This document shows positions 1 to 64,000 of a stretch of DNA of 64,000 nucleotides, in pieces (the stretch's first letter is position 1; the number at the start of each line of letters is the position of its first letter). The notes under the pieces were generated by a model. It did no database searches, was not told the DNA's origin, and saw only the letters and a list, made by a program, of their open reading frames with translations. This DNA comes from Weissella confusa. Its GTDB lineage: Bacteria > Bacillota > Bacilli > Lactobacillales > Lactobacillaceae. The position numbers and the translations under genes were made by a program. The stretch is taken from the NCBI RefSeq assembly GCF_004766315.1, contig NZ_PVSN01000026.1, forward strand, positions 1 to 64,000. Direction: 5' to 3'.

Positions 1-539
1 ACGGTTCCAGTTAAAGCATCGGTCATGATAAGCGGATGGTAACCGACGTTCAAGTAGTGATAATTAAAACCAATTTTTTCTTGATGACCAAAGGTCTCAA
101 AGTAGGTTGAATCCAAATCTAGCACCAGTTCAGTATTGGCTGATCTTTCATCAATTAAAGAGACAATACGACGATTTAATTCTTGTAGCTCATCAATGTC
201 TTCGTTCGTGAGATGTGATAGAAATCTGGAAATAGTTGGTTGAGATGCCATGTTTTGCGCATAAACAAGTCGATGTTCGATATCTTGGGTCAAGTAATCT
301 GCAACGTCGTCGTTGCGATAACCTTCGATAACTTGAATGAGCATTTGCAATAACAATTCTACCTTAGCATAGCGTGGATTTTTGCGATTATCGTTGAATT
401 CAACGTTATTAAAGAGCCTGGAAATTACAGGCGAATTCAGAAAAATACTAAGCAGCACGCTGCCACCATCCGAGGTAATTGGTGCCCCATTGTCTGAAAC
501 TGCAACTAAATGGTTGCTAGGTAATACTTTTTGAGTCAT
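1..539 (-). mobile_element. IS1380-type transposase, 5' part only (runs off window)
   Basis: An open frame on the minus strand starts with ATG at 539-537, preceded by a GGAG ribosome binding site, and stays open to base 1. It shows about 179 residues of the N-terminal part of a DDE transposase. The stretch VLDLDSTYFETFG, followed by GYHPL, is typical of the IS1380 family, where the first Asp belongs to the catalytic DDE triad; this is family knowledge applied by eye. The C-terminal half is outside the window. The IS end should lie between 540 and about 640, but I could not fix it because only one end is visible. Confidence 0.75.
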
Positions 540-616
540 AATTTTAGACGCTCCAATTTTTGAGTATTTGGTTTGTTTTCCACTAACAAAATATCATAAA
601 AAAGAGCTCCTATGGT

Positions 617-635
617 TTTCACCCAACGGGTGAAA
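617..635. repeat. Inverted repeat TTTCACCC-AA-(C)GGGTGAAA near the IS end
   Basis: An 8-bp perfect inverted repeat (617-624 and 628-635) lies between the transposase start and the MFS gene. It may be part of the terminal region of the insertion sequence or a transposase binding site. Its role is inferred from position only. Confidence 0.35.
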
Positions 636-644
636 GCGCAAAAC

Positions 645-688
645 CCGCTGAAACGGTATTAACTTGCTGTTTCAGCGGTTTTTTGTTT
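645..688 (+). terminator. Intrinsic terminator between IS and MFS gene
   Basis: The 10-bp stem CCGCTGAAAC/GTTTCAGCGG (645-654 and 669-678) is followed by six T. An A-run just upstream means it could also work in the other direction. It lies only about 35 bases before the MFS start, so the MFS gene has very little room for a promoter. It may be the terminator of a gene now beyond the insertion sequence. Confidence 0.75.
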
Positions 689-722
689 GTCTTGATGAAT
701 AATCCGGGTTAAAGAAATTCCA

Positions 723-1946
723 TTGCGCCGATTGGTGCCGGGACTAATTATCGGACCAGCAACTTGGCTTGGCCCATACATCGTAGCGTCAAGTTTGTTC
801 TTGCCAGCGATGTTGCAACAACTTGATAGTGCGCACAAGGTGCAATTGGTTGCGATGTTTTCAACGCTTGCGATGATTGTCGCAGCGATTTCAAACATGG
901 TTGCCGGTGCCTTGTCAGACAAGACGAAGTCACGCTTCGGTCGTCGTACGCCATGGCTTGTCGGGGGTGCCTTTGCCTTCATGCTAGCCATGATTGGGTC
1001 ATCACTAGCACCAAACGTTTGGACGTTGTTGGCCGCTTGGATGTTCGGTCAAGTTGCATTGAACTTCATCGTTGCACCAATGGTGGCTTGGTTGGACATG
1101 GCGCCTGATTCAGGTCGTGCCACAGCATCATCAGCTTACGGTGGTTTGGGAATGGCGTTGGGTAACAACGGATTCACAATCTTCGGAGCCATGATGTTGG
1201 GATCATTCCGTTTGGGATTTGTCGTATTCGGAATTATCACATTCATCGGAACGTTGATTGCTGCTGCAATCGTTCGCGAGCCATCTAACTTGGATGCGGA
1301 CGATGAGGCTGCTACACCAGAAGTTGAAGAAAAGAAGTCATTGAAGGAAGCTTTGGCAATTTTCCCAGCTTGGCGCGTTGGTCGTGACTACTACTTGGCT
1401 TTGATGGGTAAGTTGTTCCAAGGTGTTGGAAACTTCGCCATCACACGGTACTTGTTGTACATCATGACGGACTTCATGCACAAGGGCACTAGCGCAACGC
1501 AATCATCAATTCAATTGATTAACTTGATTATGTTGGTCTTCGGTATTGCAATGGGATTCTTGGCTGGACCATTTGCTGACAAGTTCAAGTTGTTGAAGTT
1601 GCCAGTTGGTTTCTCAACGATCTTCTTGGCAATTGGTGCGTTGGCAATGTTCATCTTGCGCAACGACATGGGGATCATGATTTACGCCTTGATGGCTGGT
1701 TTGGGAATGGGACTTTGGAACTCATTGGATAACTTGCTAAATTTGGAAGTTGTGCCCGATCGCAACCGTGTTGCCTTCTTCTTGGGTGTTTACAACCTAG
1801 GAAACACGGTGACGCAAGCATTGGCACCAGTTTTGGCAGCCGTTGTCATTTCATTCTTCGGTTACTCAGCTATCTTCATCATGTCATTCGTATTTGCCAT
1901 GATCGGTGGTATCTTGATTCTTTCAATCAAGTCAGTTAAGCGTTAA
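723..1946 (+). CDS. MFS transporter (SLC45/GPH-like), possibly 5'-truncated
   Basis: Polytopic membrane protein of 407 residues with about 12 hydrophobic segments. The loop DKTKSRFGRRTPW after the second helix is the major facilitator signature seen in the sugar/cation and SLC45-like branch, so a sugar or glycoside substrate is plausible but unproven. The only in-frame start before the first helix is TTG at 723. The frame opens after a TGA at 696-698, there is no good ribosome binding site, and an intrinsic terminator stands just upstream. The first helix (LVPGLIIGPATWLGP) begins almost at residue 4, so the usual cytoplasmic N-terminal tail is missing. The neighbouring insertion sequence may have removed the original start and promoter. 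Confidence 0.7.
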   Translation: MRRLVPGLIIGPATWLGPYIVASSLFLPAMLQQLDSAHKVQLVAMFSTLAMIVAAISNMVAGALSDKTKSRFGRRTPWLVGGAFAFMLAMIGSSLAPNVWTLLAAWMFGQVALNFIVAPMVAWLDMAPDSGRATASSAYGGLGMALGNNGFTIFGAMMLGSFRLGFVVFGIITFIGTLIAAAIVREPSNLDADDEAATPEVEEKKSLKEALAIFPAWRVGRDYYLALMGKLFQGVGNFAITRYLLYIMTDFMHKGTSATQSSIQLINLIMLVFGIAMGFLAGPFADKFKLLKLPVGFSTIFLAIGALAMFILRNDMGIMIYALMAGLGMGLWNSLDNLLNLEVVPDRNRVAFFLGVYNLGNTVTQALAPVLAAVVISFFGYSAIFIMSFVFAMIGGILILSIKSVKR

Positions 1947-1954
1947 TAACAATT

Positions 1955-1992
1955 AAGACAGCAACTCATACACTTGGGTTGCTGTCTTTTTG
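1955..1992 (+). terminator. Terminator of MFS gene
   Basis: Perfect 9-bp stem GACAGCAAC/GTTGCTGTC (1957-1965, 1978-1986) followed by a T-run. Confidence 0.85.
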
Positions 1993-2041
1993 TGTTTGCG
2001 CATGAATCAAACCTGATATTCAGTAAAACCTAATTTTGCGG

Positions 2042-2047
2042 TATAAT
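2042..2047 (+). promoter_or_regulatory. -10 box of recG promoter
   Basis: A perfect TATAAT lies 28 bases before the recG start. I see no convincing -35 hexamer at the usual distance. Confidence 0.5.
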
Positions 2048-2074
2048 GGTACATCAGAAAGGAAGGTGTTAAGC

Positions 2075-4111
2075 ATGGCTAGTTTATTAGATTTAGTTGA
2101 TGAGCTTGATGGTGTTGGCCCAAAGCGTGTGCAAGCGCTGAATAAATTGGGCATCTTCACAATCGACGACTTACTCGGCTACTATCCAATGCGCTATAAC
2201 GACTTAGCGATGAAAACGCCTGCCGAAACGCAAGATGGCGAAAAAGTAACGTTCAAAGGCGTTGTGACATCGCCACCCGTGGTTAACCGCTTCGGGTATA
2301 AGAAGACACGCACAAGCTTCCGTTTGACGGTCGAACATGACACAATCATGGTGTCATTTTTCAATCAACCATGGATTGGTAAGAATCTTGAAATCGGCCA
2401 AGAAGTTGCGGTGCATGGGACATATGACAAAACACGTCAAAGCCTATCTGGTATTAAATTAATGTCACGCAATGGCGATGACGAAATGGAAGCCGTTTAT
2501 CCATCATCAAAGGAAATCAAGGCGAAGACCATCAAGGATTTGATTATTCAAGCCTTGGGCAAGTATGGTGAATTACTGCGAACGGATATTGTGCCAAGTA
2601 ATTTGCGCACCCGCTATAAGCTCATGAATCATCATGACACGGTATTTGGCATGCATGCGCCAACTGATGGTCAGGTTGCGACCGAAGCACGTCGCAGTGC
2701 GTCATTTGAAGAGTTTTTTGTCTTTCAAATGCGTTTGCAAGTGATCAAGTCAATGGATCGCGATAACCGTGGTCGGGCGATTGCGTTTAATAACGATGAA
2801 CTAAAGGCGTTTATTGCGACGCTACCGTTTGAACTGACAGATGCTCAAAAGCGCGTGGTGAATGAAATTGTGCGTGATATGAAGCGTCCAATTCACATGA
2901 ATCGTTTGCTACAAGGAGATGTTGGTTCTGGTAAAACGGTCGTGGCTGCGTTGGCAATGTACGCGGCGATTACCGCTGGTATGCAAGCAACTTTGATGGC
3001 ACCAACCGAAATCTTGGCGCAACAACACGCGAAAACTATTGGTAACTTTTTCGATCCAGAAAAGGTGCGCGTCGAACTGCTAACGGGGTCAACTAAGGCT
3101 GCCGCCCGACGTCAAATTTTGGAAGATTTGGAAAATGGCGATATCGATATTTTGATTGGAACCCACGCTTTGATTCAACCGGACATCGCGTTTAGAAATC
3201 TTGGCTTGGCGGTTATCGATGAGCAACACCGTTTCGGTGTACAACAACGTGCGACGCTACGTGAAATCGGGATGAATCCAGATATTCTGGCAATGACAGC
3301 GACGCCAATTCCACGAACGCTGGCGATTACCGCGTATGGTGAAATGGATGTTTCTATCATTGACCAATTACCAGCCGGTCGTAAGCAAATTAAGACGTAC
3401 TGGCTACGTAGTAACGAGATGGAGAAAACCATCGCGTTTATAAAGTCACAGCTGCAAGAAGGGGCTCAGGCTTATGTTGTCACACCGTTGATTGAAGAAT
3501 CAGAAACGTTAGATGTGCAAAATGCCGAGGCTGTTTATGCCGAATTGTCTGAGTACTTTGCGCCAACGTATAAGGTTGGGTTGTTACATGGTCGTTTATC
3601 AAATCAAGAAAAAGAAGATGTGATGGCCGCCTTTAAGGCCAATGAGTTCCAAGTGTTGGTTTCAACGACGGTTATCGAAGTTGGCGTTGACGTGCCAAAT
3701 TCAACAGTCATGCTGATTTTGGACGCTGATCGATTCGGTCTATCGCAGCTACACCAATTGCGTGGTCGTGTTGGACGAGGTAGCCGTCAGTCATACACGT
3801 TCCTAATTAGTGATCCCAAAACGCAATACGGGATTGATCGCATGGAAGCGATGGTGGGAACGACTGATGGTTTCGTGCTCGCCCAAAAGGATTTGGAACT
3901 TCGTGGTGCCGGTGATATTCTTGGTAATCGTCAATCTGGTGTGCCTGAATTCCGTGTCGGTGATCCCGTTGCGGATTTGGCGATGATGACCGTTGCGCAA
4001 GAGGAAGCAATTGAGATTGTTTCTAAGCCTGATTGGGATAAAGATCCGGAACTGGCACCATTAGCTGACATGTTGTCAGAAACAATGGCGCGATATCGTA
4101 ATTTTGATTAA
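2075..4111 (+). CDS. recG: ATP-dependent DNA helicase RecG
   Basis: Unwinds and regresses stalled replication forks and branched recombination intermediates, using ATP. The 678-residue product has the usual RecG length. An N-terminal wedge/OB region (about 1-200) is followed by the superfamily 2 helicase core: Walker A GDVGSGKT near residue 282, the DEQH box near 382, the TATPIPRT motif after it, and the C-terminal motif GRVGRG. ATG at 2075 is chosen because GAAAGGAAGG sits just upstream and MASLLDLVDELDGVGPK matches the normal RecG N terminus; an upstream in-frame ATG at 2036 would overlap the -10 box. It is monocistronic and followed by plsX after about 100 bases. Confidence 0.95.
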   Translation: MASLLDLVDELDGVGPKRVQALNKLGIFTIDDLLGYYPMRYNDLAMKTPAETQDGEKVTFKGVVTSPPVVNRFGYKKTRTSFRLTVEHDTIMVSFFNQPWIGKNLEIGQEVAVHGTYDKTRQSLSGIKLMSRNGDDEMEAVYPSSKEIKAKTIKDLIIQALGKYGELLRTDIVPSNLRTRYKLMNHHDTVFGMHAPTDGQVATEARRSASFEEFFVFQMRLQVIKSMDRDNRGRAIAFNNDELKAFIATLPFELTDAQKRVVNEIVRDMKRPIHMNRLLQGDVGSGKTVVAALAMYAAITAGMQATLMAPTEILAQQHAKTIGNFFDPEKVRVELLTGSTKAAARRQILEDLENGDIDILIGTHALIQPDIAFRNLGLAVIDEQHRFGVQQRATLREIGMNPDILAMTATPIPRTLAITAYGEMDVSIIDQLPAGRKQIKTYWLRSNEMEKTIAFIKSQLQEGAQAYVVTPLIEESETLDVQNAEAVYAELSEYFAPTYKVGLLHGRLSNQEKEDVMAAFKANEFQVLVSTTVIEVGVDVPNSTVMLILDADRFGLSQLHQLRGRVGRGSRQSYTFLISDPKTQYGIDRMEAMVGTTDGFVLAQKDLELRGAGDILGNRQSGVPEFRVGDPVADLAMMTVAQEEAIEIVSKPDWDKDPELAPLADMLSETMARYRNFD

Positions 4112-4212
4112 AAAAGATACGCCTTTTACTTTTACCCACTCCTAAAAGTGTGTTAGATTTGTTCTAGCATTTATTTATTTAGTTATTATTTTTTGAATTC
4201 GAGAGGGATTTA

Positions 4213-5274
4213 ATGATGTTTAAGATTGCCATTGACGCAATGGGTGGCGACAACGCCCCTGAAGCAATCGTTGCTGGTGTTGAACTAGCACGTGACCAAA
4301 TGCCTGACACAGAGTTTTTGTTGTTTGGTCAATTGGATAAGGTAAAGCCTTTCGTTAAGAACGAAGAGCGTTTGACGTTGGTCCAAGCTGATGAAGTGAT
4401 TGCCATGGCGGATGAGCCAGTTAAGTCAATTCGTCGTAAGAAGAAAAGCTCGTTGGTTTTGGCTGCGCAAGCCGTTAAGAATGGTGATGCTGATGCTGTC
4501 TTCTCAGCTGGTAACACTGGTGCATTGTTGGCAGCCGGTATCTTTATCGTTGGTCGTATCAAGGGAATTGATCGTCCAGCTTTGATGACGGCTTTGCCAG
4601 CCTTTGATGGTCCTCACGATGCCTTCGTGATGATGGACATGGGTGCTAATGCTGAAAACCGTCCTGCTCACTTGTACCAATACGGTGTGTTGGGTTCATT
4701 CTACGCTCACGAAATCTTGGGCTACGACCAACCACGTGTTGGTTTGTTGAACAACGGAACTGAAGAAGACAAGGGTGACCAAGTCCACAAGGAAGCGCAC
4801 CAATTGTTGCGTTACGGTTCAGACAAGAACTTGTTGAACTTCGTTGGAAACGTTGAAGCACGTGATGTTTTGCAAGGACCTGCTGATGTTGTGATTGCTG
4901 ATGGATTCTCAGGAAACGCAACGTTGAAGTCAATCGAAGGTACGGCCTTGTCAATGTTGAAGTTGATCAAGGATACTATCATGAATGGTAGCTTGAAGAC
5001 GAAGATGGCTGGTGCCATGTTGAAGCCAGCGTTGAAGGGTATTCAATCACGTTTGGACTACTCACAACATGGTGGTGCCGTTGTTATCGGTGTTAACGCA
5101 CCGGTTGTTAAGACGCACGGTTCAGCTGGTCCTGATGCCGTTGCCAACACAATGAAGCAAATTCACACGATGTTGGAAGCTGATTTGGTAGGTAAGGTCC
5201 AACAATTCGTTGCTGACCATAAGGAAGATTTGTCTGCTCGTCCAGAGAATGAAGTGGACGGTTCGGCCGAATAG
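4213..5274 (+). CDS. plsX: Phosphate acyltransferase PlsX
   Basis: Makes acyl-phosphate from acyl-ACP, the first committed step of the PlsX/PlsY route to phosphatidic acid at the membrane. At 353 residues it is a little longer than the usual 330-345 because of an acidic C-terminal tail. The N terminus IAIDAMGGDNAPE and the internal GNTGALLAAG are hallmark PlsX motifs. Two consecutive ATGs (4213 and 4216) follow the ribosome binding site GAGAGGGA. It is followed after 44 bases by acpP, so enzyme and acyl carrier are probably co-transcribed. Confidence 0.95.
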   Translation: MMFKIAIDAMGGDNAPEAIVAGVELARDQMPDTEFLLFGQLDKVKPFVKNEERLTLVQADEVIAMADEPVKSIRRKKKSSLVLAAQAVKNGDADAVFSAGNTGALLAAGIFIVGRIKGIDRPALMTALPAFDGPHDAFVMMDMGANAENRPAHLYQYGVLGSFYAHEILGYDQPRVGLLNNGTEEDKGDQVHKEAHQLLRYGSDKNLLNFVGNVEARDVLQGPADVVIADGFSGNATLKSIEGTALSMLKLIKDTIMNGSLKTKMAGAMLKPALKGIQSRLDYSQHGGAVVIGVNAPVVKTHGSAGPDAVANTMKQIHTMLEADLVGKVQQFVADHKEDLSARPENEVDGSAE

Positions 5275-5318
5275 CGTTACACTAAATAACGTTAAATATT
5301 CGAATAGGAAACGGAATA

Positions 5319-5558
5319 ATGGAACGACAAGAAATCATGGATAAGGTTATCGAATTGGTTGCGGACCACTTTGAGTTGGACCCAGCTAAGGTAACCGGTG
5401 AATTGAACTTTTTGACTGATATTGATGCTGATTCAATCGACTTTGTTGAATTGGTTTTGGAGATGGAAGACGAATTTGGTGCAGAAATCTCTGACGAAGA
5501 CGCTGAAAAGTTGATTACGATCAACGACACTGTTGATTACATCGCAGCACGCGTTTAA
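5319..5558 (+). CDS. acpP: Acyl carrier protein
   Basis: Small acidic carrier of 79 residues that holds fatty acyl chains on a phosphopantetheine arm. The attachment site is Ser39 in the motif DADSIDFVELV, where most ACPs have DSLD; Ile is a conservative replacement. The downstream helix EMEDEFGAEI is also typical. It lies directly downstream of plsX, whose substrate is acyl-ACP, and ends at a strong terminator. Confidence 0.93.
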   Translation: MERQEIMDKVIELVADHFELDPAKVTGELNFLTDIDADSIDFVELVLEMEDEFGAEISDEDAEKLITINDTVDYIAARV

Positions 5559-5573
5559 TATTTGTAAACTAAA

Positions 5574-5607
5574 GGCAAGGACACTTTGAGTGCTCCTTGC
5601 CTTTTTT
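5574..5607 (+). terminator. Terminator of plsX-acpP
   Basis: 8-bp stem GGCAAGGA/TCCTTGCC (5574-5581, 5594-5601) followed by six T. Confidence 0.9.
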
Positions 5608-5656
5608 CAATCTTGTGACACAACAAAAAACGTCGTTATACCAACGGTTTCTCTGG

Positions 5657-5662
5657 TATAAT
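5657..5662 (+). promoter_or_regulatory. -10 box of the rnc-smc-ftsY-ffh operon
   Basis: TATAAT lies 28 bases before the rnc start and behind the acpP terminator, so this is the likely start of the rnc operon. The -35 is not clear. Confidence 0.55.
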
Positions 5663-5690
5663 TGAGTAGTATATCTAGAAAGGACGGCTT

Positions 5691-6389
5691 ATGTTTAAAC
5701 AACTTCAAGCAGAATTAGCACTTGCCCATAATATCCATTTTAATGACGTGTCATTATTGGAGGAGGCATTAACACAAGCAAACTATATTAACGAACATAC
5801 AAATTACACTGGTCGCGATTACCAACGCCTAGAATTCCTTGGGGATGCGGTTATGCAACAATCAACGGCGGTGTACTTGTTTAAGCGTTATCCAGATTGG
5901 GATGAAGGTCGATTGACAGAGTTGCGAATTTCTATGGTCCAAACTCGCGCTTTTGCAGCTTTGTCACGTGAGTTGCATCTTGATCAATATGTCCAACTGG
6001 GACGTGGTGAAGAATTGTCCGGCGCACGAAACCGTGATTCATTGCTCGAAGATTTGTGGGAAGCCTTTATTGGCGCCTTGTACCTGGACCAGGGTCAAGA
6101 GGTTGTCATGAACTTCCTGGGTGAAATTATGTTCACGAAGATTGATGAAGGATTCTACGATCAATTCGTTGATTACAAGTCTAAGTTGCAAGAACACTTG
6201 CAACGTCATGGTAGCGTAAAGATTGCTTACACGAAGCTATCTGAACGCCCGGTTGAGAACAATGAACAAATCTTTACGGTTGAGGTATCGGTCAACGAGC
6301 AAGCGTTGGCGACTGGAGAGGGAAAGTCAACGAAGGAAGCTGAAAAGGCGGCCGCTCGTGCAGCTTATCAAACTTTGACGAAGAACTAG
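5691..6389 (+). CDS. rnc: Ribonuclease III
   Basis: Double-strand-specific endoribonuclease for rRNA precursor and mRNA processing. The 232 residues contain the catalytic signature RLEFLGDAV (about 46-54) and the second acidic pair in EDLWEAFIGALYLD (about 120-125). A C-terminal double-stranded RNA binding domain starts at DYKSKLQEHLQ. The start has the ribosome binding site AAAGGACGG. smc follows after 9 bases, the classical Firmicutes order rnc-smc-ftsY. Confidence 0.96.
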   Translation: MFKQLQAELALAHNIHFNDVSLLEEALTQANYINEHTNYTGRDYQRLEFLGDAVMQQSTAVYLFKRYPDWDEGRLTELRISMVQTRAFAALSRELHLDQYVQLGRGEELSGARNRDSLLEDLWEAFIGALYLDQGQEVVMNFLGEIMFTKIDEGFYDQFVDYKSKLQEHLQRHGSVKIAYTKLSERPVENNEQIFTVEVSVNEQALATGEGKSTKEAEKAAARAAYQTLTKN

Positions 6390-6398
6390 GGAATCGGT

Positions 6399-9300
6399 AT
6401 GAAATTAAAAACATTGGAGATTGGTGGATTTAAATCATTCGCCGATCGTACCAAGATTGAATTTATGCCAGGAATCACAGGGGTTGTTGGACCGAATGGT
6501 TCTGGTAAATCAAACATCATCGAATCGATTCGCTGGGTTATGGGTGAACAGTCTGCCAAAGGATTGCGTGGTGACAAAATGTCGGACGTCATCTTTGGTG
6601 GAACGGCACAACGCGCGCCACTTAATCGTGCGGAAGTGTCGATTACGTTCGACAACACTGACCATTATTTGAATTCAGAGTATTCTGAAATTCGAATTAC
6701 CCGTACGCTGTACCGTAATGGTGATTCACGTTACCAAATTAACGGTACGACGGTACGCTTGAAGGATATCCATGAGTTGTTTATGGATTCTGGATTGGGA
6801 CGCGAAAGTTTCTCAATCATTTCGCAGGGCCGTGTGGAAAGCATTTTTAGTGCTAAGCCTGAAGATCGACGAACGATTATCGAAGATGTCGCAGGTGTTT
6901 ATAAGTACAAGCAAAACAAGGACAAAGCTGAGAAAGAATTGACGGGTGTCCAAGAAAACTTGAACCGTGTCCAAGATATTTTGTATGAATTGGAAGGACG
7001 CGTTGAGCCATTGGCTGAGCAGTCAGCGAAGGCACAAGATTATCTTGAAACCAAGAAGCAATTTGACAAGCTTGACCAATCACGTTTGGTTTTGGAATTG
7101 ACTGATTGGTACAATGAGCAAACTGAAATTGCCCGTGAATTGGCTGGTGCTGAGCAAGCTAGTGATGAACAAGCAAAAGTTGTGAAGCAACAGACGGACT
7201 CTTTGACGGCGATGAAGGATGAGCGAACCCAAGCAGAAACAGCTCGTCAAGAAGCACAAGACAAGTTATTGGCGTTGACGACTGCTGTTGAGCAATTGAG
7301 CGGTGAGCAAAAGTTGCAAGCAGAGCGTTCAGCAAATCGTTCAAATGCGACGCGTGAATTAAAGGCGCAAATTGCGCAGGTTGAATCACGTCTGGCTGAT
7401 TTGAAGGTGACGGAAGCAACACGTCAAAAGAAGGTGGCTAGTCAGAAAGAATCTGCAGACGAATTGCGTTTGCAGATTACTGAATTGACGGCCTCACATC
7501 CACGTCAACAAGAAGCGGCGGTTAGTGAGGAAATCGAACAAGTTCGTGCAAACTTAGTTGATGCGATGCAAGCATTGACGACAGCTAAGAATCAACAGTC
7601 ATACTTGGCGCAAGAACATGAACGAAATGATGCTGAGTCTGCCCGTTTACAACAACGTAGTACGTTGCTGGACGAGCAAATTGCTACAGCAACGGCGAAT
7701 GTGAAAACTGCGCAAGCCGAGGTTGACGAGGCGACGACCGTTTTGGCAGATGCCCAAGCTGAGTTTGTCCGTTTGCAAACCGCTGGTAAGGAGCTTGAAG
7801 CGAAAAGTCAGGCCCAACGCCAAGAATGGTTTAGCAAGATGGAAGAGGATCAACGATTGTCAACGCGTTTGCAATCGTTGAGTCGCTTGTCAGAAAACTA
7901 TGATGGCTATTTCCAGGGTGTGCGTAACTTGATGAAGGCCAAAGATAATTTCCAAGGCATTCATGGGGTTTTGGCTGAATTGATTTCAGTTGAAGCACCT
8001 CACCAAACGGCGATTGAAGCAGCTCTTGGTGGTGCGTTGCAAAACGTGGTCGTGACTGATGAACAAGTTGGTAAGCAAGCCATTCGCTACTTGACGGAAC
8101 ACCGTTTAGGACGTGTCACGTTCTTGCCATTGTCAACGATTCGTTCACGTGAATTGCAACAGGGACAAATTGAGACTGCCCAAAACCAACCTGGGTTTAT
8201 CGGCATTGCGGCTGACTTGGTGAAGACGGATGTCACTTATAACACGGTTGTGAAAAACTTGTTGGGCACGACGGTGATTGCCAAGTCGATGGATGAGGCG
8301 GTACCAATGGCCCGCGCATTGCAACAACGTGTTCGCATTGTAACCCTTGATGGTCAAGTAATGAATGCCGGTGGATCAATGACTGGTGGGGCAAATCGTA
8401 ACCAAGGTAACGGTTTGCTTTCACAGCAGAACGAAGTGGAAACGTTGACGGCGCAAGTTGCGACGTTACATGATGAAACGGCTGTTTTGGAACGCCAGGT
8501 TCGTGAAATTGATGCTGAGTTGCAAAACGTGACGGCGTCATTCAATGAGCAACAAGCTAAGGTGCTAGCAGCTAACGAACGTGCACAACAAGCAACGGCC
8601 AAGTTGCAAGTTGCTGAAGAACGTTTGGCACAAGTGCAAAAAGAGAAGATGGCATTAAGTTATGAATTTAATGTTTCAAGCTCAGGCACAGCTGATCATG
8701 AAACGATGGTTGCAGAGAATGCTTCTGAAGTCACTAATTTGACGGCTAAGCAAGCTAAGTTGCAAGCACAATTAACTGAATTGACTGATGAGCGTACGGA
8801 ATTGTTAGCTCGCATTTCAGATGCTGATACAGAGTTGACAGAATTGCGCGCTGAATTGGCAACGGCTCAAGCCAACGTGCAAGCTGCGCAAGTACGTCAC
8901 GAAGATATCGTTGAACAAATTGAAGCTGAACAAGCTCGTTTGAACAACTATCAACAACAAATGACCGATTTGACGTCTGATCAAAGTGACGTACAACAAC
9001 GTTTGTCATCTGAATTGGCGACGGCCAATGCTGATAAAGACGCAACCACTAATTTGTTGGCTGAGTTGACGGAGCAATTGGCTGACTTGAATGACCGCAT
9101 TAACGTTGCGGAGGGGATGCTTGTCCAAGCGCAAGAAGCGCAGACGGATGCCATGTCAACGCTAAGCAAGTTGAGTGGTCGTCAAGGAGAGTTGCGTGCC
9201 GCCGTTCAAAATGGTGAGCGCACGTTGGAAGAAACGCATGACACGTCATTTGAGTTTGCCAAGGCTGAGATGTCTGACATGCCAATTGACAGTATTCGTA

Positions 9301-9956
9301 CACAATTGAAGTTGTTGAAGCAAGGCTTGGCTGAAATCGGAAACGTTAACTTAAACGCTATCGAAGAGTATGCTGAGGTTAAGGAGCGTTATGACTTCTT
9401 GACGCAACAACAAACTGATTTGATTGACGCACAAGACAATCTCCGTCAAACGATGTCAGAGATGGATGAAGAAGTTGAAACGCGCTTCAAGGACACATTT
9501 GATGCGATTGCAGCGCACTTCTCAGAAATCTTTGTAAAGATGTTTGGTGGTGGTCAAGCCAAGCTCGAACTCACTGACCCAGAACACCTGTTGACAACAG
9601 GTGTTGATATTAAGGCTCAGCCACCTGGTAAGAAATTCCAGCAAATGAGTCTTTTGTCTGGCGGTGAGAAGGCGCTAACGGCGCTTAGTTTGCTGTTTGC
9701 AATTCTTGAAGTTCGTCCTGTGCCGTTTGCGGTTTTGGATGAAACAGAAGCAGCGCTTGATGAAGCCAACGTTGACCGTTTTGCACGTTATTTGCATGAA
9801 GTTAACGATCGTACCCAATTTATCGTGATTACTCACCGTAAGGGTACGATGACGAACGCTGACGTACTTTACGGTGTTACTATGCAAGAGCCGGGTGTCT
9901 CAACGATGGTATCGGTTAACTTGCAAGAGCTAGACAATACGCTAGCAGAAAATTAA
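6399..9956 (+). CDS. smc: Chromosome partition protein SMC
   Basis: ATPase of the bacterial condensin complex that organises and segregates the chromosome with ScpA and ScpB. The 1185 residues are full length. Walker A GPNGSGKSN is at 31-39. Long Gln/Ala/Glu-rich coiled coils flank a hinge at about 520-680 (with GGSMTGGANRN), and the C-terminal head carries the signature LSGGEKALTALSLL followed by Walker B VLDETEAALD near 1086-1125. Many families have DEVEAALD at Walker B; here Thr replaces Val. It lies between rnc and ftsY in one operon. Confidence 0.97.
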   Translation: MKLKTLEIGGFKSFADRTKIEFMPGITGVVGPNGSGKSNIIESIRWVMGEQSAKGLRGDKMSDVIFGGTAQRAPLNRAEVSITFDNTDHYLNSEYSEIRITRTLYRNGDSRYQINGTTVRLKDIHELFMDSGLGRESFSIISQGRVESIFSAKPEDRRTIIEDVAGVYKYKQNKDKAEKELTGVQENLNRVQDILYELEGRVEPLAEQSAKAQDYLETKKQFDKLDQSRLVLELTDWYNEQTEIARELAGAEQASDEQAKVVKQQTDSLTAMKDERTQAETARQEAQDKLLALTTAVEQLSGEQKLQAERSANRSNATRELKAQIAQVESRLADLKVTEATRQKKVASQKESADELRLQITELTASHPRQQEAAVSEEIEQVRANLVDAMQALTTAKNQQSYLAQEHERNDAESARLQQRSTLLDEQIATATANVKTAQAEVDEATTVLADAQAEFVRLQTAGKELEAKSQAQRQEWFSKMEEDQRLSTRLQSLSRLSENYDGYFQGVRNLMKAKDNFQGIHGVLAELISVEAPHQTAIEAALGGALQNVVVTDEQVGKQAIRYLTEHRLGRVTFLPLSTIRSRELQQGQIETAQNQPGFIGIAADLVKTDVTYNTVVKNLLGTTVIAKSMDEAVPMARALQQRVRIVTLDGQVMNAGGSMTGGANRNQGNGLLSQQNEVETLTAQVATLHDETAVLERQVREIDAELQNVTASFNEQQAKVLAANERAQQATAKLQVAEERLAQVQKEKMALSYEFNVSSSGTADHETMVAENASEVTNLTAKQAKLQAQLTELTDERTELLARISDADTELTELRAELATAQANVQAAQVRHEDIVEQIEAEQARLNNYQQQMTDLTSDQSDVQQRLSSELATANADKDATTNLLAELTEQLADLNDRINVAEGMLVQAQEAQTDAMSTLSKLSGRQGELRAAVQNGERTLEETHDTSFEFAKAEMSDMPIDSIRTQLKLLKQGLAEIGNVNLNAIEEYAEVKERYDFLTQQQTDLIDAQDNLRQTMSEMDEEVETRFKDTFDAIAAHFSEIFVKMFGGGQAKLELTDPEHLLTTGVDIKAQPPGKKFQQMSLLSGGEKALTALSLLFAILEVRPVPFAVLDETEAALDEANVDRFARYLHEVNDRTQFIVITHRKGTMTNADVLYGVTMQEPGVSTMVSVNLQELDNTLAEN

Positions 9957-9970
9957 TGGGGAAATGAACA

Positions 9971-11200
9971 ATGGGATTGTTTGATTTTTTTAAGAAAAAG
10001 CCTGAAACCCCAACTGTCAAAGTTGAAGTGTTGTACCCAAACACATGGGAAAATGGGGAAGCACCAGCTGAACCAACATCACTAGCGGCGGAAGTGTTGC
10101 AACCAACTGCTGGTCAAGCGGTTGAGATTGTGTTGCCGACGCATGAGAAGGTCGCACCTGTTGTGGCTGAACCAGAAGCTGAAACGGAAACAGTTGAACC
10201 GGTTGTAGAACCGGAAGAAGAAGTTGTCGCTGAATCTGAAGCACCAGTTGCCGAAGTAACTTCTGAAACGAACTTGGACGAAGGATTGACGAAGACGCGT
10301 AAGACTTGGTCAGAGCGTTGGAATGCCTTTATGGCCAACTTCCGTTCAGTCGACGAGGATTTCTTCGAAGATTTGGAAGAAACGTTGATTGGCGCTGACG
10401 TCGGTGCCGCGACGGCATTGCAATTGACCGATGAGTTGCGCGATGAAGTTAAGTTGAAGAACGCTAAGAGCAAGGCTGATATCTCACGTGTTATCGTTGA
10501 TAAGTTGGTCGAGCATTATCGTTCACAAGGTGTTAATGAAGATGCATCAATGCACTTTGCACCTGAAGGTCCAACGGTTATTTTGTTCGTTGGTGTTAAC
10601 GGTGTTGGTAAGACGACGACGATTGGTAAGATGTCAGCTCGCTACAAGGCTGAAGGCAAGAAGGTGTTGTTGGCAGCAGCGGATACGTTCCGTGCGGGAG
10701 CAACACAACAATTGCAAGCCTGGGGTGAGCGTAACGACATTCCGGTTGTCGCTGGTGAGCCGAATGCTGATCCGGCTTCAGTTGTGTACGATGGTGTGAA
10801 GACGGCCATTGAAACGAATGCCGATGTGCTATTCGTCGACACGGCTGGTCGTTTGCAAAATAACGTGAACTTGATGCAAGAGTTGGCTAAGATGAAGCGT
10901 ATTATCACGCGTGAGTTGCCAAACGAGCCACAAGAAGTCTTGTTGGCTTTGGATGCCACGACGGGTCAAAACGCTTTGCAACAAGCACGCTTGTTCAAGG
11001 ATTCAACTGACGTGACGGGAATTGTTTTGACTAAGTTGGATGGTACTGCCAAGGGTGGTATTATCTTGCCAATTCGAAACGAATTGCACTTGCCAGTTAA
11101 GTGGGTTGGACTTGGTGAACAAGTTGGTGACTTGCAACCATTCGACGCCGATGACTTTGCGAAGAGCTTGTTTGGTAGTTTGTTGGAGGATGAGAAGTAA
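9971..11200 (+). CDS. ftsY: Signal recognition particle receptor FtsY
   Basis: Membrane-associated SRP receptor GTPase that docks ribosome-SRP complexes at the Sec translocon. The 409 residues comprise a short basic start (FDFFKKKPE), a long acidic Glu/Val/Pro region (about 20-100) and the NG GTPase domain with [10 protein letters not shown] (about 208), DTFRAGA, DTAGR and TKLDG. Its stop overlaps the start of ylxM by one base. The partner SRP GTPase ffh follows, so receptor, regulator and SRP are made together. Confidence 0.97.
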
Positions 11201-11541
11201 TGGAGCTAGAAAAAAACACGCGCTTGAATGCCTTGTTTGATTTCTATCAACCATTGCTGACGTCTAAGCAAAACGACTATTTGCAGTTGTACTACGCTGA
11301 CGATTATTCGCTGGGTGAGATTGCTGAAGAATTTGAGGTCTCACGTCAAGCCGTGTATGATAATCTAAAGCGCAGCACACAATTGCTGGAAGATTATGAA
11401 GCCAAGCTACACTTGTTTGCCGATTATCTTCAGCGCCAAGCTGCGGCCGAGCAATTAAACGGCTATATTCAAGAAAAGTATCCCAATGATGCTGAGCTAA
11501 CTCATTTAGCTGAGCGTTTGGTGACATTAGAAGAGGAGTAA
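11200..11541 (+). CDS. ylxM: YlxM-type SRP-associated HTH protein
   Basis: Small protein of 113 residues with a sigma-70 region-4-like helix-turn-helix ([20 protein letters not shown]). The family is found next to ffh in Gram-positives, where it modulates the SRP pathway. Its ATG overlaps the last base of the ftsY stop codon (TAATG), and ffh starts 3 bases after its stop, so translation is probably coupled. Identity rests on the HTH motif and on its position between ftsY and ffh. Confidence 0.92.
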
Positions 11542-11544
11542 ACC

Positions 11545-13008
11545 ATGGCCTTTGAAGGTTTGACGGAGCGATTGCAAAACGCCTTGAGCGGATTGCGTCG
11601 CAAGGGAAAGGTGACAGATGCGGACTTGCGCGAGACAATGCGCGAGATTCGTCTAGCATTGTTGGAAGCCGACGTTAACTTCACGGTTGTTAAGGACTTT
11701 GTTCGTAACGTCCGTGAGAAGGCGGCTGGTGCTAAGGTGTTGGAAGGGTTGAACCCTGCCCAACAAATTGTATCAATTGTTAATGATGAATTGACTGCCA
11801 TGATGGGTGAGTCAGATGTGCCATTGAACGTATCTGACAAGATTCCAACGGTTATCATGATGGTTGGTTTGCAAGGAGCTGGTAAGACGACTACGGCCGG
11901 AAAGCTAGCTTTGAAGTTGAAGAACGAGAAGAACGCACGTCCATTGATGATTGCAGCCGACGTTTACCGTCCCGCTGCCATTGATCAATTGAAGACGTTG
12001 GGTGAGCAAATTGATGTGCCTGTTTTTGAAATGGGAACAGACGCTGATCCACGTGACATCGTGCGCCAAGGTTTGGCCAAGGCGGCTGAATTGAAGTCAG
12101 ATTACGTCTTCATTGACGCGGCTGGTCGTTTGCAAATCGACGAAGCGTTGATGCAAGAGTTGGCTGACGTTAAGGAAATCGCTAACCCAGATGAAATCTT
12201 GTTGGTTGTCGATGCCATGACTGGACAAAACGCAGTGGAAACGGCTGAAGGCTTTAACGAGCGTTTGGACGTTACTGGTGTTGTTTTGACTAAGTTGGAT
12301 GGTGATACACGTGGTGGAGCGGCTTTGTCAATTCGTGCCGTTACGGGTAAGCCAATCAAGTTCGTCGGTCAAGGTGAGAAGATGGCTGATTTGGATGTCT
12401 TCTATCCAGATCGTATGGCTAGCCGTATCCTTGGTATGGGTGACTTGTTGACGTTGATTGAAAAGGCCCAAAAGGACTTTGACGAAAAGCAAGCAGCCGA
12501 GACAATGGAAAAGATGAAGTCAAACACGTTTGACTTTAACGACTTCATTGCCCAAATGGATCAAGTGCAAAACATGGGACCAATCGAAGACTTGTTGAAG
12601 ATGATTCCAGGTATGGCTAACAATCCAGCTTTGGCAAACGTGAAGGTTGACCCTAAGGATATGGCGCACATTAAGGCCATTGTGATGTCAATGACGCCTG
12701 CTGAGCGTGAGAACCCAGATTTGTTGAACCCATCACGTCGTCGTCGTTTGGCGGCTGGGGCTGGACGTCCAGTTGTTGAAGTTAACCGTTTGATCAAGCA
12801 ATTCAATGAGATGAAGAAGATGATGAGCGGTATGATGAACGGTAACATGGCCGGCATGGAACAAATGATGGGTGCCATGGGTGGCGGCATGCCAGGAATG
12901 CCAGGTGGAATGCCTGGTATGGGCGGTGGCCTAAAGGGCAAGATGGCAAACATGGCGATGAAGCAAATGGCTCGTCGTATTCAAAAGAACAAGAAGAAGC
13001 GTCGTTAA
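11545..13008 (+). CDS. ffh: Signal recognition particle protein Ffh
   Basis: GTPase that binds signal sequences and 4.5S/scRNA and delivers nascent membrane proteins to FtsY. The 487 residues contain the N domain, the G domain with GLQGAGKTTT near 108, DAAGR and TKLDGD, and from about residue 330 a Met-rich M domain. The M domain ends in a Gly/Met tail and a basic terminus (RRIQKNKKKRR). The SRP RNA gene itself was not seen in this window. Confidence 0.97.
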   Translation: MAFEGLTERLQNALSGLRRKGKVTDADLRETMREIRLALLEADVNFTVVKDFVRNVREKAAGAKVLEGLNPAQQIVSIVNDELTAMMGESDVPLNVSDKIPTVIMMVGLQGAGKTTTAGKLALKLKNEKNARPLMIAADVYRPAAIDQLKTLGEQIDVPVFEMGTDADPRDIVRQGLAKAAELKSDYVFIDAAGRLQIDEALMQELADVKEIANPDEILLVVDAMTGQNAVETAEGFNERLDVTGVVLTKLDGDTRGGAALSIRAVTGKPIKFVGQGEKMADLDVFYPDRMASRILGMGDLLTLIEKAQKDFDEKQAAETMEKMKSNTFDFNDFIAQMDQVQNMGPIEDLLKMIPGMANNPALANVKVDPKDMAHIKAIVMSMTPAERENPDLLNPSRRRRLAAGAGRPVVEVNRLIKQFNEMKKMMSGMMNGNMAGMEQMMGAMGGGMPGMPGGMPGMGGGLKGKMANMAMKQMARRIQKNKKKRR

Positions 13009-13010
13009 TT

Positions 13011-13148
13011 ATGGGTCGTTATTTACTAGATGATAAGACGAAAGCCATGAACGTAAAGTACCAATCTGAAAAGAAGGGTGCCGTTTCAAAGGCTGATAAG
13101 GTAGCAATGTTGCGTGAGCAAATGCTAGCTAAGAAGAATAAGAAGTAA
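13011..13148 (+). CDS. Small basic protein (45 aa) after ffh, function unknown
   Basis: An intact 45-codon frame starts with ATG 2 bases after the ffh stop and ends in a Lys-rich tail (MLAKKNKK), just before the operon terminator. There is no clear ribosome binding site, so translational coupling to ffh is likely. I do not recognise the family. The codon use matches the neighbouring genes, including frequent AAG and GCT, which supports a real gene. Whether it takes part in SRP function is unknown. Confidence 0.6.
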   Translation: MGRYLLDDKTKAMNVKYQSEKKGAVSKADKVAMLREQMLAKKNKK

Positions 13149-13155
13149 TCAATTA

Positions 13156-13184
13156 GGTCAGAGATTCCGTCTCTGACCTTTTTT
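13156..13184 (+). terminator. Terminator of rnc-ffh operon
   Basis: 9-bp stem GGTCAGAGA/TCTCTGACC around a 5-base loop, followed by six T. Confidence 0.92.
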
Positions 13185-13227
13185 GTCGGCGTTTTGTTCA
13201 GAGATTCGTTACAGTTTCATCCTGAAA

Positions 13228-13437
13228 ATATCGCACCTATCAGCGATACTATAAACATCGATCACCCGCTAGCGACGAAATAAACTCATGCGCATGGGTT
13301 TGTTTCACTTATTGTGATCACAATTTGCAAAAGGCTCAATTGTCGCGACGGTGATAATCGGGTCTTTTGTTTTAAAGAGATTTATCAGCAATCAACGATA
13401 CTTTTGGTACGGATTGCTGGTAAGTCTTTTATTTTTT
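13228..13437 (+). ncRNA. Candidate structured RNA/leader with its own intrinsic terminator
   Basis: This gene-free segment contains several mutually compatible helices. TATCGC/GCGATA is at 13229-13234 and 13243-13248. A closing helix ATCACC/GGTGAT (13261-13266, 13350-13355) continues into GCGAC/GTCGC (13272-13276, 13342-13346). Inside it are a 12-bp hairpin with a GCGC loop (13278-13289, 13294-13305, two G-U pairs) and the palindrome ATTGTGATCACAAT (13311-13324). It ends in a 15-bp hairpin (13379-13393, 13412-13426) followed by TTTTATTTTTT. The order junction-then-terminator resembles a riboswitch or attenuator, or a stand-alone small RNA. I cannot assign a known class or a clear promoter. 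Confidence 0.5.
13379..13437 (+). terminator. Strong intrinsic terminator ending the structured RNA
   Basis: A 15-bp stem with two G-U pairs and a CAGCAATC core is followed by TTTTATTTTTT. It lies about 130 bases before the next gene, so it ends or attenuates a transcript from upstream. Confidence 0.8.
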
Positions 13438-13450
13438 GAAAACGTTTTCA
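13437..13450. promoter_or_regulatory. Perfect cre box (CcpA operator)
   Basis: TGAAAACGTTTTCA is a perfect palindrome and fits the cre consensus TGNNANCGNTNNCA at every fixed position. Its first base is the last T of the preceding terminator tail. It lies about 115 bases before the small secreted-protein gene at 13565. Confidence 0.7.
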
Positions 13451-13564
13451 AAAATTCATAAATTAAGTGATTTACATTAACGCTTTAGAAAAGCAATCGT
13501 CGTTATCTAGTTGTAAACTAACTGTAATAAATAAAGTTAGGACATATCTAGGGGGAATACGATT

Positions 13565-13774
13565 ATGGAAACACGTGTCACACATGCTCGGCGTACGCGA
13601 ACAATTGCTACGGCGCTAGTCTTGTTGTTTGGTTTGTTGCTATTTGCTGGTGTTGTAACAGCGTTGGAAACAACTGCGATCGCTGCACAACAAAGTAGTG
13701 ATTTGGTTACATCTGAAGTATTAACGACTGTGTCGACCTCAGAAGTAACAGCTGAACCAGTTGTTGCAAAATAA
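13565..13774 (+). CDS. Small exported or membrane-anchored protein (69 aa), unknown
   Basis: Predicted 69-residue protein with a basic N terminus (ETRVTHARRTRT), one hydrophobic segment (about 14-35) and a short Ser/Thr/Val/Glu-rich tail. It looks like a signal peptide or anchor with a tiny outer part. ATG at 13565 is preceded by the good ribosome binding site AGGGGGA. Upstream lie a cre box and a structured RNA, and the gene has its own terminator. I recognise no family. Part of the hydrophobic segment resembles a type I signal peptide ending near AIAA. Confidence 0.6.
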   Translation: METRVTHARRTRTIATALVLLFGLLLFAGVVTALETTAIAAQQSSDLVTSEVLTTVSTSEVTAEPVVAK

Positions 13775-13781
13775 AAGCTAG

Positions 13782-13811
13782 ATAAGCTCAGGCGACTGAG
13801 CTTATTTTTTT
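13782..13811 (+). terminator. Terminator after the 69-aa gene
   Basis: 10-bp stem ATAAGCTCAG/CTGAGCTTAT with a GCGA loop, followed by T6. An alternative TTG start of the next gene falls inside its tail. Confidence 0.85.
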
Positions 13812-13827
13812 GAAATGGTACGTGCGT

Positions 13828-14343
13828 ATGAAACAAAAGATGCAATTGAAAGAAGCGAGTAAGTGGTTTAGTATGGGGCTACTTTTGGGGATAGTAGGCG
13901 TTGGACTGACGATTGGCGGGATTGAAATCAAAGAACGTCGCGCAGAGGCACAACGAGTAACTGTCGCCCATGACGAAAAAAAGACCTTGCCGATTAAGGT
14001 TGGTTCAGCGCAACCGCTAAAGTTGGCAGATACGGCTGTTAAAGTTGATCCAAACGTCCAGCATTTGACGATGGAACAACGTATTGCGCTAATGATGCTA
14101 TCTGCGGGCGCAACCGTGGCCGATGATACCAAGCTATATGCATCACCGCAGGGGAATGGTGAAACATGGCTGCTTGATAGTGACGGCAATAAACTCATTG
14201 TCTTAAAGTTTGTTGATGGTACGAAACGAACAGTAACCTTTATGGATGGTCGTACGGTGAATGTCGACTTGAATCAAGCCTATGCGTCGTTACATGCGAC
14301 ACAGGCGTATCGTGATTTAACTGATAATATTATCGTTGAATAG
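13828..14343 (+). CDS. Membrane-anchored hypothetical protein (171 aa)
   Basis: Protein with a short basic N terminus, one transmembrane segment (about residues 13-32) and an extracytoplasmic part. The outer part contains the helix LTMEQRIALMMLS and a beta-like segment rich in Thr and Gly. ATG at 13828 is chosen. The frame extends to a TTG at 13810, but that codon lies in the T-tail of the upstream terminator. No known family is recognised. It stands between the small exported protein and the ribosomal gene rpsP and may be transcribed by readthrough. Confidence 0.65.
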   Translation: MKQKMQLKEASKWFSMGLLLGIVGVGLTIGGIEIKERRAEAQRVTVAHDEKKTLPIKVGSAQPLKLADTAVKVDPNVQHLTMEQRIALMMLSAGATVADDTKLYASPQGNGETWLLDSDGNKLIVLKFVDGTKRTVTFMDGRTVNVDLNQAYASLHATQAYRDLTDNIIVE

Positions 14344-14419
14344 CCGAAAGTGGTTGTTTTCTATTTAAATTTTTCACAGAGTGCGCTAAAATATTAACTT
14401 ATTGCAAGTGAAGTAGCGC

Positions 14420-14493
14420 CTCGAGCCCGCTAAAACGTTGATTTTTGAAGAAATTTCAACGTGTAAAGGAAAAACACTTTACAGGCACTCGAG
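14420..14493 (+). promoter_or_regulatory. Possible three-way-junction leader upstream of rpsP
   Basis: CTCGAG at 14420-14425 can pair with CTCGAG at 14488-14493. Between them are two adjacent hairpins, ACGTTGA/TCAACGT (14435-14441, 14456-14462) and GTAAAG/CTTTAC (14463-14468, 14477-14482). Together they form a compact three-way junction. A weak promoter, TTTAAA-N17-TAAAAT (14364-14392), would place it in the 5' leader. A second -10, TATAAT at 14504, lies after it. A regulatory role is inference. Confidence 0.4.
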
Positions 14494-14503
14494 AAACTGT
14501 TAT

Positions 14504-14509
14504 TATAAT
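14504..14509 (+). promoter_or_regulatory. -10 box of rpsP promoter
   Basis: A perfect TATAAT lies 33 bases before the rpsP ATG. Its -35 is unclear; TTTACA at 14478 has a 20-base spacer. Confidence 0.5.
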
Positions 14510-14541
14510 TCTTGTAGAAAAACAACTGGAGGAAAATAAAC

Positions 14542-14814
14542 ATGGCTGTTAAGATTCGTTTGAAGCGCATGGGTTCAAAGAAGCGCCCATTCTACCGTGT
14601 GGTAGTTGCTGACTCACGTTCACCACGTGATGGTCGATTCATCGAAACTGTTGGTACGTACAACCCATTGGTTGAGCCTGCCGAAGTTAAGTTGAACGAA
14701 GAATTGGTATTGTCATGGTTGAACAACGGTGCTCAACCATCAGATACTGTTAAGAACTTGTTGTCTAACGCAGGCATCATGAAGAAGTTCCACGAAGCTA
14801 AGTTCTCAAAGTAA
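14542..14814 (+). CDS. rpsP: 30S ribosomal protein S16
   Basis: Assembly protein of the small ribosomal subunit, 90 residues, full length. The N terminus [33 protein letters not shown] is the conserved S16 start. The ribosome binding site GGAGG is well placed. It normally heads the operon rpsP-rimM-trmD-rplS; here a terminator follows it and unrelated genes separate it from rimM. Confidence 0.97.
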
Positions 14815-14841
14815 TTTGAGAGTTCAGTTTTGAACTTCTTA

Positions 14842-14875
14842 AAAGAGCTGATCCATTTGGGTCAGCTCTTTTTTC
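14842..14875 (+). terminator. Terminator of rpsP
   Basis: AGAGCTGA/TCAGCTCT stem around a 10-base loop, followed by a T-run. Confidence 0.88.
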
Positions 14876-14979
14876 ATATCTTAAAAATGTTTGGCAACCT
14901 CTGTTCAGCGTCTGCTATTTCCGTAGACTGTTTATTGGAACTAAAAAAATATCTTTTTTAAGATAATATCTGGGGATAT

Positions 14980-15783
14980 ATGGGTAAGCAGATTAAGGTT
15001 ATTGCATGGGCAGTTGTGGTGGTATTGCTAGCTGTTGTTGGTGGGTTCAAGTTTTTTGAACGTGTTGATAATGGTAACGTCGGTATTCGTTACGCCATTT
15101 CAGGGGGTGTGCGTGATAAGGCGTTGTCACAAGGGATTCGCTTTGCTGGGTTGGATTATGTGACACAATATCCAATTAAGACACAATCTATCAAGCAAAA
15201 GGTTGCGGTTGCCACTTCTGATGGAAAGAAGACGGATGTGAAGATTAGCTATTCATACCACGTAGATCCATCTAAGGCAGTTTCGATCTATAAGAAGTTT
15301 GGGTCAGCTAACATTCACACAATTGAAACTGGCTGGTTGGCACAAAAGTTGCAAAAGGCAGCTCGTGAGTCAATGGCACAATTCACGTTGTTGGAAGTCG
15401 TCGGAACGGATTCAACTAAGGCACAAGCAGGTATCTTGAAGGGCTTCCAAAAGTCAGCGGAACCTTATGGCTTTGTGATTGAAGACTTGTCATTCGGAAC
15501 GCCATCAATCGATGAGCAAACGCAAAAGTCAATTGATGACATTATCAAGGCTGGTCAAGACAACAAGAAGGCTGAACTGGAAGCCAAGACGAAGGAAACG
15601 CAAGCTAAGGCAGAAGCGGATGCTAAGATTACAGCTGCGAACGCTGAAGCCGAAGCGAATAACAAGATTAACGCGTCAATCAACGACCAAACGATTGCGT
15701 ACATGGAGGCACAAGCCCGCTTGAAGCACGGATGGGTCACGGTTCAAACGAACGATGCCATGGTTGATGCAACAGGTAACTAA
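14980..15783 (+). CDS. SPFH/band 7 (prohibitin-like) membrane protein
   Basis: Protein of 267 residues with one N-terminal transmembrane helix (about 5-27), an SPFH/band 7 domain (about 28-190) and a C-terminal Ala/Glu/Lys coiled coil (about 185-240). The family scaffolds membrane microdomains or protease complexes; the exact role here is unknown. The start ATG follows the weak site CTGGGGATAT. The 44-residue membrane protein starts 2 bases after its stop, so the two are probably one unit. It stands between rpsP and rimM, where most Firmicutes have nothing. Confidence 0.85.
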   Translation: MGKQIKVIAWAVVVVLLAVVGGFKFFERVDNGNVGIRYAISGGVRDKALSQGIRFAGLDYVTQYPIKTQSIKQKVAVATSDGKKTDVKISYSYHVDPSKAVSIYKKFGSANIHTIETGWLAQKLQKAARESMAQFTLLEVVGTDSTKAQAGILKGFQKSAEPYGFVIEDLSFGTPSIDEQTQKSIDDIIKAGQDNKKAELEAKTKETQAKAEADAKITAANAEAEANNKINASINDQTIAYMEAQARLKHGWVTVQTNDAMVDATGN

Positions 15784-15785
15784 CG

Positions 15786-15920
15786 ATGGGATTCTTTATT
15801 TTCAGGATTATTTTAGCGATTGCGATTATTGCGGCAGCCTATATGGGTTACAGGGCCTATGAAGCATACAAGCATGATCAAAACCAACAAGATAAGCACC
15901 ATCACGAAGATGACATATAG
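15786..15920 (+). CDS. Tiny single-pass membrane protein with His-rich tail (44 aa)
   Basis: A 44-codon frame starts 2 bases after the SPFH gene. It encodes one hydrophobic helix (FIFRIILAIAIIAAAYMGY) and a charged tail with DKHHHEDD. The tail could bind metal, but that is speculation. No strong ribosome binding site is seen, so coupling to the SPFH gene is likely. It may be a small partner of the SPFH protein. Confidence 0.55.
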   Translation: MGFFIFRIILAIAIIAAAYMGYRAYEAYKHDQNQQDKHHHEDDI

Positions 15921-15921
15921 T

Positions 15922-15958
15922 AAAAGCCCCGATGCAATTTTTTGCCATCGGGGCTTTT
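15922..15958. terminator. Bidirectional terminator
   Basis: 13-bp stem AAAAGCCCCGATG/CATCGGGGCTTTT between converging genes. A-run and T-run flanks allow termination in both directions. Confidence 0.9.
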
Positions 15959-15960
15959 GT

Positions 15961-16629
15961 TTACCATTCAGTTGTCGTGTCATTAAACGTATCAATGCGA
16001 AGTCCGTCTTCGTCAAGTTGCCAAGTGGTGACGGAACCATTTTCAGGTTCGACACCCTTGTATTCAGGACCGGCGAAACGGTTGGTTAGGTTGATCAACA
16101 AAATACCATGAACTACTAGCAAAACGTTGTCGCCATCTTTGTGAGTTTGGAGAAGCGTATCAAGACCATTGTTAATACGTGTCCAAAACATATTAGCATC
16201 TTCAGCATCACCAGCTGGGTCAGCCTCACGGAAAGCGTTCATTAGTTCGTTGCTATCCATGCTTTGAATCAAATCGCCGTACGTTGTATCCGCAGGCAAA
16301 CCAAGTACGTTGGCTAATTCATGACCAGCTTCAACACCAGATAGGCCGTCGAAAGAACCGAAGAATTGTTCACGGAAATCAGGTAATTCAACCAAATCTT
16401 GGCGGTCGCCAGTAAGATTAGCATCCATCACATAACGCGCCGTTTGTGCGGCACGGGCTAGGTCTGAAGAGTAGACACCGTCAAAGTGAACGTGACGCAG
16501 ACGCTCCCCAGCTGCCTGACCATCCGCAATCCCTTTTTCCGTTAGCGGTGCGTTGGTCCAGCCTTGCATACGACGATACTTGTTTAGATAAGTTTGGCCG
16601 TGACGAACCATATAGACGTTAATACTCAT
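15961..16629 (-). CDS. Histidine phosphatase (phosphoglycerate mutase family)
   Basis: Enzyme of 222 residues with the catalytic RHG motif at residues 9-11 (MVRHGQT) and the second His in LLVVHGILL. This is the histidine phosphatase superfamily, often annotated as GpmB or phosphoglycerate mutase; the substrate cannot be told from sequence and a broad phosphatase is likely. It is encoded on the strand opposite to the surrounding ribosomal and tRNA genes and shares the bidirectional terminator at 15922. Confidence 0.9.
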   Translation of the reverse strand: MSINVYMVRHGQTYLNKYRRMQGWTNAPLTEKGIADGQAAGERLRHVHFDGVYSSDLARAAQTARYVMDANLTGDRQDLVELPDFREQFFGSFDGLSGVEAGHELANVLGLPADTTYGDLIQSMDSNELMNAFREADPAGDAEDANMFWTRINNGLDTLLQTHKDGDNVLLVVHGILLINLTNRFAGPEYKGVEPENGSVTTWQLDEDGLRIDTFNDTTTEW

Positions 16630-16711
16630 AAATAATTATCCCCCGTTTGTATGCCTCTAGTTTAGCAAAGATGGCGGGATAATTCTTGTTTAGTTGGGAC
16701 AAAAATTAAGG

Positions 16712-16717
16712 TATACT
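16712..16717 (+). promoter_or_regulatory. -10 box of rimM-trmD promoter
   Basis: TATACT lies 77 bases before rimM. A TTGTTT at 16687 gives a 19-base spacer. This would give rimM-trmD its own promoter, consistent with separation from rpsP. Confidence 0.45.
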
Positions 16718-16793
16718 AGAAGTTAGCAAATTAACCGAAAACTTTACTGTAATGAGTAAAGATGAAACTAACAGTAAGAGGAAGACTGATATT

Positions 16794-17297
16794 ATGGCTT
16801 TGTACAAAGTAGGAACAATCGTTAATACACACGGTATCCGTGGTGAGGTCCGTGTGATTGCAACGACTGACTTTCCTGAAGAACGTTTCCAAAAGGGCAG
16901 CAAGCTAATCATTGATGGCAAGACACCAGTTGAAGTTGAGATTGCAACGGTTCGTAACCACAAGCAATTTGTCTTGTTGTCATTCAAGGATTTGCAAAAC
17001 ATTAACTTGGTCGAGCAATACAAGACGCACGACTTGATGGTGCCTGAAGAAGCGCTACAAGATTTGGCAGATGATGAATATTACTACCACGAAATCGTTG
17101 GTTTGGATGTCGTGGATAACGCAACCGGTAAGACACTTGGTAAGGTAGCTGAAATCATGGAACTACCAGCTAACGATGTTTGGGTTGTGAAGGCCAAGGG
17201 TCAAGATGATATTTTCTTGCCATACATTGAAAACGTTGTGACTGAAATTGATCTTGATGCAGGTGTTGCCAAGGTCAACATGCTTGAGGAAATTTAA
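16794..17297 (+). CDS. rimM: Ribosome maturation factor RimM
   Basis: Assists maturation of the 30S head and binds S19. The 167 residues have the RimM N domain ([18 protein letters not shown]) and a C-terminal PRC-barrel with [10 protein letters not shown] and [15 protein letters not shown] 16794 is chosen because AGAGGAAG lies just upstream and it gives the normal N terminus; the frame extends to an earlier ATG at 16752. trmD starts 2 bases after its stop. Confidence 0.95.
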
Positions 17298-17299
17298 TC

Positions 17300-18037
17300 A
17301 TGCGCATTGATGTTTTGAGTTTATTCCCAAATATGTTTACGCCAATGCGTGAATCAATTATCGGTAAGACGATTGAGCGCGGCTTGGTGGATTTTAAGGT
17401 GACGGACTTCCGTGACTATACTGACAACAAACACAACAAGGTTGATGACGAAATTTATGGTGGTGGCCAAGGTATGTTGTTGATGCCACAGCCGATTTTC
17501 GACGCGATGGATGCCATTGAATCAGAAGCTGGTTCACGTGGCCGTGTTATTTTGATGGACCCAGCTGGTAAGACATTCAATCAAGAGATGGCTGAAGAAC
17601 TTGCTAAGGAAGACCATTTAACATTTATCGCTGGTCACTACGAAGGGTACGATGAACGTATTCGTGATTTGGTGACTGATGAAATTTCACTTGGTGACTT
17701 TGTGTTGACTGGTGGTGAACTTGGTGCGATGGTGGTTATCGATGCCACAGTTCGTTTGCTGGATGAAGCCTTGGGCGATCAAATGTCAGCCGTTGATGAT
17801 TCATTCTCAACTGGTTTGCTTGAGTATCCACAATACACGCGTCCGGCTGATTTCCGTGGTATGAAAGTACCTGATGCGTTGATGTCAGGTCACCACGCTA
17901 ATATTGCAAAGTGGAAGAAGAAGGAGGCCTTGCGCCGCACGTACCTTCGTCGCCCAGATTTGCTTGAAAACTACGACTTTACGAAGGAAGAGCGCCAATT
18001 GCTCAACGAAGTAAAGGACGAAGAATCGAATAAGTAG
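17300..18037 (+). CDS. trmD: tRNA (guanine-N1)-methyltransferase TrmD
   Basis: Methylates G37 of tRNAs using S-adenosylmethionine to prevent frameshifting. The 245 residues start [13 protein letters not shown] and contain the knot-forming SAM site ([22 protein letters not shown]). The tail has the usual RRPDLLENY pattern. It is tightly coupled to rimM and followed by a terminator. Confidence 0.97.
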
Positions 18038-18056
18038 GATTAAGACTTGTTAAAGG

Positions 18057-18092
18057 ACACCAGAGATGATATTATTATTTCTGGTGTTTTAT
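18057..18092 (+). terminator. Terminator between trmD and rplS
   Basis: 8-bp stem ACACCAGA/TCTGGTGT (18057-18064, 18080-18087) followed by a short T-run. It could attenuate transcription into rplS. Confidence 0.65.
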
Positions 18093-18135
18093 TCACCAAA
18101 AAATAAACCCGATAATCCGCTGGCCAGGTGGTGAA
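18092..18135 (+). promoter_or_regulatory. Possible L19 leader structure
   Basis: TTCACC (18092-18097) can pair with GGTGAA (18130-18135) directly upstream of rplS. An L19 leader is known in Firmicutes, but I matched this only by position and helix, not by consensus. Confidence 0.3.
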
Positions 18136-18161
18136 ATGATTGTCGACTAGGAGATTTGATT

Positions 18162-18518
18162 ATGCGTCAAAACGCTTTGCTAGAAAAGTTGGTTGCTGAT
18201 CAATTGCGTACGGACATTCCTGAGTTCCGTGCCGGTGATTCAGTTCGTGTCCACGCTCGAATCGTTGAAGGTTCACGTGAGCGTGTGCAAATGTTCGAAG
18301 GTGTTGTTATCAAGCGTAAGGGTACTGGCATCCAAGCTACGTACACTGTTCGTAAGATTTCTAACGGTGTTGGTGTGGAGCGTACGTTCCCATTGCACTC
18401 ACCACGTGTTGACAAGATCGAAGTGACTCGTCACGGTCGTGTACGTCGCGCTAAGTTGTACTACTTGCGTGCATTGCACGGTAAGGCTGCTCGTATCCGC
18501 GAAGCACGCCGTGCCTAA
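18162..18518 (+). CDS. rplS: 50S ribosomal protein L19
   Basis: Large-subunit protein near the 30S interface, 118 residues. The core [29 protein letters not shown] and the SPRVDKIEV segment are typical L19. ATG 18162 follows the ribosome binding site AGGAG; an in-frame TTG at 18156 is less likely. It closes the split rpsP-rimM-trmD-rplS series. Confidence 0.97.
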
Positions 18519-18544
18519 TGACATTACGTCATTAAGCGATAAGA

Positions 18545-18576
18545 AAGCTGATTCCGTTTGGAATCAGCTTTTTTTG
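18545..18576 (+). terminator. Terminator of rplS
   Basis: 11-bp stem AAGCTGATTCC/GGAATCAGCTT with a 4-base loop, followed by T5. Confidence 0.92.
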
Positions 18577-18724
18577 TTGCACTTACGGATATTTAATTAG
18601 TAAAACGTTTAATGACAAAAATATAATTTTATTAGGGTTAATTTCATAATTTGTTATGAAAAAGGCGTGAAATAGGGTAAACTATAACGAGTGATATTTT
18701 CTATAAGGATTGGGTTTTCATATA

Positions 18725-20011
18725 ATGAGCGAGCAAAAAACAAAGAAGCAAAAGCGAATCATTGGGCTTGGCTGGCGCATTTTGTTAGGGTTGGTTGTCG
18801 GAATTATCTTGGGAGTTATTTTCTACCAAAATAAGACGGCGATTACGGCCATGCAAAATATCGGATCAATGTTTATTGGATTGATTCAAATGATTGTGTT
18901 GCCAATTGTGTTGTCTAGTTTGACAGTTGGTATTGCCAAGATGGGTGATATGCACAAGCTAGGTCGTATCGGTGGTAAGACAATTATCTACTTCGAAGTG
19001 TTGTCAACGTTGGCAATTGTCATTGGTTTGTTGGCTGGAAATATTTTCCAACCAGGTGCCCATGTTGATATCCACAACTTGCAAGCATCAAACATCAGTT
19101 CATACTTGAGTTCCGCTAAGGAAGCTGGTGAACACGGTATTTGGGCGACGTTGATGGATATTATTCCAACGAACTTCTTCGGCTCATTGGCTGAAGACAA
19201 GATGTTGCAAGTTATCTTCTTCGCTGTATTCTTTGGTTTGGGTACAGCGGCTATCGGTCCTAAGGGTCAAATTATTATTGATTTCTTGGACGCTGTTGCC
19301 GAGGTTATGTTTAAGGTGACGAACTGGGTCATGCAAGTTGCACCAATTGGTGTGGGTGCCTTGATTGGGGCGACAGTTGCCCAAATGGGTGTTAGCTCAT
19401 TGGGCTCACTTGGTTTCTTTATCTTCATCGCCTACGTCACAATGATTTTCTTCATCTTGGCTGTTTTGGGTGGTGTCTTGCACTTCTTTGGCGTCAACAT
19501 TTGGACGTTGATCAAGGTGTTGAAGGAAGAAATCATTTTGGCCTTCACGACTGCATCATCAGAAGCGACTTTGCCACGTATCGTGTCAAAGATGGAGAAG
19601 TTTGGTGTTAGCCAAGGTGTTGTCTCATTCGTTGTGCCAACTGGCTATACGTTTAACTTGGATGGGTCAGCCATCTACCAAGCGTTGGGTGCATTGTTTA
19701 TGGCCCAAGCATATGGTATTCACTTGTCTATTCAACACCAATTGACGTTGTTGGTCGTGTTGATGATTACCTCAAAGGGAATGGCTGGTGTGCCAGGAGC
19801 ATCATTCGTGGTGTTGTTGGCAACTGTTTCAACCATTGGTGTGCCAGTACAAGGTTTGGCCTTTATTGCTGGTATTGATCGTTTGGTCGACATGGGTCGT
19901 ACGGTGGTTAACGTTGTTGGTAACTCAGCTGCATCAATCGTTATTTCAAAGTCAGAAAAGGACTTTGATGAAGAAAAGAGCTTGCGTTATGTCGCAGCGA
20001 TGAACGACTAA
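18725..20011 (+). CDS. Dicarboxylate/amino acid:cation symporter (glutamate/aspartate type)
   Basis: Secondary transporter of the DAACS family, 428 residues, with about eight membrane helices. The serine-rich loop TTASSEATLP and the following PTGYTFNLDGSAIY are the family's substrate and sodium binding signatures, so Glu, Asp or a C4-dicarboxylate is the probable substrate. ATG 18725 is taken as start. An AAGGA lies about 15 bases upstream, which is long, and a TTG at 18710 would be too close to it. It is monocistronic. Confidence 0.93.
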   Translation: MSEQKTKKQKRIIGLGWRILLGLVVGIILGVIFYQNKTAITAMQNIGSMFIGLIQMIVLPIVLSSLTVGIAKMGDMHKLGRIGGKTIIYFEVLSTLAIVIGLLAGNIFQPGAHVDIHNLQASNISSYLSSAKEAGEHGIWATLMDIIPTNFFGSLAEDKMLQVIFFAVFFGLGTAAIGPKGQIIIDFLDAVAEVMFKVTNWVMQVAPIGVGALIGATVAQMGVSSLGSLGFFIFIAYVTMIFFILAVLGGVLHFFGVNIWTLIKVLKEEIILAFTTASSEATLPRIVSKMEKFGVSQGVVSFVVPTGYTFNLDGSAIYQALGALFMAQAYGIHLSIQHQLTLLVVLMITSKGMAGVPGASFVVLLATVSTIGVPVQGLAFIAGIDRLVDMGRTVVNVVGNSAASIVISKSEKDFDEEKSLRYVAAMND

Positions 20012-20019
20012 AAGTAATG

Positions 20020-20052
20020 ACGGAATCTTGCTGATGCAAGGTTCCGTTTTTT
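20020..20052 (+). terminator. Terminator of the symporter gene
   Basis: Stem ACGGAATCTTG/CAAGGTTCCGT followed by T6. Confidence 0.88.
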
Positions 20053-20166
20053 GATAATTTGAAGTGTTTCAATATGTTGTCAAACCTGACATCTGGTGTG
20101 GTCTAACCGTGAAAACTGTGTGATAATATAGGGACGATTAAAAAACGACGTAAGGAGGCGGCACTT

Positions 20167-21123
20167 GTGAACATTGCACGTGTACGTGAGTATGGACTAA
20201 AGGCAATTGTCTTTGTAGCAGCATCAGTTTTGGTTGCTGTCGCGATGAATAATTTCTTTATCCCAAATAATATCTTCTCCGGCGGATTTAACGGAGTTGC
20301 GCAGCTGCTTAGTTTGTTCTTCAAAGCAGTGTTTGGTATCAACGTTGAAGTTGGAGCCATTATCATGGCCGTTAACATCCCGCTAGCAATTGCTGGTTGG
20401 ATTTACGCTGGGCGAGAATTTACGATTCTATCATTTTTGAATAACTTCTTTGCGTCGTTCATGCAAATTATGTTGCCAAAGCAAACGCTGGTTGCACATG
20501 AGCCAATTTTGGCTGGTTTGTTTGGGGGGCTGCTACTAGGGGTGGCGATCGGTATCACATTTAAGTTGGGATTCTCAACCGGTGGTATGGATATTGTGGC
20601 GATGATTGTCCAAAAGACGACTGGAAAGTCAATTGGGTTCATCAACCTGTTTATTAATGGGTTTGTTGTTGTCATTGCTGGTTCATTTATTGGTTGGCAA
20701 AACGCGATGTACACGATTATTGGTATCTATGCGACGTCGGTTGCGGTTGATTCAATTCACACGCGTCACCAAAAGTTGACAGCATTCATTGTCACGAAGC
20801 GTTCTGATGAAGTGGTCAAAGCACTTCAAGAAGATTTGATTCGTGGTATTACGATTTTGCCGTCAGTTGGTGCTTACACACGTGAACCAAACACAACATT
20901 GATGATGGTTTTGTCACGTTATGAATTGACTGAGATGGAGCGTTTGACGAAGTCGGTTGATCCAGATGCGTTTATCAATATTGTTAATACCGTTAACGTT
21001 TCAAACAACTTCTGGAATGAAAATTTGCAGAGCCAAATTCGCCGTGAGCGACTAGCGGCACAAGCGCAAATTACCGAGGCATTGAATTTAGATGCTGAGG
21101 CTGATAAGCTAATGAATAAGTAG
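20167..21123 (+). CDS. YitT family membrane protein (DUF161 + DUF2179)
   Basis: Membrane protein of 318 residues with five or six helices in the N-terminal part (glycine motif [11 protein letters not shown]). A cytoplasmic C-terminal ligand-binding-like DUF2179 domain (about 225-290) has [12 protein letters not shown]. Its transport role is unknown. GTG at 20167 follows AAGGAGG. The small tautomerase gene starts 20 bases downstream and is likely in the same transcript. Confidence 0.9.
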
Positions 21124-21143
21124 AAAAGAAAGAGGACATAATA

Positions 21144-21329
21144 ATGCCATTTGTACACGTAGAATTGGTTGAAGGTCGTTCAGACGAACAATTGAAGGGA
21201 ATGATGGCTGACATCACTGCAGCTGTTGAAAAGAACACTGGGGCACCACGTGAGGCAATCAAGGTGATTGTTAACGAAATGCGCGCTGACCGTTTCATGG
21301 ACGGCGGTACTTTGCGTTCTGAAAAGTAA
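21144..21329 (+). CDS. 4-oxalocrotonate tautomerase family protein
   Basis: Short enzyme of 61 residues. After Met removal the N-terminal Pro ([11 protein letters not shown]) is the catalytic base of the tautomerase superfamily. The conserved [12 protein letters not shown] block is present. The physiological substrate is unknown; in lactic acid bacteria such proteins are common orphans. It sits at the end of the YitT transcript and before a terminator. Confidence 0.93.
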
Positions 21330-21341
21330 TTGCGTACAATA

Positions 21342-21376
21342 AGAGAGGTGGTTTTAAAAACCATCTCTCTTTTTTA
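21342..21376 (+). terminator. Terminator after the tautomerase gene
   Basis: Stem AGAGAGGTGG/CCATCTCTCT (one G-U) followed by a T-run. Confidence 0.88.
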
Positions 21377-21421
21377 CGCAACGGGGATGCGTAAACAATA
21401 AACGAATTATTAGGAGCTTTT

Positions 21422-22927
21422 ATGGCTGATCAATTTATCATGGCCCTTGATCAAGGGACCACAAGTACGCGTGCTATTTTGTTTGACGAAACCGGTACGG
21501 CCATTGCAACGGCACAAAAAGAGTTGCCACAAATCTTTAAGCAACCAGGTTGGGTTGAACATGATGCAATGACTATCTGGGATGATGCCCGTCAAGTGAT
21601 GGCCGAAGTTGTCATTAAGGCTAACGTGCCACCTTATAAGGTCGCAGGAATTGGTGTAACTAATCAACGTGAAACAACGGTGATTTGGGATCGGTTGACC
21701 GGTGAGCCAATTGCACCAGCTGTTGTTTGGCAATCAAAGCAAAGTGACGCGATTGCTGAGCAACTTAAGGCGGACGGTTTGACGGACTGGGTCTACGAGA
21801 AGACTGGTCTTTGGATTGATGCGTACTTCTCTGCAACGAAGATTATGTGGTTGCTTGATAATGTACCAGGTGCTCGTGAGCGTGCTGAACGTGGCGAATT
21901 GTTGTTTGGTACGATTGATAGCTGGCTATTGTATAAGTTGACGAATGGTGCGGTCCACGCGACGGATTACTCAAACGCCTCACGTACAATGCTATTTAAC
22001 ATTCACACGTTGTCATGGGATCAAGAGTTGTTGGACAAGTTCAATATTCCAGCCAGTATGTTGCCTGACGTTAAGGATTCATCTGGTGTGTTCGGTTACA
22101 CAGCTGACTATGCGTTCTTTGGTATTCAAGTGCCAATCGCTGGAATTGCTGGTGACCAACAAGCGGCTTTGTTCGGTCATAAGGCGTTTGAAGCTGGGGA
22201 TGTTAAGAACACTTTTGGAACCGGTTCATTTATCGTGATGAATACCGGGGATGATATCGCGACTTCAAAGAATGGTTTGTTAACGACGATTGGGTATGGC
22301 TTGGATGGCAAGGTGACGTACGCCTTGGAAGGATCAGTCTTTATTGCTGGTGCAGCTATTCAATGGCTTCGTGATGGTTTGGAGCTTATCAAGAGCGCCA
22401 AGGAGACCGCTGATTTGGCCGAGGTAGCCCGCAAACAACATCCTGAACCAATTTATCTAGTGCCAGCATTCAGTGGCCTAGGTGCGCCTTATTGGGACCA
22501 AAACGTCCGTGGTGCGATGTTTGGCTTGACGCGTGCCACGACAAAGGGTGACGTTGTTCGTGCAACGTTGGAGTCATTGGCCTACCAAACACGTGATGTG
22601 TTGGATGCCATGCAGACTGATACTGATTTGACAGTTGGTAGTTTGGTTATTGACGGTGGTGCAGCGGCGAATAACTACTTGCAACAATTCCAAGCAGATT
22701 TAATTAACGTACCGGTTCGTCGTCCAAAGCAACTTGAAACGACGGCTCTTGGAGCTGCATATCTTGCAGGTTTGGGTGTTGGTTACTGGGAGTCGATGGA
22801 TGCACTGCCCGAACAAGCGGCAACTGAGATGAAAGAACCGCTTGCAGAACGCCAAGTTGAAATGGCTAAGGCTTATACAGGGTGGCAACGAGCAGTCAAA
22901 GTCGCACGTATGTTCCCCTTGGATTAG
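21422..22927 (+). CDS. glpK: Glycerol kinase
   Basis: Phosphorylates glycerol to sn-glycerol 3-phosphate. The 501 residues are full length. The N-terminal ALDQGTTSTRAILFD phosphate loop, WVEHDAMTIW, GVTNQRETTVIWD and GTGSFIVMNTG are FGGY-kinase/GlpK hallmarks. The start follows the site TAGGAGC. It stands alone; the glycerol facilitator-like gene is about 20 kb away at 42902-43621, and no glpD is seen. Confidence 0.96.
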   Translation: MADQFIMALDQGTTSTRAILFDETGTAIATAQKELPQIFKQPGWVEHDAMTIWDDARQVMAEVVIKANVPPYKVAGIGVTNQRETTVIWDRLTGEPIAPAVVWQSKQSDAIAEQLKADGLTDWVYEKTGLWIDAYFSATKIMWLLDNVPGARERAERGELLFGTIDSWLLYKLTNGAVHATDYSNASRTMLFNIHTLSWDQELLDKFNIPASMLPDVKDSSGVFGYTADYAFFGIQVPIAGIAGDQQAALFGHKAFEAGDVKNTFGTGSFIVMNTGDDIATSKNGLLTTIGYGLDGKVTYALEGSVFIAGAAIQWLRDGLELIKSAKETADLAEVARKQHPEPIYLVPAFSGLGAPYWDQNVRGAMFGLTRATTKGDVVRATLESLAYQTRDVLDAMQTDTDLTVGSLVIDGGAAANNYLQQFQADLINVPVRRPKQLETTALGAAYLAGLGVGYWESMDALPEQAATEMKEPLAERQVEMAKAYTGWQRAVKVARMFPLD

Positions 22928-23306
22928 GCGATATGCAACGTAAACTTGATAAGTTTGTAAATAAATAATTGCAAAGTATATGTGCGTTGCAATACAAATG
23001 AAATAACGCAAATGACGATTAAGACAATCTACCTGTGACACAGGTGATGTTTCAATCGTCATTTTTGTTTGTATTCGTGCGGGTTTGCCTGTGACATATT
23101 TTGGATCACGACGATTATCTTAATTTTTACTAAAACATAGATTTTGTATTTGACATGCTAAAGTGTGAATTTTTGTATCCGAACATAAGTTCCCCAAATT
23201 TCAGCGAAAAAATAGGGTATTATAGAGTAGTCGAGATATTATTTAAAACTTTCTTAACACTTTTTCTGTAGACGAGAGTATATAAATCCTGAGAGGAGTA
23301 GTTCGT
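22928..23306 (+). other. Intergenic region glpK to LysM gene
   Basis: This 379-base stretch holds no convincing gene. It contains the long glpK terminator hairpin at 23011-23066 and then AT-rich DNA. A perfect -35-like TTGACA at 23150-23155 has only a weak -10 (TTGTAT) at 17 bases. A TATTAT at 23218-23223 lacks a good -35. One of these presumably drives the LysM protein gene. Confidence 0.6.
23011..23066 (+). terminator. Long hairpin terminator of glpK
   Basis: Outer stem AATGACGATT/AATCGTCATT (23011-23020, 23054-23063) encloses an inner hairpin ACCTGTG/CACAGGT and is followed by a T-run. It is longer than the other terminators in this window. Confidence 0.75.
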
Positions 23307-24664
23307 ATGGGACAAGTATCAACTAAAGCAATCGTTGCTGGTGTTGCCGGCGCTCTGGGCGTTGTTGCAACAACGCAAGTGCCAATGGTACAAGCAGCGG
23401 TTGATCAATTAGCGAACATCGCAACTGATTCAGAGCACGTTGCGACGACGCATGAATCATCAGCAGTGGTGGACAATGATGATAAGCAAGTGACAACCAA
23501 GTCAGATGTTGTTCGCGATAAGGTATTGGCTGCCGCACCAAAGATTTCTTTGCGTGCCGTTGCCAACGTTGCGCCAGTGGCGCCAGCAACTGACAACGTG
23601 GGGGATGTCGAGCTGCTAGCTAACTCGGAGACTGAAGTACCATCTTCCGCGACGGCAGTTTACACGCCAGCAGCGTCTTCAGCTGCGACAAGTGCTGCGG
23701 TGACACCGGCTGAGCAAGCAGTCGTATCAGAAGCTGAGGCAACGACAGAGAAGCCTGCTGATACAATCACGTACATAATTAAGGATGGCGACACGCTTGG
23801 CCAATTGGCAGCCCAATATGGGGTTTCAGTGGCAGCTATTCAAGCCTTGAATTCTGGCGTTGACGTGACAATGTTGCAAATTGGGCAAATTGTCTACATT
23901 CCAGCTGCAGGAGCAGCGACGGCCACGTCTGCATCAGTAGCCGCCTCAGAAGCGCCAGCTGTTGCTAGTGTGGCACCGTCAGAAGCGCCAGTGGTAGCTG
24001 AGTCATCAGTTGTGTCACAAACGTCAGAAGTGGCCTCGGAAGCACCGGTTGCGTCAGAGGCATCTGTCGTTTCAGAAGCACCAGTCGCACCAGCTGAATC
24101 ATCCGTTGTCAGTGAAACGCCAGTTATGGCCTCAGAAGCACCGGCTGAAGTACCAGCCACATCGGTTGCGACTTCAGAGACAGCGGTTGCACCATCAGAA
24201 GCAGCGTCGGTTGCATCAGAGGCACCAGCTTCTGACTATGTCAATGCACCGGCACTGTTCAAGGTGGTTTGACGGCATCACAACGTACGGCGATTGTTAA
24301 CGCTGCGTTGAAGTATGCTGGTCAAGACATTCCATACGTATGGGGTAGAAAGACACCAGCTGGTTTCGATTGCTCAGGCTTGGCGGCTTGGGTATTCAAT
24401 GATGCGGGACTAAGCTTGCCATCATACACGGTATCAGAGGAAGCATACGTTTCAACAACTGATGTTAAGACACCAGCTGATGTTATCACCACTGCACAAC
24501 CAGGAGATTTGTTGTTCTGGGGTGATCATGGTTCTTCATGGCACGTGGCTATTTATATCGGTAATGGTCAATATGTTGCCGCACCAGCACCAGGTTACAA
24601 TGTCCGCGTTGAAAACGTGACGACTGGCTTTATGCCTGCCTTTGTTGGTTCATATAACGCATAA
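23307..24664 (+). pseudogene. LysM-NlpC/P60 peptidoglycan hydrolase, split by a frameshift
   Basis: Two abutting frames together make a typical secreted cell-wall hydrolase. The first (23307-24272) has a signal peptide ending near VQAA, a LysM domain (about residues 153-199, TITYIIKDGDTLGQLA) and a long Ser/Ala/Glu/Pro linker. It stops with TGA. The second frame (24269-24664) encodes the NlpC/P60 domain with catalytic Cys in FDCSGL and His in SSWHVAIYIGNG. They are offset by one base at CTGTTCAAGGTGG; one extra T would join them as ...LFQGGLTAS. In the second part VWGRKTP replaces the usual VWGGKTP. Either the gene is inactivated, or the base call is wrong, or the domain is translated separately. 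Confidence 0.8.
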
Positions 24665-24671
24665 TTTCAAA

Positions 24672-24706
24672 AACACAGATGATGTTTAATCGTCTGTGTT
24701 TTTTTG
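24672..24706 (+). terminator. Terminator of the LysM-NlpC/P60 gene
   Basis: Stem AACACAGA/TCTGTGTT followed by T7. Confidence 0.85.
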
Positions 24707-24712
24707 TGCACC

Positions 24713-24746
24713 AAAAAAGCCGTTAGCACAGTGCTAACGGCTTTTT
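24713..24746. terminator. Terminator of the deoxynucleoside kinase gene (minus), bidirectional
   Basis: 11-bp stem GCCGTTAGCAC/GTGCTAACGGC flanked by an A-run and a T-run, just beyond the stop of the minus-strand kinase. Confidence 0.85.
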
Positions 24747-24752
24747 CAATCG

Positions 24753-25397
24753 TTACTTAACAGTTGCATCAAGTTCGGCCAAACGGGCGTCAATCGTCTC
24801 TAGGACTGCTTGACGGTTGGCTTCATCCTCAAGGTCAAATTGTTGCAAGTCGATCTTAATCTTTGGTGAAGCATCATATTCTTCGTACCACTTTTGGTAA
24901 GCGCTCCACATCTTGAAGTAGTAGCTACGCAATTCGTCGTTGTCTTCGAATTGTTCGTAGTCACGACCACGCTTCTTGATACGGTACAAGATCGTGTCAA
25001 AGTCAGCATCGGCGAAGACCATCAAGTCAGGACGTCCCTTTTGCATCGTTTGAATTTCCGCCATCATGTTGTTCAACAACGTCATGTAAACATCAAGTTC
25101 GGCGTCTGAAATGTTACCTTCGCGGTGGTTCTCTTGAGTGAAGAGGGCATCTTCATAAATTGAACGATCAAGGACATTGTTGTCGTCGGTCAAGGCCTTC
25201 TTAATCATCGCAAATCGCTTGTTCAAGAAGTAAATTTGCAATAGGAAACCGTATTGCTTGGGATCAGCGTAGTATAGGGGCAAAACCGGGTTTTCGCCAA
25301 CTGGCTCGAAGAATGCTTGCGTCCCCAAATGCTTTGCAATCAAATCAGTCAATGTCGTCTTACCAACACCAATCATACCTGCCGTGATAATCACCAT
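24753..25397 (-). CDS. Deoxynucleoside kinase (dGK/dAK/dCK family)
   Basis: Salvage enzyme that phosphorylates a deoxynucleoside with ATP. The 214 residues contain the P-loop GMIGVGKTT near the N terminus, the DRSIYED motif that holds the substrate base and sugar, and the lid RGRDYEQ. Lactic acid bacteria often carry two such subunits; only one is present here. The start at 25397 is preferred because GAAGGAAGAAGG precedes it; the frame is open to 25430. Exact base specificity cannot be read. Confidence 0.92.
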   Translation of the reverse strand: MVIITAGMIGVGKTTLTDLIAKHLGTQAFFEPVGENPVLPLYYADPKQYGFLLQIYFLNKRFAMIKKALTDDNNVLDRSIYEDALFTQENHREGNISDAELDVYMTLLNNMMAEIQTMQKGRPDLMVFADADFDTILYRIKKRGRDYEQFEDNDELRSYYFKMWSAYQKWYEEYDASPKIKIDLQQFDLEDEANRQAVLETIDARLAELDATVK

Positions 25398-25517
25398 GGT
25401 AGTCCTTCTTCCTTCAGAATTTTGTTTCAAGAATCGTCAACTACAGCATAAGCTGCGTTGAATAACTGATAACTATCTTAGCCAAAATATGAATTTAATT
25501 CAACGTCTTGACAAATA

Positions 25518-25565
25518 AAAAAAGAATGCCAAGTGGGGATAAACCCCACCGCTTAGGCATTCTTC
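25518..25565. terminator. Terminator of mscL (minus strand)
   Basis: A long imperfect hairpin, GAATGCC...GGCATTC outside and GTGGGG/CCCCAC inside, is flanked by an A-run that gives a T-run on the minus strand, downstream of mscL. Confidence 0.85.
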
Positions 25566-25614
25566 GGAAAGTGAATAAAATATGTCTATTTTATGTCGAA
25601 AATATCGTTCGGCT

Positions 25615-26010
25615 TTAGTCCTTCTTAGCAGCCAAAGCATCACGGATTTCTTGCAAAACGCCAAGCTCCGTTTCGATTGTTGCTTCTTCCTCTTCTTCAA
25701 CTTCCTTAGAAGTCAAAGCTTGTGCCTTACGGATTGCCTTCAAAATCAAGAAGACCGCAAAACTAGTCAACAAGAATGTGATCAACGTTGAGATGAAAGC
25801 ACCAATCTTGATGTCGGCAGATCCCACATGCCAAACAATAGCAGAAAATGAGATTGAACCTGTGACGATACCAACTAGTGGCATAATCAAATCGTCAACA
25901 ACTGATTTAACAACAGTTTGGAAAGCAGAACCCATGATGAAGGCGACAGCTAGGTCCATGACGTTTCCACGCATAATAAAGTCGCGGAACTCATTAATAA
26001 AATTACGCAT
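25615..26010 (-). CDS. mscL: Large-conductance mechanosensitive channel
   Basis: Emergency-release channel opened by membrane tension on osmotic downshock. The 131 residues have the usual N terminus (INEFRDFIMRGNVMDLAVAFIMG), two transmembrane helices and a C-terminal cytoplasmic helix (ELGVLQEIRDAL) after an unusually Glu-rich linker. It is monocistronic. Confidence 0.95.
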   Translation of the reverse strand: MRNFINEFRDFIMRGNVMDLAVAFIMGSAFQTVVKSVVDDLIMPLVGIVTGSISFSAIVWHVGSADIKIGAFISTLITFLLTSFAVFLILKAIRKAQALTSKEVEEEEEATIETELGVLQEIRDALAAKKD

Positions 26011-26184
26011 CTGAATACTCTCCTATATTCCTTTTGTTACCTTGTTTATAACTGTTTCAGAAATGTGACAGCAAGCAAAAGCATTTGAAAAACAAAGTAA
26101 AAATCAAATAATTATTCATGAATTGGTAATAAGCAGTTGCCTTTATTTGTTACAATAAAGGTAAACACACGGGGGATAATACAA

Positions 26185-27012
26185 ATGGTATATAAAATGC
26201 TAGTTTCAGACTTAGATGAGACGTTGTTGAATGATGATGGTACCGTTCACGAAGCCAATTTGGCAGCGATTAAGCAAGCTGTGGCGGCGGGATTTAAGTT
26301 TGTGCCCAACACTGGTCGTTCATTTAAGTCAGTCCAAGAATTGCTTAAGACGTTAGGACTTTACGACCAAGCCGGACAATATGTTATCTCTTACAATGGG
26401 GCAGCAATTGTTGAAAACAAAGACAATCAAGTCTTGTTGACGCGTGGCATGGATCTTGCGCTTGCGGAAAAGATTTTTAAGGCTGGCTTGGTGAACGAGA
26501 CGGTTGATGTGCACGTATATACGGTAGACACACTGTTCATTTACAACATCTCACCAACTGATAAGCAATACATGGCCGAGCGTGGTGTGCCGTATGAATT
26601 GATGGCAACGGATGACTTGTCATTCTTGGCTAACGAACAGCCGGTGATGAAGGTGATTTTTGAGCACCCTGATGAAGCTGTCCGTGAGCAAATTCGTGAT
26701 GCGGTGATTGCTGCTGTTGGGGCCGACCAAGTTGAAGCCACATTCTCATCTTCACGTTATGTTGAATTTAACAAGAAGGGTGTTGATAAGGGATCAGCAT
26801 CATTGTTGTTGGGTGAGAAGCTAGGCATTGCACGTGATGAAATTATTGCAGCTGGTGATAATAATAATGATTTAAAGATGCTGACTGCTGTTGGATTAGG
26901 TGTCAGTGTGGCGAATGGTATTCCAGCAATCAAGGAAGCCGCTGACGTTGTGACGTCAAAGACGAACAACGAGGGTGCGATTGCGGAAATTCTTGAAAAA
27001 TACGTACTGTAA
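26185..27012 (+). CDS. Cof-type HAD hydrolase
   Basis: Sugar-phosphate or cofactor phosphatase of the HAD superfamily (type IIB cap), 275 residues. Motif I is SDLDETLL (Asp9 and Asp11), and motif IV is AAGDNNNDLKML. Substrate unknown. ATG 26185 follows GGGGGAT; an in-frame ATG at 26137 would add 16 residues before motif I and is unlikely. A small membrane protein gene starts 13 bases after it. Confidence 0.92.
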   Translation: MVYKMLVSDLDETLLNDDGTVHEANLAAIKQAVAAGFKFVPNTGRSFKSVQELLKTLGLYDQAGQYVISYNGAAIVENKDNQVLLTRGMDLALAEKIFKAGLVNETVDVHVYTVDTLFIYNISPTDKQYMAERGVPYELMATDDLSFLANEQPVMKVIFEHPDEAVREQIRDAVIAAVGADQVEATFSSSRYVEFNKKGVDKGSASLLLGEKLGIARDEIIAAGDNNNDLKMLTAVGLGVSVANGIPAIKEAADVVTSKTNNEGAIAEILEKYVL

Positions 27013-27025
27013 GGATAGGTAAATA

Positions 27026-27238
27026 ATGGGATTAGCGTTGCAGATTGGCACGAGTATAATAACGGTGCTACTTTTTGTCGGACTGGCAGCAGTCGCGAAA
27101 ATAATGGCGTGGCCACTCTGGGTGTCAATCCCAGTATTCTTGCTCCTATTCGTCTTGATGACAGTTGTGATATCATGGTTGACGGTAACGTTGCGATTAA
27201 AGGCGGAAAAGAAGGAGGAAGAGGCTAATCATGACTAA
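27026..27238 (+). CDS. Small membrane protein (70 aa), unknown
   Basis: Protein of 70 residues with two hydrophobic helices (about 8-26 and 30-54) and a charged Lys/Glu tail. ATG 27026 follows the site AAGGATAGG. Its end overlaps the start of the CPBP protease gene by 8 bases, so the pair is translationally coupled. I recognise no family. Confidence 0.65.
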   Translation: MGLALQIGTSIITVLLFVGLAAVAKIMAWPLWVSIPVFLLLFVLMTVVISWLTVTLRLKAEKKEEEANHD

Positions 27239-27959
27239 GGAACATAATTGGATTGGTGACATTATCACCGGGCTGATTTGGATTATCATCGGTGTACTAC
27301 TGGATTTTGCGATTCAGGTTGCTGGCATGTACAGTGCACGCAGTATGGCGAGCTTGCTACATGTGTCAGCAAATAGTGCTGAACCAATCATCACGATGGT
27401 GCTGTTCTTAGCAATGTTTACCACAATTGCCGTCCTGGTGGTCGGTTATGGCGTTCGGCAACGCTCACCAAAGCTTGGTCTGCACAAGTTCAATGGACAT
27501 AAGGCAAACTGGATTTGGCGTGGCTACTTGATGATTATCGGTGCCGGTATTGTCACCGTCCTGTTGCAATATATTTTTGCCGGCGGGGTTCAGACGGCGA
27601 CGAATCAACAGGCGCTCGAAAAAATGGCCAGCACAGGCGGGACAAATCTAGTCTTTGTTATTTTGTTGGCGGTGGTTGTGGCACCATTAGTGGAAGAGTT
27701 GATCTTCCGTGGTATTGTGCTGAACTACTTCTTTAAGGATGGACCTTGGTGGCTAAATGTGGTCATTTCAGGGGTGCTGTTCGGTTATTTCCACGTCTTC
27801 CAAGATTTCCAAATCTTCGCGCTTATTCAGTATTCATTGATGGGAATTGCGTTGGCGGTTGTTTATAAGAAGACGAAACAGATTCAATATTCAATGATGA
27901 CGCACATGTTGAATAACGCGATTGCGTCGTTATCATTAATCTCGATGGCGTTGCATTAA
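27231..27959 (+). CDS. CPBP family intramembrane metalloprotease
   Basis: Membrane protein of 242 residues with about seven helices. The motifs EELIFRG (near residue 154), FGYFHVFQ and HMLNNAIA are the EExxxR, FxxxH and HxxxN signatures of CPBP (CAAX-type, formerly Abi) proteases. In lactobacilli relatives give bacteriocin self-immunity, but no bacteriocin gene is seen next to it. It is coupled to the small membrane protein upstream. Confidence 0.9.
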   Translation: MTKEHNWIGDIITGLIWIIIGVLLDFAIQVAGMYSARSMASLLHVSANSAEPIITMVLFLAMFTTIAVLVVGYGVRQRSPKLGLHKFNGHKANWIWRGYLMIIGAGIVTVLLQYIFAGGVQTATNQQALEKMASTGGTNLVFVILLAVVVAPLVEELIFRGIVLNYFFKDGPWWLNVVISGVLFGYFHVFQDFQIFALIQYSLMGIALAVVYKKTKQIQYSMMTHMLNNAIASLSLISMALH

Positions 27960-28107
27960 TCGTTACACCGTGTGTTTCGAAAATGCAACATAAAAGGTGT
28001 TATGGAAGCTCCCTTAATCAGTGCATATTAGCTTGTTTTTCGATAAACTAATACTTGTAATTAGTAAGTATGCGAATATAAATAAGCACGGAAAGAGGAT
28101 TTGGCAC

Positions 28108-28527
28108 ATGGCATTCATGGTTAACTTGAAGGAAGTTTACATCGACCCAGCAGAAGTTGAGGCTTACTTGACGGAAATCGCTAACCTTTGGCAAGGTGAA
28201 GAAGACAACTACGAGAACGAAGCTGTAACGTCACAAATCATGGACTTTGTTTACAACAAGGACACTGATGACGCGCACTTTGCGTTTGATAAGGCTGACA
28301 ACGAGTTGGTTATGCGTAAGGGTAAGGACTTTTACCAATTGATTCGCCAAATTCGTACGAAGGTTGACTCAGAAGTGCCTGCCGATGTTACACCATTGGT
28401 AGCACAAACGATCAACCAAAACGTTCAACAAAACTTGCGTATGCGTATGCAAATGCAATCAGGACCTTTTGCTCAAACGACGTCACGCGGTTACATCGCC
28501 CGTCAAGAAGCTGAAGGCAACAACTAA
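28108..28527 (+). CDS. Hypothetical protein (139 aa)
   Basis: Soluble acidic protein with an N-terminal helical part (VNLKEVYIDPAEVEAYLTEI) and a C-terminal part rich in Gln, Arg and Met (RMRMQMQ). ATG 28108 is chosen because AAAGAGGA precedes it and a much longer upstream extension looks non-coding. The codon use is that of well-expressed genes. No family is recognised; it has its own terminator. Confidence 0.7.
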   Translation: MAFMVNLKEVYIDPAEVEAYLTEIANLWQGEEDNYENEAVTSQIMDFVYNKDTDDAHFAFDKADNELVMRKGKDFYQLIRQIRTKVDSEVPADVTPLVAQTINQNVQQNLRMRMQMQSGPFAQTTSRGYIARQEAEGNN

Positions 28528-28534
28528 TAGAAGA

Positions 28535-28565
28535 GGGACCGACAAATTTGTCGGTCCTTTTTTTG
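28535..28565 (+). terminator. Terminator after the 139-aa gene
   Basis: GGACCGACAAATTTGTCGGTCC is a perfect inverted repeat followed by T7. Confidence 0.92.
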
Positions 28566-28618
28566 ACCAATAAAGCCGAAATTATTCTAAGGTTAAAACA
28601 AAAGATGAGGTGATGAAG

Positions 28619-29026
28619 ATGTATATTGAACTTTATGATTACGCAACGAACCGTGTAATGAATAACTTTGATCCTGAGACCCAAGTGATTTTGTTTGCGG
28701 TGGAAGATGGGATAAGCCCATACAATGATCCGCTAGATGTTACGATGGAAACAAGCTTTACGATTAACATTGTTAACAAGGATGTCCCATACCAACGCTG
28801 GTTTGATATGCCTTTGGAAACGAGCTTGGGGACTTGGTACATCAAGAGTACGTCAAAGTCTTTGCTAGCTGAAAACATGCAACTTCGTAAGAAGAACAAT
28901 TTTGGTGGCTTGGCACTTGATTCCAACGAACAAGGTCGTTTGGTTGAGAGTGTTGCTGTAAAGGATGCCACTGGGGTTGATATTGCAGCATACGATGCTA
29001 ATCAAAACGGACCAGAATATAAGTAA
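28619..29026 (+). CDS. Hypothetical protein (135 aa)
   Basis: Soluble protein that looks mostly beta (many alternating hydrophobic residues, MYIELYDYATNRV...). No signal peptide. The site GATGAGG suits ATG 28619, though GTG 28610 and ATG 28613 are possible starts. No family recognised. It stands about 85 bases before the HmoB-like gene and could share its transcript. Confidence 0.65.
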   Translation: MYIELYDYATNRVMNNFDPETQVILFAVEDGISPYNDPLDVTMETSFTINIVNKDVPYQRWFDMPLETSLGTWYIKSTSKSLLAENMQLRKKNNFGGLALDSNEQGRLVESVAVKDATGVDIAAYDANQNGPEYK

Positions 29027-29111
29027 AGCGGATAGTTTTGACGGGCATTTTTGATATAAATTGGTTATAATGTTTTTAATCTAATTGGGGAATAATGTGG
29101 AGGAAAACATA

Positions 29112-29624
29112 ATGACTGAATACTTACATGTCGCCTTTGGTTCAAAGGCAGTGTTGCAAAATGTGCGTAATGAACACTTGGATCACAAGTTGTTGATGAT
29201 GGTTGATGACGAAGATAAGTCTCGCTACCAGTTGCTTGAAAAGACAACGGATAAGAAGTCAATTTTTGCAATGCCAACAACGTATGAAATCCTTGCTAGT
29301 CGTGGGGAAACGAGTGATATTCGTGGCTGGATGAATTTTACGTTCATCACATTGAATGATGCAGAGCGTGATAACTTCATTCGTCGTTATAATGCCTATG
29401 AAGAGGGGATGGATGAGCATGGTTTCATTAGCTCATTCTTGTTGCAACGTAACGATAACCAACATCAACTTGTGATGCTATCAACGTGGAACATGAAGTC
29501 TGATTGGGAGCTATGGCATGCCAAGAATGACTTCCCACTCCGTCAATATGAGAGTTCAAACAGCTTATATGGTTTGATGCGTAAGCAATACAGCTTCGCA
29601 GCGTTCTCAAAGCAGAATATGTAA
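29112..29624 (+). CDS. HmoB/TRAP-like protein with ABM-type fold
   Basis: Protein of 170 residues whose layout resembles Bacillus HmoB and staphylococcal TRAP: an N-terminal extension with a YEILASRGE segment, a core starting at WMNFTFI, then HGFISSFLLQR and LVMLSTWNMKSDWELWH. Those relatives belong to the antibiotic biosynthesis monooxygenase (IsdG-like) fold and some degrade haem. By eye the Asn of the core is present, but the later catalytic His is not obvious (DFPLRQYES). Function is therefore uncertain. ATG 29112 follows GGAGG. Confidence 0.6.
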   Translation: MTEYLHVAFGSKAVLQNVRNEHLDHKLLMMVDDEDKSRYQLLEKTTDKKSIFAMPTTYEILASRGETSDIRGWMNFTFITLNDAERDNFIRRYNAYEEGMDEHGFISSFLLQRNDNQHQLVMLSTWNMKSDWELWHAKNDFPLRQYESSNSLYGLMRKQYSFAAFSKQNM

Positions 29625-29677
29625 ATAATCTATTCAATAACAGGATAATTTGATATAGTTAATACTGTTATTGATAT

Positions 29678-29761
29678 GCCGCCGTGGCGGAACTGGCAGA
29701 CGCGCACCGTTCAGGTCGGTGTGAGAGCAATCTCGTGCAGGTTCGATTCCTGTCGGCGGCA
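29678..29761 (+). tRNA. tRNA-Leu (anticodon CAG)
   Basis: Folds as a class II tRNA. Acceptor stem GCCGCCG/CGGCGGC, anticodon arm CACCG-TTCAGGT-CGGTG giving anticodon CAG, long variable arm and T-arm GGTTCGATTCC. Discriminator is A; CCA is not encoded. It reads the CTG codon, which is rare in the surrounding genes. Confidence 0.95.
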
Positions 29762-29767
29762 TACAGG

Positions 29768-29807
29768 AAAGGATGATTTCTCACACACGGGAAGTCATCC
29801 TTTTTTT
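29768..29807 (+). terminator. Terminator of tRNA-Leu
   Basis: AAAGGATGA/TCATCCTTT stem with an 18-base loop, followed by a T-run. Confidence 0.85.
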
Positions 29808-29896
29808 GAACATGAGATTGAATTTACTGGTGGCTCGAAGTTTGTTTCGGGTCATTTGGTTTGATATGATGGAGAAAAGAAGCGTGAGGGCGGGAT

Positions 29897-30355
29897 ATGA
29901 ATCGTAAAATAATTGAAAAAGGTTACGCCATCATTCTCGATTTAGCGATGTTGGTGTTGGGAATTGTGATGATTGGGTTCTTTGTGAAAGAACTCTGGGA
30001 ATTGGTCACAATGCTGATACATGTGGATTTGGCAACGGATTTCTTCGGGGTGGCGGAACGCATTTTGGAAACGTTCTTGTTCTTCGAGTTTGTGGTGCTA
30101 ACACGTGAGTACTTTATCCAAGATCGCATTTCTTTGCAGAACTTTATGTATATTGGGATTACGGCATTGCTTCGAAATCTATTGGTTTATCACGACGATA
30201 CGATTGGCATTTTGATTCAAGCAGCAGCCATTGCGATTTTGATTTTAGTGCTAGTTGTCTACCGCTGGTCACGCCGTTATCTGGCAGATTTGGCGCATCG
30301 CGAGGAGCGTGAAGAACTGGTGTTTGCTGAAGAGCATCCTGAGGCAACGAAGTAG
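29897..30355 (+). CDS. PsiE-like membrane protein
   Basis: Protein of 152 residues with four hydrophobic helices and the pattern FFEFVVLTREYF...YIGITALLRNLLV, seen in the phosphate-starvation-inducible PsiE family. Function is unknown even in well-studied species. The start has the weak site GAGGGCGGG. It is monocistronic with a terminator directly after the stop. Confidence 0.8.
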   Translation: MNRKIIEKGYAIILDLAMLVLGIVMIGFFVKELWELVTMLIHVDLATDFFGVAERILETFLFFEFVVLTREYFIQDRISLQNFMYIGITALLRNLLVYHDDTIGILIQAAAIAILILVLVVYRWSRRYLADLAHREEREELVFAEEHPEATK

Positions 30356-30377
30356 GTCGATGACCTGCTTTTTTTAT
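30351..30377 (+). terminator. Terminator of the PsiE-like gene
   Basis: AGTAGGTC/GACCTGCT stem with a 3-base loop, followed by T7; it overlaps the stop codon. Confidence 0.82.
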
Positions 30378-30441
30378 ACCATGACAAGAGTTATCGATTG
30401 CACGTATAATAAGAATAGTTGCTTTCGAGAGGATAAGAAAA

Positions 30442-31224
30442 ATGCTGGATTTAGATAAAATTCCAAAAAAGACGTTAAGGCGAAGTAAGTGGATAACGGT
30501 TCTAATACTGTTCTTGGCAATTGGGTTTACACCAGCCTATCTAGACAGTATTTCGAATGTGTTAGTCTTCGCGTTCTTGGTAAGCATGGTCACAAAGCCG
30601 ACCTTTGTGTTCCGTTGGCTACTACCACTAATGTTAATCGGTGTTGCCTGGGCCATTCCGGGAATTGGTTGGCCAGTGCAACTTGTGCTATCAGGCGTTG
30701 TTTTGGGCGCCCGTCAAGTCGTATTTACACCGATGAAGCAAACTAAGCAACGGATTACGACAGCAAAGCAAAAACTAACCATTAATACTGATAACTTATC
30801 GAAGCGTGATGTCACTGTGTTTAAAGCAACATTCAATCGGACGCTAGCCAGTGTTGATCACGTGGAAGAATTGTTGCAGTTGACGACGGGATTGCGTAAA
30901 ATTGCGGTTGAAACCGATGTGATGCGGTTTGCACGCGGTATTCTAAAAGAATTAGCTGATGATCCAACCCAATTAACGGAAGCAGATGAGTTTGTTTATA
31001 CGCATTTGCCAAACATGGAACAAATTCTGGTCACGTATCAAGAAATTGCGAACCATGAAATGATTGACGAGTCGGACAAAGCGCACTTGAAGGCGGCACG
31101 TGAAGTATTGCGCCAACTTGCTGATCAAATTCAACAAGACTACCGTTTAATCACACGTGATGATTTAAACTCACTTCGCGATCAAATTGATGTGGCGAAG
31201 CGAACTATGGGGGATAAAAAATGA
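30442..31224 (+). CDS. XpaC-like (5-bromo-4-chloroindolyl phosphate hydrolysis family) protein
   Basis: Protein of 260 residues with two or three N-terminal hydrophobic segments (about 18-95) and a C-terminal helical cytoplasmic domain (about 120-255). The gene partner is telA; XpaC-TelA pairs are common in Firmicutes and are linked to tolerance of tellurite and cell-wall stress. The family name reflects an old activity assay, not a known physiological substrate. Its stop overlaps the telA start in ATGA. Confidence 0.82.
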   Translation: MLDLDKIPKKTLRRSKWITVLILFLAIGFTPAYLDSISNVLVFAFLVSMVTKPTFVFRWLLPLMLIGVAWAIPGIGWPVQLVLSGVVLGARQVVFTPMKQTKQRITTAKQKLTINTDNLSKRDVTVFKATFNRTLASVDHVEELLQLTTGLRKIAVETDVMRFARGILKELADDPTQLTEADEFVYTHLPNMEQILVTYQEIANHEMIDESDKAHLKAAREVLRQLADQIQQDYRLITRDDLNSLRDQIDVAKRTMGDKK

Positions 31225-32327
31225 CAGAAGAAGTAATGACACAAGAGACGGTGGCGACACCGGAGTTAACGGATACGTTGACCTCTGAAGAGAAGTCAAA
31301 GGCGTTGCAACTCGCACAAACGTTGGACGTTTCAACGAGCGACTCAGTGTTAACATACGGTGCAGATGCACAAAAGAACCTTTCAGCTTTCTCACAAGGT
31401 GTATTGGATAAGGTTCAAAATCAAGATGTTGGCCCAATCGGTGACTCACTAACTGAGTTGATGAACACATTGAACCAAGCTAGCCCAGACGATTTACGTC
31501 CGGAAAAGCAAGGGTTCTTTGCCCGTATCTTTAACCGCGTTCAAAAGTCAGTCTATGAAATGACAGCGAAGTACCAACGAATTGGTGCGCAAGTTGATAA
31601 CGTGGCTGCCCGCTTGGATCGTCACAAGGATTCCTTGTTGGCTGATAACAAGATGTTGGATGGGTTGTTCCAAGAAAACCTCGACTTCTTCAACCAATTG
31701 AATGTTTATATTGGTGGGGCGGAGATGAAGTTGAGCGACGTGCGCCAACGTGAATTGCCAGCTGCCCAAGAAAAGGCGCGTCAAACGAACAACCAACTTG
31801 ATGTTCAAAAGGTACAAGATTTGGTGCAGTTTGAACAACGTTTGGAAAAGCGTACTAACGATTTGAAGTTGACGCGTCAAATTGCCTTGCAACAAGCGCC
31901 ACAAATTCGATTGATCCAATCAACAAATCAAGTGTTGGCCGAAAAGATTCAAGCGTCTGTTTCAACGGCTATTCCATTGTGGAAGAATCAAGTTGCAATT
32001 GCGTTGACGTTGTTGAAGCAAAAGAATGCTGTTATTGCACAGCGTGCTGTGGCTGATACGACCAACGAACTTTTGCGTGCAAATGCCGACATGCTTCACC
32101 AAAGTGCGGTTGAAACCGCGAAGGAAAACGAGCGCGGTGTTGTTGATATCGAAACGCTTCAAGAAACGCAAAACAGCTTGATTGCAACGATTCAAGAGAC
32201 GATGCAAATTCAACGTGACGGTCGTGCTAAGCGTGCCGATGCTGAGCAACAAATGCAGGCAATGGAGACTGAGTTGAAGGAAAAGTTGTTGGGGGATGGC
32301 CGAAAACCAAGGTCGCAAAGACATTAA
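31221..32327 (+). CDS. TelA-like toxic anion resistance protein
   Basis: Soluble helical protein of 368 residues with TelA-family features: a central long coiled-coil region and the pattern LVQFEQRLEKRTNDLKLTRQIALQQAPQIRLIQ. Relatives are connected with tellurite resistance, nisin tolerance and cell-envelope stress; the mechanism is unknown. It is coupled by a 4-base overlap to the XpaC-like gene and ends at a strong terminator. Confidence 0.9.
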   Translation: MTEEVMTQETVATPELTDTLTSEEKSKALQLAQTLDVSTSDSVLTYGADAQKNLSAFSQGVLDKVQNQDVGPIGDSLTELMNTLNQASPDDLRPEKQGFFARIFNRVQKSVYEMTAKYQRIGAQVDNVAARLDRHKDSLLADNKMLDGLFQENLDFFNQLNVYIGGAEMKLSDVRQRELPAAQEKARQTNNQLDVQKVQDLVQFEQRLEKRTNDLKLTRQIALQQAPQIRLIQSTNQVLAEKIQASVSTAIPLWKNQVAIALTLLKQKNAVIAQRAVADTTNELLRANADMLHQSAVETAKENERGVVDIETLQETQNSLIATIQETMQIQRDGRAKRADAEQQMQAMETELKEKLLGDGRKPRSQRH

Positions 32328-32341
32328 TTAAAAAATTTTTT

Positions 32342-32373
32342 CGCGGACATTGTTATCAATGTCCGCGTTTTTT
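32342..32373 (+). terminator. Terminator of xpaC-telA
   Basis: 11-bp stem CGCGGACATTG/CAATGTCCGCG followed by T6. Confidence 0.93.
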
Positions 32374-32588
32374 ATCACGATAAATTCATGTTTTACGCTG
32401 AACTTGTCGTGATAAGAATTATATACAAAAGAATGTGATAACCGTTTCATTTCGTGCATGAACCCCATTAAAACAATAGCGAACAAGTAAACTTGGCTTT
32501 AATTATTTTTTAATAATTTGTGGTGATAAAGGGCAGTTTGACTGTCATGTTTCTGTAATTTATTCGCAATTTTTCGTAAAAATGGGGG

Positions 32589-32617
32589 TTACATTTTCAC
32601 ATATTGACGGTTATAAT
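32589..32617 (+). promoter_or_regulatory. Promoter of spx
   Basis: TTACAT, 17-base spacer, TATAAT; 49 bases before the spx ATG. Confidence 0.65.
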
Positions 32618-32665
32618 AGGAGCCATAGGTAGCAGTAGCACCGTAGAAGCCGGAAGGAGGCACAT

Positions 32666-33064
32666 ATGGTCACGTTATATACATCACCTAGTTGCACATC
32701 ATGCCGCAAAGCGCGTGCATGGCTCGAAGAAAACGCCATTTCCTATACTGAGCGTAATGTCTTCAAAGAGCCATTGAGCCGAGATGAGATTAAGAACATC
32801 CTCCGCATGACGGAAGACGGGACTGAAGAAATCATCTCAACACGATCAAAGCTGTTTGCTGAATTAGATGTGAAGCTAGATGACTTGTCATTGAGTCAAT
32901 TGATTGAAATGATTCAACAGCAACCTGCGCTATTGAAGCGCCCATTAATGATTGATGAAAAGCGTATGCAGGTTGGTTACAATGAAGATGAGATTCGTCG
33001 CTTCTTGCCACACAAGGTTCGTCAACAAGAGCTTAAGCGTGCAACGCTTATGGTAGATTTGTAA
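32666..33064 (+). CDS. spx: Transcriptional regulator Spx
   Basis: Redox-sensing regulator that binds the RNA polymerase alpha subunit and is degraded by ClpXP. The 132 residues start [15 protein letters not shown] with the CxxC redox switch at Cys10 and Cys13, and continue with the ArsC-like fold ([27 protein letters not shown]). Start follows GGAAGGAGG. Its neighbour is mecA, whose product is a Clp adaptor; this order is common in Gram-positive cocci. Confidence 0.95.
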
Positions 33065-33086
33065 CATCCTAACCCATACATAAAAT

Positions 33087-33114
33087 GAGGCTACTGGGTG
33101 TGGCCTCTTTTTTA
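33087..33114 (+). terminator. Terminator of spx
   Basis: GAGGC/GCCTC stem with T6. Confidence 0.75.
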
Positions 33115-33225
33115 GCCCAAATTGGTGGTTAAAACACTAATATATCGACTATTAATCAGTAACTTTGTTATAATGGTTAACAAAGATAAGTTCCCGAATA
33201 ACGGGAAGGGAAGGGGTGCCCAATT

Positions 33226-33969
33226 ATGGAAATGGAACGCATTAATGAGGATACAATTCGAGTTGTGGTGACTAACGACGATCTCGCAGAACGCAGTATC
33301 TCAGTGATCGATTTGCTGGGCAACCAGGAAGAAATTGAACGTTTCTTCTACAATATCTTGGAAGAAGTTGATGTTGAGCACGATTTTGAAAACAATGAGG
33401 CTGTCACTTTCCAAGTATTGCCAAACCGAAATGGCTTGGAGTTGTTTATTTCAAAGAACATTGGTGATAAGGCCATGATGGATGGGGTTATCAACTCAAT
33501 GTTTGGAAATCGCGATGCGGGCGACGTCAACGATGATGTTTCAGATAGTTTGTTGGAGCAACTACTTGATAATGACGGTACAAGCGATCGTAAGCCAAAG
33601 GCTAACAGCCGTGCCCGTGCTGAAGAACAAGCTGCCAACCAAATGGTTAATGCAGCTCGTGAGTTGGCACGTGACAAGCAAGGTCGCCGTCAAGTTATCT
33701 TGAAGTTCAACGACTTTGAAGCGATCATCCAATTCGCTAAGATGATGCAAGAAGAAGTTGGTGATTCAAAGATTATCGAGTACAACAAGGCTTACTACCT
33801 TGAGTTGTCATTCGATGATTCAGTATCACAAACTGGTTTGCAAGACATCACCGCGGTAGCACGTGAGTATGGTGAAGTAACGCCGGTAGCAGCAGAAGTG
33901 CTTGCAGAACACGGACGTACGATCTTCGCTGAAAACGCATTGACGCAAGTGTTGTCATACTTTAACTAG
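33226..33969 (+). CDS. mecA: Adaptor protein MecA
   Basis: Adaptor that delivers substrates (such as competence regulators) to ClpCP. The 247 residues have the N-terminal substrate-binding part (MEMERINEDTIRVVVTNDDLAERSI), an acidic linker and a C-terminal ClpC-binding domain (VILKFNDFEAIIQFAKMM). Start follows GGGAAGGG. The competence-related gene for a CoiA-like protein is about 6 kb downstream. Confidence 0.94.
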   Translation: MEMERINEDTIRVVVTNDDLAERSISVIDLLGNQEEIERFFYNILEEVDVEHDFENNEAVTFQVLPNRNGLELFISKNIGDKAMMDGVINSMFGNRDAGDVNDDVSDSLLEQLLDNDGTSDRKPKANSRARAEEQAANQMVNAARELARDKQGRRQVILKFNDFEAIIQFAKMMQEEVGDSKIIEYNKAYYLELSFDDSVSQTGLQDITAVAREYGEVTPVAAEVLAEHGRTIFAENALTQVLSYFN

Positions 33970-33980
33970 AATAAAGCCCA

Positions 33981-34018
33981 AAAGCACACAATCGATTTTT
34001 CGGTTGTGTGCTTTTTTT
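33981..34018. terminator. Terminator of mecA, possibly bidirectional
   Basis: Long stem AGCACACAATCG/CGGTTGTGTGCT followed by T7 on plus. On minus the stem is followed by TTTTGGGC, so it might also stop the putative RNA at 34030-34310. Confidence 0.88.
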
Positions 34019-34030
34019 GTCGTTCACTGG

Positions 34031-34310
34031 GGGTTTGGGGTTTGTGTCGACGCGTTGCGTCGAGGCATGGTGGATATGGGGGCGGGGGTTCTCCGTCCTG
34101 CAATATAAGCTGGTGGCAACGGAGTCCCGCTCTCACTAAGCCTCAGCGTGTTTCTGCGCCTGTCGCCTTGAAATCCACTGCTGCTAAGTGATTGCTGGTG
34201 CTCCTGTCCTTGCTTGGTCACCGGCTAATATCGCAGGAGCTCCGAACCCCCGCCACGTGTTAGCGTGCCCTAGAAGGGGCCAAGCACTCCGGCCGTCAGG
34301 ACGGACACTT
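34031..34310. ncRNA. Candidate large structured RNA (long rod-like fold)
   Basis: This gene-free block is conspicuously GC-rich against AT-rich flanks. GGCGGGGGTTC (34081-34091) pairs perfectly with GAACCCCCGCC (34244-34254). Inside, TCCTGC/GCAGGA (34096-34101, 34233-34238), ATAT/ATAT (34103-34106, 34228-34231) and AGCTGGTGG/TCACCGGCT (34108-34116, 34218-34226) continue the same rod. Further in, GCTCTCACTAAGC (34129-34141) pairs with GCTAAGTGATTGC. Extra hairpins lie outside, e.g. CGACGC/GCGTCG (34049-34063) and CCGT/ACGG near 34293. No RNase P, tmRNA or SRP RNA signature was seen. The minus strand is favoured because a bidirectional hairpin could end it. Confidence 0.55.
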
Positions 34311-34465
34311 ACTACCAAATAAAACACCACAAACCAAAACCATTGACCATATACAAATCTTATAAATTAAAGAAAAAGAATTACGCCAAAAACCATTGTT
34401 TGTTGCAAAAGTTTTACAAATGAAAAGGTGGGCAATGTATCAGATGAGACTGTGCCGTATTTGGC

Positions 34466-34479
34466 AGTAAACGCTTTCA
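34466..34479. promoter_or_regulatory. cre-like box, one mismatch
   Basis: AGTAAACGCTTTCA fits the cre consensus except for the first base. Confidence 0.5.
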
Positions 34480-34627
34480 TTGTTGCTATTTTGGGATTGT
34501 TAATAAAAAAACTTACAACTTAATCACAGACTATAACCGTCAGAATTCATACTTTAGTCTTTTTGTTCGAAACTTTTACAAAATATATCTGTAATATAGT
34601 TGTTACAACGAAGCAGTAAATTGTGAA

Positions 34628-34641
34628 TGTAAACGCTTACA
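34628..34641. promoter_or_regulatory. Perfect cre box upstream of the beta-glucoside operon
   Basis: TGTAAACGCTTACA is a perfect palindrome matching TGNNANCGNTNNCA, suggesting carbon catabolite repression by CcpA. Confidence 0.8.
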
Positions 34642-34687
34642 TTAAATTATTTGCGACGTTGGATTTTCACTTTACGTAACCGAATAG

Positions 34688-36154
<1,467 letters not shown>

Positions 36155-36202
36155 TTTAATTCTAAAAAATTTTTATTAAAGGTATTTCTGGAGGAAATAA
36201 TT

Positions 36203-36520
36203 ATGGCAGACAAGACGATTATGTTGGCATGTGCGGCAGGAATGTCAACTTCAATGTTGGTTAAGCGTATGCAAGATGCAGCTAAGGCTGAAGGTAAGGA
36301 CTACGAGATTTTTGCAAAGTCAACGTCAGATATTGATGCAGAATTGGCATCAGATCACAAGCCTGACGTATTGTTGCTTGGACCTCAAGTCGGTTACTTG
36401 AAGAACGATGTTAAGAAGAAGACTGACGAAGCTGGTATTCCAATGGATGTTATCAACATGATGGACTACGGCATGATGAAGGGTGACAAGGTTTTGGCAG
36501 CAGCCGAAGCAATGATGTAA
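36203..36520 (+). CDS. PTS cellobiose/beta-glucoside IIB component
   Basis: Passes phosphate from IIA to the incoming sugar. The 105 residues have the phosphorylated Cys10 in LACAAGMSTSML, and the later GPQVGYL is typical of the lactose/cellobiose IIB family. Start follows GGAGG. It lies between the first GH1 and IIA in the same operon. Confidence 0.95.
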   Translation: MADKTIMLACAAGMSTSMLVKRMQDAAKAEGKDYEIFAKSTSDIDAELASDHKPDVLLLGPQVGYLKNDVKKKTDEAGIPMDVINMMDYGMMKGDKVLAAAEAMM

Positions 36521-36549
36521 CACGATTTGAGCAGTAACAAATGACGGTT

Positions 36550-36582
36550 TGACTGACTGGTAGCGTAATGACCAGTCAGTCA
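36550..36582 (+). other. Perfect 12-bp hairpin between IIB and IIA genes
   Basis: TGACTGACTGGT/ACCAGTCAGTCA with a 9-base loop and no T-run after it. It probably shapes mRNA processing or stability rather than ending transcription. Confidence 0.7.
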
Positions 36583-36603
36583 TTAGCATATGGGGGAATA
36601 ATT

Positions 36604-38381
<1,778 letters not shown>

Positions 38382-38455
38382 TTCTAATAGAGGATTGGTG
38401 TTAACTATCGGTTTTAAAAATTTATACTATATATTCATAGAATGAGGATAACAAC

Positions 38456-39826
38456 ATGAATACATTTATTAATGAAAAGTTGTTGCCGCCGGTAATGAAA
38501 TTCGTTAACACGAAGGCGGTTACAGCGATTAAGAATGGTATGCTTTACCCAATTCCATTCATCGTTATTGGAGCTATTTTCTTGATCTTGGGACAATTCC
38601 CATACCAACCAATTGCGGATTACTTGGATAAGATTGGCCTAGGACCTATCTTCTTGCAAGCAAACAACGCATCATTTGGAAGCATGGCTTTGTTCGCCGT
38701 ATTTGGAATCGCCTACTCATGGGTTCGTGATGAAGGATACGAAGGTGTGTCAGCCGGTTTGTTGGCCGTTGTTGTCGACATCTTGTTGCAACCAGACACA
38801 ATCAAGTCTGTAACGAACATTGCTGACCCAGACAAGACGTCGGCTGCTTGGCAAGTGTCAGGTGTTATCGACAAGGCTTGGCTTGGTGGTAAGGGAATGA
38901 TCGTTGCCATCATCGTTGGTTTGCTTGTTGGTTGGGGTTACTCATGGTTCATGAAGAAGGGCTTCACAATCAAGTTGCCTGAACAAGTGCCAGCTAACGT
39001 TGCAGCATCATTTACGGCTTTGGTGCCAGGTGCCGCTATCGTAACGATTGCAACTGCTGTTTACGGAATCTTCAAGTTGGGATTCAACACGACTTTGGTA
39101 GAGTGGATTTACACGACGATCCAAACACCTTTGCAACACGCAACTGACGGACCTTTGGGTGTTGTCGTTGTTGCCTTCTTGCCAGTGTTCTTAGTGTTCT
39201 TGTGGTTCTTCAGTGTCCACGGTGCAACCATCGTTGGTGGTATCATGACGCCATTGCTATTGGCTAACAATGCCGACAACTTGGCTTTGTACAAGGCTGG
39301 AAAGTTGACGTTGGAGAACGGTGGTCACATCGTTACGCAAGCCTTCATGGACCAATTTATCACGGTTACTGGTTCAGGTATGACGATTGGTTTGGTTGTG
39401 TTCATGTTGGTACGCGCCAAGTCAGTTCAAATGAAGACGTTGGGTAAGTTGGAAATCGTTCCTGCTTTGTTCAACATCAACGAGCCAATTTTGTTCGGTT
39501 TGCCATTGGTATTGAACCCATTGCTAGCCGTACCATTTATCTTGACGCCGCTTATCTCAGGATTCGCTACTTACTTTGCAATTTACTTCGGTATCATCCC
39601 ACCATTTAACGGAATGTATGTTCCTTGGACGACGCCAGCCATTATTTCTGGTTTGATCGTCGATGGATGGCAAGGTGCTTTGTGGCAAGCTTTGATGCTT
39701 GTGATGACTGGATTCACTTACTTGCCATTTGCTCGTAAGTACGACAAGGTCTTGCTTGCTGAAGAGCAAGGTGATGCAGAGCCATCAGCTGAAGACATTG
39801 AAAAGTTGGAAGAAGCAACTAACTAA
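38456..39826 (+). CDS. PTS cellobiose/beta-glucoside IIC permease
   Basis: Membrane transporter of 456 residues that brings in the beta-glucoside during phosphorylation. It has about ten helices and the family motifs GAIFLILGQFP and FNINEPILFGLPLVLNP. The start follows the site AATGAGGATAAC. It is the last gene of the operon and is followed by a terminator. The tail is acidic. Confidence 0.95.
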   Translation: MNTFINEKLLPPVMKFVNTKAVTAIKNGMLYPIPFIVIGAIFLILGQFPYQPIADYLDKIGLGPIFLQANNASFGSMALFAVFGIAYSWVRDEGYEGVSAGLLAVVVDILLQPDTIKSVTNIADPDKTSAAWQVSGVIDKAWLGGKGMIVAIIVGLLVGWGYSWFMKKGFTIKLPEQVPANVAASFTALVPGAAIVTIATAVYGIFKLGFNTTLVEWIYTTIQTPLQHATDGPLGVVVVAFLPVFLVFLWFFSVHGATIVGGIMTPLLLANNADNLALYKAGKLTLENGGHIVTQAFMDQFITVTGSGMTIGLVVFMLVRAKSVQMKTLGKLEIVPALFNINEPILFGLPLVLNPLLAVPFILTPLISGFATYFAIYFGIIPPFNGMYVPWTTPAIISGLIVDGWQGALWQALMLVMTGFTYLPFARKYDKVLLAEEQGDAEPSAEDIEKLEEATN

Positions 39827-39845
39827 TCAAGTTGATTAAGAATTA

Positions 39846-39882
39846 AGACTTATAGGTCAGATGACTTATAAGTCTTTTTCTT
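39846..39882 (+). terminator. Terminator of the beta-glucoside operon
   Basis: AGACTTATA/TATAAGTCT stem with a 12-base loop and T-rich tail. Confidence 0.85.
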
Positions 39883-39944
39883 TTGTCAAAAAGTCGATTG
39901 GAAAATATGGCCGGCTGCACCTCTTTATTACTAGGAGGATGCAT

Positions 39945-40955
39945 ATGTTTATAGCAAAGAAGCATGGGTCAGTGGAACTGGTGAAAGCCGATGTAGCGGT
40001 GAAAACGGCTGTTTACGTTTGCCCCGGTTGTGAGGGTGAGGTGCAACTAAAACACGGAACGATTAAGACACCTCATTTTTCACACGTAACCTTACGTGAT
40101 TGCCAATCGCTGGCTGAGGGAGAATCACGCGATCATTTGTTGGGTAAATTACAATTGGCTGATTTTTTTGAAAATATTGGTGGCACGGTTGAATTGGAAG
40201 TTTGGCTACCAGATATTCAACAACGCCCGGATTTAGTAGTGACCTTCAATAATGTAAAAATCGCGGTTGAGTTTCAATGTGCCCCAATAACTGCCCAACG
40301 GGTTTCTGAACGGTCACGTGGGTTTGAGTCGTTGGGGATGGATGTCGTTTGGGTATTGGGACCAACTTATCAGCAGAAAAAGTTACAACAAGCCACCTGG
40401 GCCAAGTTTGCCCGGATTCGTAGTGACAGTTTACAGGTGGCCTTTTGGCGACCAAAAAACAATCGTGTTGAGTGGCAGTCATGGTGGCGCCTTGATTGTC
40501 GTAATCGGGTTGGTCAAAAATATGTCGGCGATCCATATCGCCAATTATTGAAATTGCAGCAGTTAGCGACGCAACGTGCAGACATTAGTCGACGTTGGCA
40601 GAAACGATTATATCGTTTAGGACGTAGTTTAGTGGGGATGCAGTGGATTTGTCATCGTCTGAATGCCATGCCGGGTGGTGGGCGTGCAACGCAATGGGAG
40701 GTGTCATTAGCAGTTTTGTTGGCGCTGGAAAAAGGGCCGCAAACTATTGAACAACTACAGGAAGTGGTGATTCAGCAGGCATGGTTTGATTTCGGTGCGA
40801 CCAAACAAGCCGATGCTGTTAGGTTATGGCTAGACTGCTTATTAGACGAGTGGCGCGTGGCAAATGTGATTTCGCAACTTGATAATCGCATTTGTTTGAA
40901 CAAAGAACCAGAATGGTACGTGGACTATCAACACAAATTAGCGGCATTAGATTAG
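39945..40955 (+). CDS. coiA: CoiA-like competence protein
   Basis: Competence-associated protein, a putative nuclease-fold factor acting in processing or recombination of incoming DNA. The 336 residues contain a Cys/His cluster (CPGCEGEVQLKHG...HFSH...C) and the nuclease-like core RPDLVVTFNNVKIAVEFQ (Asp, Glu-x-Gln). A helical C-terminal part follows. ATG 39945 has AGGAGG at 6 bases; the earlier ATG 39939 is too close to it. No other late competence genes are nearby. pepF follows, as in many lactobacilli. Confidence 0.88.
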   Translation: MFIAKKHGSVELVKADVAVKTAVYVCPGCEGEVQLKHGTIKTPHFSHVTLRDCQSLAEGESRDHLLGKLQLADFFENIGGTVELEVWLPDIQQRPDLVVTFNNVKIAVEFQCAPITAQRVSERSRGFESLGMDVVWVLGPTYQQKKLQQATWAKFARIRSDSLQVAFWRPKNNRVEWQSWWRLDCRNRVGQKYVGDPYRQLLKLQQLATQRADISRRWQKRLYRLGRSLVGMQWICHRLNAMPGGGRATQWEVSLAVLLALEKGPQTIEQLQEVVIQQAWFDFGATKQADAVRLWLDCLLDEWRVANVISQLDNRICLNKEPEWYVDYQHKLAALD

Positions 40956-41032
40956 TACCTCCGTTACCACGTGCAACTTCGCAACCCAAAGTGTAGAATA
41001 ACAGGTATAAACTTGAAATGAGGTTAGCTATT

Positions 41033-42841
41033 ATGGCAAAAGAATTACCATTGCGCGAAGAGTTGCCTGAGTCAATGACTTGGGATCTATCAACAATCTT
41101 TGCCTCTGACGAAGCGTGGGAAGATGCCTTCGCAGATTTGGAAGACCGTCTTGAGTCAGCTGAGTTCTTTGCAGCGAACGTGACGAATTCGGCAACGGAT
41201 TTGTACAATGCGTTGCAATACGGCTTGGGCTTGATGCAAAATTTGGAAAAGTTGTACGTTTATGCCTCAATGAAGTCTGACCAAGACACGGTAAACACGT
41301 ACTACCAAGGCTTGAACAACATGGCTGAGTCATTGGCTGCCCGTGTGTCAGCTGCGATTGCCTTCTTTGACCCTGCCGTTTTGAGCTTGTCAGAAGAGGA
41401 ATTGTCAGAATTCTTCGCGGCTGAACCTAAGTTGCAAGACTACAAGCACTACTTTGACAGTATTTTGACGCAACAAGGTCACGTTTTGCCAACTGAACAA
41501 GAGTCACTGTTGGCAGCCGCAGGTGATGTCTTTGGTGCCTCACAACGTACCTTTGGCGTATTGGACAACGCTGATATTTCATTCGAAGCTGTTGAAAACG
41601 AAAACGGTGAAATGGAGACGTTGTCTAACGGTGTCTACTCACGTTTGTTGGAGTCAACGAATCCTGAAATCCGTAAGAACGCGTTCCAAACATTCTACAA
41701 GTCATACATGGCTTTGGAAAACACGTTTGCCTCATTGATTGGTAACCACGTAAAGGGGCAGAACTTCATGGCCGCTGCGCACCACTATGACAATGCGCGT
41801 GAAGCTGCCTTGGCTGGTAACCACGTGCCTGAAGTCGTTTATGATACGTTGGTGGCTGAGGTTAACAAGGCGTTGCCATTGTTGCACCGTTATGTTGGCT
41901 TGCGTAAGAAGTTGTTGGGCTTGGATGAACTACACTCATACGATCTTTACACGCCAATTTTGGGTGAACCAGATTATGACATTGATTATGAGTCAGCCCA
42001 AGCTGAAGCGTTGAAGGCTTTGGCACCATTGGGGGATGACTACCTTGATATTGTGAACAAGGCCTTTGACAGTCGTTGGATTGATGTGATTGAAAACAAG
42101 GGTAAGCGTTCAGGTGCTTATTCAGGTGGTTCATATGACACGAACCCATTCATTTTGTTGAACTGGGTGGATAATTTGAACAACTTGAGCACGCTTGTTC
42201 ACGAAATGGGTCACTCAGTGCACTCATACTACACGCGTCAAAACCAACCATACCACTACGGTGACTACCCAATTTTCTTGGCTGAAATTGCCTCAACAAC
42301 TAACGAAAACTTGTTGACGGATTACTTGTTGAAGACGGTTGATGATAAGAAGCTACGCGCATACATCTTGAATCAATACTTGGATGGCGTGAAGGGAACG
42401 GTCTTCCGTCAAACCCAATTTGCTGAATTTGAGCAATGGATGCACATAACAGATGCTGAAGGAACACCTTTGACAGCTGATGTTTTGGATGAAGCATATG
42501 GTGAGATGAACCGTCGTTACTATGGCCCGGAATTGACGTTTGATGAGGAAATCGCCCACGAATGGGAGCGTATTCCACACTTCTACTACAACTTCTATGT
42601 CTTCCAATATGCAACTGGTTTCGCAGCTGCGACGGCGATGGCTGATAAGATTTTGACTGAAGGTGAGCCTGCAGTCGCTGCTTACAAGGAATACTTGCAA
42701 GCAGGATCATCAGCATTCCCAATTGATGTGATGAAGAAGGCTGGTTTGGATATGACCAAGCCAGATTACCTACAAGATACATTCAAGGTCTTCGAGGAAC
42801 GTTTGAACGAGTTCGAAGCACTTGTTAATGAATTGGCATAA
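41033..42841 (+). CDS. pepF: Oligoendopeptidase F
   Basis: Cytoplasmic zinc metallopeptidase of family M3B that cuts peptides of about 7-17 residues. The 602 residues are full length, with the zinc motif HEMGH near residue 390 and the third ligand Glu in FLAEIASTTNE. ATG 41033 follows GAGGT and gives the usual MAKELPLREELP start. It stands downstream of the coiA-like gene and ends at a bidirectional terminator. Confidence 0.95.
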   Translation: MAKELPLREELPESMTWDLSTIFASDEAWEDAFADLEDRLESAEFFAANVTNSATDLYNALQYGLGLMQNLEKLYVYASMKSDQDTVNTYYQGLNNMAESLAARVSAAIAFFDPAVLSLSEEELSEFFAAEPKLQDYKHYFDSILTQQGHVLPTEQESLLAAAGDVFGASQRTFGVLDNADISFEAVENENGEMETLSNGVYSRLLESTNPEIRKNAFQTFYKSYMALENTFASLIGNHVKGQNFMAAAHHYDNAREAALAGNHVPEVVYDTLVAEVNKALPLLHRYVGLRKKLLGLDELHSYDLYTPILGEPDYDIDYESAQAEALKALAPLGDDYLDIVNKAFDSRWIDVIENKGKRSGAYSGGSYDTNPFILLNWVDNLNNLSTLVHEMGHSVHSYYTRQNQPYHYGDYPIFLAEIASTTNENLLTDYLLKTVDDKKLRAYILNQYLDGVKGTVFRQTQFAEFEQWMHITDAEGTPLTADVLDEAYGEMNRRYYGPELTFDEEIAHEWERIPHFYYNFYVFQYATGFAAATAMADKILTEGEPAVAAYKEYLQAGSSAFPIDVMKKAGLDMTKPDYLQDTFKVFEERLNEFEALVNELA

Positions 42842-42848
42842 GAACTAA

Positions 42849-42888
42849 AAAAGACGCTGACTTCAAATTTCTGAAGTCAGCGTCTTTT
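42849..42888. terminator. Bidirectional terminator between pepF and aquaporin gene
   Basis: 13-bp stem GACGCTGACTTCA/TGAAGTCAGCGTC flanked by an A-run and a T-run. Confidence 0.92.
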
Positions 42889-42901
42889 AAATTAACTGTT
42901 C

Positions 42902-43621
42902 TTACTTAAACAATGTCCACCACAAAGTTGAGGCAAGGATACCACCAGCGATAGGTGCCAAAACGGCAACCCATGCATACTCCCAGTGTGATGATCCCTT
43001 AAACTTCAATGGCAACAAGGCGTGAACCAAACGTGGACCGAAGTCACGCGCAGGGTTCAAACCAGGACCGGTTGCACCACCCAATGACGTAACCAACGTT
43101 GCAACAAGGACACCCAATGCCAAACCGGCAATACCCTTGTATTCAGTTGATGACGTGATTCCCAAAGCGGCGAATACCAAAACAAATGTTCCAACAAATT
43201 CGTTGATGAATCCGTTGAAGCGTGAGTTAGCAGCGTCAGTCGTTGAGAATGGGGCGAAGACCGCGTCAACGTTTGTCGTCAAATCGAAGTATGGCTTGTA
43301 GGCAGCGACAACCAAAAGTTGACCGAACATAGCACCCAAAACTTGCGCGATGATGTAAGGCAAAACTTCTGACCATGGGAAGTCACCGACAACGGCCAAG
43401 GCCAACGTAAAGGCAGGGTTGATTTGAGCTGAGAAAGCACCGAAAGCCATAGCTGGGATGGCAACACCGGCTCCGTAACCAACGGCGATGTTCAACCAAC
43501 CAGTTTCAGCTCCCTTTGTATTCTTCAACTCGGTATTGGCAACTGATCCGTTACCCAACAAAACCAAGAACGCTGTTCCGAAGAACTCGGCGAACAAACG
43601 TACGACTAATGAGTGGTCCAT
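42902..43621 (-). CDS. Aquaglyceroporin (GlpF/lactate-type MIP channel)
   Basis: Channel of 239 residues with six helices and both half-helix motifs, NPA (QINPAFTLAL) and NPARD (GLNPARDFGPR). The Asp after the second motif is typical of glycerol-conducting members; close lactobacillus relatives also pass lactic acid. Start 43621 is preferred because TGGAGGAAT precedes it; the frame extends to 43690. It is not linked to glpK. Confidence 0.92.
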   Translation of the reverse strand: MDHSLVVRLFAEFFGTAFLVLLGNGSVANTELKNTKGAETGWLNIAVGYGAGVAIPAMAFGAFSAQINPAFTLALAVVGDFPWSEVLPYIIAQVLGAMFGQLLVVAAYKPYFDLTTNVDAVFAPFSTTDAANSRFNGFINEFVGTFVLVFAALGITSSTEYKGIAGLALGVLVATLVTSLGGATGPGLNPARDFGPRLVHALLPLKFKGSSHWEYAWVAVLAPIAGGILASTLWWTLFK

Positions 43622-43931
43622 AATTCCTCCAAATGTGAAAATAATTTTTAACTGTTTAACCAGAACAAATGTTTGCACATTTCTGTGCACAAACGAACGC
43701 TTATCAATTTATCAAAAAATTGTGAGCAGTTCAATGTTTTTTAAGGGTTTTTAACTCGTTTGTAACGTTTTTGTGCCGTTTGCGACAGAGTCTGTGAAGG
43801 AAAACCGAAACATTTTGATAAGATGCGTAATTCATACACAATACAGCCGTATATCATTAAAATCACTTTCATTGAAAGGAAGCGCTTAAACAGTTAGAAT
43901 AGGACCTATAAAGAAACTTGGAGGAATAACT
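43622..43931. other. Divergent intergenic region, aquaporin gene/DUF948 gene
   Basis: This 310-base AT-rich stretch holds no gene. It contains an imperfect inverted repeat GTTTGCACA-TTTC-TGTGCACAAAC (43671-43694) upstream of the channel gene, and a GGAAGCGCTTAAAC motif near 43879 that falls short of a cre box. Confidence 0.6.
43671..43694. promoter_or_regulatory. Imperfect inverted repeat, operator candidate
   Basis: GTTTG-CACA-TTTC-TGTG-CA-CAAAC lies 50-73 bases upstream of the channel start, a place suited to an operator. The binding protein is unknown. Confidence 0.35.
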
Positions 43932-44321
43932 ATGACAGCAGGTCAAATCGCGTTGATTATCATTGCGGTGGCGGTATTGTTGTTGGTCTTGTTTATCGGG
44001 CTATTCTTGGTTCGATTGACACGCACTTTGGGGGTCATTACGCGTGATGTGGATATCATTGCACGTGAGGCAAACGACATTTTAGCTAACGCAAACACAT
44101 TGTTGAACGATGTTAATGGCAAGGTAGCGACAATTGATCCGGCTTTCCAAGCGGTGGCAGATTTGGGGACATCTGTGTCTGAGTTGAATGCGGCAACGCA
44201 CAACTTGACGGGGAAGGTTAAGTCAACGGCTGCTTCATGTGGGGCTGGTGTTGCTTCAGCGTTCTCAGCGGTTAATGGATTCCGCAAGGCGCGCAAGGCA
44301 CAATCATCAACGACAAAGTAA
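43932..44321 (+). CDS. DUF948 (YtxG-like) membrane protein
   Basis: Protein of 129 residues with one N-terminal transmembrane helix (about 5-28) and a helical DUF948 domain (VDIIAREANDILANANTLLNDVNGKVATID). In Firmicutes this gene stands before a ytxH-type gene and near ccpA, exactly as here. A general-stress or envelope role is suggested in Bacillus, but the molecular function is unknown. Start follows GGAGG. Confidence 0.9.
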   Translation: MTAGQIALIIIAVAVLLLVLFIGLFLVRLTRTLGVITRDVDIIAREANDILANANTLLNDVNGKVATIDPAFQAVADLGTSVSELNAATHNLTGKVKSTAASCGAGVASAFSAVNGFRKARKAQSSTTK

Positions 44322-44349
44322 TCAGATATAAATTAGGAGGGTATTAACC

Positions 44350-44979
44350 ATGTCTAAGGGAAAAGGATTTTTGGCAGGATTGTTGTTTAGTGGTGTAGCA
44401 GCTGCGACTGGATACGCCTACTTCAAGAGCTTGTCACCAGCAGAACAAGAAAAGTTGAAGGCTAAGGTTGACGACATCGTTGTTGACGTTCGCGACAAGG
44501 CTGTTGATTACACATATGCAGCAACTGATGCGGTGGCATCTGTTCGTGATCGCGCTGACGATTTCGTTGCCGAGAAGGGTTTGGATGGTAAGGTAGCTGA
44601 CTTGAAGGCGCAAGCTGATGAGAAGACGGCTGGCTTGCGTGCCAAGGCCGATGAACTTAAGGCGCAAGCTGACGAGAAGACGGCCGGTTTGCGTGCGAAA
44701 GCTGATGATTTGAAGGCGCAAGCACAAGACTTGGCTGATCAAGCAAAGTCAAAGGCTAGCGAAGTGAAGGATCATGTCCGTGCTAAGGTAGCACCTGAGC
44801 TTGAAGATGAAGACATTGATATCGTCTTGGATCCAACGGCACCTTCATTGTCAGAAGCATTTGAAGACTTGGAAGAACCAGTTACGGTTGAAGAAGCAAA
44901 GCAAGTAACGGCTGAAGTTTTGGAACCCGAGGGTGGTTTGTCTGAGACGAACAAGAAGGGCTTGTCAGAAGAAGCTTAA
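44350..44979 (+). CDS. YtxH-like protein with 18-residue helical repeats
   Basis: Protein of 209 residues: one N-terminal hydrophobic helix (LAGLLFSGVAAATGYAYF), then a long charged amphipathic region. The unit DLKAQADEKTAGLRAKAD is repeated at 54-base spacing (starts near 44601, 44655 and 44709), giving an apolipoprotein-like helix, followed by an acidic tail. It belongs with the upstream DUF948 gene as a likely envelope stress pair. It may associate with membranes. Terminator shared with ccpA. Confidence 0.85.
   Translation: MSKGKGFLAGLLFSGVAAATGYAYFKSLSPAEQEKLKAKVDDIVVDVRDKAVDYTYAATDAVASVRDRADDFVAEKGLDGKVADLKAQADEKTAGLRAKADELKAQADEKTAGLRAKADDLKAQAQDLADQAKSKASEVKDHVRAKVAPELEDEDIDIVLDPTAPSLSEAFEDLEEPVTVEEAKQVTAEVLEPEGGLSETNKKGLSEEA
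44602..44725 (+). repeat. 54-bp tandem repeat inside the ytxH-like gene
   Basis: GAAGGCGCAAGCTGA-type units recur at 54 bases, two full copies and the start of a third. Confidence 0.8.
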
Positions 44980-44988
44980 TTGTGTGCA

Positions 44989-45027
44989 AAAAAAGGAGTA
45001 ACGACTTTGCGGTCGTTACTCCTTTTT
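44989..45027. terminator. Bidirectional terminator between ytxH-like gene and ccpA
   Basis: 16-bp stem AAAAAGGAGTAACGAC/GTCGTTACTCCTTTTT. Confidence 0.93.
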
Positions 45028-45035
45028 CATTATCA

Positions 45036-46037
45036 TTATTGCTTCGTTGAGTCGCGATCAACGTAACCGTGTGGCAAGATAATGTTCTTAACAGCCAATT
45101 CTTCACGGTTCATCAACTTCGTCAACATACGCATAGCAACGGCACCAAGGTCGTAGATAGGTTGCGTAATTGAAGACATTTGTGGACGCGTCATAACAGC
45201 CAACTTTGAGTTGTTGGTAATCAATTCAAAGTCTTCAGGCATCTTAACACCAGCATCAGTCATCGCGTTCAACAAGCCAGCAGCCATTTCGTCGTTAACA
45301 ACAACAGCGGCTGTTGCCTTAGCGTCACGGACCATTTCAGCCATTTGGTAGCCAGATTGATAGTCGTAATCACCTTGAATAACAAGTGATTCGTCGTAAT
45401 CAACACCAGCAACAGCCAAAGCGTTCATGTAACCCTTAAGCTTGTATTCGCGGTTGATACCGTGATCCAAGCTTCCCGTCACAAAGGCAACACGCTTGTG
45501 ACCGTTCTTCAACAACTTGGTCGTTGCTTCGCCGATGGCACTTGTGTAGTCAATGTTTACAGAAGGTTGATCAGTTACGTCATCAACTGAGCCCGCCAAA
45601 ACGATTGGTACATCAGCCTTAGCAAATTCCTTACGGATATCATCGTCAATCAAATTACCCATGAAGATGATACCGTCAACTTGCTTGCTCAATAGGTTTT
45701 CCAAAACTTGCAATTCCTTGGTGTCAGATTCATCTGAGTTAGCCAAGATGATTTGGTAGTGGTACATGGCAGCGACGTCATCGATTCCACGAGCCAATTC
45801 AGCGAAGTAGTGGTCGGTCACGTCAGGAATTACGACACCAATTGTCGTCGTACGACGTGAGGCCAAGCCACGGGCAACGGCGTTTGGACGGTAACCAAGT
45901 CGTTCGATAACGGCTTCAACCTTTTCTTTCGTTTCTTGCTTAACGTTGGCGTTGCCATTGACAACACGTGAAACGGTCGCCATTGAGACTTTCGCTTCGC
46001 GGGCCACGTCATAAATCGTGATGGTCTGCTTTTCCAT
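45036..46037 (-). CDS. ccpA: Catabolite control protein A
   Basis: LacI-family master regulator of carbon catabolite control; binds cre boxes with HPr-Ser-P. The 333 residues start with the helix-turn-helix ITIYDVAREAKVSMATVSRVVNG and continue with the periplasmic-binding-protein-like core. Its identity is supported by the divergent pepQ gene, the classical lactobacillus arrangement, and by a perfect cre box in the shared upstream region, consistent with autoregulation. Three other cre-type boxes in this window are likely targets. Confidence 0.96.
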   Translation of the reverse strand: MEKQTITIYDVAREAKVSMATVSRVVNGNANVKQETKEKVEAVIERLGYRPNAVARGLASRRTTTIGVVIPDVTDHYFAELARGIDDVAAMYHYQIILANSDESDTKELQVLENLLSKQVDGIIFMGNLIDDDIRKEFAKADVPIVLAGSVDDVTDQPSVNIDYTSAIGEATTKLLKNGHKRVAFVTGSLDHGINREYKLKGYMNALAVAGVDYDESLVIQGDYDYQSGYQMAEMVRDAKATAAVVVNDEMAAGLLNAMTDAGVKMPEDFELITNNSKLAVMTRPQMSSITQPIYDLGAVAMRMLTKLMNREELAVKNIILPHGYVDRDSTKQ

Positions 46038-46117
46038 GCTGATGCTCCTTTAAATATCTCTCATACAGAATTTTTGTCGTTTTCATAACTTTTCAGTCAT
46101 TTACCGAATTGCATATC

Positions 46118-46131
46118 TGCAAACGGTTACA
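46118..46131. promoter_or_regulatory. Perfect cre box between ccpA and pepQ
   Basis: TGCAAACGGTTACA matches TGNNANCGNTNNCA at all fixed positions, 81 bases from the ccpA start; typical autoregulation site. Confidence 0.8.
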
Positions 46132-46281
46132 AGGTTATTGTATCATGCTTTCATAAAATGTTTTCATGAGAACATTCGATACATCACAAGTTAATAGTTT
46201 AGCATAAATAATCGGTCTATTGCGTCATTTTCTGAAAATGAGTGTACAATGATAGAAAAGTGAAACAAGAGGGGAATTCAG

Positions 46282-47382
46282 ATGACTGAAAAACTTACAA
46301 AAATCCAATCATGGTTGAACGACAATGAATTGGACGTCGCCTACTTCTCAGATTTTCATTCAATTGCCTATTTGACAGGCTTTGAATCTGACCCAATCGA
46401 ACGTGTTTTGGCGTTGGTTGTCTTTCCACAAGATGAGCCATTTATTTTTGCGCCAGCACTAGAAGTTGAGGCGGTAAAGGGTGCTGGTTGGACGCATCCT
46501 GTTTACGGTTACCAAGACCACGAGCAACCATACCAAATGATTGCGAACTACATTAAGCAACACACGACGCACGCAACGAAGTGGGCCGTTGAAAAGGCGC
46601 AAATGACGTTGGACCGTGCTGCGTTGTTGCAAACGGCTGTACCAGAAGCCAAGTTTGTGGCTGACTTGTCACCATTGATGACTGAAATGCACTTGATTAA
46701 GACACCAGACGAAATTGCTAAGATGCACAAGGCTGGTGATGATGCGGATCGTGCCTTTGAATTTGCCTTTGCTGCATTGCAAGAAGGCGTTTCAGAGCTT
46801 CAAGTGATGGCCAAGTTGGAATATGACTTGAAGTCAATGGGTGTTGTGGGGATGTCATTTGAGACGTTGGTTCAATTCGGTGCGCACGCAGCTGAACCAC
46901 ACGGTGACACTGGTTCAACCTTGTTGAAGGCCGGCGATTTGGCTTTGTTTGACTTGGGAACGATTTACGAAGGTTACGTTTCAGACGCAACGCGTACGGT
47001 GGCCTACAAGTCAGTTTCTGATCACCAACGCGACGTGTATAACGTTGTCTTGGAAGCCCAATTGGCTGCCCAATCACAAGCGAAGCCTGGTATGACTGCC
47101 GGTGAGTTGGATGCAATTGCCCGTGATATTATTACCAAGGCTGGTTACGGTGAGTACTTCGTGCACCGTCTAGGACACGGTATTGGGTCATCAGTCCACG
47201 AGTCAATTCAAATTGCGACTGGCAATGATTTGATTTTGCAACCAGGTATGGCCTTCTCAATTGAGCCAGGTATCTACATTCCTGGTGACTTGGGAATTCG
47301 TATCGAAGACTCAGTTGTCATGACAGAGACAGGTGCTGATTCATTCACGCACTCATCAAAGGATTTGCGTATTATCGATTAA
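46282..47382 (+). CDS. pepQ: Xaa-Pro dipeptidase PepQ
   Basis: Cytoplasmic metallopeptidase (M24B) that splits Xaa-Pro dipeptides. The 366 residues contain the metal ligands in DLGTIYEGYVSDATRT (two Asp), GHGIGSSVHE (His), SIEPGIYIPG (Glu) and GIRIEDSVV (Glu). Start follows AAGAGGGG. Divergent from ccpA; both may respond to CcpA through the shared region. Confidence 0.95.
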   Translation: MTEKLTKIQSWLNDNELDVAYFSDFHSIAYLTGFESDPIERVLALVVFPQDEPFIFAPALEVEAVKGAGWTHPVYGYQDHEQPYQMIANYIKQHTTHATKWAVEKAQMTLDRAALLQTAVPEAKFVADLSPLMTEMHLIKTPDEIAKMHKAGDDADRAFEFAFAALQEGVSELQVMAKLEYDLKSMGVVGMSFETLVQFGAHAAEPHGDTGSTLLKAGDLALFDLGTIYEGYVSDATRTVAYKSVSDHQRDVYNVVLEAQLAAQSQAKPGMTAGELDAIARDIITKAGYGEYFVHRLGHGIGSSVHESIQIATGNDLILQPGMAFSIEPGIYIPGDLGIRIEDSVVMTETGADSFTHSSKDLRIID

Positions 47383-47387
47383 ACAAA

Positions 47388-47431
47388 ATAGGATGGTATC
47401 TCGATTTTCTCAAGATACCATCCTATTTTTT
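47388..47431. terminator. Bidirectional terminator of pepQ and the 131-aa gene
   Basis: 12-bp stem AGGATGGTATCT/AGATACCATCCT followed by ATTTTTT. Confidence 0.9.
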
Positions 47432-47825
47432 AGTGCCAGTTATTAATGATTGCTTCGGCGTTTTCTTCCGTATCGCCAACTTCAGAACGCGTCTTTTCAG
47501 CCTTCAACAAAGGTAGCAAAGCTTCTTGGCGAGCGCTGTGCTTAATCACCCAAACCAAGAAAAGGGGTTGTTCGAACAGCCAAACGATGTGACGAGCTGA
47601 GTAAGTAGTCGTTTGACCAGTTACTGGGTTTGGCTTAACCGGTGCGGCTAGTTCTGGCGTGACGGCTGCTAAAGCATCAGCCTCGGTATCGAATGTTTCC
47701 TCAATCTTCTTGCGGAGATCCTTCTTGAACGCGTCGTACTTAACACGGTTCTTTTGCTTGTTTGGGTAATCAACACCCCACAACTTTACGATGTCGAGGA
47801 TGTCTGTCAAATTATACGTGGCCAT
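47430..47825 (-). CDS. Hypothetical protein (131 aa)
   Basis: Soluble protein starting MATYNLTDILDIVKLWGVDYPNKQKNRVKYDAF, with a helical, basic N-terminal half and a C-terminal acidic helix. The N-terminal segment could be a small DNA- or protein-binding helical domain, but no family is recognised. ATG 47825 is preferred (AGAGAGTGAG upstream); GTG 47837 is possible. It converges on pepQ. Confidence 0.65.
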   Translation of the reverse strand: MATYNLTDILDIVKLWGVDYPNKQKNRVKYDAFKKDLRKKIEETFDTEADALAAVTPELAAPVKPNPVTGQTTTYSARHIVWLFEQPLFLVWVIKHSARQEALLPLLKAEKTRSEVGDTEENAEAIINNWH

Positions 47826-47869
47826 GTGTTTGCTCACTCTCTATTAATTAGTAAACTAAGCATACCACA

Positions 47870-48220
47870 TTAGGCAGCGTCTAGTTTGATAATCATCTTA
47901 TGAATCTTGTGACCAGTAGCGGCCAATTCAATGGTGGCATCGACATTGCCGTCCGGGGCGAATTTGTCAGAAAAATCACCGTGGAAGGTGACGTGAGCTA
48001 GGACTTCGTCATTTAAAGGTTCGACGGAGTGAATACTCGTTTGGACGTTATGCGAAAAGAAGTATTGCTTAAAATAGCTTTGAATGTCAGGCAACCCGAC
48101 ACTGATTTGCTTTGAAGCAACATCAGAGACAATGGCGTCTGGCGCAAATAGGGAGACATAGCTCCCACCCAAATCATTCAGATAACTGATGACTTGGTAC
48201 ATAGGTGTAGATGCTGACAT
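47870..48220 (-). CDS. NTF2/SnoaL-like fold protein (116 aa)
   Basis: Small protein with the pattern of the nuclear-transport-factor-2-like cone fold: YVSLFAPDAIVSDVASKQ, then DIQSYFKQYF and a run of beta strands. The family includes isomerases and many orphan stress proteins, so the activity cannot be told. It precedes the 131-residue gene by about 45 bases on the same strand and may share its transcript. Confidence 0.65.
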   Translation of the reverse strand: MSASTPMYQVISYLNDLGGSYVSLFAPDAIVSDVASKQISVGLPDIQSYFKQYFFSHNVQTSIHSVEPLNDEVLAHVTFHGDFSDKFAPDGNVDATIELAATGHKIHKMIIKLDAA

Positions 48221-48335
48221 GAATGTGCTTCTTTCTAATTAGACTATAATTCATTATCTGCTTCTGAAAAGGACGCGTCAAACGGAATGGTCACTTAAGT
48301 TTGCTACTTCCTAAAAATAAGCGTAAAGTAGATAA

Positions 48336-48361
48336 GTCGTCTTTCTAAGGCGACGCTTTTT
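48336..48361 (+). terminator. Attenuator-like hairpin in the leader of the MFS efflux gene
   Basis: GTCGTC/GGCGAC stem (48336-48341, 48349-48354, one G-U) followed by GCTTTTTG, about 55 bases before the MFS start. A competing pair AAGCGT/ACGCTT (48319-48324, 48353-48358) uses the same 3' arm. Confidence 0.5.
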
Positions 48362-48416
48362 GTTAATCACAACAAAAAGGGCACTTATTTGTTTATTTTC
48401 GAAAGTAGAGGTTTTT

Positions 48417-49604
48417 ATGAATTCCGGAAAAACCAAGATATTTAACCAGTCATTTCTTGAAATTGCGCTGATTAACTTCCTAGTTTTGATGACGTTTTAC
48501 AGTTTGATTGTTGCCGTTGGACCATATGCAGTCGATGTGCTCCATCTATCAACAGCAAGTAGTGGTTTGCTAGTTGGTATCGTGGTTATTGGCTCACTCG
48601 TCATGCGTATGATGTCTGGTGCGGTGCTCGCACGCTTTTCAACTAAGACGATGATGATGGTCGGGGCCTTTGTATTGATTCCTAGTATGCTGGCTTATCA
48701 CGTCACAACGTCAATGATTTCATTATTGGTACTACGTTTTGTCCAAGGAATGATGATTGGACTAATCGGGACGGTTACAAATACGGCAGTTGTGTTTGTT
48801 GTACCGGAAGAGCGTCGCAGTGAAGGAATTTCATATTTCTCATTGAGTACAGTTATTGCCACAGCAATGGGTCCATTCTTGGGATTGGCCTTGAGCAAGA
48901 TTGGCTATGGTTTCTTGTTTAACGTCGAAACCGTGATTGCTGCGTTGGCCTTTTTGGCAACGATTTTGATTCACAAGCAGGCGGTTGATATTAAGGCCCA
49001 CACAGTTAAAAAGGTTGAAACGGCTGACAAGCCAACCGGCCTTAAGAAGTTTTTGGAGCCTAAGGCAGTGCCATTGGCAATTGCCTTATTCATTGCCACG
49101 TTGACGTACTCAGCCATCCAAAGTTACTTGAGTTTCTTTATGAAGGCACAACACATGTCATCAGTGACTGAGTGCTTCTTCTTGATTTACGCGGCGGTGA
49201 TCTTCATTAGTCGACCATTTACAGGTCGTCTGGCTGATGAAAAGAACGAAAACTACATCATTTACCCAGGATTGATTTTGTTAGCCATTGGTTTTGTGCT
49301 ATTGAGCCATGTCACAAACGTTTGGGTCTTTGTGTTGGCTGCGATTTTCATCGGGGTTGGGTTTGGAAACTTCCAATCAGCCGCCCAAGCAACAATTGCG
49401 AAGATTGTGCCACCTGAGCGTATGTCATATGCCACATCAACGTACTTTATTTTCTTTGATTTGGCATTTGGTGTCGGACCATACTTGCTTGGTTTGATTG
49501 AACCAACTATTGGCTTTGTGGGGTTGTATGAGTTGATGATTGCCTTTGCAATCATTGCCTTGGTTTGGTACTTCTTAGTCCATGGGCGCCGTGTTAAGCG
49601 TTAA
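48417..49604 (+). CDS. MFS transporter, drug efflux type
   Basis: Polytopic protein of 395 residues with twelve predicted helices. Loop patterns such as GRLADEKNENY resemble 12-helix multidrug exporters of the major facilitator family; the substrate is unknown. ATG 48417 (MNSGKTKIFNQSF) follows GTAGAGG; the frame extends upstream through the hairpin to 48360, which is unlikely to be coding. A leader hairpin suggests attenuation, as for some antibiotic-induced pumps. Confidence 0.87.
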   Translation: MNSGKTKIFNQSFLEIALINFLVLMTFYSLIVAVGPYAVDVLHLSTASSGLLVGIVVIGSLVMRMMSGAVLARFSTKTMMMVGAFVLIPSMLAYHVTTSMISLLVLRFVQGMMIGLIGTVTNTAVVFVVPEERRSEGISYFSLSTVIATAMGPFLGLALSKIGYGFLFNVETVIAALAFLATILIHKQAVDIKAHTVKKVETADKPTGLKKFLEPKAVPLAIALFIATLTYSAIQSYLSFFMKAQHMSSVTECFFLIYAAVIFISRPFTGRLADEKNENYIIYPGLILLAIGFVLLSHVTNVWVFVLAAIFIGVGFGNFQSAAQATIAKIVPPERMSYATSTYFIFFDLAFGVGPYLLGLIEPTIGFVGLYELMIAFAIIALVWYFLVHGRRVKR

Positions 49605-49680
49605 TCACTGTTAAAACATTAGCGAAAACTTGAAAAATCTGCTACATTAGATAGAGATAAGATTCGAGTTTATAACGACA

Positions 49681-49730
49681 AAAAAGACGACCTACACAGA
49701 TCACTTCCGGTCTGTGTAGGTCGTCTTTTT
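49681..49730 (+). terminator. Very strong terminator of the MFS gene
   Basis: 20-bp perfect stem with core GACGACCTACACAGA/TCTGTGTAGGTCGTC and a T-run. Confidence 0.95.
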
Positions 49731-49865
49731 GTATGCTTCCGACTATTTTGTGAATTATGTGAACGTTTTATGAATTTAAGGGTTGTCACGTGAAATATAG
49801 AGTAAATGGCCGTATCCTATTGTTACAAATTAGTTACGAAGCAATTTTTAGAAGAGGTGGGGACA

Positions 49866-51392
49866 ATGGAAAAAGTGACTAGGTTGTTTAGAGGGGCAAT
49901 GTTGGCGACGGTGATTGTACCCTTCGCAGGCCTACTTACATTACCAGCGGCACAAAGTGTTTCAGCGGCGGACTACGGGGTGAAAATTTCAAACGGAACG
50001 CAGGTGCTTTCAAATATTGATGACACGGTGACTTTTGCAGGTGGGACTGTAAAACAAACGAAAACAGCAGATGGTCAGGTCGATCTTTATTTGAACGGCG
50101 TGACTTTGAATCCAAATGGCGAGGGGACGTCAATTGCTTCAACTGCCAATCAACAAACGCATCTTTACTTCCAAGGTGAGAAGCCTTCAGTGGTAAAGGG
50201 TGCCCTGCAAGGTATTACGTCGGTAGCTGGAACTGCCAACTTGTTGGGCGGGTCTCGTGACGCATTGGCTGTCTACGCAGAGGACACGCCGGGTATGGCC
50301 AGCGAGATGCAACTTGAAGGAGATTTTGCTAAGCCGGTGACCTTGACGCACAAGGATGGTAGCAAGACTGTACCAACTATCACCCTTGGAAAAGATGACG
50401 CGACCCGTTTGAATCAATTGATTTTGGCAGGTAAGTCGACGGATGGTGTAATTGGCGGGGAGGCGACTATCTACAATCCAGGACGTGTTTTGTCAGGCAA
50501 TTTGGATAAGATTGTCGGGGCGACATCATGGCGTGTTGATTATGATCAGAATGATACGGATTGGAGCGATGCCGCAAATTACAGCACGCGACCATTGTCA
50601 TTGAAGGGGCCAAACGGTGAAACGGCAACGCGAATTGAAGTTTCAAGTACGCCATTGTCATTTAAGGATGATAACTTGGCAGTTGTAAATGCTACTAAGT
50701 TAGCAAATGAGAAGATTAACTCGACCGACTTGTACATCGCTGGTAATGGTCAACCGGTAACGGTATCACTTAGCCAAAACGGTTCAGATTATACGACCTT
50801 TAACGGTGGTGAGTTGGCCGCTGGTCAATATAGCGTGAAGGTTAGTCAACCGGCTGACGTAGAAAAGGGTGTATTTGGTGGTGAAGCTACTGGTCAATTG
50901 ATCGTCCAAACGACACCAACGCCAGCACCAAATAATGGCGGTGGCTCAACACCAACACCAGCGCCAAGTACACCGATTACACCGGCAGCTACGACACCAG
51001 CCGCAACAACTGTGACGCCAGCTGTATCAACGGTCGTGTTCGTGCCAACGGCAACAACACCGGCGGCTACGCAAACGGCAACCCAAGCACCAGCTAAGCA
51101 AGTGCCGGCAGCTGCTAATGAAACGTTGCATCACGGAGCCGTTAATGATCCGTTGCACGGACCATTGGAAGTGGACATGCCAGTGAAGTCGAAGACGACG
51201 GCCAAGGCGCCAGCTAAGGAAGTAAAGCATAAGAATGACTTCCTGAAGCGAGCTGCTGGCTTGAGTACGCAAGCAGTAGTAGCTATTTGGTCAGTCGCGG
51301 TCTTGGTATTTGTTGGCTTAGTTTATCTTGGTATGCGCTGGGCAAAGCAAGCGCAAGTTGCTGAAGTAAACGACGATACCGAAGAGAAGTAA
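49866..51392 (+). CDS. Surface protein with signal peptide and C-terminal membrane anchor
   Basis: Protein of 508 residues: signal peptide (cleavage near SVSAA|DYG), an extracellular beta-rich part (about 35-365), a Pro/Thr-rich stalk (PTPAPNNGGGSTPTPAPS and following, about 365-440) and one transmembrane helix (about 473-494) with a short charged tail. It lacks an LPxTG sorting motif, so it is held in the membrane rather than linked to the wall. ATG 49866 follows GAGGTGGGG. No domain is recognised; an adhesin or carbohydrate-related role is a guess. Confidence 0.8.
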   Translation: MEKVTRLFRGAMLATVIVPFAGLLTLPAAQSVSAADYGVKISNGTQVLSNIDDTVTFAGGTVKQTKTADGQVDLYLNGVTLNPNGEGTSIASTANQQTHLYFQGEKPSVVKGALQGITSVAGTANLLGGSRDALAVYAEDTPGMASEMQLEGDFAKPVTLTHKDGSKTVPTITLGKDDATRLNQLILAGKSTDGVIGGEATIYNPGRVLSGNLDKIVGATSWRVDYDQNDTDWSDAANYSTRPLSLKGPNGETATRIEVSSTPLSFKDDNLAVVNATKLANEKINSTDLYIAGNGQPVTVSLSQNGSDYTTFNGGELAAGQYSVKVSQPADVEKGVFGGEATGQLIVQTTPTPAPNNGGGSTPTPAPSTPITPAATTPAATTVTPAVSTVVFVPTATTPAATQTATQAPAKQVPAAANETLHHGAVNDPLHGPLEVDMPVKSKTTAKAPAKEVKHKNDFLKRAAGLSTQAVVAIWSVAVLVFVGLVYLGMRWAKQAQVAEVNDDTEEK

Positions 51393-51413
51393 ATAAGCAG
51401 AAAAATAGTAAAC

Positions 51414-51453
51414 AAAAAGCACGTTTCGAAGTAATTTCGAAACGTGCTTTTTT
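51414..51453. terminator. Bidirectional terminator of the surface protein gene and tRNA cluster
   Basis: AAGCACGTTTCGAA/TTCGAAACGTGCTT stem with a 5-base loop, T6 on plus and T5 on minus. Confidence 0.92.
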
Positions 51454-51458
51454 AGGAA

Positions 51459-51546
51459 GGAGCCAACGGGATTTGAACCCGTGCGCCGGCTCAACACCGG
51501 TTCGGCGGATTTCGAGTCCGCTGCATTACCACTCTGCCATAGCTCC
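51459..51546 (-). tRNA. tRNA-Ser (anticodon CGA)
   Basis: Class II tRNA on the minus strand. Acceptor stem GGAGCTA/TGGCTCC, anticodon arm GCGGACTCGAAATCCGC giving CGA, and long variable arm CGAACCGGTG...CCGGCG. The base in the discriminator position would be T, whereas G is usual for Ser. Last gene of the tRNA cluster. Confidence 0.93.
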
Positions 51547-51643
51547 ATAACAATATTTAATATTATAAACCATGATTTTTGATTGTTTCAAGTTGAATAA
51601 ATGAAACAAAAAAGACACCCAGTAAACTGGATGTCTATCAAGA

Positions 51644-51715
51644 TAGCCCATCAGGGAGTCGAACCCTGGATGCCGGTGTGAAAAACCGGAGTCTTAACCG
51701 CTTGACCAATGGGCC
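51644..51715 (-). tRNA. tRNA-Glu (anticodon TTC), copy 1
   Basis: Acceptor GGCCCAT/ATGGGCT, anticodon loop TTTTCAC giving TTC, T-arm CAGGGTTCGACTCCCTG, discriminator A. Confidence 0.95.
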
Positions 51716-51749
51716 ATGAAAATGTTGAATGCCTAATCGACAAAGGCAA

Positions 51750-51821
51750 TAGCCCATCAGGGAGTCGAACCCTGGATGCCGGTGTGAAAAACCGGAGTCT
51801 TAACCGCTTGACCAATGAGCC
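51750..51821 (-). tRNA. tRNA-Glu (anticodon TTC), copy 2, acceptor variant
   Basis: Same as the other two copies except that the acceptor 5' strand is GGCTCAT, which turns one C-G pair into T-G. Confidence 0.93.
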
Positions 51822-51856
51822 ATGAAATTGTTTATTGATTACTTCGTTAAAAGTAA

Positions 51857-51928
51857 TAGCCCATCAGGGAGTCGAACCCTGGATGCCGGTGTGAAAAACC
51901 GGAGTCTTAACCGCTTGACCAATGGGCC
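51857..51928 (-). tRNA. tRNA-Glu (anticodon TTC), copy 3 (first transcribed)
   Basis: Identical tRNA body to copy 1; nearest to the cluster promoter. Confidence 0.95.
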
Positions 51929-51971
51929 ATGAAACTTTGTTAATTGCTTACCGCTCTTAACAACAGATAAT

Positions 51972-52000
51972 AATATACCAGATGGATATTTATCATGCAA
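51972..52000 (-). promoter_or_regulatory. Promoter of the tRNA-Glu/Ser cluster
   Basis: On the minus strand TTGCAT, 17-base spacer, TATATT, about 43 bases before the first tRNA-Glu. Confidence 0.7.
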
Positions 52001-52047
52001 CACCTAATTTCAAAAAAAGTCGACTTTTCTTCAAAAAGTGTCTCCCC

Positions 52048-52076
52048 TTGCACTAAATTCGTGTGTTCCGTACACT
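52048..52076 (+). promoter_or_regulatory. Promoter of the Mga-like regulator gene
   Basis: TTGCAC, 17-base spacer, TACACT. The hexamers sit inside a direct repeat CACTAAAT (52051 and 52073), which could also be a binding site for an autoregulator. Confidence 0.6.
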
Positions 52077-52104
52077 AAATACAAGGATTGGGGGGCGTGT
52101 GGGG

Positions 52105-53592
52105 ATGGATGAATTAACGTGGGTGTTAGAAAAGAAAGAGCAAGACAAATTAACGTTACTGACCTATTTAGCGACGCGGACAGATAGTTTTTTACCAATT
52201 AAGCGCATTGTGACATCGCTGGGGTGGTCGCGATATCGAACGCTATCGACGATTACGATGCTATTCGATGACTTAGTGGTGTATTTTCCAAATGAACCAA
52301 CCGCGTATATTTATGACGAAAAGCAAAAAGCGGTTATCGTTGATCGATCGGTGTTGGTCGATATTAAAACGGTTGCTTTTGATTACCGACAAAAATCAGT
52401 GGTTTGGCAATTGCTCGGCGTTATTTTTACCGGAACGTTCGATTCGTATGAACAGTTTGCCGAAACTTACCACACGAGTGTGCCGATTGCGCGGGCAGCC
52501 AAAAGTAAAATTGCCGCCGTTCTGAAAAAAGCAAATATCAAGTTGACGTTGCATAACGGATTAGTCGGTAATGAAACAACTATCCGCATCTTTTTCTTCG
52601 GGTTGATGCGGCAAGCCTATGGTAACCATGAGATTCCATTTCCACCAGAAATGCGCGATCGAACTGAGCAAGCCGTACATGCAATTGCGAATATATTTAA
52701 TATTCCGTTACGTGAAACGGCAAAACAAGCAATGCGCATGCAATTTACCATCTGGTATTATCGCTTAATTAACGATCATCATCTATTACCTGAGGAAATT
52801 CCAGCCTTGTTGACGGACTCAGTCAATTGGGACGCTGAGCACCAGGCGACACGAGCTGGGTTAATTGAGTTAATGTGCTCGTTTGTGTCTTTACCAACAG
52901 CTGTTTTGGAACGTGAAGCTGACTTTGCGATAGCAAGCCTGTATTCAACTGGGTTTGCATCGAGCGTACCAGTATCGTTATTGACGGAAGTGGCTCAGAA
53001 AAAATTGGCGCGATTTAAAACCATTGTTAAGACGGAGTACCAAGCGTTATTTAACCAGGAACTTTCGGAACGCATCTTGAATCGCGTGACATTACAACTC
53101 TCAGCAACCAATATGCGGACAGCGTATTTTAGCGTTTACGGGTATCGCCCAACGCCTGAATTGGAAATTGCACAACGTGACTTTCCAATTCATACAGCAT
53201 TTGTTTTGCGGGTACTCCATAACCTGGCGGAGAAAATTGGGTTTGATGAGCAGGTACTGGTTAATTCTTTATTCGAAGAATATTTAGATGCGATGATTCG
53301 GAATTTATCAAAACAATCCATCTTACCGGCGATTATCGTGGTGATTGATATGACGAATTTGCCGGCACTTGAAGAATTGGTTCAAGATCGGTTGAAGCGT
53401 TCGCCGATGATTAATGTGATAGTGGCGCATGAATTCCGTCCAGATACCGATTTCTACATATCGGATGTTGAAATTTCGCAATTTGGTGTAACGCCAGGCT
53501 TCATTTGGACCCGCTATCCTGATGAAACAATGTTTGCCCAATTCATCGAGCAAGCTGTATTACTTACAAAAGACAGATTTAAAGGTCAGTGA
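52105..53592 (+). CDS. Mga-like transcriptional regulator of the surface protein cluster
   Basis: Protein of 495 residues with an N-terminal helix-turn-helix region (LLTYLATRTDSFLPIKRIVTSLGWSRYR) followed by a second HTH-like part (FDSYEQFAETYHTSVPIARAAKSKI). A long helical middle and a C-terminal PTS IIB-like part follow. This is the layout of Mga/PRD-type stand-alone regulators that commonly lead WxL or surface-protein loci. ATG 52105 is taken; GTG 52099 is possible. It precedes the WxL-type genes. Confidence 0.82.
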   Translation: MDELTWVLEKKEQDKLTLLTYLATRTDSFLPIKRIVTSLGWSRYRTLSTITMLFDDLVVYFPNEPTAYIYDEKQKAVIVDRSVLVDIKTVAFDYRQKSVVWQLLGVIFTGTFDSYEQFAETYHTSVPIARAAKSKIAAVLKKANIKLTLHNGLVGNETTIRIFFFGLMRQAYGNHEIPFPPEMRDRTEQAVHAIANIFNIPLRETAKQAMRMQFTIWYYRLINDHHLLPEEIPALLTDSVNWDAEHQATRAGLIELMCSFVSLPTAVLEREADFAIASLYSTGFASSVPVSLLTEVAQKKLARFKTIVKTEYQALFNQELSERILNRVTLQLSATNMRTAYFSVYGYRPTPELEIAQRDFPIHTAFVLRVLHNLAEKIGFDEQVLVNSLFEEYLDAMIRNLSKQSILPAIIVVIDMTNLPALEELVQDRLKRSPMINVIVAHEFRPDTDFYISDVEISQFGVTPGFIWTRYPDETMFAQFIEQAVLLTKDRFKGQ

Positions 53593-53612
53593 TTATTTCA
53601 CTGGCCTTTTTA
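53581..53612 (+). terminator. Terminator overlapping the end of the regulator gene
   Basis: AAAGGTCAGTGA/TCACTGGCCTTT stem with T-run; the left arm includes the stop codon. Confidence 0.8.
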
Positions 53613-53746
53613 GTATTTTCAACACCTTACAAAGAAAAAGTAGATTTTTTTGAAAAAAACAGAAAAAAACGACGTGGTGAAGTTTGTTGCTATCCGATAA
53701 AGTTAAGCACGTAAACGATTCCTATTTGTTGAACGGGAGGAGTGAG

Positions 53747-55297
53747 ATGAGAATTGGAAGACTGATATTCGGCGTTATGCTGGGTGTCATAAGTATGTGG
53801 TTTAGTCATGATTTGCACGCTGCTGAGCATCAAGTGGAAACGATGCGCGAATTCGAGCAAGCTTGGCATTTGGACGAACCGGATCAGAAAATCCGGTTGG
53901 AAGCGGATTTTGTTGACGACCTTGCGACAGGATTAGAACCACGGACACAGGATGTCACATTAATAGGCGATGGCTATGAATTAGCTTTTGCGCCTGAACA
54001 GAACAAGCAACCGGTTAGCCTAACGAGTTTGGGAGAAATTAAGTTAGCTGGGGAATTGTGGTTGTCAGGTGCCGATGAGACACCTTTAATTAACGCACGG
54101 CGGGTCCAGGCATTGCCTGACAGTAATGTGTTCATGAGTCCTGGTTATCAGGGTCGCATGGTAGTGGCTGACGAGGTCATTATCAAAGGTCAATTGGTAT
54201 TACACAGATCACACGGTGACATGATTACCGCACCAAATATTCAAATTGCATCAGAAGGATTTGTCGAAGCCTTTGGTCAAACGGGCGGTCACGTTTTTGC
54301 GACAGACAGTGGTGGGCAGTTAACCGTAGAATCGGGGGCGCATATTTCTGTATCTGTTCTCCAACAAAGTGATGGTCCAAACGTCGGCCCGATTGATATG
54401 GGTTTTGATCAAGTCGTTATTCAAGATGGTGCCCAAGTTGATATTGCGAGCATCCAGCCAGCATTGCTTTGGCAAAACACGGATGCTGCAATGGTGACGG
54501 TAGAATCGGGTGGCCAATTACAATTGACCGGGTTGCAACAACAGACCGTCGTTTATAAAAATCAAAACGGTGTGAGTGGTGGCGGATTACAGGTGAAAAA
54601 GGCCGGACGATTATCTGTCACAGGGTCGAGCACCACCGCATTGATTGAATTTTGTCAGCCGACGGTGCTAAAAATCGTCGCACCAGCTGAATTGGCTTTC
54701 GTTAATACACAGGAGAGGGGACTTGTGTATCAACGGAATCGTGGCACTTTTGAACTACAACAGCTTATCGCACACAGTACAACGACTAATTCAGTCGCAA
54801 CAGAATTTTCAATCCAATCACTGCGCGTGAAAGGGCGTGGTAACGGGCAAACCGTAAGTGATTTACCCTATGCTGTTTCGGCATGGGTGGACAGTTTGAA
54901 TAGACTAACGGCGCACCCTTTACCGGCTGAAGAACCGATGAAGGTGGTCATGACACCAGTCTCGTTTGGCAACGTGGTTAAACCATATGGTCAATCAGTT
55001 CGAACGACGGCACTGCCTGGCACAGGTATTTTGACAGTACAGGGGAGTATTTTGAAATCCTGGGCAGTGCAGCTTCGATTGGCGCGACTGTTTACAAATC
55101 GGGTAACCGGACAAGCCATTTCACCGCAGTTGATGGCGAATCAACAAAACATAACGGAATCGTTTCAAGAGATATTGAGTGGTCAAGTGGGACAAACGCA
55201 TGCAACACGTTTTGAGATGCAAATTGCTGACCACGAGGTTATACCGCTCGGTGACTATGAAGCCGAGCTTGAGATTAAATTGGTCGCAGGACCATAG
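53747..55297 (+). CDS. Secreted beta-helix-like protein of a WxL cluster
   Basis: Secreted protein of 516 residues with a signal peptide (cleavage near LHAA|EHQ). Repeated short beta turns (GGQLTVESGAHISV, VVIQDGAQVDIA, VTVESGGQLQL, GGGLQVKKAGRLSV) suggest a right-handed beta-helix, as in pectate-lyase-like proteins of WxL loci. No LPxTG or membrane anchor, so it is probably held by partner WxL proteins. ATG 53747 follows GGGAGGAG. First of three co-directional genes after the regulator. Confidence 0.78.
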   Translation: MRIGRLIFGVMLGVISMWFSHDLHAAEHQVETMREFEQAWHLDEPDQKIRLEADFVDDLATGLEPRTQDVTLIGDGYELAFAPEQNKQPVSLTSLGEIKLAGELWLSGADETPLINARRVQALPDSNVFMSPGYQGRMVVADEVIIKGQLVLHRSHGDMITAPNIQIASEGFVEAFGQTGGHVFATDSGGQLTVESGAHISVSVLQQSDGPNVGPIDMGFDQVVIQDGAQVDIASIQPALLWQNTDAAMVTVESGGQLQLTGLQQQTVVYKNQNGVSGGGLQVKKAGRLSVTGSSTTALIEFCQPTVLKIVAPAELAFVNTQERGLVYQRNRGTFELQQLIAHSTTTNSVATEFSIQSLRVKGRGNGQTVSDLPYAVSAWVDSLNRLTAHPLPAEEPMKVVMTPVSFGNVVKPYGQSVRTTALPGTGILTVQGSILKSWAVQLRLARLFTNRVTGQAISPQLMANQQNITESFQEILSGQVGQTHATRFEMQIADHEVIPLGDYEAELEIKLVAGP

Positions 55298-55321
55298 GGA
55301 TAGAAGATGGGGGAATTTGAC

Positions 55322-56017
55322 ATGATGATGTTTAAGTGCCGGGCGACTTTGGCGGTATTGACGGTTGGCTTAACGATGTTGACTGGTGGCTCGATTTTTT
55401 CAGCTGAAAAGGATGAGACGGCCACAGTGCCAGCGACGGTAAGCTTTGCGGGGGTTGAAGAACCAATCGTTATTGATCGGGTAAATCCGACTGATGCAAA
55501 AACCAAAGATCCAGCGGTACCAGCGAATATGCGTGAGACGGGGATGCCATTGACGATTGATTACGCGTCACCTTGGCGTTTTGAAATCCAAAAAGTGAGT
55601 TTGATGGATCGGTCTTATTCGGCTAAGCGCGATACGTTTGCGGGTCAGGCAGTTGCCAATCACGTTCAGGTGACTGACCAACGTGAAAAGTTAGATGGTT
55701 GGGAATTGCAAATCCGCCAAGTAACGCCATTCATGCATGCATCTGGCGCTGAGCTAAAGGGGGCTAAGCTACACGTGGGCGAAATGTCGGTTAAGTCAGC
55801 AGTTGAAGGCACTTTAGTGATGCCATCAAAGAATGCAATCACATTGAATGGGGAGTTTGCCCGGTTGGCCAGTGCTAAAGCTGGTGATGGCTATGGCACA
55901 TCATCTTTATCGATGGCGGATGTTAAGTTAACGGTACCGGGTCAGGCGAAAAAGTTGGCCGGTAATTATTCAAGTGAGGTAGTTTATAAGCTCCTCGCAG
56001 CACCAACAGGAGCGTAA
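55322..56017 (+). CDS. WxL domain surface protein, second motif altered
   Basis: Secreted protein of 231 residues with signal peptide (cleavage near IFSA) and a WxL domain. The first motif is in LDGWELQIRQVTPF. The C-terminal motif, normally a Trp-x-Leu such as WTL, is YKL here (SSEVVYKLLAAP). WxL domains bind peptidoglycan non-covalently and partner with DUF916 proteins, the next gene. ATG 55322 has GGGGGAA upstream; 55307 is possible. Confidence 0.8.
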   Translation: MMMFKCRATLAVLTVGLTMLTGGSIFSAEKDETATVPATVSFAGVEEPIVIDRVNPTDAKTKDPAVPANMRETGMPLTIDYASPWRFEIQKVSLMDRSYSAKRDTFAGQAVANHVQVTDQREKLDGWELQIRQVTPFMHASGAELKGAKLHVGEMSVKSAVEGTLVMPSKNAITLNGEFARLASAKAGDGYGTSSLSMADVKLTVPGQAKKLAGNYSSEVVYKLLAAPTGA

Positions 56018-56022
56018 ATGAG

Positions 56023-56985
56023 ATGAAATTGGTTTGGGGAGTAGTTGTAATGATCTTGACGGTGATGTTCGGGGAAACACCAGCGTCAGCGAATGAAATG
56101 CCGTTTGCAGTTCGCGTCATGGCAGCTGCCGAACAGCGTCCAGAAACGACAGGGTATTTCGATTTAATTTTGGCACCTAATCAAGTGAAGAAAGTCCAGG
56201 TTTTATTGACGAACGAAACGGAGAAGCCACTCACGGTTGATATCAAATCAGCCCAGGCGACAACCAATCGTAACGGGGTCGTCGATTATGAAACGGCGCA
56301 ATCAAAAGCTTGGCGACAACTTGTTGCGGTGCCAAAGAGCATTACACTACCACTGCATGGCCAAGAATTGGTCGCAACGACCATTCATATGCCGGCAAAC
56401 CAATTTGATGGGATAAAAGCAGGGGGCTTAACATTTGCTGAACGTAAAACACTAAATGATTCGGGGGAATCTGGTGTTCAAATTAAGCAGTCATATGCTT
56501 ATACAGTTGCGGTCTTAGTTTGTAATCGCGAGGGGGATGTACCAGCTAAGATGCGTTCTGTGGGGGCGCAAACCAAAACGGTTACTGGTGAAAACGTGTT
56601 GCAAACGACGCTTGTGAATCCGATGCCGGCATTTCAACATGACATGCAGGTGCGGACACGCTTGTATCGGGGCGACAAGTTGATTTTGGATAAAACGCAA
56701 GTGGGGTTGCGTTTTGCGCCAGATAGCCAGTATCACCACATGACAGTGCTTGATCAGTCATTAGCAGCCGGTCGGTATCGGGTGGTGACGGACGTGAAGA
56801 CGAATCAAGGCAAATGGCATTTTAATGATGGGCTGACTGTGACAGCTAAGCAGCAAGTTGGTGGGGCGGTTGCTGAAGCGACACAGCTACCAATTTGGCT
56901 AAAGATTATGTTGGGCATTATCGGGGGATTGCTCATAATTATTCTTTGGCTCATCATGTTGATGCGACGACGTCAGCAAAAATAG
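56023..56985 (+). CDS. DUF916/DUF3324 membrane-anchored WxL partner protein
   Basis: Protein of 320 residues with a signal peptide (ASA|NEMPF), the DUF916 domain (YFDLILAPNQVKKVQVLLTNE), the DUF3324 domain (about 150-280) and a C-terminal transmembrane helix (about 291-314) with an RRRQQK tail. Its usual partner is a WxL protein, present directly upstream. Such proteins bind host matrix and scaffold the WxL complex. Start 6 bases after the upstream stop. Confidence 0.9.
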   Translation: MKLVWGVVVMILTVMFGETPASANEMPFAVRVMAAAEQRPETTGYFDLILAPNQVKKVQVLLTNETEKPLTVDIKSAQATTNRNGVVDYETAQSKAWRQLVAVPKSITLPLHGQELVATTIHMPANQFDGIKAGGLTFAERKTLNDSGESGVQIKQSYAYTVAVLVCNREGDVPAKMRSVGAQTKTVTGENVLQTTLVNPMPAFQHDMQVRTRLYRGDKLILDKTQVGLRFAPDSQYHHMTVLDQSLAAGRYRVVTDVKTNQGKWHFNDGLTVTAKQQVGGAVAEATQLPIWLKIMLGIIGGLLIIILWLIMLMRRRQQK

Positions 56986-56994
56986 TAGTAGATG

Positions 56995-57034
56995 AAATCG
57001 GTCGGGGCAGTGAGTGTCTCGACCGATTTTTTGT
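56995..57034 (+). terminator. Terminator of the WxL cluster
   Basis: AAATCGGTCG/CGACCGATTT stem followed by T-run. Confidence 0.88.
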
Positions 57035-57172
57035 TCACATAAATGAAATATTTACCGTATTCTGTTCAGACTTTTCGTGTCGTTTTGGCGTTGTTTTATT
57101 GCGTTAGCATCATATTCGTTTTTTATACTGGCGGTATAACAAGAATATTAGAGTATTGATGAGGAAATGAAC

Positions 57173-60100
57173 ATGAAATCTCAAGTTACGGGGGATCTCC
57201 AGTTACATAAAATAGCTGAAGATGGTGGCCAGAAAAAATGGCTGGTCAAAGGAATCGCAACATTAGCGATGCTAGGTGGAATTGCAGCGGCGAGTGACGC
57301 AAGTGGTGTTACTGACAAAGTTGACGAAATGTTTGAAGCAGCTGTTCACATGGCGATTAAGCCGGCAGCTGCGGCAACGGTTTCTGGTACGACGATTGAT
57401 AAGGCGACGGCGGTGCCAAGTCGATCAACGACGTCAACTGGAAAAGAGACCGCCGATTATATCGTTAAGGGAAGTGCAAGCTATCAGTCTACGAACAGTA
57501 ATAATAATTATTCATGGTACAGCTTGTCGAATGGAAAACAGCAAACAGGATTGGTTGTTTATAATACGGCGCTGGATACTAAGAATGATTTTAGTGTCAG
57601 TGGTTCGCTCTATGTATATACGTACGGCGCGAACGCAGCCGATTATAATGGTATTTTATTGTCATCAATTTTGCCGGACACGCTTGGAAGTGGTACGGGA
57701 GGTGGTGGCCTTGGAATTCAAGGCATTAAAAATGCCATTTCGTTTGGTATGGACATGTATTCAAACGGGTCTACCTACAAAGACGCAAGTGGGACGTATC
57801 CGATGGTTGGTATCCGAACCACTGATTCAAGCGGTAATCTGACACAAGCGACAGTGGATAGTTCGTTGACTTCAGGAAGTGGTGTTTCAAGTTTGCCAGC
57901 TGACAATAAGCCTAATGGTATCAATGATGGAACGGGTGCTGCTTGGACGGTAAAGTACACGGCCTCAACTAAAACATTGACGTTTAGTTTGGGAGGTAAA
58001 GTCACTAAGAGTATGACCATTAATACGACGATGATGCCATATTTGTCATTCGCACTGATTGGATCGGCTGGAGATAATTCGACTGAAATGACATCGTCAA
58101 TTCAGTTGGTATCAGGAACCAAGGCCTCACTATCTGTGCCGGTGACATATAAGGACACGGCTGGTAATACGTTGTTGACTAGCACGAAGTTGGACGTCGG
58201 TGACGGACAGTCGGTTGGAATTAATGGTGCTTCACCAAAGGCGTCGAGCGATACGTATAGCTATGATGCGCCGGTCGTGCCGGGGTACTACATTAAATCT
58301 GCAAATGATATTTCCGTTAAGGTTGGTTCAGGGACGACGCCATCATTGGATTTGGTGTATGAAAAGTCACCACAACAAGCCACGGTCACTAGGACTGGGT
58401 TAAATGACGCGAATACGGTTAAAAACGGAACTACTGTCGCTGCAAGTGGTGTAACTAGTGGTGCGATTGCCATTGCGGATGCTAGCTTGGCAGTTGCTGG
58501 ATATAGCTATGTCGTAACGGCGCCAGATGGTAAGCAATACGCGACGATGAGTGAAACGCTAGCAGCTGGTACAAATGGCGTCTATGACAGCACAACTAAC
58601 AGTTCAGGCGCTTCGGATGCGACGGTACAAAGTTTTGGCGTTTCATACTCAGCTTTGTCACAAAAGGCTAACTTTACGTATTCAGGTGGGACACCACTTT
58701 CAGGTGCACCAACTGTTACTTCTGGTGTCACGGATGATGCCTTGCCAGGATCATTATATGTTTACGCACCAAGCGGATACCGCTTGGACAGCGCAAGTAC
58801 GACGTTGGCTTCAGGTATTAACATGACATATGCGACAACAATGCGCAGTGCAACGATTACCGGTAAATTTGACGCGGACACGGCAACGGATCAGAACTCA
58901 ACGATTGTTTTGAAGGCTGATAAGCAAACGGCGACGTTGAAGCAGGTTATTAATGCAACGAATTCGGATGTGGAGTCGGTAACTGGTGGAACTGACAGTA
59001 AAATTGCGTTTTCGTCAACTGATAGCACGTTGGCTAAGACAGGTTACACCTACAATGTCACGGGGGCGGATGGTAAGACGTACGACACACTCTCCGCGGC
59101 TTTGGCAGCGACACCAAATTACGACAATACAAGTAATGACGGTGATACTGATGCGACTGCTCAAGTATTCACAGTGAATTACACGGATACGCAAGCGCCT
59201 ACCATTTCAACAGGTAAGGATAGCTATCAAGTGACGACCGGTGCGGGTACAACGGCCGATAGTTTCTTGACGGCGATTAATGCCCAAGTTGCCGACAACC
59301 AGGTGGATGGTAGCACAACGTTGACGTCTGACTACGCCGATGTCGTGAAGGATGAACCAGGTACGTATACAGTGACATTAACGGCCACTGATGCGACGGG
59401 CTTGAAGACAACAAAAACGATTACAGTTGTGGTAACGGAAACGTCACCATACGATCAAGAATCAGCGGTGTCATCAGCAGCCTCAAACTTGGAATCAGTT
59501 TCGAATGATCCAACCAAGACGACAGCTGACGTACAAGCGGCGCAACAGGCACTTGATGATGCGCTTGCAACGGCTAAGAGTGATCGTGAAACAGCTAAGA
59601 CAAATGCAGATACAGCTGAGCAGAACGCCGAGGATCAAGGCGTCGCTGACGATAGCACTGTTGTCGATGCACAAAAAGCCTTGGATGATGCCATCGCAGC
59701 AGCCGACAACAATACTGGGACAACCCCGGCGATTGTTGATGCGACAAATGCGTTGGATCGCGCAGTAGCAGTGGCCTCGGCAAAGGCAGTTGCAACTAAT
59801 CCGGTTAGTCAGGAGACCGCCGTTGCGTCAGCCAAGGACAATTTGGACAAGGTATTGGCGGATTCGGCATCGACAACCGACCAAATCATCGCGGCCCGTG
59901 ATGCGTTGAAGGATGCCGTAAATGAAGCCCTTGAAGCTCGTGATAATGCATTGGCTGGTGCAAATACAGCGCTGACCAATGCTGCATCGTCAACGGCTGC
60001 GCTTGATCCAGATGTTATCGCCGCGCAAAAGACGTTGCAAGATGCCGTTGCGAGCGCGAATGCTGACACCGGCACAACGGATGCGGTGACAAAGGCGACG

Positions 60101-63100
60101 GAAGCTTTGAACAAGGCCGTTGCTGACGCACAAGCCGATCAAGAAGCCGCTCGTGCAGCCGCAGCCGCAGCAATTGCAGCGATGACGCCAGTTTCTAACG
60201 AAGCGAATATTTTGGCGGCTTATAAGTCACTTCAAGATATTTTGGATATGCAAAATGCAACCGCTGATGAAATTACCAATGTGACAACCGCTTTGACAAA
60301 TGCGACGACGACTGAAAAGGGAACTCGTGGTGATGCGGTAACAGCTGCTGATAGTGCTATTACGGCTGCCCAAGCAGGCGATAATGCGAATGACGAAGGT
60401 GTACAGGAAGCAATTGAAAACCTACAAACCGTCATTGATAATGCAACGTCTGAAACGGCGGATGCCGATGGTAAGGTGCCACTAACAGCTGACATTGAAG
60501 CAGCAACGCAAGCACTTGCCCAAGCAATTTCTGATGCAGCATCAGCTCGTGAGGATGCAGTGACAGCAGCGCAAGAAGCGATGAGCGACACAGCGCCGGT
60601 TTCATTAGAACCAGATACGGCAACGGCTAAGGCTGCACTGCAAGAGGTTTTGGATGATCCAAAGGCGACAGCAACCGACATTGAAGAAGCGATGCAGGAC
60701 TTTAAGGAGGCTATTGACACTGTGCGCGAAGAGCGAACGGCATTCGATAGTGAAGCGACTTCCGCCATTACAACAGCTCAAAATTCGGATTATGCCGATG
60801 AAAAGGGCGTTCAAGATGCGATTGCGGCCTTAAAGGAAGCACAAGAAAACGCAGCTGGCGATACAGGAACGACTGCTCAAATTGAAGAAGCAATGACAGC
60901 GCTACAAGATGCAGTGGATGCGGCTAAGTCTGAGCAACAAAAGGCCATCGATGACGCACAAGCTGTGGCGACGTCACCAGTTAGTCATGATGCTGATGTT
61001 GTTGATGCGCAAAATGCACTGGATGACTTGATTGCTTCGGCTGAATCTGGTGGGGATGTGTCAATTGCGGATATTAATGACGCTGCGCAAGCACTGCAAG
61101 ATGCCGTTGATGAGGCTTCCGATGCACGTGACGATGCTAATGACGCGGCTGATCAAGCAGTGACTGACGCCGAAGCAACTAACCAAGCTGATGAGCAAAG
61201 TGTGCAAGATGCTATTCAAGCTTTGCGTGACCTGCAAGATGCGGCGAGTCAAGATGATGAAAATGCACTTACGGCGGACATTGAGGCAGCAACCAAGGCT
61301 GTGGCCGATGCTGTTGAAAACGCCGCAGCTGCCCAAGAAGCCGCCCGTGATGCGGCTGGTAAGGTAGAAACGGCGCCGGTTTCAAATGAACAAGGTGTTA
61401 AGGACGCCCAACAAGCGTTGAATGATGTACTTGATGATCCGGCGTCGACAGTCGCGGAAATTGAAGCGGCCCAACAAGCACTTGAGGATGCCGTGAAAAC
61501 AGCGCAGGATAATCGTGACACGGCGAATGATACAGCTGATGATGTGATTGCCAATGCGCAATCTGGTGATCAAGCTGGTGAACCAGGCGTACAAGATGCC
61601 ATCACGGCCTTGCAAGAATTGCAAAACAAAGCGGCAACTGATGACGCTGGGGCATTGACGGCTGATATCGAAGCAGCAACCAAGGCAGTTACGCAAGCGA
61701 TTGCCGACGCCAAGGCTGCGCAAGATGCCGCCCGTGATGCGGCTAGTCAAGTTGAGGCAGCGCCAGTTTCGAATGAATCAGGCGTTAAGGATGCGCAATC
61801 TGCCTTGGATAAGGTACTTAACGATCCGAGTGCGACAGTCGAGGAAATTGAAGACGCGACAACGGCATTGGAAAATGCAGTCGATGCGGCAAACACAGCC
61901 CGTGACTCTGCAAATAGCAATGCTGACACAGCCGTTTCAAAGGCCCAAGGTACGCCACAAATTAATGAGCCGTCTGTACAAGAGGCGGTCGAAAAGTTGC
62001 AAACGTTACAAAAGAATGCAGCTAACGATTCGGCTTCCGCTTTGACCCAAGATACTTTGGACGCCATCCAGAACCTTGCTGACACAGTTGCCGAAGCGGC
62101 GGCTGATAAGCAAGAAGCTGTCCTAGCTGCTGAAAATGCGTTGAGTCAAACAAAGCCAGTTTCAAATGAAGCAGCCACTGCGCAAGCAATCTCTGATTTA
62201 CAAGCGCTACTCGCAGATGAAAATTCAACTGCTGAAGCTGTGCGTGAAGCAACTAAGGCACTGACTGCAGCAACCGCGAGCGACACGACCGAGCGTAATG
62301 CGACAAATTCTGATGCCGCAGACGCAATTTCTGATGCACAAGCGTCAACGGTTGCGACTGACGAATCAGTGTTGACGGCTATCCAAAACTTGAAGGACGC
62401 ACAGACCAAGGCTGCCAATGAAACTGTTGACGATGCCGGGCATGCCTGGGTATCACAAGATATTGTTGATGCGATGACGACTTTGCAAGACGCGGTTACC
62501 GCAGCTGAACAGGCCCAAGACACAGCTCGTGACGAAGCCTCGGCGTTGTTACAGGACGACAGCAAGACTAGTCCTGTAACAAATGAACCGGCCATCACGG
62601 ATGCAAAATCAGCGTTGCAAGATGTGATCGATGATCCAAATGCGACAGCAGCCGACTTGAACGATGCTATGGCGGCCTACCAAGATGTTATCGATCAAAC
62701 GAAGGCGCAACGTGACAATGCGAAGTCTACGGCAACGGATGCCATTACAGCAGCACAGAACAGCGATTTGTCAGCTGATCAAGGCATCCAAGACGCGATT
62801 ACGGCGTTACAAAATGTCATGGATCAAGCAGATGCGGATAACGCTGATGCGTTGACGAGTGATATTCAAGATGCCATGAAGGCGTTGCAAGATGCACAAA
62901 TTGCGGCGGTGGCTTCACGTGACCAAGCAGCTGACCTTGCTGATCAGGTTAAGGGGCAAACAGCACCGGTTTCACAAGAACCAGGTGTGCAACAAGCGGT
63001 TAGTGATTTGGATACGTTACTAAATGATTCAACAGCAACCGCAGCCCAAATTAATGATGCAATCAAGGCACTACAAGATGCCATTTCAGAAGCGAACGAT

Positions 63101-64000
63101 GAGCGTGATGCGGCTAACCAAGTGGCTAACGATGCTGCAACAAGCGCTGCAAATAGTGATCAGAGTCAATCTCAGGCAGTGAAGGATGCGATTGCTGCGT
63201 TGCAAGAGGCGCAGAAGAATGCCGCGGATGACCAAGGCACAAGTGAAGCGATTGCGACTGCAACGAAGCAATTGCAGGATGCGGTCGCTCAGGAAGCGGC
63301 GGACCAAGCAACTGAACGTGATAATGCAACAGCAGCGATGGATGCAACAGCACCGGTTTCAAATGAAACGGCTGTGGCCACAGCAAAGAATGCTTTGGAA
63401 GCTGTGTTGGGTGATCCAAAGTCAACGGCTGATGAGATTGCCGATGCAGTGAAGGCACTGACTGATGCAACGACGAGCGAAAAGGCGAACCGTGATACAG
63501 CTAACACAGCAGCGAACGATGCCATTACGAACGTGCCAGCTGAAGTGGCAAACGAGCCACAGGTTGCTGAAGCGGTCGCTAATTTGCAACGTTTGATGAC
63601 TGAAGCGGCTAATGATTCAAGTGGTGCTTTGACAAAGGATATTGCTGCAGCAACTGAGGCGCTTACTAAGGCGCAAAATGATGTTGTTGGTTACCGTGAA
63701 CAAGCTCGTGACGCGGCAGCGGATGCGTTGACTAAGACGGCACCGGTCAGTCACGAGCCAGCCACAGCAGCAGCTATCGATGCGTTGAACGCCTTGGTTA
63801 ATGATCCGAACGCCAATTATGCAGATATTAAGCAAGCAACGGAAGACTTGTTGAAGCAAGTCGCCACGGATACACAAGAACGTGACGCAACGAGTGCTGA
63901 TGGTAATACGTTGTTAGACCAAGCTGCGCAGTCAGACTTGGCAAATGATCCATCGGTAGTTGAAGCCATGCACACATTGCGTAATGCGATTGAAAATGCA
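57173..64000 (+). CDS. Giant repeat adhesin, N-terminal 2276 residues (runs off window)
   Basis: ATG 57173 follows GAGGAAA; the frame is open to the window end. An N-terminal Lys/Trp-containing start and hydrophobic stretch (KKWLVKGIATLAMLGG), with possible cleavage near KPAAAA, recalls the long KxYKxGKxW-type export signals, though degenerate. Residues about 90-315 look like an L-type lectin domain, about 320-400 MucBP-like, about 400-675 beta repeats and about 675-757 an Ig-like domain. From about 761 onward a helical Ala/Asp/Gln repeat (FIVAR-like) follows, with unit about 130 residues marked by PVSNE. No anchor is visible because the end is missing. Confidence 0.85.
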   Translation, partial: MKSQVTGDLQLHKIAEDGGQKKWLVKGIATLAMLGGIAAASDASGVTDKVDEMFEAAVHMAIKPAAAATVSGTTIDKATAVPSRSTTSTGKETADYIVKGSASYQSTNSNNNYSWYSLSNGKQQTGLVVYNTALDTKNDFSVSGSLYVYTYGANAADYNGILLSSILPDTLGSGTGGGGLGIQGIKNAISFGMDMYSNGSTYKDASGTYPMVGIRTTDSSGNLTQATVDSSLTSGSGVSSLPADNKPNGINDGTGAAWTVKYTASTKTLTFSLGGKVTKSMTINTTMMPYLSFALIGSAGDNSTEMTSSIQLVSGTKASLSVPVTYKDTAGNTLLTSTKLDVGDGQSVGINGASPKASSDTYSYDAPVVPGYYIKSANDISVKVGSGTTPSLDLVYEKSPQQATVTRTGLNDANTVKNGTTVAASGVTSGAIAIADASLAVAGYSYVVTAPDGKQYATMSETLAAGTNGVYDSTTNSSGASDATVQSFGVSYSALSQKANFTYSGGTPLSGAPTVTSGVTDDALPGSLYVYAPSGYRLDSASTTLASGINMTYATTMRSATITGKFDADTATDQNSTIVLKADKQTATLKQVINATNSDVESVTGGTDSKIAFSSTDSTLAKTGYTYNVTGADGKTYDTLSAALAATPNYDNTSNDGDTDATAQVFTVNYTDTQAPTISTGKDSYQVTTGAGTTADSFLTAINAQVADNQVDGSTTLTSDYADVVKDEPGTYTVTLTATDATGLKTTKTITVVVTETSPYDQESAVSSAASNLESVSNDPTKTTADVQAAQQALDDALATAKSDRETAKTNADTAEQNAEDQGVADDSTVVDAQKALDDAIAAADNNTGTTPAIVDATNALDRAVAVASAKAVATNPVSQETAVASAKDNLDKVLADSASTTDQIIAARDALKDAVNEALEARDNALAGANTALTNAASSTAALDPDVIAAQKTLQDAVASANADTGTTDAVTKATEALNKAVADAQADQEAARAAAAAAIAAMTPVSNEANILAAYKSLQDILDMQNATADEITNVTTALTNATTTEKGTRGDAVTAADSAITAAQAGDNANDEGVQEAIENLQTVIDNATSETADADGKVPLTADIEAATQALAQAISDAASAREDAVTAAQEAMSDTAPVSLEPDTATAKAALQEVLDDPKATATDIEEAMQDFKEAIDTVREERTAFDSEATSAITTAQNSDYADEKGVQDAIAALKEAQENAAGDTGTTAQIEEAMTALQDAVDAAKSEQQKAIDDAQAVATSPVSHDADVVDAQNALDDLIASAESGGDVSIADINDAAQALQDAVDEASDARDDANDAADQAVTDAEATNQADEQSVQDAIQALRDLQDAASQDDENALTADIEAATKAVADAVENAAAAQEAARDAAGKVETAPVSNEQGVKDAQQALNDVLDDPASTVAEIEAAQQALEDAVKTAQDNRDTANDTADDVIANAQSGDQAGEPGVQDAITALQELQNKAATDDAGALTADIEAATKAVTQAIADAKAAQDAARDAASQVEAAPVSNESGVKDAQSALDKVLNDPSATVEEIEDATTALENAVDAANTARDSANSNADTAVSKAQGTPQINEPSVQEAVEKLQTLQKNAANDSASALTQDTLDAIQNLADTVAEAAADKQEAVLAAENALSQTKPVSNEAATAQAISDLQALLADENSTAEAVREATKALTAATASDTTERNATNSDAADAISDAQASTVATDESVLTAIQNLKDAQTKAANETVDDAGHAWVSQDIVDAMTTLQDAVTAAEQAQDTARDEASALLQDDSKTSPVTNEPAITDAKSALQDVIDDPNATAADLNDAMAAYQDVIDQTKAQRDNAKSTATDAITAAQNSDLSADQGIQDAITALQNVMDQADADNADALTSDIQDAMKALQDAQIAAVASRDQAADLADQVKGQTAPVSQEPGVQQAVSDLDTLLNDSTATAAQINDAIKALQDAISEANDERDAANQVANDAATSAANSDQSQSQAVKDAIAALQEAQKNAADDQGTSEAIATATKQLQDAVAQEAADQATERDNATAAMDATAPVSNETAVATAKNALEAVLGDPKSTADEIADAVKALTDATTSEKANRDTANTAANDAITNVPAEVANEPQVAEAVANLQRLMTEAANDSSGALTKDIAAATEALTKAQNDVVGYREQARDAAADALTKTAPVSHEPATAAAIDALNALVNDPNANYADIKQATEDLLKQVATDTQERDATSADGNTLLDQAAQSDLANDPSVVEAMHTLRNAIENA
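59454..64000 (+). repeat. About 390-bp repeats inside the adhesin gene
   Basis: The phrase for PVSNE or close variants recurs near 59797, 60190, 60596, 60975, 61374, 61761, 62153, 62572, 62965, 63353 and 63743, spacing 378-419 bases. Every unit holds a first half with PVSNE...L..VL.DP.AT and a second half with VQDAI..LQ. Copies are diverged, not identical. Confidence 0.85.

Follow-up and report, generated by a model that had tools for sequence, protein, structure and literature searches.

A lineage-specific interspersed repeat of exchangeable hairpin modules, probably BOX-type or MITE-like, in the Weissella confusa group

The window analyzed here is a stretch of 64,000 nucleotides from Weissella confusa, whose own genome (G000) is a 2.2-Mb draft in 95 contigs. 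Between mecA and the beta-glucoside (bgl) operon, the first-pass annotation had noticed a long rod-like structure at 34081-34254, for which it proposed a 6S-like or new regulatory RNA, a member of a known large RNA class, or the remains of a miniature inverted-repeat transposable element (MITE). The structure is real and is one module, rod1, of a dispersed repeat; the borders first given were too narrow, as the repeat unit spans approximately 34031-34318. The features of the locus are listed below.

33980-34018, plus strand: intrinsic terminator of mecA (hairpin 33980-34015 and T-run), a neighboring feature outside the element, just before its edge
34031-34048, plus strand: left end, which forms the left arm of the closing stem and contains the common GTGTC core (34044-34048)
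34047-34063, plus strand: left end hairpin hpL, TCGACGC-GTT-GCGTCGA; the arm sequence varies among copies and the pairing is kept in many
34064-34254, plus strand: rod1, the structure first noticed; in complete copies it extends to a CCATGCC arm, the pairing partner of GGCATGG at 34064-34070
34255-34287, plus strand: tail of rod3, its last 33 bases (positions 146-178 of 178, 100% identical)
34289-34304, plus strand: right end hairpin hpR, CCGGCCGTCAGGACGG
34304-34318, plus strand: right end, the right arm of the closing stem, GACACTTACTACCAA

The likeness to most other copies stops at approximately 34318-34322, and one copy extends to 34339. Minimum free energy folding of 34081-34254 on the plus strand gave an 11-bp closing helix and then, separated by small interruptions, helices of 6, 4, and 10 bp; the first three helices are those originally proposed, whereas the inner one had been given as 9 bp. 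The fold energy was -86.2 kcal/mol on the plus strand (shuffle mean -55.2, z -7.9) and -92.7 kcal/mol on the minus strand (shuffle mean -53.9, z -10.7), and none of 200 dinucleotide shuffles per strand equalled it. The motif CCTGC-ATAT-AGC-GGTG is indeed present in both arms in inverted orientation, since the rod forms a single imperfect palindrome. The match between full rod1 and its reverse complement is 68%, and the rod1 covariance model also matches the opposite strand with 30.7 bits. The contrast in base composition was likewise borne out, with 54-64% GC in 100-base windows starting at 34000-34250 against 41-42% in the left flank and 24-38% in the right flank. By inspection, the open reading frames over the rod are short and lie on both strands, and the small indels that distinguish the copies have lengths not divisible by three; on these grounds the rod was not taken to be protein-coding, in agreement with the first-pass annotation.

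Searching G000 with 33970-34400 revealed four further long matches with 83-88% identity over most of the rod, together with several additional loci holding an end alone, and a second search with a longer copy as the query brought the total to about 12 loci. A second Weissella confusa genome in three contigs, G060, holds 11 loci. Each of the two genomes thus carries many dispersed, non-identical copies. Identical dispersed copies with target duplications had been named beforehand as the mark of a mobile element: the copies are dispersed, but rod1 copies are only 83-91% alike among themselves and the evidence for duplication is ambiguous (see below).

Among 60 related genomes, 57 gave some match at E <= 1, but strong matches were confined to G013, G023, and G003, while G021 gave a weaker one (8e-13); the best match in the remaining genomes, 5e-4, was taken as chance, and G001 had no credible match. 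The exact rod1 pattern occurred in 21 stretches across 84,980 species genomes, all in records titled Weissella confusa. The rod2 covariance model, run against 397 genomes of the family, matched four (G000, G060, G013, and G021), from which G023 and G003 were absent because they were either not sampled or removed by filters. The identity of mecA to that of the window is 97% in G013, 96% in G023, and 82% in G021, values which suggest that the window belongs to the Weissella confusa group. As far as found, rod1 and rod2 appear restricted to the Weissella confusa group and one near relative. Searches of plasmids and phages with the window copy and a full copy produced no match, nor did the L061 copy against plasmids, and exact patterns of rod1, rod3, and rodX had zero matches in viral contigs. 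Two of the assemblies deserve comment. The G003 assembly (JACSZT, W. confusa FS54, loci L068-L076; completeness given as 66%) appears scrambled: at comparable loci it consists of consecutive blocks of about 197-200 bp, each the reverse complement of the corresponding sequence in sister genomes, with the block order intact. The record sets JAAOED and JQAY (L111-L131) bear the same title, W. confusa strain DSM 20196, but represent two genomes (G013, G023) with different content at the mecA site, and one of the titles is probably wrong.

Comparison of the copies revealed a common plan for the full element: inverted end, end hairpin, rod A, rod2, rod C, end hairpin, inverted end. Eight of the 11 copies in G060 are full, measuring 548-596 bp with edges set by eye, and the other three measure 258, 312, and 37 bp. 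Neighboring modules abut or overlap by a few bases wherever rod2 was aligned. The middle module, rod2, is 123-127 nt long in 28 complete aligned copies; the rods as cut are 177-214 bp, and full-length rod1 alignments span 209-214 nt. Seven rod types, which form four sequence groups, occupy positions A and C. One group comprises rod1 and rod1b, 75% alike when placed in opposite orientation; another comprises rod3 and rod3b (84% alike) together with rodY, with which they share stretches of 74-80% in opposite orientation; rod4 and rodX each match themselves alone. The module map contains the pairings rod1+rod3, rod1+rod3b, rod1+rod4, rod1+rod1b, rodX+rod3, rodY+rod3, rodY+rod3b, rod1+rodX, and rod4+rod3. 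With element ends picked by eye in 13 copies, the terminal inverted repeats of 12 copies form 8-12 pairs over their first 12 positions (8 in the G060 copy at the mecA site), uninterruptedly in two; L061 pairs at 6 of 12 only, and the two ends differ from each other in further copies as well. Four of the seven copies folded (L043, L044, L050, and L056) adopted a closed multi-branch fold on the plus strand, and the folded copies reached -0.41 to -0.56 kcal/mol per nt. A very small form of 38 bp, one hairpin between two end arms, was seen in G023 (C1:183562-183599).

The mecA-bgl gap of G060 contains hpL-rod1-rod2-rod3-hpR, 573 bp from edge to edge. The corresponding copy in the window is 289 bp long, and the 284 bp that it lacks at the junction 34254/34255 correspond to the base of rod1, rod2, and most of rod3. 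The same site holds rodY-rod2-rod3b in G013 and a lone end in G023, and the element was not seen there in the more distant G021. Since G000 is a draft of 95 contigs and G060 has the full element at this very site, the window copy could in part be an assembly artefact, in which reads collapsed over the hairpins and the locus in fact holds a full element. We consider such a collapse possible but the less likely account of the 284 bp, because other three-rod elements are whole in G000 (L038, L042, L043, and L044) and short common stretches noted by eye (CCCCGCC, ACG) can explain the junction as it stands.

For a broader comparison of sites, the flanks of the 11 G060 sites were joined into one query and searched in G000, G013, and G023, and eight of the sites recovered in one piece were compared. 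The states found were full, swapped, mini, or empty. At one site, the same mini form is present in G060 and G023 and a full element in G000 (L175, L196, and L044), and at the site of L163 in G060 the same edge bears the opposite end hairpin in G000 (L042). The sole fully empty site among those searched (G013, site of L157) fits a 5-bp duplication, GAAAA, but lies within an A-run and is therefore ambiguous. L064, once considered a clean empty site with a 5-bp duplication, was dropped as its shared part is a lone element end. Many sites are common to the compared genomes; they therefore give no sign of recent movement, and the site states are better explained by old sites that recombined or lost parts through their hairpins than by frequent new insertion. 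The MITE remnant proposed at the outset comes closest among the three initial guesses, in that the copies are dispersed, have inverted ends, and at this locus represent a shortened full element, but a clean target duplication was not obtained and the modular build exceeds that of an ordinary MITE. At L067 (G023:C6, approximately 1998-3315), an open reading frame and a terminator-like hairpin, adjoining part of rod2, rod3, and the right end, occupy the place where G000 has a full element. The product seems membrane- or lipoprotein-like by eye, and L067 represents a broken element into which a gene was inserted or to which it became joined.

The swapping of whole rods within a constant frame might also define an undescribed kind of combinatorial hairpin element, placed beside intrinsic terminators, in which a fixed scaffold offers two positions to a pool of rods and the folded single strand is recognized by shape and not by sequence. 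The scaffold would consist of the inverted ends, the two end hairpins, and the near-constant 124-nt middle rod, and the rods, of about 180-210 bp and several sequence groups, would each be kept as a hairpin. We regard this reading as a whole as unlikely.

The pairing between the arms is strongly maintained. In an alignment of 29 rod1 copies with 65 consensus pairs, 31 of which have two-sided changes, 97.1% of 1870 cells are standard pairs, and 192 cells are two-sided against 51 +/- 5 in shuffles. These statistics are inflated by related copies, and the structure was taken from the same alignment. By this count, the arms of rod1 covary strongly. Sliding of the partners abolishes the pairing signal, and further pair types are no more frequent than in shuffles (47 vs 47.8). 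Among copies less than 3% apart (three pairs), the differences at paired sites are one-sided, four against no two-sided ones (ratio two/one 0.00), whereas copies more than 15% apart (181 pairs) have 721 one-sided and 2510 two-sided differences (ratio two/one 3.48). Such a two-sided excess growing with divergence is expected from mutation followed by compensation, or from copying of one arm to the other. The pairing signal does not establish RNA as the acting form, since rod1 and rod2 indicate opposite sense strands (see below). Strong compensation could also mean a selected RNA.

This last possibility leads to a multi-copy non-coding RNA of approximately 570 nt, multi-branched and with interchangeable arms, retained for a host function. 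The near-constant module lengths of rod2 and rod1, the strong covariation, the compensation that rises with divergence, and the low fold energies per nucleotide would all suit such an RNA. However, in the seven copies examined the fold energies of the two strands differ by no more than about 8%. At pairs that are commonest as Watson-Crick, moreover, rod1 has 4 G-T against 26 A-C cells and rod2 has 29 G-T against 13 A-C cells, counts based on non-independent cells and on structures predicted for the plus strand; these asymmetries are opposite, and therefore no single sense strand fits. Copies are also lost, flipped, swapped, or reduced among genomes. A promoter scan of 33900-34700 found no promoter-like site within the element (two sites against 1.4 expected, both right of 34590), and inspection revealed no upstream sequence common to the other copies. 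No Rfam family matched the element at its gathering score in a cmscan of the window, where the four matches were tRNAs, and a relaxed scan of 33970-34700 returned only matches below cut-off. Two of the latter were considered and rejected: Ref64, which scored 27.3 bits on the mecA terminator (cut-off 44.3), and snoR44, which scored 23.2 bits on rod1 (cut-off 48). Relaxed scans of six loci with other copies gave four matches, all below cut-off, and neither the window nor these loci contained a group II intron match. Neither a 6S-like or new regulatory RNA nor a member of a known large RNA class, both suggested at first, is supported, in view of the Rfam scans of the window and of the six other loci, the nearly equal folding of both strands, and the opposite strands indicated by two neighboring rods. 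The evidence does not favor a single RNA gene, and we hold the multi-copy RNA to be unlikely. Elsewhere in the window, the minus strand carries four clustered tRNA genes at 51458-51928, three of which are almost identical copies.

Copies are in excess beside terminator-like sites. With the stricter detector, 21 of 25 copies from G000, G013, G023, and G060 lie within 40 nt of such a site, compared with 16.8% of 10,021 intergenic positions of the window, a control that relies on our own permissive detector (111 calls in 64 kb) and on gene calls from open reading frames. The 25 copies were chosen from fetched loci and thus sample G013 and G023 only in part; of the four misses, one has a site at 42 nt, and in all four only the left side was covered. 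For all 11 copies of G060, a looser detector found a terminator-like hairpin and T-tract no farther than 34 nt from one edge, against 19-23% of intergenic positions within 30-40 nt. In 33900-34700, the scan found one terminator, that of mecA at 33980-34015, where shuffles average 0.9, and in the same-species copy L133 a T-tract lies 21 nt from the element edge. This location might reflect function instead of insertion tolerance, if the host selected the string of hairpins as a terminator accessory insulating against read-through. Yet many of the sites hold mini forms or nothing in sister genomes, and the same placement is expected if insertion elsewhere harms genes. Selection as a terminator accessory therefore seems to us improbable.

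The exact 12-base end GTGGTTAGTGTC has ten occurrences in G060, all ten at element ends; when one mismatch is allowed, 20 matches were obtained against 31 for the reversed control, which puts them at background level. No transposon carrying these ends was found in G060, where the exact end 12-mers are all at the repeats themselves. Y1 transposase (Y1_Tnp, RAYT) was not detected in G000, G060, or G013, all of which carry the repeat; it was detected in three of 28 genomes, namely G021 and G023, both with the repeat, and G001, without a credible repeat match. Reverse transcriptase was not detected in G000, G060, G013, G023, or G021. Integron integrase gave only weaker partial matches and none over the TIGR02249 cut-off in five genomes, a search in which all 14 control genomes likewise gave weak partial matches, none over the cut-off, and which had no positive control. 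An element of the REPIN/RAYT, retron, or integron type, which the abundance of hairpins, the inverted ends, the swappable cassettes, and the Y1 transposase of G021 and G023 had brought to mind, is very improbable and was largely dropped after these searches, given that the carriers G000, G060, and G013 have no match to Y1 transposase or reverse transcriptase and that the integrase result, although shared by the controls, was 0/5. With no Y1 transposase or reverse transcriptase in G000, G060, and G013 and with the exact 12-base end of G060 located at elements only, the spreading enzyme may have been lost or may be yet to be found.

The evidence taken together makes it likely that the locus harbors one copy of a non-coding, lineage-specific repeat that is interspersed in the Weissella confusa group and is BOX-type or MITE-like, with swappable hairpin modules. 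The copies are dispersed and have imperfect inverted ends, end hairpins, and three abutting long-hairpin modules; the combinations of modules differ between copies and even at one site, and copies have shrunk to mini forms. The repeat might have spread in the past by means of a trans-acting enzyme whose substrates were its inverted ends and end hairpins, and the space behind a terminator could have served as a tolerated insertion site. Later recombination between common modules, i.e. the ends and rod2, might have exchanged rods A and C, whereas deletions at hairpins, such as that at 34254/34255, would have trimmed individual copies. The arm pairing may have been preserved by mutation and compensation or by one arm serving as the template of the other. 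To the host the copies are probably almost neutral, and a putative side role as a barrier to read-through behind terminators is possible.

If this interpretation of the repeat is correct, Weissella would offer a compact natural system that shuffles long hairpin modules among intergenic sites with the pairing maintained, and the evolution of hairpin DNA by mutation, compensation, swapping, and deletion could be observed by comparing the same sites in close genomes. It also carries a warning for annotation, since strong folding and covariation in a GC-rich gap may stem from a repeat and not from an RNA gene. Among open-licence papers on Weissella or on terminator-adjacent repeats, we found no description of such an element.

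Several known systems resemble the Weissella element in part. Group IIC introns prefer sites just behind intrinsic terminators, but the interior of the Weissella element is variable and no reverse transcriptase was found in G000 or G060. BIME/REP and REPIN are intergenic mosaics of palindromic units of some tens of bases each, whereas the Weissella units measure 124-214 bp and G000 has no Y1_Tnp match. MITEs share with the Weissella element the short, non-coding, intergenic nature, the inverted ends, and the lack of an enzyme of their own. They are described in excerpts of PMC10969869 as typically AT-rich and mainly derived from IS elements, and their AT-richness is also noted in excerpts of PMC3049150. 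The Weissella element, in contrast, is a GC-rich mosaic of five hairpins, with no parent bearing its ends found in G060; at 54-64% GC it does not share the AT-richness of MITEs, and we therefore call it MITE-like and not a MITE. The SPRITE repeats of Streptococcus pneumoniae are tied to the 3' ends of genes, have the strongest enrichment between convergent genes of the families in that paper, and are themselves terminator-like, with an 18-bp duplex and a U-rich tract, according to the same excerpts (PMC3049150). They provide a partial precedent for the 3'-end placement, although the Weissella element adjoins a separate terminator. An over-representation between convergent genes was reported for pneumococcal repeats and IS elements and was read by the authors as tolerance (PMC3049150), and the placement beside terminators seen here is sharper than the 3'-end enrichment reported for those repeats. 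The BOX elements of S. pneumoniae (boxA-boxB-boxC), as portrayed in these excerpts, are modular, 67-637 bp long, with inverted ends that pair in the predicted fold; they occur in 125 copies, mainly in one species group, are over-represented between convergent genes, and were interpreted by the authors as parasitic non-autonomous mobile elements (PMC3049150). Compared by plan and not by direct sequence, the Weissella element is likewise interspersed, modular, variable in size, and mainly confined to one species group, with pairing inverted ends. It differs from BOX in its approximately 11-12 copies per genome rather than 125, its GC-richness, its end hairpins, and its three different long hairpins per element of about 124-214 bp. 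BOX repeats one middle module, whereas the Weissella element exchanges entire rods that belong to several sequence groups. BOX is the nearest known kind, and the Weissella element is BOX-like in its plan while being neither a BOX element nor a MITE.
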